From: Deltaproteobacteria bacterium
Lineage (GTDB): Bacteria; Desulfobacterota; Syntrophia; Syntrophales; UBA2185
NCBI GenBank assembly: GCA_026388545.1
Contig: JAPLJS010000109.1
Span: 1-35,497 of the forward strand
DNA: 35,497 nt
Direction: 5' to 3'
The notes under the pieces are model-generated. The model did no database searches, had not been told where the DNA came from, and was given only the letters and a program-made list of their open reading frames with translations. The position numbers and the translations under genes were made by a program. Shown here piece after piece: positions 1 through 35,497 of the stretch. Each line of letters opens with the position of its first letter. The stretch's first letter is position 1.

Positions 1-530
1 GCACCGATACAGGTAGCCATGACGCAATGATTGGTATACATCCCCGCTGCAACAATCGTATTGATTCCCCTCTGCTTAAGAACATGATCGATGATAGAGG
101 AATTAAACGCTCCCTGTGCCGTCTTGTTGATCACTGGCTCGTTAGCCAAAGGAGAAAGGTCCGGCACTATCACATACCCTGGATCGTTGATAGAAACAAT
201 TGCGGGGAACCCCAGCATCTCCAGACATTTCCTATTCCATAACCGGACATACGGGACGAGATCTGATCCGTCTTCCGTGAGCGATCCGAAGGCCGTGAAT
301 ATGACACAAGCCCCAGCTTCCCGGAAAGCTGAAAGCAGCCTCTTGATCACCGGAACAAGTTCCTTACCCCGCCGGACGGCGCCTTCTTCCGCATCCGGAC
401 CGTTGATGACACCGAAGTAGCGCGGCAGATTCCCCCCCTCACCTGCCTGATATACCTGCATGTCGATAACGAGCAGGGCTGTTTCCGTTTTTCTCTTGAT
501 TAATGACTTTCCGTTTGCATGCTCAGACAT
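1..530 (-). CDS. Isochorismatase-family cysteine hydrolase (3' end outside window)
   Basis: The reverse strand from ATG at 530 is open to the window edge, giving 176 codons of a cysteine hydrolase of the isochorismatase/nicotinamidase family; the C-terminus is missing. All three catalytic positions of the family are visible: Asp in LLVIDMQ near residue 23, Lys in VINKTAQGAF, and the nucleophilic Cys in MYTNHCVMAT. Family members hydrolyse amides or vinyl ethers such as nicotinamide, isochorismate or ureido acids; the substrate cannot be told from this fragment. There is no signal peptide, so it is probably cytoplasmic. It is the last visible gene of a minus-strand run with the genes at 570, 984 and 1285 and is separated from the 570 gene by 39 bases. 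Confidence 0.85.
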   Translation of the reverse strand, partial: MSEHANGKSLIKRKTETALLVIDMQVYQAGEGGNLPRYFGVINGPDAEEGAVRRGKELVPVIKRLLSAFREAGACVIFTAFGSLTEDGSDLVPYVRLWNRKCLEMLGFPAIVSINDPGYVIVPDLSPLANEPVINKTAQGAFNSSIIDHVLKQRGINTIVAAGMYTNHCVMATCIG

Positions 531-569
531 GATGGATATCCCCGTTCTCGTTGAGGTCACAAACGGCTC

Positions 570-962
570 TTATTTAATCGGCCATTCTCCACGCTCTTTG
601 AGCACATCCCGGTAAACCTCAAGCGCTTCATTAACGGCAGGCATACCCGCATAGGTCGCAACCTGGAAAAAAATCTCAGTCAGTTTCTTAGGGTCACAAC
701 CAACATTTAACGCTGCATTTACGTGAAGTTTTAATTCACCGGTTGCCCTGAGAGCCGCGAGCATAGCGCAAGCCGCCATCTGCCTTTCAGAAAGGGTTAA
801 AACCGTCCTGGAATAAAGGTTGCCCGTTATAAAACGGGAAAAATCATTGGCAAGGTCCTTGTCAAATTCCCTCCACATCAGATATGGGGGGTCCATTGTG
901 ATCCCTTTGCCAAAAAGGGTGTTCGCGGTCTCCTGGGTTCTTTTTTTAATGTCATCGCTCAT
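570..962 (-). CDS. Carboxymuconolactone decarboxylase (CMD) family protein
   Basis: A 130-residue protein of the CMD/AhpD-like all-helical fold. The core around residues 66-110 (CAMLAALRATGELKLHVNAA, then a VGCDPKKLTEIFFQVATYAG stretch) is the typical CMD pattern, including the conserved His in ELKLHVNAAL. The CxxC pair of AhpD-type disulfide reductases is absent, so a PcaC-like or uncharacterised CMD role is likelier than peroxidase partner. Length matches small CMD proteins of about 125-130 residues. A Shine-Dalgarno TGAGGAAAA precedes the ATG. It lies 21 bases downstream of the zinc-binding gene and 39 bases upstream of the cysteine hydrolase, consistent with one transcript. The substrate is unknown. 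Confidence 0.85.
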   Translation of the reverse strand: MSDDIKKRTQETANTLFGKGITMDPPYLMWREFDKDLANDFSRFITGNLYSRTVLTLSERQMAACAMLAALRATGELKLHVNAALNVGCDPKKLTEIFFQVATYAGMPAVNEALEVYRDVLKERGEWPIK

Positions 963-983
963 GGTGTTTTCCTCAGGCTTCTT

Positions 984-1208
984 TCATTCATGATCCTCGT
1001 TCAACCGGCCGCCGTAAGGGTTGATTTTAATGTCATCAAAACAGGTATGGCAGAATACTTTTGTATCCACGTGGCCGCAGCCATAACCCCAGAGGTCGAA
1101 TTTACGGCACTCTATGCAGAGCGGAATCTGACAGCCATCACAGAAGATGACGGCAGGGATTTTTCCGCAACGCGTGCAGGCAGTGTTTGTGTTTGCAACA
1201 ACGATCAT
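984..1208 (-). CDS. Small cysteine-rich zinc-binding protein
   Basis: A 74-residue protein with successive CTRC, CDGC, CIEC and CHTC pairs plus a CGHVD element. The spacing resembles a B-box or double zinc-ribbon knuckle binding about two Zn ions. No catalytic domain is present, so it is probably a protein-protein adaptor or a small metal protein. No clear Shine-Dalgarno precedes the ATG, which may mean translational coupling or a slightly different start. It sits between the transglutaminase-like gene (76 bases upstream) and the CMD gene (21 bases downstream) on the same strand. I do not recognise a named family. Confidence 0.65.
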   Translation of the reverse strand: MIVVANTNTACTRCGKIPAVIFCDGCQIPLCIECRKFDLWGYGCGHVDTKVFCHTCFDDIKINPYGGRLNEDHE

Positions 1209-1284
1209 GATTTGTTAAATTAACATGTGCAATAAAAAGTCTCAAGATGAAATGGAAGGCCATTTCGTCTGAATACCCTGACTT

Positions 1285-1965
1285 TCATTCTTTTTCGGTT
1301 GAGGCTTCTTTGTCGAAATCTCCTTCTTTCGCGTTACCACGCATCTGAAAGTAGCCCGGGTAATACTCCCTGAAACAGGCAACAATCCTTTCATACGGAA
1401 CGTCGGCAAAATGACCGTGATCCTTGATATATTCCATATGCCGTTTTCCTTCCCTGTCGTATGGATGGAAGAGGCTGTCGGTTCTGCCGTCAAAATCGAG
1501 AGGATTTACACCGAACTTATCACACAGAGACAGGTTGAAGGTCGGTGTGGCCTTGACCCAGCGGTTTTCAAGAAAGAGTTCCGTATAACCGTGGAAAATG
1601 AAGGTATCCGTCTTCATCAACTGCCGGAGCCTTTCCGTGGTAAGGTGGTTGCGCACATCGGCAAAACCGAGACGGCTGGGAATACCCGAAGCGCGTGCCG
1701 TAGCGGCAAGCACGATTGCCTTGGCGACGCAATAACCATAGCCTCTGGAGACGATAACGCTTGCTTTGAAAGCCTCTCTGTTATCCAAATCGATCCGGTA
1801 GGGGTCATACCTGATTTTGTCCCGCACGGCGCAAAAGAGGGCGATGCCTTTCTTAAGCGAGGAATCATTGATGCCGACGGAAGCTCTGGCGAAAGCTACA
1901 ACCTCCGATGTGTCGCTGTCTATAAAGTATGTGGGTCGAAGGTATTGCCCCAGATCATCACTCAT
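1285..1965 (-). CDS. Transglutaminase-like (papain-fold) protein
   Basis: A 226-residue cytoplasmic protein with a transglutaminase-like core. The nucleophile is Cys79 in SRGYGYCVAKAIVLAATARA, and the following helix and GIPSRLGFADVRNH match the family. His125 in FHGYTELFLENRW is the second triad residue. The Asp that often precedes Pro in the third motif is not obvious: the segment reads WVKATPTFN, so the triad may be incomplete or use another acid. Such proteins are usually proteases or amidases rather than cross-linking enzymes. The ATG is preceded by GAAGAGGG and by a good promoter at 1998-2026, making this the first gene of the minus-strand unit. The substrate is unknown. Confidence 0.8.
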   Translation of the reverse strand: MSDDLGQYLRPTYFIDSDTSEVVAFARASVGINDSSLKKGIALFCAVRDKIRYDPYRIDLDNREAFKASVIVSRGYGYCVAKAIVLAATARASGIPSRLGFADVRNHLTTERLRQLMKTDTFIFHGYTELFLENRWVKATPTFNLSLCDKFGVNPLDFDGRTDSLFHPYDREGKRHMEYIKDHGHFADVPYERIVACFREYYPGYFQMRGNAKEGDFDKEASTEKE

Positions 1966-1997
1966 ATTTGCCCTCTTCGATTATGATCAACGGTTCA

Positions 1998-2026
1998 TTT
2001 ATACTCTATTTTTCCGTATAAGTAAA
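1998..2026 (-). promoter_or_regulatory. Sigma70-type promoter for the 1965-to-1 unit
   Basis: On the minus strand TTTACT (2026-2021) and TATAAA (2003-1998) are separated by exactly 17 bases and lie about 33 bases upstream of the transglutaminase-like ATG at 1965. This would start transcription of the four-gene minus-strand unit. Confidence 0.5.
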
Positions 2027-2080
2027 TGCCCAACCGGTTTACCCTTGACATCTTGGGAAGCACTCATACTCTATGGGGCG

Positions 2081-2390
2081 TCTCCCTTTTATAAAGGGAG
2101 ACCTGGAGTTTGGACATTAGCTTCGCAAAGAGATGACCAAGGGAGAGACATGTTTATGGAAATATGTCTTGCGGGCCAGACAAATGAAAGGTTATCAATT
2201 CCGAAGGCAAAGGTCGGTATTGGATTTCATTGCCGACTTTATGTGTAAAGAGCTGTGTTTAGTTATAGAGGTTGATGGAACCTCCCCCTACACCCCCTCC
2301 AGAGGGGGACAATGAGGAAGGCGCCCCGCCGACGGGTAACAAACGCTTATAAAAATGTCCAAACTCCAGTCTCCCTTTTGTAAAGGGAGA
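2081..2390. mobile_element. Inverted-repeat element with palindromic ends enclosing a DUF559 fragment
   Basis: The left end is a 21-base hairpin (2081-2101; arms TCTCCCTTT and AAAGGGAGA, loop TAT) followed by CTGGAGTTTGGACATT (2103-2118). The right end is the reverse complement in order: AATGTCCAAACTCCAG (2354-2369), then a 21-base hairpin with identical arms and loop TGT (2370-2390). The two ends thus form terminal inverted repeats of about 38 bases around 310 bases. Between them lie a truncated DUF559 gene and a GC-rich block (about 2284-2330) also found, inverted, near 6.6 kb. The CTGGAGTTTGGACAT module recurs as a second inverted pair at 6553 and 6701. No transposase is encoded. It may be a MITE-like or REP-like element mobilised in trans. 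Confidence 0.6.
2121..2315 (+). pseudogene. Truncated DUF559 (Vsr-like endonuclease fold) gene
   Basis: The open frame begins directly after a TAG at 2118-2120 and reads LRKEMTKGETCLWKYVLRAR, then KGYQFRRQRSVLDFIADFMC, then LCLVIEVDG. These are the successive conserved blocks of DUF559 proteins, related to Vsr/PD-(D/E)XK nucleases. After the second-core VIEVDG block the frame runs into repeat DNA (TSPYTPSRGGQ) and stops, so the C-terminal third, normally starting GGQH, is lost. The first Met is at 2133, but family homology starts before it. The fragment lies entirely inside the inverted-repeat element 2081-2390. It is very unlikely to be an active nuclease. Confidence 0.6.
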
Positions 2391-2486
2391 TTTAGAGGGA
2401 TTTTGCAAAAAAAAAGAAATCCCTGCAAACCCCCATTTATAAAAGGGAGATGCGCAGAGTCTATTTTCGTACTAACGAAATTGAGT
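2391..2486. repeat. Repeat-derived spacer
   Basis: After the right end of the 2081-2390 element comes TTTAGAGGGATTTTGC and a second hairpin-like stretch with CCCATTTATAAAAGGGAGA, debris of the same palindromic family (arms CTCCCTTT/AAAGGGAG). No gene is seen before the promoter at 2487. Confidence 0.4.
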
Positions 2487-2516
2487 TTGCCGCTTATCGT
2501 CGGAAAATGATATAAT
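2487..2516 (+). promoter_or_regulatory. Extended -10 promoter for the molybdoenzyme gene
   Basis: TTGCCG (2487-2492) and a perfect TATAAT (2511-2516) are 18 bases apart. The -10 is preceded by TGA, giving an extended TGnTATAAT. It lies about 45 bases upstream of the ATG at 2561, whose Shine-Dalgarno AAAGAGGT is at 2543-2550. Confidence 0.55.
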
Positions 2517-2560
2517 AGAAAAAACAATCAAAATGGCTATTCAAAGAGGTTGATTACTTC

Positions 2561-4642
2561 ATGGGAGAGGATATTCGCTGGGTTAGGACACATTGCGCCA
2601 GGATGGATCACGGAGGCTGTGCCCTTCTGGTTGGCGTGAAGGATAATCAGATCGTTCAGGTAAAGGGGGACCCGGAGGGTTTTCTGAACAAGGGCTATAT
2701 CTGTCCCAAGGGTGTGGCATCGCCGGATCGTCTGACACATCCGGACCGCCTCAGGCATCCCCTCAAGCGGGCGGGAAAGCGCGGCGAGGGCAAATGGCAG
2801 CGCATCACCTGGGAGGAGGCACTACAGGAAATTGCCGGGAACTTCCTGCAGATCAAGGAAAAGTTCGGCCCAAAGGCGGTAGCATTTGGTGTCGGGATGC
2901 CCAAAGGCCTGGAGCATTTTATCCTTATCCGTCTGGCCAATATTTTCGGATCACCGAATGTAATTGCTTCTCAGGATGTCTGCCACGCCCCCCGCGAGAT
3001 CACAGGCATCCACACCTGCGGCTTTTACCCCGTCGCGGATTTTCACCACATGAGCAAACTGGCCGTTCTCTGGGGAAGCAACATCACCTCCACCAATGAA
3101 GAGGGTGAGATTTGCAGCCTCCTCCTCGAACAGGTAAAGAATGGGACCGAACTCATCATCATTGATCCCCGCCGTATCGACCTGGTTAAGAAGGCCAAAC
3201 TGTGGCTTCAGATTCGGCCCGGAACAGACAACGCCCTGGCCCTGGGATTTCTGAATGTTATCATCTCTGAAGGTCTGTACGATAAGGAATTCGTGGAAAA
3301 GTGGACTGTGGGTTTCGCGGATCTGGCCGAACACGTTAAAGGATTTACACCCGAAAAAGTGTCCGAAATCACATGGGTAGCTCCCGATCTCATCAGTGAA
3401 GCCGCCCGATGCTATGCCAGGACAAAACCGGCAGTCATCCAGTGGGGAAACCCTATCGAGCACAACATTTTTGCCTTCGACACTATCAGGGCTCTTATCT
3501 GCCTCATGTCCATTACGGGCAATCTTGATGTACCCGGCGGAAATGTGGAAGCACACGACCCAAATATCATGGGGCTGGGGACTTTTGTCCGGGTTGGCCT
3601 CATTCCCGACAAGCGCAAGGACATGATAAGCACCTATCATCGGATCATCCCGCGCCTGATGACCGTGGCGCCTGCCTATTTCCGGAAAGCCGTTCTAGAA
3701 GGGATTCCCTATCCGGTTAAAGGATTCTATGCCATGTGCTCCAATCCCATGCTGTCTTACGCCGACAGTCGCCAGACGTATGACGCCCTCATGAAACTGG
3801 ATTTCATCGCCATAGCGGACATCTTCATGACCCCGACGGCGGCCCTGGCGGATATCGTTCTTCCCGTAGCTACCCACTTCGAATTTGACGATATCGGCCA
3901 TCTGGGGCTCGGCCACGGCTACATTCTGGCAAGGCCCAAGGTTGTCGATCCACCGGAGGAATGCTGGCCCGACATGAAGATTATGAATGAGCTGGGTAAA
4001 CTGATAAGTCCATCGGAGTTCTGGCACGATGATTACCGTATGTTTCTGGAAGACGTCGTCAAACCGGCAGGACTCACGTATGCCCTGTTCGCCCAAAAGG
4101 GATACCTGAAAGGGCCGGACCGGTTCAAATCCTACGAAGAAAAAGGATTCAAGACCCCCACGGGAAAGGTGGAGCTTGCACTCAGCACGGCGGAAAAGTT
4201 CAAGCTGGCTGCCCTGCCACAGTACACAGGCCTGCCGGAAGCCGACGACCCCGATTATCCCCTGCTTCTCACCAGCGCCAAAAGCCGCTACTACCTCCAC
4301 TCATCGTACCGGTGGCTGGAAAAGCTCAGAAAGCTGAGGCCTCATCCCCGGCTGGAGATCCACCCGGAAACGGCAAAGAAATTCGGCATCGGCGAGGGGG
4401 ACGAGGTCGTCATCGAGACGAAATACGGACAGGTCACTCAGGTCGCCCATCTGACGGACGGTATCGATCCCCGGGTGATCTCTGCCTCCCACGGCTGGTG
4501 GTTTCCCGAAGGAAAGCCGGAAACCCAGTACGACTGGGAAAAATCCAACTTCAACATGCTGACCTCCACAGGTAAACTTGGCAGGGAGTACGGCACCCCC
4601 AACCTGAAGGGCCTCCCCTGCCGGATCAGCCGGAAAGCATAA
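2561..4642 (+). CDS. Molybdopterin (bis-PGD) oxidoreductase, cytoplasmic, atypical FeS motif
   Basis: A 693-residue member of the DMSO-reductase/formate-dehydrogenase superfamily. The N-terminal FeS region reads C12-x3-D16-x3-C20-x27-C48 followed by PKG; the second ligand position of the usual four-Cys motif is Asp16. Domain II/III signatures follow: GVGMPKGLEHF, SQDVCHAPREITGIHTCG with Cys141 as the likely Mo ligand, AVLWGSNITSTNEEG, and LIIIDPRRID. The C-terminal MPT-binding beta-barrel starts near residue 570 (PLLLTSAKSRYYLHSSYRW). There is no Tat signal, so it is cytoplasmic. At 693 residues it is compact and resembles uncharacterised catabolic molybdoenzymes. No FeS or membrane partner subunit adjoins it. 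Substrate unknown; formate, acetylene-hydratase-like or CoA-ester chemistry cannot be separated from sequence alone. Confidence 0.88.
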   Translation: MGEDIRWVRTHCARMDHGGCALLVGVKDNQIVQVKGDPEGFLNKGYICPKGVASPDRLTHPDRLRHPLKRAGKRGEGKWQRITWEEALQEIAGNFLQIKEKFGPKAVAFGVGMPKGLEHFILIRLANIFGSPNVIASQDVCHAPREITGIHTCGFYPVADFHHMSKLAVLWGSNITSTNEEGEICSLLLEQVKNGTELIIIDPRRIDLVKKAKLWLQIRPGTDNALALGFLNVIISEGLYDKEFVEKWTVGFADLAEHVKGFTPEKVSEITWVAPDLISEAARCYARTKPAVIQWGNPIEHNIFAFDTIRALICLMSITGNLDVPGGNVEAHDPNIMGLGTFVRVGLIPDKRKDMISTYHRIIPRLMTVAPAYFRKAVLEGIPYPVKGFYAMCSNPMLSYADSRQTYDALMKLDFIAIADIFMTPTAALADIVLPVATHFEFDDIGHLGLGHGYILARPKVVDPPEECWPDMKIMNELGKLISPSEFWHDDYRMFLEDVVKPAGLTYALFAQKGYLKGPDRFKSYEEKGFKTPTGKVELALSTAEKFKLAALPQYTGLPEADDPDYPLLLTSAKSRYYLHSSYRWLEKLRKLRPHPRLEIHPETAKKFGIGEGDEVVIETKYGQVTQVAHLTDGIDPRVISASHGWWFPEGKPETQYDWEKSNFNMLTSTGKLGREYGTPNLKGLPCRISRKA

Positions 4643-4742
4643 GATTTTATTATTATCCATCTCCGCATCCGATGGCTAAAGTCTTCACCTTAATAAAGTA
4701 ACCACTTGACAAGAAAACCTGAATTTGTTTGACTGCACAGCG

Positions 4743-4820
4743 GGTGATGGAGTTCACCTGTAGACAAACTGCCCATAAGGCTAATAACTCCTACCAGTTT
4801 TAATTTGGTGGAGTTTTTTT
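4743..4820 (+). promoter_or_regulatory. Two hairpins, the second terminator-like and containing the ribosome binding site
   Basis: A small hairpin GGTGA...TCACC spans 4743-4758. A second one pairs AACTCC-t-ACCA (4786-4796) with TGGT-GGAGTT (4806-4815), one bulged base, and is followed at once by seven T (4814-4820) and the ATG of the dynamin-like gene at 4821. The 3' arm GGTGGAG is the only Shine-Dalgarno. The structure would both act as an intrinsic terminator and hide the ribosome binding site, which suggests attenuation or translational control. Confidence 0.5.
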
Positions 4821-6500
4821 ATGTTAGATACTATCAATCATGGATCGAAATCCCGTATTCAGGACGTTTCACAAAAATCACTGAAAAACGTTCTTGATAG
4901 CTGTACCAGATTTTCCATTCTTTCCCTGAACCGCCAGAGTGAAGCCTGTCAGAAGTTACTTATCCAAAACCCGTTCATTGATGTGGCGATACTTGGCCAG
5001 TTTAAGGCGGGTAAAAGCTCTTTCATCAATAGCCTCATCGGCAAATCCATCCTTCCCATTGGCGTCATACCTGTCACCACCGTCATTACCCGGCTTCACT
5101 ATGGGGAAAAAGAACGAGCCGTTGTAAAATTCTTCGACGCTAAAGTATGCGAGATTGATATAAGCGAGATTGATTCATATACCTCTGAAGCAAAGAACCC
5201 ATCCAATGAAAAAAATGTAGAGATGGTGGATATTGAACTTCCATCACTCAAGGATTACGATGGTCTTCGTTTGGTGGATACCCCCGGCCTGGGAAGTGTC
5301 TTCAAATATCATAGGGAAACCTCTGAAAACTGGCTTCCTCAGGTTGGTACTGCCATACTTGCCATCAGTTCCGATCGCCCACTTTCAGACAACGATGTGC
5401 AATTGATTCGGGAGCTGACACAATACACGCCCAATATCGTGATCCTTCTGACAAAGGCTGATCTCCTCTCCCCTGAACAGCAGACCGAGGTTATAAAATT
5501 TTTCGAACAAACACTTCAGCGTGAACTAAATCGGTTGCTCCCGATTTATATATATTCGACCCGTGTGAACACGGAACAATACAAGGATCGAGTGGAGAAA
5601 GGCATTCTCTTAACATTGTCGTCAAACCGTGATTTCGAGTTCAAAAAAATTCTTCAACATAAGATGCACTCCTTAATGAAAGGTTGTCTGGGCTATCTTG
5701 AAATTGCTCTTAAAACCTCCTTGCAGACTGATGTTGATCGTGAAGTTCTCCGTAAGCAGATCCTCGATGAAAAGGTTAATTTTGATCTGATCCGTGAGGA
5801 ATTAACCATCATTGCCCGTGAAAACCAGAGACAAACCCGCGTCCTCATCATGGACTACCTTGATCATTTTCAGAAACCCCTCAGGAAGAAAATTTCTGAA
5901 GAACTGGAAAACGAGCTTTCCACATGGAAAGGGAATCTCTGGAAACTCACCAGGAGGTATGAAGAATGGCTTGCAGAGCACATGACAGAAGAGATGAGAC
6001 ATATATCAAAAACAGAACACAAACATTTTTACGGCACTCTCAGGAAATCTCATGTCAGTTTATCCCGATCGATCGAATCCTTCCGGAATCTTTTGGATAA
6101 AAATATCGAAAAGGTTCTTGGTGTGAAGCTGGCTGAGGCAGACTGGAAAATGGAAGTGTCGGAGCCCGATCACCCTGATATCAAAACGATCAGATCATTT
6201 GACTTTCATTTCGATCTCATCTGGTTTCTCATCCCCATGTTTATCTTCAGGGGCCTTTTTGAAAAGCATTTTATACGCGAGATTCCTCGTGAAGTGGAGG
6301 CCAATCTTTCCCGTCTTGCCTCCCAGTGGGAAGACCGCATCAACAGGGCAATTGAAGAAATGCGAAAACAGGCGATTAATTACGTGAAGGAGGAACTCTC
6401 CACGATAGACGCCTTATTATCGAAGACACACGGTCAAACAGATGAGATTAATGAGACTATGAAAAAACTCCACGATGGGTTGCAGGGTTTAATGGTTTAA
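4821..6500 (+). CDS. Bacterial dynamin-like GTPase
   Basis: A 559-residue dynamin-family protein. The GTPase motifs are complete: G1 P-loop G59QFKAGKS66, G2 Thr86/87 in GVIPVTTVIT, G3 D153TPG156 in LVDTPGLGS, and G4 T211KAD214. The rest is helical with high charge (about residues 290-450 and 490-555), typical of the dynamin stalk. A hydrophobic segment near 463-480 (HFDLIWFLIPMFIFRGLF) is probably a membrane-insertion paddle. Bacterial dynamins remodel membranes and several protect against phage-induced membrane damage; which applies here is not visible. It is a single gene, with repeats on its 3' side and a terminator-like leader, so it looks independently regulated. Its position between mobile-type repeats and the Dnd island fits a defence-associated role, but that is inference. 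Confidence 0.88.
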   Translation: MLDTINHGSKSRIQDVSQKSLKNVLDSCTRFSILSLNRQSEACQKLLIQNPFIDVAILGQFKAGKSSFINSLIGKSILPIGVIPVTTVITRLHYGEKERAVVKFFDAKVCEIDISEIDSYTSEAKNPSNEKNVEMVDIELPSLKDYDGLRLVDTPGLGSVFKYHRETSENWLPQVGTAILAISSDRPLSDNDVQLIRELTQYTPNIVILLTKADLLSPEQQTEVIKFFEQTLQRELNRLLPIYIYSTRVNTEQYKDRVEKGILLTLSSNRDFEFKKILQHKMHSLMKGCLGYLEIALKTSLQTDVDREVLRKQILDEKVNFDLIREELTIIARENQRQTRVLIMDYLDHFQKPLRKKISEELENELSTWKGNLWKLTRRYEEWLAEHMTEEMRHISKTEHKHFYGTLRKSHVSLSRSIESFRNLLDKNIEKVLGVKLAEADWKMEVSEPDHPDIKTIRSFDFHFDLIWFLIPMFIFRGLFEKHFIREIPREVEANLSRLASQWEDRINRAIEEMRKQAINYVKEELSTIDALLSKTHGQTDEINETMKKLHDGLQGLMV

Positions 6501-6503
6501 ATT

Positions 6504-6921
6504 CAATGTCATTGACTTAAGCACTTTGACCCCCCTCTTTTCTAAAGAGGGGCTGGAGTTTGGACATTTGGTTGTCCCCCTCTGGAGGGGGGCGCCTTCC
6601 TCATTGTCCCCCGCTGGCGGGGGTGCAGGGGGTGGTATGGAAGCTGATAAAAATAATTTATGCAGCTACAACAAACGCTTATAAAAAAGTCCAAACTCCA
6701 GACCCCCGCGAAGGCGGGGACCTCAATGACAAACTTTTTACAAGTTCGTCATGGTTTAAATTGTTGCTATAGATACAATGTCGTTGACTTAAGAATTTTA
6801 ACTCCCCTCTTTTATAAAGAGGGGTTGGGGGAGATTTTACGGAATAACATTAAAATCCCCCTGAGATCCCCTTTATAAAGGGAGACTTAAAAGAGACAAC
6901 ATTTTTAAGTCAATGACATTG
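6504..6921. repeat. Composite repeat region with 17-base terminal inverted repeats
   Basis: CAATGTCATTGACTTAA at 6504-6520 recurs as an exact reverse complement at 6905-6921 and as a direct copy with one mismatch at 6776-6792. The outer pair encloses 418 bases without a gene. Inside lie a complete inverted-repeat element (6532-6719) and two further hairpins: CCCCTCTTT/AAAGAGGGG near 6804-6824 and CCCCTTTATAAAGGGA near 6870. The arrangement looks like one small element inserted into another. The region separates the dynamin-like gene from the phosphatase gene. Confidence 0.55.
6532..6719. mobile_element. MITE-like relative of the 2081-2390 element, no coding content
   Basis: The left end is the hairpin CCCCTCTTT-TCT-AAAGAGGGG (6532-6552) followed by CTGGAGTTTGGACATT (6553-6568). 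The right end is AAAGTCCAAACTCCAG (6686-6701) followed by a hairpin with arms CCCCGC/GCGGGG (6704-6719). The 32 bases ending at 6701 match the right end of the 2081-2390 element with one mismatch. The interior carries the same GC-rich block as that element (GGCGCCTTCCTCATTGTCCC) in opposite orientation but no DUF559 reading frame. Confidence 0.55.
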
Positions 6922-6946
6922 ACTATAGATATTGAAAAGGTGAAAC

Positions 6947-7597
6947 ATGACACGCATCATATTGGTAAGGCACGGGCAGACTGAATGGAATCGTGTGGAA
7001 CGGTTTCGCGGGCGAGCCGACGTGCCGTTGAACGAAACCGGTCGTGCTCAGGCTGAACTGACCGGACGGCGCATCGCCGCTGAGTGGAGACCTATGGCAG
7101 TCTACTCCAGCCCGCTCTCGCGAGCGGTCAGAACGGCTGAGGTGATTGCCGGGCATTTTGATCTTCCTGTACAGGTTTATCCCGGCCTGACTGACATTAA
7201 CTACGGCAAATGGCAGGGATTGACGCCTGATGAGGTTAGAGAACAATGGCCGAAGATGATAGACGACTGGTACAACAAACCTGCTTCCATCCGTATACCT
7301 GGTGGCGAGACGCTTGAAGAACTGCGCATACGTGCCCTCGGTGCGATAGATGAGCTGGTCAAACGGCATGATGGGCAGACAATAGTCGTGGTCGGTCACA
7401 CGGTCATTAACCGTATTATCTTGTTAGGTGTCTTGGGACTTAGTAATGACCGCTTCTGGCGATTGCGTCAAGACACGTGCGCCATCAACAGTTTCGAGGC
7501 AGAGGGAGGCGATTTCACTCTTGTCTCGTTGAATGATACATTTCACCTGCGTGCCGAGATGCACTACCATCCCTCTCCTTTAACCTCCCTCCCTTGA
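6947..7597 (+). CDS. Histidine phosphatase (phosphoglycerate mutase-like) family protein
   Basis: A 216-residue phosphohistidine phosphatase. The RHG catalytic motif is in IILVRHGQTEWNRVERFRG (His9), the substrate-loop pattern LNETGRAQAELTGRRIA and SSPLSRAVRTAE follow, and the second catalytic His is in VVVGHTVINRIILLG. The length and PLNETGR pattern resemble GpmB/CobC-type enzymes such as alpha-ribazole phosphatase, but no cobalamin genes adjoin, so the substrate is open. AAAGG precedes the ATG. The last residues (PSPLTSLP) are encoded by low-complexity repeat-like DNA, so the native C-terminus may have been altered. Confidence 0.88.
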   Translation: MTRIILVRHGQTEWNRVERFRGRADVPLNETGRAQAELTGRRIAAEWRPMAVYSSPLSRAVRTAEVIAGHFDLPVQVYPGLTDINYGKWQGLTPDEVREQWPKMIDDWYNKPASIRIPGGETLEELRIRALGAIDELVKRHDGQTIVVVGHTVINRIILLGVLGLSNDRFWRLRQDTCAINSFEAEGGDFTLVSLNDTFHLRAEMHYHPSPLTSLP

Positions 7598-8046
7598 TGG
7601 GGGAAATACCAACTTACCTTCCCTCCCTTGATTGACTTTTTTTCTAATGTTGACTGTGGGTCTTACATCGAGCCATCTGAATATTTATTGAAAGAAATGA
7701 ACCAGTATTCTGAAGAAATATACTACACTTCAAATGGCAATTCTTGAGGCTGATCTTGGCGAAAGTCGTATGAGGCTGGACTTTTGTTCACCTACCTATA
7801 CGTAAGTTTCGGTTTGGAATCGAAGTGAGGAGTATCACTTATAATCAGTTTTTTAAAGACTCATACTTCTGACACAAAAGTTGCTTATAGCGAATTTTTG
7901 GGATGCTGAAGACAAAATGCCGGTGGGGCACCTTCTTGAGTACATCCATGCATAGTCACTTCCCAAGTTCCACCACCTGCTTCTGGTGGCAGGAGGGGCA
8001 GAAATGTTGGACATGTGAAAGTTTTTATAGTAGTTATCGAAACATT
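7598..8046. other. Intergenic stretch upstream of dndA, no gene recognised
   Basis: Repeat-like debris (two copies of CTCCCTTGAT) lies just after the phosphatase stop. A TATAAT at 7840-7845 could be a -10 box without a clear -35. A hairpin CCACC/GGTGG (7973-7989) is followed by the only strong Shine-Dalgarno of the stretch, AGGAGGGG (7991-7998), which serves a four-codon ORF (ATG at 8004, stop 8016-8018) instead of dndA. The open frame of dndA extends back to 7903, but those residues have no family resemblance. Confidence 0.4.
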
Positions 8047-9174
8047 ATGATTTATCTTGATTGCAATGCTACAACTTCTGTACTGCCGGAGGTGTTTGAG
8101 GCGATGATTCCTTACCTTACGTCCGAATGGGGTAATCCATCCAGTGCGTACAAGTTCGGTTCAAAGCTGAAAACGGTGATCGAGACGGCGCGAGTCCAGG
8201 TGGCGGAATTAATCGGAGCGCGGTCGATGGAGATCATTTTCACTTCTTGCGCAACAGAAAGCAACAACACGGCAATTAATGCAGCACTAAAGGCCAATCC
8301 CCGGAAGCGGCACATTATCACGTCAGCAGTGGAACATACATCGGTGTTGAACTATTGCAAGGCGCTGGAAAAGGAAGACTACCGCATTACCTATCTACCC
8401 GTTGACCGGGAGGGTTTGTTAAAGTTGGCAGATTTGGAGAATGCCATTACAGAGGAGACCTCGGTTGTCTCTTTGATGTGGGCAAATAATGAAACCGGTG
8501 TGCTTTTCCCTGCGAAAGAAATTGGGGAGATTTGTCGGTCCCGTGGAGTGCTGTTCCATTGCGACGCAGTACAAGCAGTCGGGAAGGTCAAGATTGATGC
8601 ACCTGCTGTGCAGGCTGATTACCTATCGCTGACTGGGCACAAGTTTCATGCCCCAAAGGGTATTGGTGCTCTGTATGTTAGGCGTAAGACACCTTTCTCG
8701 CCATTCGTGCAAGGCGGGCATCAGGAGCGCAACATGCGGGGTGGCACAGAGAGCGTACCGCTGATTGTCGCCATCGGCAAAGCCGCTGAACTGGCCCGAA
8801 AAGAGTTGACGAACTACGACAAGACAGTGCGTTTGTTACGTGACGCTCTTGAGGATGGCATTCTACGATCGATTCCGAAAACAGAGTTGAACGGGCACAA
8901 AACCCGACGTCTGGCAAACACGACCAACATTACCTTCCACGGTATCGAATCCGAAGCCCTGCTTATCCTGCTGGACCAGGAAGGTATCTGCGCCTCATCC
9001 GGGTCAGCTTGCCTGGCTGATTCCGATGAACCTTCTCATGTCATCAAGGCCATGAAACCAGAATCGGCAGCATCACGGCACATGATCAGATTCTCACTCG
9101 ATATGGCCAACACAGAAACACAAATCAAAACAGCATTTGCGGCGATAGAGCGCACAATTGAGGTACTTCGATAA
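8047..9174 (+). CDS. dndA: DndA-type cysteine desulfurase of the phosphorothioation system
   Basis: A 375-residue NifS/IscS-fold PLP enzyme that mobilises sulfur from L-cysteine to supply DndC. The start at 8047 is chosen because family homology begins at MIYLDCNATTSVLPEV; the frame upstream to 7903 looks non-coding. The PLP lysine is Lys199 in SLTGHKFHAPKGIGALYVR, and the persulfide-forming Cys322 is in GICASSGSACLADSDEPSHV. RGGTE and the N-terminal GNPSSAYKFG also match. No good Shine-Dalgarno precedes the ATG. It converges on the dndB end of the dnd operon with only 31 bases between stops. That position, with dndC, dndB and dndE homologues next door, supports a DndA role over a housekeeping IscS; no iscU-like scaffold is present. 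Confidence 0.85.
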   Translation: MIYLDCNATTSVLPEVFEAMIPYLTSEWGNPSSAYKFGSKLKTVIETARVQVAELIGARSMEIIFTSCATESNNTAINAALKANPRKRHIITSAVEHTSVLNYCKALEKEDYRITYLPVDREGLLKLADLENAITEETSVVSLMWANNETGVLFPAKEIGEICRSRGVLFHCDAVQAVGKVKIDAPAVQADYLSLTGHKFHAPKGIGALYVRRKTPFSPFVQGGHQERNMRGGTESVPLIVAIGKAAELARKELTNYDKTVRLLRDALEDGILRSIPKTELNGHKTRRLANTTNITFHGIESEALLILLDQEGICASSGSACLADSDEPSHVIKAMKPESAASRHMIRFSLDMANTETQIKTAFAAIERTIEVLR

Positions 9175-9205
9175 CGCCCCCTTGATAATGACCATCAGTT
9201 TGTGC

Positions 9206-10435
9206 TTATTTTAGTAATATTTTAAGTTTCTTAGGTAAGGAGTAATCTGCCTTTTTAGTAATCTCAATCAAGGCCATAGTCAACTCAGCTTCTTGTTCTG
9301 AATTCAATTGGTGCAGTACATACAGACACAAACCAACGCCTATCTTTTTAGCTTTAGCTTTTGCGTCGATTTTACCGGCATTCCACAAAACCCCGTCAAA
9401 TACACCACCAGGGTTAACGAAATTTATTTTTTGCAATCCATATTGCAGGATATTCAGCTTGTTCTTTCCAGAAAAATGCTCGTAGAGGCGGGCAAGGACC
9501 TCGAGACCAACGGGACGAAAAAATAAACTCTGGTTATTATACCTTTCCGCTTTAAGCGTGGTGCTCTTTTGCTGGAAATAGCGGTTCAGTGAAGGTTCGT
9601 ACTTGATTGCAAAATCAAGGAACTCGGTAACTATTGCCTTGAAAGCATTTATATTCTCAGGAGCATTATCCAAGGTTGCTCGTGGCTTCCTGTAAAGCTT
9701 TTTAAGACATTTGCAGACGGTATGAATCGCAAGGATACTTGTGAAGCATTCTCGTCCATCCTGGACTAATTGTTCTTTTTTTTCTGTGACCGCAATTTCA
9801 TTGTCATAACCAAATAGCGGATACTCAGCATAGATACGGCGAGTTACGATTGCAGATAATTCGTCCTCATCAATGACCACCTTATCACCTTCAGAAACTG
9901 CCACCGCATTTTTATTGATGTCACAGAATAGCCTTCTGGTTCTGACCTTACCTTCAGCGTCGTCCCTATGCGCAACAAGTAGCACGGGGTACTCATCATG
10001 CTCAAATCTGTCAGGATTATTCTTGGCTGCTGCCTTGATACCCTCAATACGGTGCTGTCCATCTATTGCAAACATCTTTTCCGTTCCATAGAAGATCAGC
10101 AGTCCAAAAGACTCTTCGATTGGTGTCAGATCTGTGATTTCCAGTTTTTGGCCAATAGTAGAAAAGTCCAACTCGATCCAATCGGGTAATCCGCCAAAAA
10201 CGCCAAGAATAATCGAGCTGAAGAATCTGTCGTCTCGCTTGCGGAGGTAAGTCGAAATCTTCGTAACACGCGGCTTCAGTTTTCTCTGGAGATAGTCATC
10301 TAAAGCCTTAGCCTCTCTTATATCCTTTGCAGTGATTACCCGTGCTGAAATTTGCTTTGCGCTCATAAGCGTTGAATAATAAACCCAGTTGCCCATGACG
10401 CCACGAAGACAAGGTGTTTTCCAAGTTGAGTTCAT
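9206..10435 (-). CDS. dndB: DndB, DGQHR-domain phosphorothioation regulator
   Basis: A 409-residue DndB homologue. The defining motif DGQHR is at residues 125-129 within KMFAIDGQHRIEGIKAA, and the N-terminal CLRGVMGNWVYYSTLM pattern is typical of DndB. In characterised Dnd systems DndB is dispensable for chemistry and represses or limits modification. The ATG at 10435 follows the GIY-YIG stop by one base, with GGAGTG as a probable ribosome binding site, so the two are probably translationally coupled. It is the last gene of the minus-strand operon, whereas in classical clusters dndB comes first. Somewhat longer than the usual 360-380 residues. Confidence 0.85.
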   Translation of the reverse strand: MNSTWKTPCLRGVMGNWVYYSTLMSAKQISARVITAKDIREAKALDDYLQRKLKPRVTKISTYLRKRDDRFFSSIILGVFGGLPDWIELDFSTIGQKLEITDLTPIEESFGLLIFYGTEKMFAIDGQHRIEGIKAAAKNNPDRFEHDEYPVLLVAHRDDAEGKVRTRRLFCDINKNAVAVSEGDKVVIDEDELSAIVTRRIYAEYPLFGYDNEIAVTEKKEQLVQDGRECFTSILAIHTVCKCLKKLYRKPRATLDNAPENINAFKAIVTEFLDFAIKYEPSLNRYFQQKSTTLKAERYNNQSLFFRPVGLEVLARLYEHFSGKNKLNILQYGLQKINFVNPGGVFDGVLWNAGKIDAKAKAKKIGVGLCLYVLHQLNSEQEAELTMALIEITKKADYSLPKKLKILLK

Positions 10436-10436
10436 A

Positions 10437-11045
10437 TCATATCACTCCAAATGCTTGCTGCTGCTGTTTGATGTCTAGTGGGAAGTCGCGACGACCGAAG
10501 CACGGATGTATGAACCCGTGTAAGCGTTCTTCGACTACCTCGAGCTCTGCTGAGGTTGCGGATGAAAAGGCAAAGGCAACCCAAATCTGTTCATAGTAGA
10601 GTTGGAGCATTCGATGAACATTTTTACGTTTCCTGATCGTATTCATCGCAGTCGGCAGATAATCTTTCAGGCGTTCCCGTAGTGGACGCTGTGAATTGCG
10701 CTCATTCGAAATGCCAATATAAAAGGCAAACTGTGGGAAGCGGTATAGCAACTGATTCGGCCGAGCATAGAAAATGTAAATGCCGGGTTCATCTTCAGGA
10801 ATGACTTGGTTCAAGTCGTTACGATGCTGAATGTCTGCATAATGATATTCTCGCCAATTCAGTTCGAAAACCCAGGCTGGTGGCAAATGCTGCTCCCAGC
10901 TTTGAGGGTCAACACTAAACTCTCGACGATAACATGAAAAGCGTGCTTCAGGAAGCAGCCCCCGGAAATACCCGTGAGCGTCACCCAGGGAAGCATCGAA
11001 TAAATCAAATGTGGCCTTGGTCATCCTTGCGTTATTTTCCTCCAT
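10437..11045 (-). CDS. GIY-YIG nuclease-domain protein inside the dnd operon
   Basis: A 202-residue protein with a GIY-YIG nuclease core: GIY at residues 88-90 in EPGIYIFYA, FYIG at 108-111 in FAFYIGISNE, a basic segment PLRERLKDYL, and a C-terminal acidic candidate metal ligand in SAELEVVEERLHGFIHPCFG (Glu172/173). The first 80 residues are not recognised and could be a DNA- or partner-binding region. It overlaps the 3' end of the dndE fusion gene by 14 bases and is followed one base later by dndB, so it belongs to the operon. GIY-YIG nucleases act in restriction, repair and homing; operon membership points to restriction or quality control linked to phosphorothioate DNA, as inference. Confidence 0.7.
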   Translation of the reverse strand: MEENNARMTKATFDLFDASLGDAHGYFRGLLPEARFSCYRREFSVDPQSWEQHLPPAWVFELNWREYHYADIQHRNDLNQVIPEDEPGIYIFYARPNQLLYRFPQFAFYIGISNERNSQRPLRERLKDYLPTAMNTIRKRKNVHRMLQLYYEQIWVAFAFSSATSAELEVVEERLHGFIHPCFGRRDFPLDIKQQQQAFGVI

Positions 11046-12516
11046 CTTTCCAGTATTGCCGGGCCAGGCCGGTCAGCAGCTTACCTTGCAGGCGTAAGGC
11101 AGCTTCAGCTTTCTTTAACTTGGTATGGATGACACCGCCAAGGATCATCCGCTGTTCGGTATCGGTCAATGTGTGCGGTGAAAAGTGAACGCCACATTCT
11201 GCCAACTCAGCGAAGTTGGTTTCGTTTGTGCCGGTGGTTAGAAACTTGTCGGCGTCCTGTGATGCCATCCACACCGGGAATCCCCATGACCGACCTTGAC
11301 GAGCAAGAGAACTGAGCAGACCGGCCTTGTTTTCTTTCGGCAAGAGCAGGTGGGCTTCATCAACAAACAGTACCATTTTGAGGGGTTGGATATCGTTCTT
11401 AACGGCCAGTTGCTGGCTCAGTTTTTTAATCAAAAAATTGAGAATGAGGGCAACGGCCAATGCCTTTGTTTCGCTGTCATTGCCGAAGTCCTTGAAGTCG
11501 ATAACCATAGAGTTGCTCAGCCACTCTTCCGGACTAATAGCTGTCTGTGCACTCGCAAACAGGTTAAACCGATCAATTTTCTGGATAATTGCGAGATCGA
11601 CGCCGTTCGCGCCACTATACTCCAACTCCTGTGAGAGTGATGGGAAATCGGGTACGACAAGTTTTTGATAAGCATCACAGATATTGCGCTCCTGCTTGGC
11701 GCCCAGTTGCGGTGCAAAACACCGTATCAGGTTGGCTATTTCGTAAGCAATCTGCGCGTTCTGCGTTGGATTTGTATGCCTATATAACGGATTGATCGGC
11801 AAGTCCTGCTGAATGAGTCGGACGTAGTTCGCTCCGGTTTGTTCCAGAAACCGTGTGCGGTTTTTCCGCTGTTCGACGTTGTTCGGATCATCTTCCAGTT
11901 CGCCTTTCATGTCAAAGAACACAAACCGGACGCCGAAGTTTGCAAGTTGTACCAACAAGTCGAGTGCGAGCTGACTCTTGCCAGTACCAGGTTGTCCTGA
12001 GATAACGAGCAGGCCATTATTGGTGCCGGGGCCATTCACCGACCACTCGGGTGCATCTGTTAAAACCTTGAGCTTCACTTCAGTTTCAACCACAGGCAAG
12101 ATCGGCACTGACGGCTTCACACTGCCGGTAAGCCCCAGGTCATCGCCGGTAAGCTTTAACAATGCAGAAACAAAATGGGCCTGGTCGTTGCCAGACTCGG
12201 CCCATATCTGCCGGAGACGATGGCATCCATACTCGAAATGCCGACGAAATTCCTGGCGGTAACCGCTATCATCAAGGCTGTGCCCTGTGCGGTGGTTTAA
12301 TGCAGTGCGGACCAAATCCCGCAGCTCATCGCCGATAACCTGCTCATCGTTCAAGGTGACGCCTTTAGCATCCTTCGGTTTGAATTCTTTTGGAACTCCT
12401 TCACCCAATGCCAGAAAGAGCGCAGCACGTCCTATAATCGCCTGATTACGGGCGCCAACGCGCGTAAAGATGTTCTCGATAAACTCGCGAGACTCGCTAC
12501 TGGTTTCAAATTTCAT
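11032..12516 (-). CDS. dndE: DndE domain fused to a HerA/FtsK-like ATPase
   Basis: A 494-residue two-domain protein. Residues 1 to about 125 resemble DndE, the small nicked-DNA-binding subunit of the Dnd complex: GRAALFLALGEGVP, the VIGDELRDLVRTALNHR region and YRQEFRRHFEYGCHRL line up with the DndE helical core. Residues about 165-490 form a P-loop ATPase with Walker A GQPGTGKS (174-181) and Walker B VLFVDEAHLLLP (382-393), plus RQGRSWGFPVWMASQD, reminiscent of HerA/VirB4/DptH-type translocases. Classical DndE is only about 110-130 residues and has no ATPase. It starts 14 bases after the dndD remnant and overlaps the GIY-YIG gene. The fused ATPase may energise the complex or couple modification to restriction; both are inference. 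Confidence 0.75.
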   Translation of the reverse strand: MKFETSSESREFIENIFTRVGARNQAIIGRAALFLALGEGVPKEFKPKDAKGVTLNDEQVIGDELRDLVRTALNHRTGHSLDDSGYRQEFRRHFEYGCHRLRQIWAESGNDQAHFVSALLKLTGDDLGLTGSVKPSVPILPVVETEVKLKVLTDAPEWSVNGPGTNNGLLVISGQPGTGKSQLALDLLVQLANFGVRFVFFDMKGELEDDPNNVEQRKNRTRFLEQTGANYVRLIQQDLPINPLYRHTNPTQNAQIAYEIANLIRCFAPQLGAKQERNICDAYQKLVVPDFPSLSQELEYSGANGVDLAIIQKIDRFNLFASAQTAISPEEWLSNSMVIDFKDFGNDSETKALAVALILNFLIKKLSQQLAVKNDIQPLKMVLFVDEAHLLLPKENKAGLLSSLARQGRSWGFPVWMASQDADKFLTTGTNETNFAELAECGVHFSPHTLTDTEQRMILGGVIHTKLKKAEAALRLQGKLLTGLARQYWKDGGK

Positions 12517-12530
12517 GCAATTCTCTCACT

Positions 12531-13508
12531 TTACAGATCGTGTCCAAAATAATCGCTGGTAACTCGGACCCCATAGTCTACACCTTCAGGTCTGCCGTGC
12601 GGGTGTAACGTGTACACACGTGCCAGTCGATTCCTGACTCTGTCAAACAACGGACCTTCGGGATCAACTTCGGAATTGGTGGTAAGTATTACAGACTGAT
12701 GTCCACTGAGATAGAGTTGGTCAAGCACGTTGGCGCGGACTTCCTTATCGAGACGAGCCAACGGTGTATCCACAACCAGTGGCGGCACAAGCTTTGCCAG
12801 TCGTCGCAATGCTTCGTAGAACGCCAACATGCGGACCTGTCGTTGGCCAGCGGATGTATTTGTTTCTTCCCAGGTCACGCGCTTTCCATCTTTGCGGATC
12901 AACCAGCATTGCCAGTGGCTATCAAACTCCATTCCGGCGAACTCACGCTGGCGTTCGGTAATGTCGATCCATAAATCACCGACGTGTTGAGAAATCCGTT
13001 TACGCAATTGGATAGCTGCACGGCTACGGATTTCACCTGCTGCCTCGCGATATCGCGCCGCCAACGCCGCCAAGCTTTCGCCTCTCTGAGCCTTCTCTAC
13101 AATCTCACGCTGATTTGTTTCTTGGCGCTTGGTCTCCCCTATATCGATTTCTAAGCGAGCAATTTCACCTACCAACGCTGCTATTCTCTTGGTTATTTGC
13201 TCGCACTTGGCGATGAGTTCACCTCGCTTCTGATGCAACTCAGTACCCCGTTTGAACGCGATGGTGCTGTGCTGCATCGTCTTTAGTTTCTGGTCGAGTT
13301 CCCGTAACTCAGAATCCATCCGCTCAATGCTCACGCACATATCACCTAAATCACGTATTGAACCAGATGGCGTGGCAAGCCGTTGCCGGACTTGGGCGCT
13401 GATATCGTTGCGGTCGGTCGCGAAAACGCAGTCAGGAATATCTTCTGGCGGTGGGTGAAAGAGACGGTGCAGGGCATTTTCCAGCCGGCTCATAAAAAAA
13501 GCCTCCAC
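12531..13508 (-). CDS. dndD: DndD lacking its N-terminal ATPase half (probable truncated gene)
   Basis: A 325-residue frame from GTG at 13508 matches only the C-terminal half of DndD, an SMC/Rad50-like ATPase usually of about 650-700 residues. Present: a coiled coil (about 60-140), the ABC-signature-like TSAGQRQ (218-224), Walker B PLVVDTPLARLD (243-254), and the QSVILTTNSEV segment. Missing: the N-terminal Walker A head. The frame stays open without ATG back to a TAG at 13611-13613, then meets the HNH gene end at 13689, so there is no room for the other half in any frame. Either a deletion removed the 5' half or this lineage uses a shortened DndD with ATPase supplied by the DndE fusion. Loss of function seems likelier. 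Confidence 0.7.
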   Translation of the reverse strand: MEAFFMSRLENALHRLFHPPPEDIPDCVFATDRNDISAQVRQRLATPSGSIRDLGDMCVSIERMDSELRELDQKLKTMQHSTIAFKRGTELHQKRGELIAKCEQITKRIAALVGEIARLEIDIGETKRQETNQREIVEKAQRGESLAALAARYREAAGEIRSRAAIQLRKRISQHVGDLWIDITERQREFAGMEFDSHWQCWLIRKDGKRVTWEETNTSAGQRQVRMLAFYEALRRLAKLVPPLVVDTPLARLDKEVRANVLDQLYLSGHQSVILTTNSEVDPEGPLFDRVRNRLARVYTLHPHGRPEGVDYGVRVTSDYFGHDL

Positions 13509-13688
13509 GTCAGGCTGAAGTGCGTAATCCTCCGGGACGTTACCGAAGACATCGTCTTTGACTTGGGGGATCTTCGGCTCAACGGTTGATTTGGCGAAGG
13601 AGTAAAGATACTAACGGATGTCGGCCGGACTCGTCAACTCACGGGCCACGAGAAAGTCAGGAAGTCATTGAAAGGAATGCTGAATCAG

Positions 13689-14594
13689 CTATCGGCTTGG
13701 GAAGCCGTGCCTCTTGCGATGCCAGTCGAGATAGGTGTATTCTGGCCAATACTTCGGATCGCTGGGCAAAAAAATCCTTCGCCCCTCGAAATCCGCGAGG
13801 CGTTGTCCCGGCGCCCCATCTTCGATGAATTTTTCTCTGTTTAGAAGTACTCGGTAATCATCGTTCAATGACCAAAGACCGCGATCAAACTGCCAGTGGG
13901 CATTCTTCGAGAGCGCTAACCCATTGCGAGGGTCATTGCTACGGGAATCACTGAATGCATGAATATGTGCCGCATCTACAATGCTCTGCATTTCTAAGGT
14001 TGTTAACCGATAACCCGTAAGAGCGCAGGTGTGTTTGTAGGCGAGAACGACTACCTCAATGCGAAAGCGAGCATCTCGCCCCATTTGAATGCTCGCTCTG
14101 TAAAGTTCTTCGTATTCCCTGACTTCAGGCACCGTCGGTTTGATTTTAAGCATGCTGAAGAGTGCCGCTCTTTCTTCAGGAAGAAAATAGGGTTCCGTTT
14201 CAATTAGTATTCTCCGTGCCCGATCACGAAATTTATTATCAGCAAGACAGTCGAAGAAACTTGGGTCAATCATGATCATTGTGGTCAGTTTCTTATCTGG
14301 TGAAAGTTTGCCGTCTGCCGTCAAAGGTTGCCACATTCCAGATGAACCAAGGTGGTGGAACGGTAATCTCACTTCCGGAGCCTGCTTGCGACGTTTGGCT
14401 ACAACTGACCAAAACGCGCTGAACCTGAATGCAAGATCAGGAGAAAGCGTAACTTCGCGGCTCGTAATCTCACCCTTTTCTACCATTTCCATGATGACAA
14501 GCAAGAGAAGTGGTTTATGAGGTGCTGGACCGTGTGAACGGTCAATCCGTAACGTTGCGAGTTTTTGTAACCAATATTGTTGATTTTCAATCAT
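13689..14594 (-). CDS. HNH nuclease with DNA sulfur-binding-domain-like N-terminus
   Basis: A 301-residue protein from ATG at 14594, four bases after the dndC stop; the frame extends further upstream but overlaps dndC and is not chosen. Residues 19-30 (RSHGPAPHKPLL) carry Arg19, His26 and Lys27 with the spacing I associate with the phosphorothioate-reading SBD of ScoMcrA-type enzymes, and LPFHHLGSSGMW (77-88) fits the pocket segment YPFxxL. The C-terminal half is an HNH nuclease: YKHTCALTG, VDAAHI (His210), NGLALSKNAHWQFDRGLWSL (Asn224, His233). Known SBD-HNH enzymes cut phosphorothioated DNA. Lying between dndC and dndD, it would be expressed with the writers, which would be self-toxic unless its activity is gated. 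Confidence 0.75.
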   Translation of the reverse strand: MIENQQYWLQKLATLRIDRSHGPAPHKPLLLLVIMEMVEKGEITSREVTLSPDLAFRFSAFWSVVAKRRKQAPEVRLPFHHLGSSGMWQPLTADGKLSPDKKLTTMIMIDPSFFDCLADNKFRDRARRILIETEPYFLPEERAALFSMLKIKPTVPEVREYEELYRASIQMGRDARFRIEVVVLAYKHTCALTGYRLTTLEMQSIVDAAHIHAFSDSRSNDPRNGLALSKNAHWQFDRGLWSLNDDYRVLLNREKFIEDGAPGQRLADFEGRRIFLPSDPKYWPEYTYLDWHRKRHGFPSR

Positions 14595-14598
14595 CGCG

Positions 14599-15909
14599 TT
14601 AATTGACGGTAGGAGTTTTATTCTGAAGGGCACTACAATAAAGATCATCTTTGAGTATATTAAGAAGGTCGTCAGGCAAGCCGTGGGCGCGGTGGCTTTC
14701 GCTATATTCCTCCACTTTGTTGAGCATGCGGCGCAATGTGTTTGCACGGATGCTAAGTTCCTGGGCAACTTCTTCTTCCATTTCACGAAGGCGGTTCAAT
14801 TCGTTGAGATCGTTGTTCATGATGACACCCCTCTGTTTATTGATGATCCGGGAGACACCCCAACCGTCGTCGGGGTTTCGTGCCGATTTCCATAACTGTT
14901 GGATTAAAAGGAGCTCTTCGGACGTAATAAGCATCATGCTGGTTTCTTCTTGTAACTTGAGCAGGCGTTTCAGGAGTTCGCGGCGACCTTTGATGAGAAG
15001 TGGTCCCGGACCTTCGTTGCCATTCATACGGCGGTTGTCTCGCCAGCCGTTGTCCGGGTTACGGAATTCCAGGAGCGTTTCACGGAACTCGATAAGATGT
15101 TCCATCCGTTCATCACCGGCGGCAAGCAGGCCTTCGCCAGCCTTGTCCCGCTCGACGACGGTGCAGGTCCAACAGCCGAAGCGGGAGTTGCCGCAGGCTG
15201 GGGTGCTGGTGTCAATCTGAATGGGGCATTCGCCATTGGAGGCATTCGCGTAAAGCTTATAGAGAACGCGATTGTCGCTACCCCAGGGGTTGGGTTTTTG
15301 CAGTAAGTATGCCCATACCTCCTCAGTAGTGAGGAATTCAATAGGGTTGGACACCCAGACGCGCGGCAGGTCGGGGTGACGAAGCAAACTATTGCGTGAC
15401 TCGCGGCCTGCCATGGTTTGTGCCCGCGTGGAACTCTCTGCCCGACGTGCCCCCAGGTGCAAGATCGCCTCGCCCCAATGGCCGATCCGCTGATTCACAA
15501 AAACGGTCACGGGGTCAATCTTCAGGCGTTGCGTGCACCAGCGGAAGGTGCGGTTGGGAGGAGGATAGCCCCGTCCGATGATGTTCACCCAAAACGACTG
15601 CTCGGGCGGTGGCTTGAGTAGCTTCACTTCGATGTTTAGTCCATTCTGTTGGGAGAATTTATTCATCCGTGACAACGTGCCTTCAACTATTTCGGTAATA
15701 GCGGGGATTTCTACACGCGTATCCGTGCAGAGGACAGCTATAGGCTTTTTCCGTTGCGAGGGAGGGACTGTCAAGACAGAGTCAAAAATCAGTGATGCAA
15801 GCATTGTACTATCCTTGCCGCCACTGAACCCTACTAGCCACGGGCGTTCATCCGCTTCATAGAGCTGAGCAAGAGAAACTATAATATCTCTGTAAGAATT
15901 ATCTGCCAT
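14599..15909 (-). CDS. dndC: DndC, phosphorothioation sulfurtransferase (PP-loop ATPase, FeS)
   Basis: A 436-residue DndC of the PAPS-reductase fold; it activates the DNA backbone phosphate or carries sulfur during phosphorothioation. The ATP-binding PP-loop SGGKDS is at residues 29-34 in WLVGFSGGKDSTMLASL. Four cysteines positioned for a 4Fe-4S cluster are Cys125 (TFRWCTQRLK), Cys239, Cys246 and Cys249 (PACGNSRFGCWTC); the 7- and 3-residue spacing is characteristic. I chose ATG 15909 because homology begins there (MADNSYRDIIVSLAQLYEAD) and a promoter-like TTGACA overlaps the alternative ATG at 16002. It is the first gene of the minus-strand operon, with the HNH gene starting four bases after its stop. 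Confidence 0.9.
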   Translation of the reverse strand: MADNSYRDIIVSLAQLYEADERPWLVGFSGGKDSTMLASLIFDSVLTVPPSQRKKPIAVLCTDTRVEIPAITEIVEGTLSRMNKFSQQNGLNIEVKLLKPPPEQSFWVNIIGRGYPPPNRTFRWCTQRLKIDPVTVFVNQRIGHWGEAILHLGARRAESSTRAQTMAGRESRNSLLRHPDLPRVWVSNPIEFLTTEEVWAYLLQKPNPWGSDNRVLYKLYANASNGECPIQIDTSTPACGNSRFGCWTCTVVERDKAGEGLLAAGDERMEHLIEFRETLLEFRNPDNGWRDNRRMNGNEGPGPLLIKGRRELLKRLLKLQEETSMMLITSEELLLIQQLWKSARNPDDGWGVSRIINKQRGVIMNNDLNELNRLREMEEEVAQELSIRANTLRRMLNKVEEYSESHRAHGLPDDLLNILKDDLYCSALQNKTPTVN

Positions 15910-15980
15910 GCGAACCAAGCTCTGATGGATATCTATGCAGTTAAGGCGCCTTTTGGCCCAAGATGAGTTGTTCCGTATTT

Positions 15981-16009
15981 TCTTTACTTCCGGCGAAGTC
16001 ACATGTCAA
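15981..16009 (-). promoter_or_regulatory. Candidate promoter of the dnd operon
   Basis: On the minus strand a perfect -35 TTGACA (16009-16004) is followed after 17 bases by a weak -10 TAAAGA (15986-15981). Transcription would start near 15974, upstream of the dndC ATG at 15909 and downstream of the alternative ATG at 16002. Confidence 0.35.
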
Positions 16010-16030
16010 GAAGAATGGATAGTTATCTGT

Positions 16031-16519
16031 ATGGAAAATAAATTGACTGACTCACCCATCTTTCGGTTTACGTTCAAATTTCATTCAGCAAGTTCCGTCT
16101 CTTCATGGTCAACTGGAATCGTTAGCGGTTTTGAAACTTATCGGATTTTTGAGTCGAGTATGCCGGTTTCTCCCGATATACAGGGTGATGTTTGTTTTCT
16201 CCGTTCACCACCTGGTTTCTCGGCGGTACCACATTATCTCAACCATGTGTCTTTTGGCCACCAGCCCCTCACAGAACTGGTACTTCATATCACACTTATC
16301 GAGGGAATAACATACTTGATTACCGATTGCAGTCATGCATCTTTATCGAGATTGGCTTGTTGTGTAGTACAGAAAGAAGTGCGCAATTATGAAATATTAA
16401 GAAAAGTTCTTCCTGGTTGTTACATCTTTCTACCCGTTATCAATGAACTGATCCCGTTATCGGAACTGGCGACATGTATTTGCTATTTTCAATCGCGTTC
16501 TATACGCGGACTTTTATGA
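16031..16519 (+). CDS. Hypothetical ORF divergent from dndC, doubtful
   Basis: A frame open from upstream of 15935 gives 162 residues from ATG 16031. The sequence (starting MENKLTDSPIFRFTFKFHSA) is Ser-, Cys- and aromatic-rich and resembles no family I know. No Shine-Dalgarno precedes either ATG. The opposite strand of this stretch is full of stops, so if anything is encoded between dndC and the HEPN/MNT pair it is this. It could equally be chance open frame in a decayed region. Confidence 0.25.
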   Translation: MENKLTDSPIFRFTFKFHSASSVSSWSTGIVSGFETYRIFESSMPVSPDIQGDVCFLRSPPGFSAVPHYLNHVSFGHQPLTELVLHITLIEGITYLITDCSHASLSRLACCVVQKEVRNYEILRKVLPGCYIFLPVINELIPLSELATCICYFQSRSIRGLL

Positions 16520-16758
16520 TTACAAGAAGTTATTAATACACCATTCGTTATGACGTTACTGGAAATTTTAAGAGAATATGCATTTACTTAAAATTATTCT
16601 TGCTGTAATTCTCTTCTTCTAAACAAAAACCTGTACTTTCATACATTCGATATCTTTCCTTTTTTAAAGATCATCGAACCAATGCTCAAACTGTGAAGGA
16701 ATTTAAGAGGCGGTAAAGGCTCTGATGGGCACGCGGTGAGTGTGAAAGGAGGAGTTTT
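16520..16758. other. AT-rich intergenic leader, no gene
   Basis: AT-rich DNA without a recognisable gene. The last 70 bases are more GC-rich and end in AAAGGAGGAG (16745-16754), a near-perfect Shine-Dalgarno for the short ORF at 16759, so this is probably the 5' untranslated region of a gene now broken. Confidence 0.35.
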
Positions 16759-16884
16759 ATGAAGAGGAGACATAATTCCTGCTTCATGGGCGCTATCTTT
16801 ATGCTGATTTCAGTATTGCTTCAAGGAAAGTTTCTTTCATGCCGGATTTCAGTTCTTCCTGGGTATAGCCCAGAGCTTCAATAG
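16759..16884 (+). pseudogene. 5' remnant of a secreted-protein gene, cut off by the HEPN/MNT pair
   Basis: A 41-codon frame begins four bases after a near-perfect Shine-Dalgarno. Its first residues (MKRRHNSCFMGAIFMLISVL) are a classical signal peptide or membrane anchor: basic start, then a hydrophobic core. From about residue 14 on, the DNA is the 3' end of the antisense MNT gene (stop at 16799), so the mature protein is replaced by antisense MNT sequence and the frame ends at TAG 16882-16884. The simplest reading is that insertion of the HEPN/MNT pair disrupted an exported-protein gene at about 16,790. Confidence 0.4.
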
Positions 16885-17113
16885 GTTCAAAAACCCTGCC
16901 TGCCGCGATACCCAGAAGTTCGAGGCGTTCTCTCAGGTTCATATTTCTGAAATCATCGGCTATTACGATGACGTCGATATCGCTGTCTTCTCTGGGGTTG
17001 CCGCCGGCATAAGAACCGAACAGAATAATTTTTTGAGGTCTAACCCCCAGCTTTTCGATTTCCTGATGATACTTTTTGATTATTTCTTGAATTTCTCGTT
17101 CTGTTTTAACCAT
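16799..17113 (-). CDS. mntA: MNT-type minimal nucleotidyltransferase (antitoxin of HEPN/MNT pair)
   Basis: A 104-residue minimal nucleotidyltransferase with an intact active-site motif: Gly33-Ser34 in IILFGSYAGGN and D45-x-D47 in REDSDIDVIVIADD. In characterised HEPN/MNT modules the MNT protein polyadenylates or AMPylates the HEPN toxin and so silences it. The ATG overlaps the end of the HEPN gene by 34 bases and has its ribosome binding site AAAGGATG inside it, so the two are co-translated, toxin first. The 3' end abuts the broken secreted-protein gene at 16759-16884. Confidence 0.85.
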   Translation of the reverse strand: MVKTEREIQEIIKKYHQEIEKLGVRPQKIILFGSYAGGNPREDSDIDVIVIADDFRNMNLRERLELLGIAAGRVFEPIEALGYTQEELKSGMKETFLEAILKSA

Positions 17114-17472
17114 GCAATTACATCCTTTGTCTGTTCGAGATAAGAGGCCACGATATCAGCAGGATATACTTCAACAAGCTTTGTGAAATCTTCCGGGTAT
17201 CGGGTAATAATGCTGGCGTTGTTTATCTTGGACACGAATTCGAGGTGTTTTTGGGAAAAATTGATTTCTGCAAGCTTAGTTAAATAGAGGAGGTTATGGG
17301 TTTTTGGCGATGGTGAATTCGTTGTTTCCACCGCAATAGCTTTTAACATCTTTTCGAGCGCCAGATGGCACATGAAAACCACATAAATATATCTGCCGGA
17401 TTTCAGCATATGCTCTGCGGTGGCGAGGTCGTATTCGGCAGAAATCATGAAATTTCCCGCATCTTTTCTCAT
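17080..17472 (-). CDS. HEPN-domain protein (toxin partner of MNT)
   Basis: A 130-residue all-helical HEPN protein: FMISAEYDLATAEHMLKSGR, then YVVFMCHLALEKMLKAI, then KTHNLLYLTKLAEI, ending with ITRYPEDFTKL. This is the pattern of HEPN proteins paired with minimal nucleotidyltransferases. I do not see the R-x4-6-H ribonuclease motif of the RNase-active HEPN subgroup, so toxicity by RNA cleavage is uncertain. TATAAT lies at 17489-17484, only 11 bases before the ATG, and there is no Shine-Dalgarno, suggesting a very short leader. Upstream of and overlapping the MNT gene. Confidence 0.8.
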   Translation of the reverse strand: MRKDAGNFMISAEYDLATAEHMLKSGRYIYVVFMCHLALEKMLKAIAVETTNSPSPKTHNLLYLTKLAEINFSQKHLEFVSKINNASIITRYPEDFTKLVEVYPADIVASYLEQTKDVIAWLKQNEKFKK

Positions 17473-17829
17473 AGTGAAATCATATTATAAAGCATTTAGT
17501 ATGTAAAGATAAAAACCGGGATCGATTTACCTCAAATTATTACTCTGGCAAGTAAACATGTCAAAGTATGTCGTGCCGCTGGCCTTTTCCAGGGCGCGTC
17601 TCCAAAACGCCTTTGGGGTGGGCATCCCTTTTCTGAAGAGACTCCGAAGCAAGCTTCGAGGAATACGAGCGCTGCGGATTCAACGCCCGGGACTCCCTTA
17701 CGGACATTCTCGCAGATTCTCTTTGAAAATTCCGGTCATTTCGGGTAGGTATTACCCAGGTTCGTAAAAAATCTAACATGAACGCTATAATGTTTTTTTG
17801 GACTTTGCCATTTTCATAAGGAGGAAACT
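17473..17829. other. Intergenic region with hairpins and a -10-like box
   Basis: No gene recognised; short open frames on both strands between 17558 and 17779 have unnatural composition. Visible items are a hairpin GAAGC/GCTTC around 17648-17659, GGGTA-ggtat-TACCC at 17743-17757, and TATAAT at 17786-17791, the likely -10 of the acyl-CoA dehydrogenase gene though without a convincing -35. AAGGAGGAA directly precedes its GTG. Confidence 0.35.
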
Positions 17830-19629
17830 GTGGCGGAAAAATTCGTCAGCGAAAGGAATCTCAGATTCTTGCTCTATGAGGTCTTTGATGCATCATCCCT
17901 TGTCAAATACCCTCGCTATGCCGACCATAGCCGGGAGGTCTTCGATATGCTTCTTGAGACGGCCCTGAAATTGGGGAAGGATCTCTTCAAACCTGTTTTC
18001 CGGGAAATGGACAAGAACCAGCCGGAATTTGTCGACGGCCGGGTTAAGGTTCATCCGAAGGTAAAAGAGATCATGAGGATTTGCGGTGAAGGCGGCTGGA
18101 TATCCGCCACGGCTCCCGCAGATCGGGGTGGGCAGCAACTCCCCTCCCTGGTAGGTTTTATCCCCATGTTCATCTACTCTGCGGCGAATTACGCAGCCAG
18201 CGTCTATCCCTACCTCACCGCCGGCGCCGCCCACCTCATTTATTCCTTTGGCACGGAAGACCTGATCAATACCTATATCCCCAGGATGTACGCAGGCCAG
18301 TGGCAGGGGACGATGGCCCTCACGGAGCCGCAGGCGGGAAGTTCCTTATCCGACATCACAACTATTGCTGAACCCGGCGACCATGGGTATTATCAAATAC
18401 GGGGGCAGAAGATCTTTATCTCCACAGGAGACCATGATGGTGCGGAAAACATCGTGCATCTTCTCCTGGCACGGATTGCGGGCGAGCCTGCCGGTGTGAA
18501 AGGCATCTCCCTCTTTGTCGTCCCTAAAATGCGGCATGATGGAAAGGGCGGACTCGTCTTTAACGATGTCACGGTAACGGGCATCTACCATAAAATGGGT
18601 TACCGCGGGGCACCCATCACCCACTTGAGTTTCGGCGATAACAATGATTGCAGGGGGTATCTCGTCGGACAGCCTAACCGGGGACTCTCCCACATGTTTC
18701 AGTTGATGAACGAAGCCCGGATTGCCGTGGGAATTGCGGCTGCAGGCATTGCCTCCGCCGCATATTATGCAGCACTGGAGTATGCGCGTGAAAGGCCCCA
18801 GGGCCGGCCGCTGACAGCCAGGGATCCTTTGTCTCCTCAGGTTCCTATTATCGAGCATCCTGACGTGAAGCGGATGCTTCTCTTCCAGCGCGCTGTCGTT
18901 GAGGGTTCTCTTTCGCTCCTCATGCAGTGCGGCAAATATGTTGATCTGGAGAAGGTTCTCGAAGGGGATGAAAAAGAGAAATACACTCTTCTCCTGGAGA
19001 TCCTCACGCCGGTAGCCAAAACCTATCCTGCGGAGATGGGGATTCTTGCCGTAAGCCAGGCACTGCAGTGTCTCGGAGGTTACGGCTACTGCGATGAATT
19101 TCCCCTGGAACAACTCTATCGCGACGCGCGAATCCATCCCATCCATGAAGGAACCACAGGAATGCAGGGGCTCGACCTCCTGGGCCGCAAGGTTACGATG
19201 AAGAATGGAAAGGCAGCCATGCTCCTCTTTGAGGAGATGGAAGGAACTATCGCCTTTGCCAAAGATGATCCGGAGCTGATGCCTTACGCCCGGGAACTTG
19301 AAGACGCCGCGGGTAAACTCCGGAAGGTAACAGCGCATCTGATCGACTTTGCCATGCAAGGCAAGGTGGATCTCTTCCTGGCAGACGCCACGCTTTATTT
19401 GGAATTCTTCGGTATCATAACCATAGGCTGGCAGTGGCTCCTCCAAGCCATAGCCGTGCAGAAGGCCCTGCGGGAAAATCCTGCCGGAGCGGATATGAAT
19501 TTCTATCAGGGAAAGCTTTATACCTTCCGGTATTTTTTCCAATACGAACTTCCCAAAATCGAGGGCTTGGCCAAAAGCTTGCTGGCTGGCAACCGGCTGA
19601 CCGTGGAGATAAAAAAAGATTTCTTTTAA
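17830..19629 (+). CDS. Acyl-CoA dehydrogenase, long form with extra C-terminal domain
   Basis: A 599-residue FAD-dependent acyl-CoA dehydrogenase; it introduces an alpha-beta double bond in an acyl-CoA and passes electrons to ETF. Family signatures: ALTEPQAGSSLSDI (FAD/substrate loop), GIKG-like VKGISLFVVPK, LGGYGYCDEFPLEQLYRDAR, and the catalytic base Glu440 in HPIHEGTTGMQGLDLLGRKV. The C-terminal 130 residues are an additional helical domain seen in DmdC-like and long-chain enzymes, which explains the length over the usual 380. GTG at 17830 is preceded by AAGGAGGAA. It is a single transcription unit. The acyl substrate cannot be told; the nearby CoA-ester operon at 26.8-33.5 kb suggests fatty or branched-chain acid oxidation. 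Confidence 0.92.
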   Translation: MAEKFVSERNLRFLLYEVFDASSLVKYPRYADHSREVFDMLLETALKLGKDLFKPVFREMDKNQPEFVDGRVKVHPKVKEIMRICGEGGWISATAPADRGGQQLPSLVGFIPMFIYSAANYAASVYPYLTAGAAHLIYSFGTEDLINTYIPRMYAGQWQGTMALTEPQAGSSLSDITTIAEPGDHGYYQIRGQKIFISTGDHDGAENIVHLLLARIAGEPAGVKGISLFVVPKMRHDGKGGLVFNDVTVTGIYHKMGYRGAPITHLSFGDNNDCRGYLVGQPNRGLSHMFQLMNEARIAVGIAAAGIASAAYYAALEYARERPQGRPLTARDPLSPQVPIIEHPDVKRMLLFQRAVVEGSLSLLMQCGKYVDLEKVLEGDEKEKYTLLLEILTPVAKTYPAEMGILAVSQALQCLGGYGYCDEFPLEQLYRDARIHPIHEGTTGMQGLDLLGRKVTMKNGKAAMLLFEEMEGTIAFAKDDPELMPYARELEDAAGKLRKVTAHLIDFAMQGKVDLFLADATLYLEFFGIITIGWQWLLQAIAVQKALRENPAGADMNFYQGKLYTFRYFFQYELPKIEGLAKSLLAGNRLTVEIKKDFF

Positions 19630-20115
19630 AAAATATACCCTTCTTTCTACTCGTTATTCCTCACCTGATATTAGATATTTCCTAATAATATTTATTAATC
19701 TTTTAATATTGTTTTTGTTGTTTTCTTCCCCTATAAAATAAGAAAAAGTAGGAATTCCTAAAAGTGACTTGCTGGTGGGGAGAAGTACATAAATCAAAAC
19801 ACAGGTTTTAATTATGAAGTCTTGTCCTTTAGGAAGAAGTGGCTCTATAGCCGGTTTGTTGTATAGAAAGTTGATGATAGTTTCGTGTTTCTTAAAGGCC
19901 GCGGAAGGACATCCATGGCCTTTTTTGATTTTCTCTTAACGAACATCGGATTAAGGAAGGATGAGGTAAAGGTATAAGCAAACTGGGAGACACCACCACG
20001 TTGGCCAATCTTTCTGTCTTCAATTATATCGTGATGAACAGAGTGATATAAAAAGATGCCGCAAGGTGTGGCGTATGAAGGCAGGGGATTGAGAAAATAT
20101 TTTAAGGTGACGCAC
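19630..20115. other. AT-rich intergenic region, no gene
   Basis: Holds the 48-base repeat at 19664-19711 and otherwise AT-rich DNA without recognisable coding potential. A palindrome-like TTATATCGTGATGAACAGAG-type stretch near 20022-20041 and AAGGTG at 20104-20109 precede the HTH gene at 20116. Confidence 0.35.
19664..19711 (+). repeat. 48-base AT-rich repeat, copy 1
   Basis: Starts CCTGATATTAG and ends CTTTTAATATTG. It matches 33832-33879 at 42 of 48 positions without gaps and in the same orientation. It lies 35 bases after the acyl-CoA dehydrogenase stop. There is no hairpin with a T-run, so it is not an obvious terminator. Confidence 0.5.
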
Positions 20116-20460
20116 ATGAATTTACTTGAATATCGAAAATCAAATTTTATTTCTGTTAAACAAGCTTCGGAAGAACTTGGCATTTCCCGCCAGCATATTT
20201 ACGACATCGAGAAAGGGAAATCCTTTCCGAGCAGAAAATTATCTATAAAAATTTGTAAATGGTCTGACAGTTTGGTAAACCAGGTAGAACTTTTATTTCC
20301 TGATCTGACCAAATCGGTAAGTGATTCTCTCGTTAAAGTCGAAAAGTGGAAAGGAAATGAAAGCCGAAGCAAAAAGCGTAAAACGCAAGGTACGCAAACC
20401 ATAGGGAATGATACATATATAGAAATGCTCTGCAGCGATAAGGAACGCAGCTCAACCTAG
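20116..20460 (+). CDS. Small HTH (XRE/Cro-like) DNA-binding protein
   Basis: A 114-residue protein with an N-terminal helix-turn-helix: SVKQASEELGISRQHIYDIE followed by KGKSFPSRKLSIKICKW, the usual XRE pattern in which the second helix (ISRQHIYDIEKG) contacts DNA. The C-terminal 50 residues are Lys- and Ser-rich, without a recognisable effector domain. ATG 20116 is chosen over 20056 because AAGGTG precedes it and homology starts there. No partner toxin adjoins; the next gene is about 600 bases downstream. Probably a local transcription regulator. Confidence 0.65.
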   Translation: MNLLEYRKSNFISVKQASEELGISRQHIYDIEKGKSFPSRKLSIKICKWSDSLVNQVELLFPDLTKSVSDSLVKVEKWKGNESRSKKRKTQGTQTIGNDTYIEMLCSDKERSST

Positions 20461-21057
20461 GATTTCGGTTTTTTTGCAAATTCGTCAGCAATGATCTGCC
20501 TCCATTACTTATACTTCATTAAGACTTAGAGTTATGTCATTTTGCAACAGCCTCCTAATACTACTTCCCAGCTTTTCCCCACCATACTAGGTTTTTCCTC
20601 GTATTTACCTCTATATAATCTGGTATTGCATTCCTATTAAACGTAATCTATCAAGATGCAGGCATTTGTTTAATTTCGTACATTGCCAAAGCTCTCATAT
20701 TTACTCTAACAATTTAGAAAATAACAACATTTCGTATCAAAAGCATGTGAAGATTACGGCCAGATGCGGCAACGCACTATCGCCGCTTTACCCTGATGAT
20801 AGTATCAATTGTGTCGAAATAGAGACAAGCAACCCTTTGTCGACAAACACGAACATAATCAAATATCAACTTTACACAATTCATAAAGAGAAAAGGAACA
20901 CTCATAGATATATGGATTTGATGTCTGTATCCATACTTTGCCATTTAATGAAGCTAATGGTCGGGATATGCAGACACAGTGTTGAAATACAGTGGCAGTG
21001 CCGGGAATTCAGGCATCTAAGGAAGAAAACAAGCCTCACATAAAGGAGGGAAATCAA
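20461..21057. other. Long AT-rich intergenic region, no gene recognised
   Basis: About 600 bases without a convincing gene. The only long plus-strand frame would start with TTG at 20666 and has unnatural composition. TATAAT occurs near 20615. The last bases contain AAAGGAGGG, the ribosome binding site of the membrane protein gene at 21058. Confidence 0.4.
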
Positions 21058-21996
21058 ATGTTTGGACTGGAGATGCTCGATGTACTTATCGGTCTAGTAA
21101 CAGTATATCTGGCATTCGGCATGGCATGTACCGCTATTGTTGAAGCAATCTCTGCCTGGCTTAATGTACGCAGTAAAAATCTCGAGGCGGCACTGAACGA
21201 GGTCTTTGCTGGAATATACAAGCCGGATGAGACTTTCGTTAAGGCATTTTACAAACATCCGCTTATACAGGCGCTAAGCAAAGGTACAGACTGCCGGCCT
21301 TCTTACATCCCGCCAGAAATTGTCGGACAGGTTGTGGAATCGTTGGTCACTGCCAATGTCGCCGTGAAATCGTTCACAGAGGCAGTAAATTCGCTACCTG
21401 GTACGCCGGAAACAAACCGCATCAAGGGTGTACTAACCACGTTTGTGACGCAGACCAAGGAAGACACGACCGCGTTCCGCAAAGCAGTCGAGACGCATTT
21501 CGACGCTGCGATGGATCGTTCATCCGGCTGGTTCAAACGCTACACGCAGAACGTGGCGATTATTGTATCGGTAGTTCTTGTAATCGGAGCTAACGTGGAC
21601 ACTGTCAATCTCACAGTCTCACTCGCCTCAAGTCCCACAGTGCGGCTGAAGATGGTCGAAATTGCTGAACAGCGACTGAAAGAAGCAAAAAACACCGAGG
21701 ATGAGGCAAAGGCGGCCAAGCAGGAAAGCGAATATGAGAAGGCGAAAAATCAGTCCGAGGCGGCACAGAAGGTTCTTGATCGGGCAGTATCCGATATGGA
21801 GACCGCCGGACTTCAATTCGGGTGGAAAGACTACCCGAAGACCTTCAGCGAAATCCTCTTGAAGGTAGTTGGGTTGCTCGTTAGCATCCTTGCAGTCTCG
21901 CTGGGTGCGCCGTTCTGGTTCGATGTACTTCAGAAGTTCATGCAGGTTCGTGCAGCGGGTGCATCGCCCGGCGAACCGAAGAAAAAGAAAAATTAG
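21058..21996 (+). CDS. Unrecognised membrane protein with coiled coil
   Basis: A 312-residue protein from ATG 21058 (strong AAAGGAGGG). An N-terminal membrane helix is at about 5-28 (MLDVLIGLVTVYLAFGMACT), a second near 163-185 (NVAIIVSVVLVIGANVDTVN), and a third near 272-295 (ILLKVVGLLVSILAVSLGAP). Residues about 200-250 form a Lys/Glu/Ala-rich coiled coil. The segment SLGAPFWFDVLQKFMQVRAA near the C-terminus is a motif I recall from widespread uncharacterised membrane proteins, and the tail is basic (PKKKKN). No enzymatic motif is seen. The stop at 21994 is followed in the same frame by a 26-codon hydrophobic ORF (22036). Function unknown; it opens a set of envelope-type genes up to 26,250. 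Confidence 0.75.
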   Translation: MFGLEMLDVLIGLVTVYLAFGMACTAIVEAISAWLNVRSKNLEAALNEVFAGIYKPDETFVKAFYKHPLIQALSKGTDCRPSYIPPEIVGQVVESLVTANVAVKSFTEAVNSLPGTPETNRIKGVLTTFVTQTKEDTTAFRKAVETHFDAAMDRSSGWFKRYTQNVAIIVSVVLVIGANVDTVNLTVSLASSPTVRLKMVEIAEQRLKEAKNTEDEAKAAKQESEYEKAKNQSEAAQKVLDRAVSDMETAGLQFGWKDYPKTFSEILLKVVGLLVSILAVSLGAPFWFDVLQKFMQVRAAGASPGEPKKKKN

Positions 21997-22035
21997 AAGA
22001 TTGTGCTTGTATTGTCAGAAGGAATCACACTCGCC

Positions 22036-22116
22036 ATGGCCGAGCAAGTGATAAACGCGGTGATAAACGCAATTCGTGCAGCAGTTAACACAATCATAGG
22101 CTGGGTAATCCTTTAA
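22036..22116 (+). CDS. Tiny hydrophobic peptide ORF or in-frame tail of the preceding gene
   Basis: 26 codons starting MAEQVINAVINAIRAA and ending NTIIGWVIL: an almost uninterrupted hydrophobic/amphipathic helix, like type I toxin or holin-like peptides. It lies in the same frame as the membrane protein at 21058; the codons between that TAG (21994-21996) and this ATG are all sense, so read-through would append it. AGAAGGA lies 12 bases upstream as a weak ribosome binding site. Its 3' half recurs at 25360-25407 in degenerate form, still reading VVNTAIGWAIL before a stop. Confidence 0.35.
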   Translation: MAEQVINAVINAIRAAVNTIIGWVIL

Positions 22117-22128
22117 GATGATTTACAG
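22081..22128 (+). repeat. 48-base direct repeat, copy 1
   Basis: From GCAGTTAACAC to GATTTACAG, matching 25360-25407 at 40 of 48 positions, same orientation, with mostly transitions as differences. It covers the 3' end of the tiny hydrophobic ORF. The two copies bracket the genes at 22217, 23245 and 23941. Confidence 0.55.
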
Positions 22129-22216
22129 GGTGAGTTTCTACCTACATCTTCTAAATTATGTTGCCGAAATAACCAAAATAAATGATCTGCCCTGAGAGGG
22201 AGAGAAAGGTGGTTGA

Positions 22217-23248
22217 ATGGAAAACGAACCTTCACAGCAGCAAGATACCTCAAAAAAAGAGCCTCAAATTACCCCAAGCCCTGACGGGAAAGGATACGTA
22301 AGTTTGACAGACTTTTTTTCAATTGTTGTAAAAATTATCAGTGTGCTCGTGGGATTTGCCTCTCTATTTATCTTGTTCGGCTACACGATTATTCTCAGTT
22401 TTATAGATAAGGTTAAACTCTACGGCATAACAACATTTCCCCAGGAGTTTTATAAAGAGGCGGCAATTAAGTTCTTCGTCAATATGCTGGAAATTTACGG
22501 CGAACATCTATGGTTCTTTACAGGGATGATAATCTTATTTATTCTGTCCGTAGCTGTGACATGTTTTTATACCGATAAAATTAATCAAAAATTCAAAAAT
22601 GTCAGTAGTTTTTTTGGCGCTCTTTTCATTATGGCTGTTATCATGTTAACATTAAATTTAGACAAATTCCCCGATAAGCTAATAGGAATGGAAGATCCTG
22701 ATCATATGTTTCTCTTCATGTTTTCCCTGCCCGCTTGTTTCGGTATCTTGTTTTATCTCGCACTAAATTTTCGCAGTTTTATGGTGCGTTCTTACGGTTA
22801 TTACTATCTCATGGTGCTGATGTTTGTCGGATTGTTTTTGTCAATACCCATTGCATACGGTAAATCTATCTTTGATGTCGAAGTATTTTCTATTAAAGGA
22901 ATTGATTATGCCGAATCCACAAAGATCGAGTCATTGATAAATCTGAAAAAGCAGATCGATTCGGAACAGCCGACGACATTATTTTTTCTCATGGGTCATA
23001 CGACGGATAAGGAGATATTCTTTGACTGTGAAGGTGCTAAACCACCGGCTAAAATGATTATCATGGAAAGAAGTCTCATAAAATTTATTAAAGTTTTAAA
23101 AACTGACACCAGAAGTCTAAGAGAGATACTTGGTGAATCCCGTGATCTAAAACTTACTCCCATTACTAGTGATGTTACGGTTGAGGATAAATTGCCGGAT
23201 TTTATCAACACGAAAATTAATAAGGCATTACAGAGAGGTGTTAAATGA
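22217..23248 (+). CDS. Unrecognised polytopic membrane protein
   Basis: A 343-residue protein with about five membrane helices: near 35-60 (ISVLVGFASLFILFGYTIIL), 93-115 (FFTGMIILFILSVAVTCFY), 130-148 (FFGALFIMAVIMLTLNL), 165-185 (FLFMFSLPACFGILFYLAL) and 190-212 (YYYLMVLMFVGLFLSIPIAY). The C-terminal 120 residues are soluble and charged. The N-terminus is polar with PSQQQDTSKKEP. No motif of known transporters or enzymes is visible. Its stop overlaps the ATG of the next gene by four bases (23245-23248), so the two are co-translated. The ribosome binding site region is GAGAGGGAGAGAAAGG upstream. Function unknown. Confidence 0.75.
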   Translation: MENEPSQQQDTSKKEPQITPSPDGKGYVSLTDFFSIVVKIISVLVGFASLFILFGYTIILSFIDKVKLYGITTFPQEFYKEAAIKFFVNMLEIYGEHLWFFTGMIILFILSVAVTCFYTDKINQKFKNVSSFFGALFIMAVIMLTLNLDKFPDKLIGMEDPDHMFLFMFSLPACFGILFYLALNFRSFMVRSYGYYYLMVLMFVGLFLSIPIAYGKSIFDVEVFSIKGIDYAESTKIESLINLKKQIDSEQPTTLFFLMGHTTDKEIFFDCEGAKPPAKMIIMERSLIKFIKVLKTDTRSLREILGESRDLKLTPITSDVTVEDKLPDFINTKINKALQRGVK

Positions 23249-23751
23249 AATTAAGAAAGCTGATCGGATTACTATCGATTATATTCTTCGTCATAAATCC
23301 TGTCTTGGCGTTGTGTGTTGAAAGTGAAAACACGTCCATTGCCACGCTGCGACCGGGCAAGGGTATTGGAAATATAAATATCGGCGACAAGCTGGAAGAT
23401 GTCGTGAAAAAGATGGGTAAGAAACCTTCGGAAGGGAAGACCGTTACTGCGGGAAATGAGGTGCAGTATTGGTTGATTTACAAACCGCAGGGGCTCGCTT
23501 TTGTCTTTGACAGGAATTCAGCATTGGTCAGTATCATCGTTACCAATCCTGTGATGCGCATTCCAACCAGCAACATAAGGATAAACAGTTCTTCGAAAGA
23601 ACTCAATAGTGCTTATGGAGATGGGCGTTCTGCTGTGATCAATGACAATTATGAACAGAGGATCTACGACAAAAAAGGAATGAACTTCATGATAAACAAA
23701 GGTTCTGGGAAGGTCGAAACCATAACGATCATGCCGAAGACTGACAAGTGA
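23245..23751 (+). CDS. Exported small protein, BamE/SmpA-like fold suspected
   Basis: A 168-residue protein with a signal peptide (MKLRKLIGLLSIIFFVINPV, then LALC; position -1 before Cys is Leu, so a lipobox is doubtful). The mature part shows the pattern GIGNINIGDKLEDVVKKMGK, then YWLIYKPQGLAFVFDR, then ELNSAYGDGR. This pattern, a G-x-x-x-G-D helix followed by a lone beta sheet, is seen in BamE/OmlA-like and related periplasmic domains. It is translationally coupled to the membrane protein upstream, suggesting a periplasmic partner. It appears to consist of a tandem of the same small fold. Function unknown. Confidence 0.65.
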   Translation: MKLRKLIGLLSIIFFVINPVLALCVESENTSIATLRPGKGIGNINIGDKLEDVVKKMGKKPSEGKTVTAGNEVQYWLIYKPQGLAFVFDRNSALVSIIVTNPVMRIPTSNIRINSSSKELNSAYGDGRSAVINDNYEQRIYDKKGMNFMINKGSGKVETITIMPKTDK

Positions 23752-23940
23752 AATCATTGAAAGCAGGCATAAGAATTATGATCAACAATGCGTATAATTC
23801 CAGAGAGGTAATTCTCTAATTTTCACTCCAGCGTATCGCGGTTTGCCGGCCAATACGTGAGCTTTGAAAGTGTCCAGGGGTTAGCTATTAATAAGGGACG
23901 CATATTTCGATGAACAACCATATTTCATAAGGAGGTAACT

Positions 23941-25236
23941 ATGCTAGTCTTTGCAAGCGATATTCATCTAACCGACGGCTCATCGGGGACAACAATCGAC
24001 CCGAGGGCATTTGAAAGGTTTGGCCGATCTTTGGAGGATATTATCAGAGACCCACAAACGTCGAAGATCCTGGACGTGGAGATAGTCCTCCTTGGGGACA
24101 TCTTCGACGTGATCCGCTCTGATTTCTGGCTACGGCCGGAGAATAACAAATCTCAACCGATACGCCCCTGGTCACCTGCAACGGATACTGACAGCTCGGG
24201 ATGGAATCTTGAGGCTTATACAAAAGCCATCGTCCAAAAGATTATCACCCGACAGGATAACATCGACGCCATGAAGTACCTTGCAGAATTTCGGAGCCGC
24301 ATGAAGAGCAAAGGTGTAAGCGTCGAGATATCATACATGATCGGTAATCATGATTGGCTCATTAACAGGTATCCCTCCACCAGGAAGGATATGGCAACAT
24401 TTCTCGGCATGCAAAACAATGCCTTCTATTTAAAGAATCCTTTTCCCTATTCTCGTAGTTTCAATGACTACGGCGTCCTGGCGCGTCATGGGGATTATTA
24501 CGATAGCTTTAACTTTGAAGGAGACAGAGATGCTTCATCATTGGGAGACGCTATTGTTATTGACCTCTTGAATCGCTTCCCCGAAGCTGTGATGCAGGAT
24601 GTGCTTTTGGGCCCCATTAAGCCTCTGGTGAACCGCGTCAAAGAGATCGATAATGTCAGGCCCCTTCTCGATATTCCGGGCTGGATACAGGGCCTCTGCA
24701 ATGAATACGATGGTGTCGAAGAGAGGCTTCATGAAATATGGAACAGATCGGTTGATGAATTCTTTGACATAGATTTTGTAAAGAACCATGGCCGAATCGG
24801 GCCGGACTTTCTGGATTTACTGAAAATGGCCATGCGCCTCTCCTCTACCTTCTCGTTCGGCAAACTTAAGGAGATCCTTGGAAGTTGGGCGGTACGTCAT
24901 TTCTATAGCAAAGCAGACGATTACAAGCGGTATGCATATAACGAGGCGGCGCTTAAGAGCAACAGTGTCAAATATGTTGTATATGGCCACACCCACCGGG
25001 CAGAACAGGTGCCCCTTGATACTGTCCCGCTCCCCGGCAATGTCTTTATGGAAAAGGTTTATTTCAACACGGGTACCTGGCGCAAGGTATTCGAAGCCAC
25101 CGCCTTTGATGAAGAAAAATGCGAGTTCATAGGATGGCATGTAATGACTTTTGTTCTCTTCTATCTGGAAAGCGAGAAAGAAAAGGACCGCAATTATGAG
25201 GTCTGGTCAGGCTCCTTAGGTTATGGCAGGGGATAG
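23941..25236 (+). CDS. Calcineurin-like metallophosphoesterase
   Basis: A 431-residue protein with all metal-binding blocks of the calcineurin-like fold: D7 and H9 in FASDIHLTDG, the GD block in VLLGDIFDVI, GNHD in MIGNHDWLIN, H in LARHGDYYDS, and GHTHRAEQ in KYVVYGHTHRAEQVPL. The middle (about 190-320) is a helical insertion not seen in LpxH-type enzymes. No signal peptide, so it is cytoplasmic. AAGGAGGT precedes the ATG. It is separated by about 190 bases from the preceding envelope gene and lies just inside the second copy of the direct repeat. Substrates of this fold range from nucleic acids and nucleotides to lipids; none can be chosen here. Confidence 0.88.
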   Translation: MLVFASDIHLTDGSSGTTIDPRAFERFGRSLEDIIRDPQTSKILDVEIVLLGDIFDVIRSDFWLRPENNKSQPIRPWSPATDTDSSGWNLEAYTKAIVQKIITRQDNIDAMKYLAEFRSRMKSKGVSVEISYMIGNHDWLINRYPSTRKDMATFLGMQNNAFYLKNPFPYSRSFNDYGVLARHGDYYDSFNFEGDRDASSLGDAIVIDLLNRFPEAVMQDVLLGPIKPLVNRVKEIDNVRPLLDIPGWIQGLCNEYDGVEERLHEIWNRSVDEFFDIDFVKNHGRIGPDFLDLLKMAMRLSSTFSFGKLKEILGSWAVRHFYSKADDYKRYAYNEAALKSNSVKYVVYGHTHRAEQVPLDTVPLPGNVFMEKVYFNTGTWRKVFEATAFDEEKCEFIGWHVMTFVLFYLESEKEKDRNYEVWSGSLGYGRG

Positions 25237-25563
25237 ACACAGTGGTTTGTCTGACCCAATCCAGCCAACAAATTGCGAAGACACCATACTCAATTGTCAC
25301 CTCCACATTGGAGTGATTTAGGATGGAATTAAGCAAGATGTCCCCCAAATTGTCGTACGGTAGTTAACACAGCCATAGGCTGGGCAATACTTTGAGGTGA
25401 TTTGCAGAATAAATGTCCGTCTAAGCTATCACAAACGAACACAAAGACAAAAAGTATGCCCTATAGCTTGGCTTAAATTGCTAAAAGAATCTCTTAGAAA
25501 TTAAGGTTGGCTCCCATTTTCTTTATAACTATTTCCTATAGGTAACGAATTGGAGGTATTATC
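25237..25563. other. Intergenic region with degenerate duplicate of the hydrophobic-peptide tail
   Basis: Contains the repeat copy at 25360-25407 and a hairpin CTCCA-cat-TGGAG (25301-25313). On the minus strand 25260-25350 reads a protein-like GDILLNSILNHSNVEVTIEY without ribosome binding site or family match. GAATTGGAGGT (25548-25558) is the ribosome binding site of the next gene. Confidence 0.35.
25360..25407 (+). repeat. 48-base direct repeat, copy 2 (degenerate)
   Basis: From GTAGTTAACAC to GATTTGCAG, 40 of 48 positions identical to 22081-22128. The frame still encodes VVNTAIGWAIL followed by TGA but lacks a start codon, so this is a decayed copy. Confidence 0.55.
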
Positions 25564-26250
25564 ATGCAGCTGACATCAACCCCCAAATCGATCATTGAAA
25601 GAGTGATCAACTGCTTTGAAACCGGGAAGCCCGAAGGCGATTATGGCAGTATCTCCATCTATGCGGACGGGCCCCATGACATCAGGCAGATAACCTACGG
25701 CCGTTCCCAAACGACCGAATATGGAAAGCTGCGACAGCTTGTGCAAATGTATGTCGATGCTCATGGAACATATAGAAACTCCCTCCAACCGTACGCTGAT
25801 AAGGTAGGCAGTGAGGCGCTGGTTGACGATTCGACTTTCAAGAATCTTCTGCGCCGCGCCGGCCGCGAAGATGCCCTAATGCGCCGGATTCAAGACCAAT
25901 TCTTCGATGAAGTCTACTTCGCTCCTGCCATGAAATGGGCAGATGATCATGAGTTCACTTTTCCCCTCTCAGCACTGGTTATTTATGACTCGTTTATCCA
26001 TAGCGGTTCGATCTTGTGGATTATTCGCCAGAAGTTCCGGGAAAATCCGCCCGATCTTGGAGGAGAGGAAAAAGAATGGATAGAGGCTTACGTTCATGCC
26101 CGCCATGAATGGTTGAGCCAGCACAGACGACCTGCGGTTCGCGCATCGGCATATCGAACCCATGATCTGGCCGTAGAAGTGAATCGTGGCAACTGGGATC
26201 TGGCACAGCTACCCATCATGGCAAATGGAAGTGCTGTATATCCAAAATGA
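25564..26250 (+). CDS. GH46 chitosanase-like protein without signal peptide
   Basis: A 228-residue protein matching the glycoside hydrolase 46 core: IIERVINCFETGKPEGDYGS with catalytic acid candidate Glu19, then IYADGPHDIRQITYGRSQTT with Asp36 as the candidate second acid, then YGKLRQLVQMYVDA. The C-terminal region ALVIYDSFIHSGSILWIIRQ also fits the lysozyme-like fold. Length is close to mature GH46 enzymes, but there is no signal peptide, so substrate would be reached only after lysis or via a holin-like route, or the activity is not on chitosan. GGAGGT precedes the ATG. It follows the metallophosphoesterase and the degenerate repeat. Presence of such a domain in a bacterium without chitin metabolism genes nearby suggests cell-wall or self-lysis function, as inference. 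Confidence 0.75.
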   Translation: MQLTSTPKSIIERVINCFETGKPEGDYGSISIYADGPHDIRQITYGRSQTTEYGKLRQLVQMYVDAHGTYRNSLQPYADKVGSEALVDDSTFKNLLRRAGREDALMRRIQDQFFDEVYFAPAMKWADDHEFTFPLSALVIYDSFIHSGSILWIIRQKFRENPPDLGGEEKEWIEAYVHARHEWLSQHRRPAVRASAYRTHDLAVEVNRGNWDLAQLPIMANGSAVYPK

Positions 26251-26387
26251 TGCCCATAGTCCGCACATTTTTTCAGACAGCCCTTAAATGCCAAATATTC
26301 TTCTTGCCTTTTTTAGCTTTTGTTATCAGAATAACGCGGCCTTAAAGGCAAAGAACTGCATCAGGTGGAGCAAAAAGGAGTTTTAAT

Positions 26388-26678
26388 ATGATCAAGCATA
26401 TCGTTTTCATGAAATTCAAGGCAGGTGTCACCGACAAAGATATCGCGGTTATAGAAAAGGGTCTGGCGGGGCTTCCCGGAAGAATTCCGGAAATCAAAGA
26501 GTATCAATTCGGCCGTGATATCGTACGTTCCGAAAGGTCTTGCGATTTCGCCCTGGTTTCCGCCTTCGATGATATGGAGGCACTGAAACGTTATCAGGTG
26601 CATCCGGACCATCTGCCTGTCGTTGCAAAGGTGAAGGAGTTTTCTGAAAGTATTCTGGCGGTGGATTTTACATTTTAA
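26388..26678 (+). CDS. Dabb (stress-responsive A/B barrel) family protein
   Basis: A 96-residue dimeric alpha-beta barrel (Dabb) protein: the start MIKHIVFMKFKAGVTDKDI, IPEIKEYQFGRDI, and SAFDDMEALKRYQVHPDHLP are classical. AAAAAGGAG precedes the ATG. Small Dabb proteins are often found next to catabolic operons and a few have cyclase or lyase activity, but most have no known reaction. It is a single gene on the plus strand, convergent with the HMG-CoA lyase gene. Confidence 0.88.
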   Translation: MIKHIVFMKFKAGVTDKDIAVIEKGLAGLPGRIPEIKEYQFGRDIVRSERSCDFALVSAFDDMEALKRYQVHPDHLPVVAKVKEFSESILAVDFTF

Positions 26679-26730
26679 TCTCTTAGGCTTGCCCCGATGC
26701 TTGCCTCGTTATAGTCATTACTACGAAAAT

Positions 26731-26803
26731 ACCCCCTCCCTTTCATCCCTCCCACCAGGGGAGGGAAAAGAGAGTTCCTCTCCCATCAAGTGAGAGGGTA
26801 AAT
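26731..26803. repeat. GC-rich palindromic intergenic repeats between convergent genes
   Basis: Two hairpins: CCCTCCC/GGGGAGGG around 26748-26765 and CCTCTC/GAGAGG at 26777-26782 and 26792-26797 (loop CCATCAAGT). Low-complexity CCCTCCCTTT-type sequence resembles the debris after the phosphatase gene at 7.57-7.63 kb. They lie between the convergent Dabb and HMG-CoA lyase genes and could end transcription from either side, although the T-run is poor. Confidence 0.4.
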
Positions 26804-26853
26804 GGAATGGGTTACTTTCGTTAGAATGACAGACGGAAGCGAAATCTGACTTT

Positions 26854-27786
26854 TTACGAGGTTGTTACTTTTGGGTGTGGGAAGGGCGGGGGTGTCAGGT
26901 GTGACACCATTGCGGGGAATTTCTGCCCCATGTAACGTTCAAACCGCTGGCTTGCTTCGATGAGCATATCAAGGTCGATTCCCGTTTTCACGCCTGTCTC
27001 ATGGAGCATATTGACGGTATCTTCCGTGGCTATGTTTCCTCTGGCACCGACAATGAAAGGGCATCCCCCCAGTCCTCCGAGAGACGAATCGAAGATGGAA
27101 ACCCCCTCGTTGAGGGCCGCCCATACATTAGCGAGTCCCAGGCCGCGCGTATTGTGAAGATGGAGGGAAATCGGCACCGCCCCCACGATGTCCTGTACGC
27201 GCTTCACGAGCTTTTTCACCTGCCCGGGATTGGCCATACCGGACGTATCGGCAAGACATATTTCGTCCGGTTCTTTTTTTATGAAATCTTTCACCAGTTT
27301 GATTACCTTACCTGCGGGAACTCTTCCCTCGTAGGCACAGCCGAAGGCATTCATCACTCCTGCCCTGACTTCCATTCCAGCACCGCGTGCCGTATCGATC
27401 AGCCGCCTTGCTTCCCTCATCGCCCCGGCAACGGACATGTTGCTGTTTTTCTTGCTGTGCGTTTCGCTTGCCGATACATAAATTCCCACGTGCGGCACAC
27501 CGCATCGCACCGCGCGCTCCAGTCCTTTCTCACTTAAAACCAGAGCAGCATACACAACTCCTTTTCTGCGCCCGATCATGCCCCAGAGTATTTCCGCATC
27601 GGCCATCTGCGGAACCAGACGGGGATTGACGAAGGATGACACCTCAATGCGACGGATTCCGCAAGCGATCAATTCATTGATGAGCTTTACTTTCTGTTCG
27701 GTGGATACAAGTTTCTTTTCATTCTGGATGCCGTCCCTCAGAACGACTTCATGAATGTCAATTTTTTGTGGCAGGCTGCTTTGCAT
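26854..27786 (-). CDS. mvaB: Hydroxymethylglutaryl-CoA lyase
   Basis: A 310-residue DRE-TIM metallolyase that splits 3-hydroxy-3-methylglutaryl-CoA to acetyl-CoA and acetoacetate. Active-site features: EVVLRDGIQNE (Arg17, metal ligand Asp18), SLHLHNTRG with metal-binding His209 and His211, and the signature SLGGLGGCPFIVGARGNIAT with catalytic Cys242. No signal peptide; length is normal for bacterial HMG-CoA lyase. ATG 27786 is the only Met before the conserved N-terminus. It lacks a Shine-Dalgarno and sits immediately after a terminator and an extended -10, so it may be expressed separately from the operon upstream and from a leaderless transcript. Last gene of the catabolic run. Confidence 0.92.
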   Translation of the reverse strand: MQSSLPQKIDIHEVVLRDGIQNEKKLVSTEQKVKLINELIACGIRRIEVSSFVNPRLVPQMADAEILWGMIGRRKGVVYAALVLSEKGLERAVRCGVPHVGIYVSASETHSKKNSNMSVAGAMREARRLIDTARGAGMEVRAGVMNAFGCAYEGRVPAGKVIKLVKDFIKKEPDEICLADTSGMANPGQVKKLVKRVQDIVGAVPISLHLHNTRGLGLANVWAALNEGVSIFDSSLGGLGGCPFIVGARGNIATEDTVNMLHETGVKTGIDLDMLIEASQRFERYMGQKFPAMVSHLTPPPFPHPKVTTS

Positions 27787-27792
27787 GATTCC

Positions 27793-27838
27793 ATTATACC
27801 AAAAAAAAACAGGGGAAGAAAGGTTTCTCCCCCTGTTT
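27793..27838 (-). terminator. Intrinsic terminator followed by an extended -10 promoter
   Basis: In the minus direction a hairpin with arms AAACAGGGG (27838-27830) and CCCCTGTTT (27815-27807) is followed by nine T (27809-27801). Right after it comes TGGTATAAT (27801-27793), an extended -10 element. The HMG-CoA lyase ATG at 27786 is six bases beyond TATAAT, where transcription would be expected to start. Confidence 0.7.
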
Positions 27839-27852
27839 CAAACCTCATTAAT

Positions 27853-29031
27853 CTAATTCTTCCAGGCCATAGGCCCCCATTTTTCTGGCAGAATGGCTTG
27901 TGGAGGCCATTCGGGAGGCGCCAGCGCGCCCGGTTTTTCACCTTGTTTTGCGATGAGTTTGCTAAGACCGGGACGGGCGTGTTCTGGATGCCCTTCTTTC
28001 AATGTCCGGCCGTTAATGACGGCCTCGGAACGAAGCCTCCGTCCGATCGTCTTTTCCATCTTCCTTCCGAGCGAGAGGACACGATCCACATCGTACCCGT
28101 GCTCGATACCGAGTTCGTCAATCATCACCAGGAGGTCCTCCATGGTAATGAGACCAACATACCTGGGATCGTAATAGTATTCGCCCGTTCCTCTTACAGG
28201 ACAGTCATCGAGGAAATTGGCCGGCTGTCCGCCCAGACCGCCCAGGGTTCCCTCGAAGCGGCAGATGCCCGCCTGGAGAGCCGCCAGGATCGAGGCGGAA
28301 GCGACACGCTTCGTCTCATGGAGATGACAGAGATGAGCCTCAGGATTCGGCATGGCGTCGAGCACCATGGAGAAATAACGGTAGACCTGGGCCGCTGACG
28401 CTGAGCCGTCGTGGTCGGCATGCTCGATGTCATGGGCGCCGATAGAGAAAAAGCGTTTTGTGAATTCTACGGCATCCTTGAGCTCCGTGGCGCCGGTAAT
28501 GGGGCTCCCCCAGATGGTGCTCACGGTGCCGCACATCTTCATGCCGACGTCGGCGGCCTTCTTGATGCAGCGCTCCGCCTCTTTCCAGTACTGGGTCAGC
28601 GTCGTGCCGGAGTTGGCAAAATGGTGCTCCGGATCGGTGGAGACCATCATCAGGACGCGGTCCGGGCCGATGCCTCGTTTCCTGAGCTCAATCGCCACAT
28701 CAACTGCGGGTTCGCGGATCGTTACGGCAGTCATGACAAGCTCATCGTATTTGACCCCCGCCCTTTCGCAGCGTTTCTTGAACGCATCGCTTCTGAGAGC
28801 GGTAAGCACCTGTTCCGCATCCTTGAATTGCGGAATCCCTGCCGGGTTTCCCAGGTTGGTAACCTCGATCTCCTTTGCCCCCGCCAGGATCATCTCCTGC
28901 GCGTAAAAAATCTTGGCGTTTGTGGATATAAATTTTTCTTCGTGCTGGAAACCATCACGCACGGTTATGTCACCGATGGTTACTTTCTTTGGCATTCTGG
29001 GAAAGATTTTCCAATAATCGTACTCCGTCAT
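27853..29031 (-). CDS. HMG-CoA-lyase-family (DRE-TIM) protein with Gln replacing the catalytic Cys
   Basis: A 392-residue DRE-TIM protein: VTIGDITVRDGFQHEEKFIS with Arg25 and Asp26, HLHET metal-binding His236 and His238, and GTLGGLGGQPANFLDDCPVR in the signature loop. The loop Cys of true HMG-CoA lyases is Gln269 here, and the following GTGEYYYDP differs too, so the reaction is probably not HMG-CoA cleavage; a related retro-Claisen or Claisen step on another acyl-CoA is likelier. ATG 29031 is preferred because GAGGAGGT lies about ten bases before it, whereas the in-frame ATG at 29040 directly touches it. It is about 80 residues longer than the lyase downstream, and the terminator at 27801-27838 follows its stop. 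Confidence 0.85.
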   Translation of the reverse strand: MTEYDYWKIFPRMPKKVTIGDITVRDGFQHEEKFISTNAKIFYAQEMILAGAKEIEVTNLGNPAGIPQFKDAEQVLTALRSDAFKKRCERAGVKYDELVMTAVTIREPAVDVAIELRKRGIGPDRVLMMVSTDPEHHFANSGTTLTQYWKEAERCIKKAADVGMKMCGTVSTIWGSPITGATELKDAVEFTKRFFSIGAHDIEHADHDGSASAAQVYRYFSMVLDAMPNPEAHLCHLHETKRVASASILAALQAGICRFEGTLGGLGGQPANFLDDCPVRGTGEYYYDPRYVGLITMEDLLVMIDELGIEHGYDVDRVLSLGRKMEKTIGRRLRSEAVINGRTLKEGHPEHARPGLSKLIAKQGEKPGALAPPEWPPQAILPEKWGPMAWKN

Positions 29032-29069
29032 AAAAAACATGACCTCCTCAAATTTTAATTTTCATTCGA

Positions 29070-29127
29070 GACAGGCGGGACGCCTGTCCTACAGCTCTGT
29101 AGGTTGGGCGTCTCGCCTGACGCTACT
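29070..29127. repeat. Palindromic intergenic repeat (REP-like) inside the operon
   Basis: Three consecutive hairpins: GACAGGCG-gga-CGCCTGTC (29070-29088), CTACAG-ct-CTGTAG (29089-29102) and GGCG-tct-CGCC (29107-29117). They lie between the crotonase stop and the next gene of the minus-strand operon and could stabilise or attenuate the downstream message. Confidence 0.5.
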
Positions 29128-29158
29128 TATATTCAACGCCTCTCCAAATGAAAGTGCG

Positions 29159-29959
29159 TTATTCTCCCTTGAATACGGGCTTACGTTTCTCAACAAAGGC
29201 CGCGAGCGCCTCCAGGCGGTCCTTCGTCGGGATGATGACCTCGTAGGCCTTGGACTCAAGCGGCAGCGCCACCCCGAGACTTGCCTCGGAGCCGGCATTA
29301 ATAGCGAACTTAGCCTGGGCCACGGCGATGGGACCATTCTTGGCGATCTCCCTCGCCAGTTCCAGTGCGGCCTCCATCAGCTTGTCCGGTTCTACGACGT
29401 TGCTGACAAGACCGATACTCAGGGCCGTTTCGGCATTTATTCTTCTTGCCGTGAAGATCAGCTCCTTCGCCTTTGCCACTCCGACGATCCTTGGCAGTCG
29501 CTGCGTTCCGCCGGCGCCGGGAATAATTGCCAGGCTCGTTTCGGTGAGACCCATCACGACGTTGGATGAGCAGATACGAATGTCAGAGGCCAGAGCAAGC
29601 TCCATACCACCGCCAAAGGCAAAGCCGTTGACGGCTGCGATAACAGGGACACGAACCTGTTCTACGGCTGTGAAAGTGCTGCGGATCGTGAAGATGAAAC
29701 GGCGGACCTGGTCTTCTGACAGTGTCCTTCTTTCCTTCAGGTCTGCACCTGTCGAAAATGACCACTTCTTGGGATCGTCGCCGGCTTTGGCGCCGGTGAT
29801 GATGATGCAGCGGAGACTCATATCAAAATTAGCTTCCTGGATGGTCTCGGCCAGCATAGCCAGAAGATCAAAGTTGAAGCAGTTCATAGCATCCGGGCGA
29901 TTCAGCGTGAGAATCATGATGCCCTCTTCCGTTCTTTCTTTCAACAGTATATCTGCCAT
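29159..29959 (-). CDS. Enoyl-CoA hydratase/isomerase (crotonase), methylglutaconyl-CoA hydratase-like
   Basis: A 266-residue crotonase-fold enzyme. The oxyanion hole segment FSTGADLKE (Ala72) and GGG (116-118) are present, as are both catalytic acids of hydratases: Glu120 in FGGGMELALASD and Glu140 in GLTETSLAIIPGAGGTQRLP. It should hydrate a 2-enoyl-CoA; next to an MCC-like carboxylase subunit and HMG-CoA lyase, 3-methylglutaconyl-CoA is the natural guess, by context only. AAGGAGT precedes the ATG. It follows the carboxyltransferase gene by 39 bases in the same operon. Confidence 0.9.
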   Translation of the reverse strand: MADILLKERTEEGIMILTLNRPDAMNCFNFDLLAMLAETIQEANFDMSLRCIIITGAKAGDDPKKWSFSTGADLKERRTLSEDQVRRFIFTIRSTFTAVEQVRVPVIAAVNGFAFGGGMELALASDIRICSSNVVMGLTETSLAIIPGAGGTQRLPRIVGVAKAKELIFTARRINAETALSIGLVSNVVEPDKLMEAALELAREIAKNGPIAVAQAKFAINAGSEASLGVALPLESKAYEVIIPTKDRLEALAAFVEKRKPVFKGE

Positions 29960-29998
29960 AGGGATACTCCTTCTTATTTCAAACTTAAAAAAACAGGA

Positions 29999-31654
29999 CT
30001 AAAACTTCAGGTCGCCCCAATCGGTCTTCTGTATGGGCGCCCGGTAGCAAAGCTCCAATGACCTTGCCAGTTTTTCACGTGCCTCGCTGAAAGCGATGAC
30101 ACCGTCATGGAACAGGAGCGACCCGGTCAGAAATGGGTGCCCTTCTGCATCGTAACGTTCTATCATCATCTGGCGGAATTTTGCCATTTCTTCCTCATTT
30201 ACCGTTCCACCTTTGTCGACTATGTTCTTCCTGCGGACACTCTCCACGATGAAGCCCGCCGTCCTGCCGGACATAACGGTCGTGCGGCCCCTCATATTGG
30301 TATAGCAGAATACCGGTCTGAAAGCCCTTCCGCACATACCATAGTTGGCCGCCCCGTGGTCGGGACCAATGACGTACTGGATTTTCGGAACGTTCAGCAC
30401 GCTGCACGTACGGACCATGTCGGACCCGTATTTTCCGATTCCGCCCCATTCTTCGGCTTTGCCGACCATGTAGCCCGGAGATCCCTGGAGAAAAATAACC
30501 GGAAGCCTTGAGTTTCCGCAACGGATCATCCATTCCGTTGCCTTTCTTGCCGCTTCAATATAGATGACGCCGCTTGCGCTTGATGCGATGACCCCCACCG
30601 GCATACCCTTCATCCACATCTTGCCGGCAACGACAGTTTCACCACGGTTGAGGCCGTATGTCGGCTTGTATTCATGGAAATAGCTGTCATCAGCAAGACA
30701 TCTGAGGGTATCCTTGATTTGAATCGCATTGTAGGTGTTGGTGGGGGTGCAGCGCATCATTTCCTTGTAATCAAATTTTGGCTCAACGGGTTTTCTGCGT
30801 TCGCAGTAAAGCGTCTGGGATGGTTCAAACTCAATGATATCACGCAGCTTTTTTATCCCTTCTTCCTGGGATCTCACGAAATGGTCGCAACCGCCGGAGT
30901 GCTGGGTATGGACGTAGGCGCCTCCCAGATCTTCCATGGAAACCGTCTCACCGATGGCCGATTTTACCATAGGAGGACCTGCCAGGAAGGCGAATGCAAG
31001 CTTCTCTATCATAATGGATTCTGAAGCGAGATAAACGATATAGGCGCCGCCTGCTGTGTTACCGCCGGTGGAGAGGGTATATTGTTTTATTCCCATGGCG
31101 GACATGCGGCACATATTATAAAACATACTGCCAAAGTGACCATCGTCAGCAAAGCAACCCAACTGCAGCGGAAGGTTGATACCACCGGAGTCGGCGAGGT
31201 ATATGCAGGGTAATTGGAGGCGCTCGGCAATCGCCTGGGCCCTCATATGCTTCTTCAGAGTGATGGGGAAATAGGTTCCTGCTGCATAGCGGTTCTCATT
31301 GGCGAAGATCATACAATCTTTTCCGTGAACAACACCGACACCGGTAACCATCCCGCCGCCGGGAATGTGCCCTCTTTTCTCCGATTCGTAGACATCCCCG
31401 CCGTAAAGCTTTATCTTCCCTATATCGTAGCCTGCATCCAGTCCAATCTCAAAGAACTCTGTGCCCGGGTCAATCAACATCTTAATGAGTTCACGCATCG
31501 GTTTCTTGCCCTGCTTGGCAAGGCGTTTGATCTGCTCCTCGCCGCCGATGTTGTACGCTTCTTCACGGTGTTTCATGAGGATGGCATCCTGCTCTTCCCA
31601 ATGTCTCAAGTTGCCGTCATCCCCTGCCAAATTTTCCTTTTTTTCTTCCGCCAT
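29999..31654 (-). CDS. Acyl-CoA carboxylase carboxyltransferase subunit, methylcrotonyl-CoA type
   Basis: A 551-residue carboxyltransferase (beta) subunit. Sequence blocks match 3-methylcrotonyl-CoA carboxylase beta more than glutaconyl-CoA decarboxylase alpha: GTYFPITLKKHMRAQAIAE, LPCIYLADSGGINLPLQ, then GGAYIVYLASES, LGGAYVHTQHSGGCDH, and GSPGYMVGKAEEWGGIGKYG with NYGMCGRAF. It transfers CO2 between carboxybiotin and a branched enoyl-CoA. Biotin carboxylase and carrier subunits are not in the window. ATG 31654 is chosen over the GTG at 31669 because GAGGAGA lies 7 bases upstream. In an anaerobe the reaction could run either way, as carboxylation or biotin-dependent decarboxylation. Confidence 0.9.
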   Translation of the reverse strand: MAEEKKENLAGDDGNLRHWEEQDAILMKHREEAYNIGGEEQIKRLAKQGKKPMRELIKMLIDPGTEFFEIGLDAGYDIGKIKLYGGDVYESEKRGHIPGGGMVTGVGVVHGKDCMIFANENRYAAGTYFPITLKKHMRAQAIAERLQLPCIYLADSGGINLPLQLGCFADDGHFGSMFYNMCRMSAMGIKQYTLSTGGNTAGGAYIVYLASESIMIEKLAFAFLAGPPMVKSAIGETVSMEDLGGAYVHTQHSGGCDHFVRSQEEGIKKLRDIIEFEPSQTLYCERRKPVEPKFDYKEMMRCTPTNTYNAIQIKDTLRCLADDSYFHEYKPTYGLNRGETVVAGKMWMKGMPVGVIASSASGVIYIEAARKATEWMIRCGNSRLPVIFLQGSPGYMVGKAEEWGGIGKYGSDMVRTCSVLNVPKIQYVIGPDHGAANYGMCGRAFRPVFCYTNMRGRTTVMSGRTAGFIVESVRRKNIVDKGGTVNEEEMAKFRQMMIERYDAEGHPFLTGSLLFHDGVIAFSEAREKLARSLELCYRAPIQKTDWGDLKF

Positions 31655-31721
31655 AATAATTCTCCTCACCCTTCCCAGGATCGCTATTTTTAACCCCGAT
31701 TGATCTTAGCTCCTCAAATAT

Positions 31722-32492
31722 TTACCTGCCGATGACGTAGCGATACGGGTCTATCTGCTCCCTCAGGATGGATAATTCATCCTTTGTTGGAGGTGTGTTT
31801 TCCACGATCTTCTTTGCCTTCAGAAGTTCAAACCCGCAATTATCCTGAACATCCTTTTCGGAATAACCGGGGTTGACCGCGATAATCCGCATCCTCTTCG
31901 ATTCCGGTTCAAAGTCCATCACTGCCATATTGGTAATGATCTTGTAAGGACCGGTTCCCAGCGGAAGACCTGATTTCGCCCTCGAATCACCGCCTGTCAG
32001 CCAGCCTGGCGTTGTAATAAATTGACATTTCTCAGCAAATCTTTTGGCATCCTGAGGTGTCATGACGAGCATTCTCCAACAAAATGAAGCAAGGTCATTG
32101 GCACCGCCACTCCCCGGGAATCGAACCTTCGGTTTCTGATGGTCAGGACCAATTCTCGTGGAATTCAAATTTCCGTACATATCGATCTGGGCACCACCGA
32201 GGAAGGTGTAATCGATCATTCCGCGACAGCACGTTTCCATAATTTCACACATGCCGCTCGCCATCAAGGCCTTCCAAGTCGTTCTGGAATCTCCCACGGA
32301 TATGGGCATTTCAGGGATCAAGGGCGCCGCCCCGCCAGCCTCAAAAAGGATTACCAGGTTTGGTGAGTGGGTCTTCTGCGCAAGCATTGCTGCCGCATTG
32401 GGAGCTCCAGTTCCAACTACAATAGAAGCCCCGTCTTCTAACTCTCTTGCAGCGGTGCATATCATCAGTTCCATAGTATTATAATCAGCCAT
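31722..32492 (-). CDS. gctB: Glutaconate-type CoA-transferase, subunit B
   Basis: A 256-residue class I CoA-transferase beta subunit resembling Acidaminococcus GctB throughout: MADYNTMELMICTAAREL, IVVGTGAPNAA, FLGGAQIDMYGNLNSTRIGP, RFPGSGGANDLASF, and the C-terminal REQIDPYRYVIGR. The catalytic glutamate is present as Glu51 in ILFEAGGAAP, so a true CoA-transferase is likelier than an AibB-type decarboxylase, where this residue is replaced. It moves CoA between a dicarboxylic or enoic acid and acetyl-CoA. A strong AAAGGAGGAGAG precedes the ATG. It pairs with the gene at 32513 (20-base gap). Confidence 0.9.
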   Translation of the reverse strand: MADYNTMELMICTAARELEDGASIVVGTGAPNAAAMLAQKTHSPNLVILFEAGGAAPLIPEMPISVGDSRTTWKALMASGMCEIMETCCRGMIDYTFLGGAQIDMYGNLNSTRIGPDHQKPKVRFPGSGGANDLASFCWRMLVMTPQDAKRFAEKCQFITTPGWLTGGDSRAKSGLPLGTGPYKIITNMAVMDFEPESKRMRIIAVNPGYSEKDVQDNCGFELLKAKKIVENTPPTKDELSILREQIDPYRYVIGR

Positions 32493-32512
32493 ACCGTATA
32501 CTCTCCTCCTTT

Positions 32513-33505
32513 CTAATCTCTCGCTTTGAGAAACATGAATTCTTTTTCCCTGAGCTTCAACAGTTTGTGCATTCCGCCGTTCTTCTCGATATATTCAAAG
32601 TGATCCTTGCAGCTGTAAATATTCTTTTCGAGGAATTTTTTGAACTCGACCGGATCCTCTTCCACCTTCAGCCATTCTCTTATGTGTTCCTCATCGGAGA
32701 AATATTCCGCATACATATTTCCGGGATAACTGCCGTAAGGGACCGCACATACGGCATCAACACACCAGTAAGGAATAACCGTATAGCTCGGATCTCTGCG
32801 GATCTCCTCATCGGAAATCAGCCTTTCACAGGTAATGATCAAACGTTTAGAAGCCCTTGCAACATCGAAATCGGAAACGGTGATGCCCCTCACACGGCAA
32901 TTGCCGTAGATATCCGACTCATGGACATGAATAGCTGACACATCGGGATAAAGGGCAGGCATGGCCGCATACTTTGTTCCCGTGAAAGGGCATTGAATAA
33001 TTTTTGCACCGCTGTATTTGAACGTATCGGTTCCCATGATATTTCTGGATGGATAGAAAGAAACCCCTGCTGCTGCAGCCTTGAAGCGAACGGCCAGCGA
33101 GTAGTTGGTCCATTCACTCACTTCGACCTTGCCGCTCTCCATGTAGCGCCTCGCATTGGGTGACAAACCGCGAGCCTCCAAACCGACAATGTAGGCTACA
33201 TCGCATTTGTTGAACACCTCGCCTGCGCAGAGTATCTGGAAATCATGGGTGGACGTATGACCTGCAAAACCCATATTTTTCCTTCCCTGTCTCACGATTT
33301 CATGCGCAACCGCTGCCGGTATCCTGTTCGCTCCGAAGCCGCCGAGTGTTAGATAATCGCCATCATGAACAAACTTCTCCACGGCCTCTTTGACGGACAT
33401 CAACTTGGATTCCAGTTTGCGGCTCTTCTTGCGAAAGAATTCGCGCGCCTTATCCGGATCGGGGTCTGTAAATATTTTGCCAATTCCTTGATCAATCACT
33501 TCCAC
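32513..33505 (-). CDS. gctA: Glutaconate-type CoA-transferase, subunit A
   Basis: A 330-residue class I CoA-transferase alpha subunit. Typical blocks are SVKEAVEKFVHDGDYLTLGG, GFGANRIPAAVAHEIVRQGR, GFAGHTSTHDFQIL, and SAIHVHESDIYGNCRVRGI, with a C-terminal tail like GctA. GTG at 33505 follows AAGGAGGTAG by 8 bases. It is the first gene of the minus-strand operon gctA-gctB-carboxyltransferase-crotonase-HMGL-like-HMG-CoA lyase, behind a TATAAT and an inverted repeat about 100 bases upstream. Active only as a complex with subunit B. Confidence 0.9.
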   Translation of the reverse strand: MEVIDQGIGKIFTDPDPDKAREFFRKKSRKLESKLMSVKEAVEKFVHDGDYLTLGGFGANRIPAAVAHEIVRQGRKNMGFAGHTSTHDFQILCAGEVFNKCDVAYIVGLEARGLSPNARRYMESGKVEVSEWTNYSLAVRFKAAAAGVSFYPSRNIMGTDTFKYSGAKIIQCPFTGTKYAAMPALYPDVSAIHVHESDIYGNCRVRGITVSDFDVARASKRLIITCERLISDEEIRRDPSYTVIPYWCVDAVCAVPYGSYPGNMYAEYFSDEEHIREWLKVEEDPVEFKKFLEKNIYSCKDHFEYIEKNGGMHKLLKLREKEFMFLKARD

Positions 33506-33602
33506 TGGATTCTACCTCCTTTTCGTTATTCTTAGTTCCCGCCCCACTGAGAAACCAGCGAGGATCGCTTTACCCTTCACCCAATTTCGTAATAAGCCTT
33601 CA

Positions 33603-33624
33603 TGAGGTTGACACCTCAATTATA
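33603..33624 (-). promoter_or_regulatory. -10 box and overlapping inverted repeat before gctA
   Basis: On the minus strand TATAAT occupies 33624-33619. Directly downstream is the inverted repeat TGAGGT-n4-ACCTCA (33603-33618), where a repressor would block transcription initiation. There is no good -35 box at 17 bases, which suggests activator dependence or a different sigma factor. Confidence 0.4.
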
Positions 33625-33831
33625 AACTCCACTCTCATTTTAGTTCTTTTTGCAACTTGCAAGTAACTACTGAGAATTCTTAATTCATGCGTATTGTATG
33701 GAAAAAATCAAGAAAGGCAATATTAAAAGGTTTCTAAGAAATATTAGGGAAAAACTAATATAGGACAAGGGATATCGAGTAAAAACAAAGACTATGCTTT
33801 TTGCAAGGTTTCTTCTTTTTACCCTCCCATG

Positions 33832-33879
33832 CCTGATATTAGTTTTTTATTAATATTATTTATTAACCTTTTAATATTG
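33832..33879 (+). repeat. 48-base AT-rich repeat, copy 2
   Basis: Same orientation as 19664-19711, identical at 42 of 48 positions, from CCTGATATTAG to CTTTTAATATTG. The preceding pyrimidine-rich bases (TTCTTCTTTTTACC) also resemble those before copy 1. Confidence 0.5.
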
Positions 33880-34278
33880 CCTTTCCTCTTTTTTTTCCAT
33901 ACAACACTAATGACTGAAGAGGTAAATGAACCTCTGATGATCTATGGGCATCGGATGCTTTATTACTTATACTTGTGCAATCAAACATGATATGCAGTAT
34001 GCCACAGTATCGGTGATAGACGGAAAACTGAGAGTTTCTCAAAAGGTTCACATTGGTAACAAAAAGAAGAAAACCTGTTTCTTCATTATTATCAAATCCT
34101 TAACACCCACAACGTTTTAATTATGAACAGACGTCCCATGAGCCTTGCCATTTCCAGAACAGACCGGCGACACATCTTCGACCGCTCCAAAAAATCTTAT
34201 ATGCTTCGAGATTTATTCCTTCGTACAGATTTATGCGGACCATTAATGTTGCAAAAATCAAGATAGCGCTCAAGAGTG

Positions 34279-34307
34279 GCTGAATTAATTCAGCTGGATG
34301 GTATAAA
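34279..34307 (+). promoter_or_regulatory. Perfect 16-base palindrome next to a -10 box
   Basis: GCTGAATTAATTCAGC (34279-34294) is a perfect palindrome and lies eight bases upstream of TATAAA (34302-34307), covering the -35/-10 spacer of a promoter for the gene at 34338. This is the position of a repressor operator. Confidence 0.45.
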
Positions 34308-34337
34308 ACTAAATTACCTTTGAAGGAGGGAAGCAAG

Positions 34338-35497
34338 ATGACGACACCTATTCAACAGAAGATTCGTGACAAAAAGAGAACACCCCAGCAGATTCTGGAT
34401 ATGGTCAAAATGCAGGAATTTCACTGCATCCATGAGTATTTCTTCTTCCCCTGGAACCGTAAGGCCAGAGATGCCAATAATGTGAGCGACTGGGCACACT
34501 GGGGATGGTCCATGGGAATGTGGTTCTGCCATTATCGCTTCGCCAATGCGGTAAAGGAAAACCGAGGGTTTGACTGGTGGTGGAATGCGGCATCGCCCTT
34601 CGATGAGCACGGCTTTGCCAACTTTTCTTATGGTACCAACAACGCCAATATCTTCAGTCAGTGCGCAAAGAAGAAAGTCATTGAAGTTCGTTCAGACTAT
34701 CCATGGGCCGAGGGCGGTCGTTTTAACACCATTAATATTGATGACGTCGACTACTGGGTCGAGGTGGATTGTGAGAAGTACAAATGGCCCCAGATCAATG
34801 AAAAGGCCATCAAGGCAAAACCCGAGGAAGAGGCCATTGCCAAACATGTTATGACCATAATGCGGGACAGGGACATCATCCAGTTGGGGATCGGATCACT
34901 TCCCTCCGCCTGTGTCGGCGCCATGGCCGATGCCGGATTCAAGGATCTCGGTATCCACACGGAGATGCTCAATGCCGGTCTCATCAAGCTGATCGAATCG
35001 GGTCAGGTGACCAACGCGTATAAAACTCTCCCTGCCGACCGCGGCAAGAGCGTCTATACCTTTGCCTTCCCCGTGGATGTAAAGTGGTACTATGACACCA
35101 TCCATCGGAACCAGAACCTGGCGGTCTATGATATCAGTTACACCAATAACCTGCATAATCTGACAAGGCTCGACAACATGATCGCCATTGATAACTGCGT
35201 GGCTGTTGACCTTCTCGGCCAGCAGTGCTCCTGTTTCTATGAAAAACGACCGATATCGAGCTCCGGAGGCTACTTCCATTTTGTATCCTTCTGCGCCCAG
35301 TCGAAAGGCGGACGCGGTGTCGCCTCCATGACGGCGAGGAGCAAGCACGGTACATCGAGGATAGTTCCCTTCCTGCCTGAAGGATCATCGGTGGATGTTC
35401 CGGCTCAGTTAACGAATTATGTTTGCACAGAGTATGGTATCGTAAACTTGAGAGGGTTGAGCGGTTATGAAAGGTCAGCAGCGCTGATCTCCATCGC
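34338..35497 (+). CDS. Acetyl-CoA hydrolase/transferase family protein (3' end outside window)
   Basis: From ATG 34338 (AAGGAGGG upstream) the frame is open to the window edge, 386 codons. Residues about 85-145 (ASPFDEHGFANFSYGTNNAN, IEVRSDYPWAEGG, INIDDVDYWVEVD) match the later part of the N-terminal domain of 4-hydroxybutyrate/butyrate:acetate CoA-transferases. The CoA-binding QLGIGSLPSA and the catalytic glutamate Glu209 in GIHTEMLNAGLIKLIESG follow, then YFHFVSFCAQSKGGRG and the NYVCTEYGIVNLRGLSGYER end block. The first 80 residues (starting MTTPIQQKIRDKKRTPQQIL, later rich in Trp) do not resemble the usual N-terminal Rossmann part, so this is a shortened or diverged member. Likely moves CoA between a catabolic acid and acetyl-CoA. 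Confidence 0.85.
   Translation, partial: MTTPIQQKIRDKKRTPQQILDMVKMQEFHCIHEYFFFPWNRKARDANNVSDWAHWGWSMGMWFCHYRFANAVKENRGFDWWWNAASPFDEHGFANFSYGTNNANIFSQCAKKKVIEVRSDYPWAEGGRFNTINIDDVDYWVEVDCEKYKWPQINEKAIKAKPEEEAIAKHVMTIMRDRDIIQLGIGSLPSACVGAMADAGFKDLGIHTEMLNAGLIKLIESGQVTNAYKTLPADRGKSVYTFAFPVDVKWYYDTIHRNQNLAVYDISYTNNLHNLTRLDNMIAIDNCVAVDLLGQQCSCFYEKRPISSSGGYFHFVSFCAQSKGGRGVASMTARSKHGTSRIVPFLPEGSSVDVPAQLTNYVCTEYGIVNLRGLSGYERSAALISI

Follow-up and report, generated by a model that had tools for sequence, protein, structure and literature searches.

A predicted phosphorothioate-reading nuclease gene in place of the N-terminal half of dndD within a DndE::HerA-type dnd operon

Nucleases that join a DNA sulfur-binding domain (SBD) to an HNH domain read phosphorothioates and should be lethal beside the genes that write them. 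How, then, does a gene of this kind come to lie directly behind dndC in the genome of a deltaproteobacterium? The window analyzed here is the whole stretch of DNA in which this arrangement occurs, 35,497 nucleotides long.

The nuclease and its predicted sulfur pocket

The gene (13689..14594, minus strand) encodes a protein of 301 amino acids. Reading the sequence directly places its start codon 4 bp past the dndC stop, and the proposed coupling to dndC is borne out. The protein matches NF045808, "phosphorothioated DNA-binding restriction endonuclease," with 102.3 bits (E 2e-29), under the curated cut-off of 180 bits, and two homologues score 102.7 and 107.3 bits. The window protein and its homologues are a divergent branch relative to this model.

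The SBD spans residues 1 to 150 (14145..14594, minus strand) and is identified by profile, alignment, and structural match. A profile of 17 homologues searched against the PDB matches SBDHga1 (8h0l) with E 4.6e-10, and in the alignment PHK pairs with PHK and LPFHHL with LPYYHL. An AlphaFold2 model built from 15 homologues has a mean pLDDT of 67.6, with most of the SBD at 70 to 94 and the HNH core of poor to low confidence. Its best structural match is again 8h0l, the SBD of Hga (Z 14.7, rmsd 2.7 over 137 residues), followed by the SBDs of SprMcrA (Z 11.4 to 11.7) and ScoMcrA (Z 11.3 to 11.4). Rows 1 to 7 of the VIA-align comparison are all SBDs, and the next fold is an ORC winged helix at Z 7.1. 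The original prediction had recognized an SBD from a short N-terminal motif, and the profile, the PDB match, and the superposition on ScoMcrA all uphold it.

In ScoMcrA, the sulfur pocket is formed by H116, R117, and P165 (PMC6224610). The predicted pocket of the window SBD comprises H26 and K27 together with L77 and P78. H26, K27, and P78 are the likely counterparts of ScoMcrA H116, R/K117, and P165, a mapping we infer from the SBDHga alignment, the motif order, and the published pocket (PMC6224610). H26, K27, P28, and P78 are invariant in a 15-row alignment, and H26, K27, and P78 are kept in almost all homologues.

The HNH_2 nuclease domain occupies residues 190 to 244 (13863..14027, minus strand; Pfam E 7e-12). 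Its residues H210, N224, and H233 are invariant across 17 homologues, in keeping with the earlier claim that the domain is intact, and the gene is under purifying selection (omega 0.08 to 0.18). Domain profiles, invariant residues, and the structural match rule out chance or misannotation. A phage origin of the nuclease was rejected, as the phage matches were weak and partial. Pfam and NCBIfam scans of the 301 residues found no NTPase domain of the gating SspE/DndI kind.

An SBD also occurs in a quite different protein, a 1904-amino-acid DndH/MADS8-like HerA protein (L088:4225-9936, on contig C1 of genome G175) that carries it at the C terminus. NF045808 positions 16 to 150 align there with residues 1764 to 1902, with the motifs APHKPLLLL and YPFFHL, and the gene lies downstream of mad7-like and mad6/SspF-like genes. 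Here the SBD is apparently used by a HerA-type defense system.

A half-length dndD and a writer that is probably disabled

Upstream of the nuclease gene lies dndC (14599..16002, minus strand), a PP-loop sulfurtransferase with SGGKDS and CWTC motifs that scores 372 bits against TIGR03183, above the cut-off of 290; its real start is probably near 15924. It has an omega of 0.05 to 0.15 against relatives, and conservation extends to its C-terminal region, which is the DndD-binding part in E. coli B7A. Farther upstream (16799-17472) is a toxin-antitoxin-like pair of the HEPN/nucleotidyltransferase (MNT) type.

Downstream of the nuclease gene and the half-length dndD treated below, dndE is fused to a HerA-type ATPase (11032..12516, minus strand; PF08870 E 2e-7 plus AAA_10, and alignment). 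The DndE part scores 31.8 bits against PF08870, above the cut-off of 25, and the HerA motor motifs are intact (Walker A GQPGTGKS, Walker B VLFVDEAH). dndB, a DGQHR protein (9206..10435, minus strand; PF14072 E 7e-26), is followed by a convergent dndA/NifS-type cysteine desulfurase (7903..9174, plus strand) that matches NifS and DndA models and has an SSGSAC loop; its homology starts near 8047. Between dndE::HerA and dndB, a 202-amino-acid GIY-YIG-like protein (10437..11045, minus strand) is a second likely nuclease. Its motifs, GIYIFYAR ... FYIGISN, were read from the sequence; there is no Pfam match and only an NCBIfam match at E 0.038. Blastp and tblastn comparisons show that the gene is absent from the operons of G606, G775, and G201, discussed below.

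The gene that follows the nuclease, here called dndD' (12531..13493, minus strand), is the C-terminal half of dndD, as judged from TIGR03185 and from alignment with full-length DndD. It covers only positions 397 to 635 of the 650 in TIGR03185. The signature SAGQ, the Walker B-like VVDTP, and the H-loop are kept, and Walker A is absent. Translation would start at an ATG at 13493, with a strong Shine-Dalgarno sequence (GGAGG) 8 nt before it. The adjoining stretch at 13494..13592 (minus strand) aligns with dndD codons from 337 onward and marks the junction; it is common to the window and locus L022 at the nucleotide level. The earlier placement of the nuclease inside the writer operon is correct in its location, but it missed that no more than the C-terminal half of dndD lies downstream.

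Two Verrucomicrobiota genomes, G606 and G775, show the intact arrangement: dndC, dndD, dndE::HerA, dndB, and a convergent dndA. Their full-length DndD proteins (693 and 694 amino acids, respectively) have Walker A, and the HNH gene is absent between dndC and dndE::HerA. In both, dndD starts within 5 bp of the dndC stop, as the nuclease gene does in the window, and the homology of the window DndD to these proteins begins at residue 337. By this sequence comparison, therefore, the SBD-HNH gene is in the position of dndD codons 1 to 336.

The missing half was sought elsewhere. In the window's genome, with an estimated completeness of 100%, there is no other dndD or dndD N-half. The G606 N-half as query found none in G000, G201, G027, G057, G197, and G199; since, among the seven genomes, it recovered only the G606 control, an N-half acting in trans was rejected. 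No full-length dndD was found in the 12 genomes searched.

Phosphorothioation in Streptomyces lividans is lost when any one of dndA, dndC, dndD, or dndE is deleted in frame (PMC2653506). Because dndD is halved and DndD is essential in S. lividans, the window operon should not write phosphorothioate, a step we infer from sequence with an essentiality known from canonical operons with a small DndE and not from the DndE::HerA type. Our favored reading, which we consider reasonably likely, is that, in a dnd operon of the DndE::HerA type that is now disabled as a writer, a type IV-like nuclease with SBD and HNH domains has taken the place of the N-terminal, ATP-binding half of dndD. Such an operon would no longer make phosphorothioates, and host DNA would be unmarked, so that the nuclease could be co-expressed safely. 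The nuclease would bind phosphorothioate in incoming DNA via H26, K27, and P78, and the HNH domain would cut; the remaining dnd genes would be slow relics or serve some other purpose. The apparent "suicide" is thereby probably resolved by loss of writing and not by gating, as dndD is halved and no gating NTPase was found.

The original prediction had instead proposed a working writer with a gated or self-sparing effector, and this part is not supported: the first half of dndD is displaced, its N-half is found nowhere else in the genome, and no NTPase gate was detected beside the HNH domain. Of the readings considered, we regard a writer that is still active, with an SBD-HNH effector (gated or context-specific) as an alternative to dndFGH, as the least probable, on the same grounds. 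In its favor, the gene is part of the operon and probably co-translated with dndC, and SBD-HNH genes occur beside intact dnd genes elsewhere, for instance on a Chlorohelix plasmid, with such a role proposed in PMC10853773. On that plasmid, from Candidatus Chlorohelix (L077:7929-15056), an SBD-HNH relative with ~31% identity is convergent to an apparently intact dndBCDEB cluster.

A different objection to a disabled writer is that dndC, dndD', and dndE::HerA are intact and look constrained, while a dead writer should decay. With the C-half of DndD in the intact pair as reference, the amino acid change of dndD' between the window and G201 has a ratio of 0.95 relative to dndE::HerA (bootstrap 0.71 to 1.29) and of 1.10 relative to dndC (bootstrap 0.78 to 1.56). 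By these ratios, dndD' gives no sign of relaxation relative to either gene. A truncation inherited from a common ancestor would mean that selection has kept dndD'; independent and recent truncations would make the lack of relaxation uninformative. Comparing stop codons between the window and L022 gives no proof of selection, since the common junction segment is ~5% diverged, a distance at which an unconstrained 975-bp frame would stay open with P about 0.3, and since identity along the loci is mosaic, as recombination would produce.

These observations bear on a second alternative, rewiring of the operon and not its death. DndC, the half-length DndD', and DndE::HerA might form one DNA-scanning machine with the SBD-HNH protein as its nuclease arm and the HerA motor in place of the lost ABC ATPase half. 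Such a complex may only read and restrict phosphorothioated DNA, or may still write by another route. The retained signature, Walker B, and H-loop, the GGAGG-8 nt-ATG start, the open frame in both the window and G201, the rate ratios, and the intact HerA Walker motifs all fit. Yet dndD' and dndE::HerA stand together in two loci only, several sister loci have lost them, and the rate ratios say nothing if the truncations arose separately and recently. We also know of no DndD that works without Walker A. We consider rewiring unlikely.

Relatives of the dndC-nuclease pair and their erosion

Scanning GTDB genomes for the nuclease yielded 19 relatives. In at least seven loci (the window, L021, L022, L024, L028, L034, and G201) dndC is directly followed by the nuclease gene, and the gene order is thus recurrent, a point on which the original prediction had hung. 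In G201, dndC and the nuclease are at the ends of two different contigs, whose ends fit together.

G201 belongs to another phylum (Verrucomicrobiota) and also has dndD' (317 amino acids) and dndE::HerA. Its dndD homology is traceable to residue 345, compared with 337 in the window, which places the junctions within about 8 codons of each other, and the untranslated stretch between the nuclease and the dndD' start contains a frameshift. L022, from an Armatimonadota metagenome-assembled genome (MAG), has the window's junction at the nucleotide level (95% over 322 bp) and retains just 39 dndD codons. An assembly artifact of a single MAG is unlikely, since G201 repeats the layout and L022 repeats the junction.

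Erosion is visible at other loci. While dndD' and dndE::HerA are kept together in the window and G201, several sisters have lost both. In L021, the gene after the nuclease is a dndA truncated after amino acid 161; in L032 and L035, scraps of dndA adjoin a nuclease gene without dndC. A Verrucomicrobia contig (L031:200-3912) has a dndC broken by in-frame TGA codons ~2 kb upstream of an open nuclease gene. The nuclease stands alone among unrelated genes in L023, L026, L029, and L030, and solo SBD-HNH homologues occur in G036, G096, G203, and G204, where dndC was not found.

DndE::HerA is missing from the genomes with the dndC-HNH pair alone, in a search that recovered four positive controls. It occurs in three of 388 genomes sampled from Verrucomicrobiota, including G606 and G775, and in none of 343 genomes from the phylum of G204 or 291 from that of G199. 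A search of 395 genomes from the phylum of the window itself gave no fusion beyond the one in the window. Viral contigs yielded none, and plasmids only weak ATPase matches.

On the simplest history, the N-half of dndD was displaced once, in an ancestral operon that then eroded repeatedly. In a dndC tree, the loci with the HNH gene fall together at the cost of one change, but with weak support (64/33). The HNH tree requires four changes in linkage to dndC, and the trees therefore do not prove a single origin with subsequent losses. Identity along the dndC-HNH region (window 13479-15917) is a mosaic when compared in 150-base steps with L022, L034, and L021, ranging for example from 74 to 97% against L022. 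For L021 against the window, dS is 0.40 in HNH and 1.38 in dndC. The mosaic and the unequal dS suggest recombination within the pair.

The repeated survival of the pair raises a further reading, a minimal two-gene module in which DndC and the SBD-HNH protein would work without DndD or DndE, with DndC, for example, controlling or assisting the nuclease. The two genes are the combination most often kept together, in MAGs labeled Deltaproteobacteria, Syntrophobacterales, and Armatimonadota; dndC is under strong purifying selection, and those genomes lack dndD and DndE::HerA. However, much of the selection on dndC may be older than the loss of dndD. Some of the contigs with the pair are short, and the genomes include several incomplete MAGs. 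Solo HNH genes without dndC are also common in the same family, which argues that the nuclease does not require dndC. We judge a two-gene module to be very unlikely.

Implications and relation to known systems

The window provides a concrete case, seen in more than one phylum, in which a nuclease appears in place of half of a writer gene that is essential. If the disabled-writer reading is right, a writing operon can be converted into one that hunts, and a truncated dndD should be looked for wherever an SBD-HNH gene adjoins dnd genes, before any self-sparing mechanism is invoked. Should the remaining genes still function, the question becomes what half a DndD and a DndE::HerA motor can do.

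Parts of this picture are already published. Rakesh, Aravind, and Krishnan (2024) described SBD(wHTH)-SAD-HNH nucleases near dnd modification genes, proposed as restriction components, and DndE-HerA fusions as well (PMC10853773). Lutz and colleagues (2020) found <3.6% of SBD-HNH-type nucleases near dnd genes (PMC7461809). Explanations for the few neighbors reported have been conjectural; among them is the suggestion by the same authors that the dnd cluster in question may carry mutations. We did not find an in-place replacement of half of dndD in the main texts of the open-licence papers searched.

SspE and DndI resemble the window protein as phosphorothioate-sensing nucleases, a property that is predicted for the latter. 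They have NTPase activity and act against unmodified DNA, in hosts whose own DNA is marked, whereas the window nuclease has no detected NTPase gate. The SBD(wHTH)-SAD-HNH proteins encoded downstream of dnd genes (Rakesh et al. 2024) likewise place an SBD and an HNH domain in a dnd neighborhood; in contrast to them, the window protein lacks a SAD/SRA domain, its gene lies inside the operon, and the writer is truncated and not intact. The operon itself is most like the clade 3 Dnd operons of Rakesh et al. (PMC10853773), in which DndE is fused to HerA/FtsK and with which it shares dndC, a DndD-type ABC protein, dndE::HerA, dndB, and dndA, except that the window DndD is without its N-terminal half and an SBD-HNH protein is encoded instead. 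The nuclease itself resembles the EcoWI/SprMcrA-type SBD-HNH enzymes (NF045808) in having an SBD followed by HNH in ~300 amino acids, no SRA domain, the HK and P pocket residues, and the SBD fold. Those enzymes are usually encoded away from dnd genes (PMC7461809), whereas the window gene appears to replace half of dndD.
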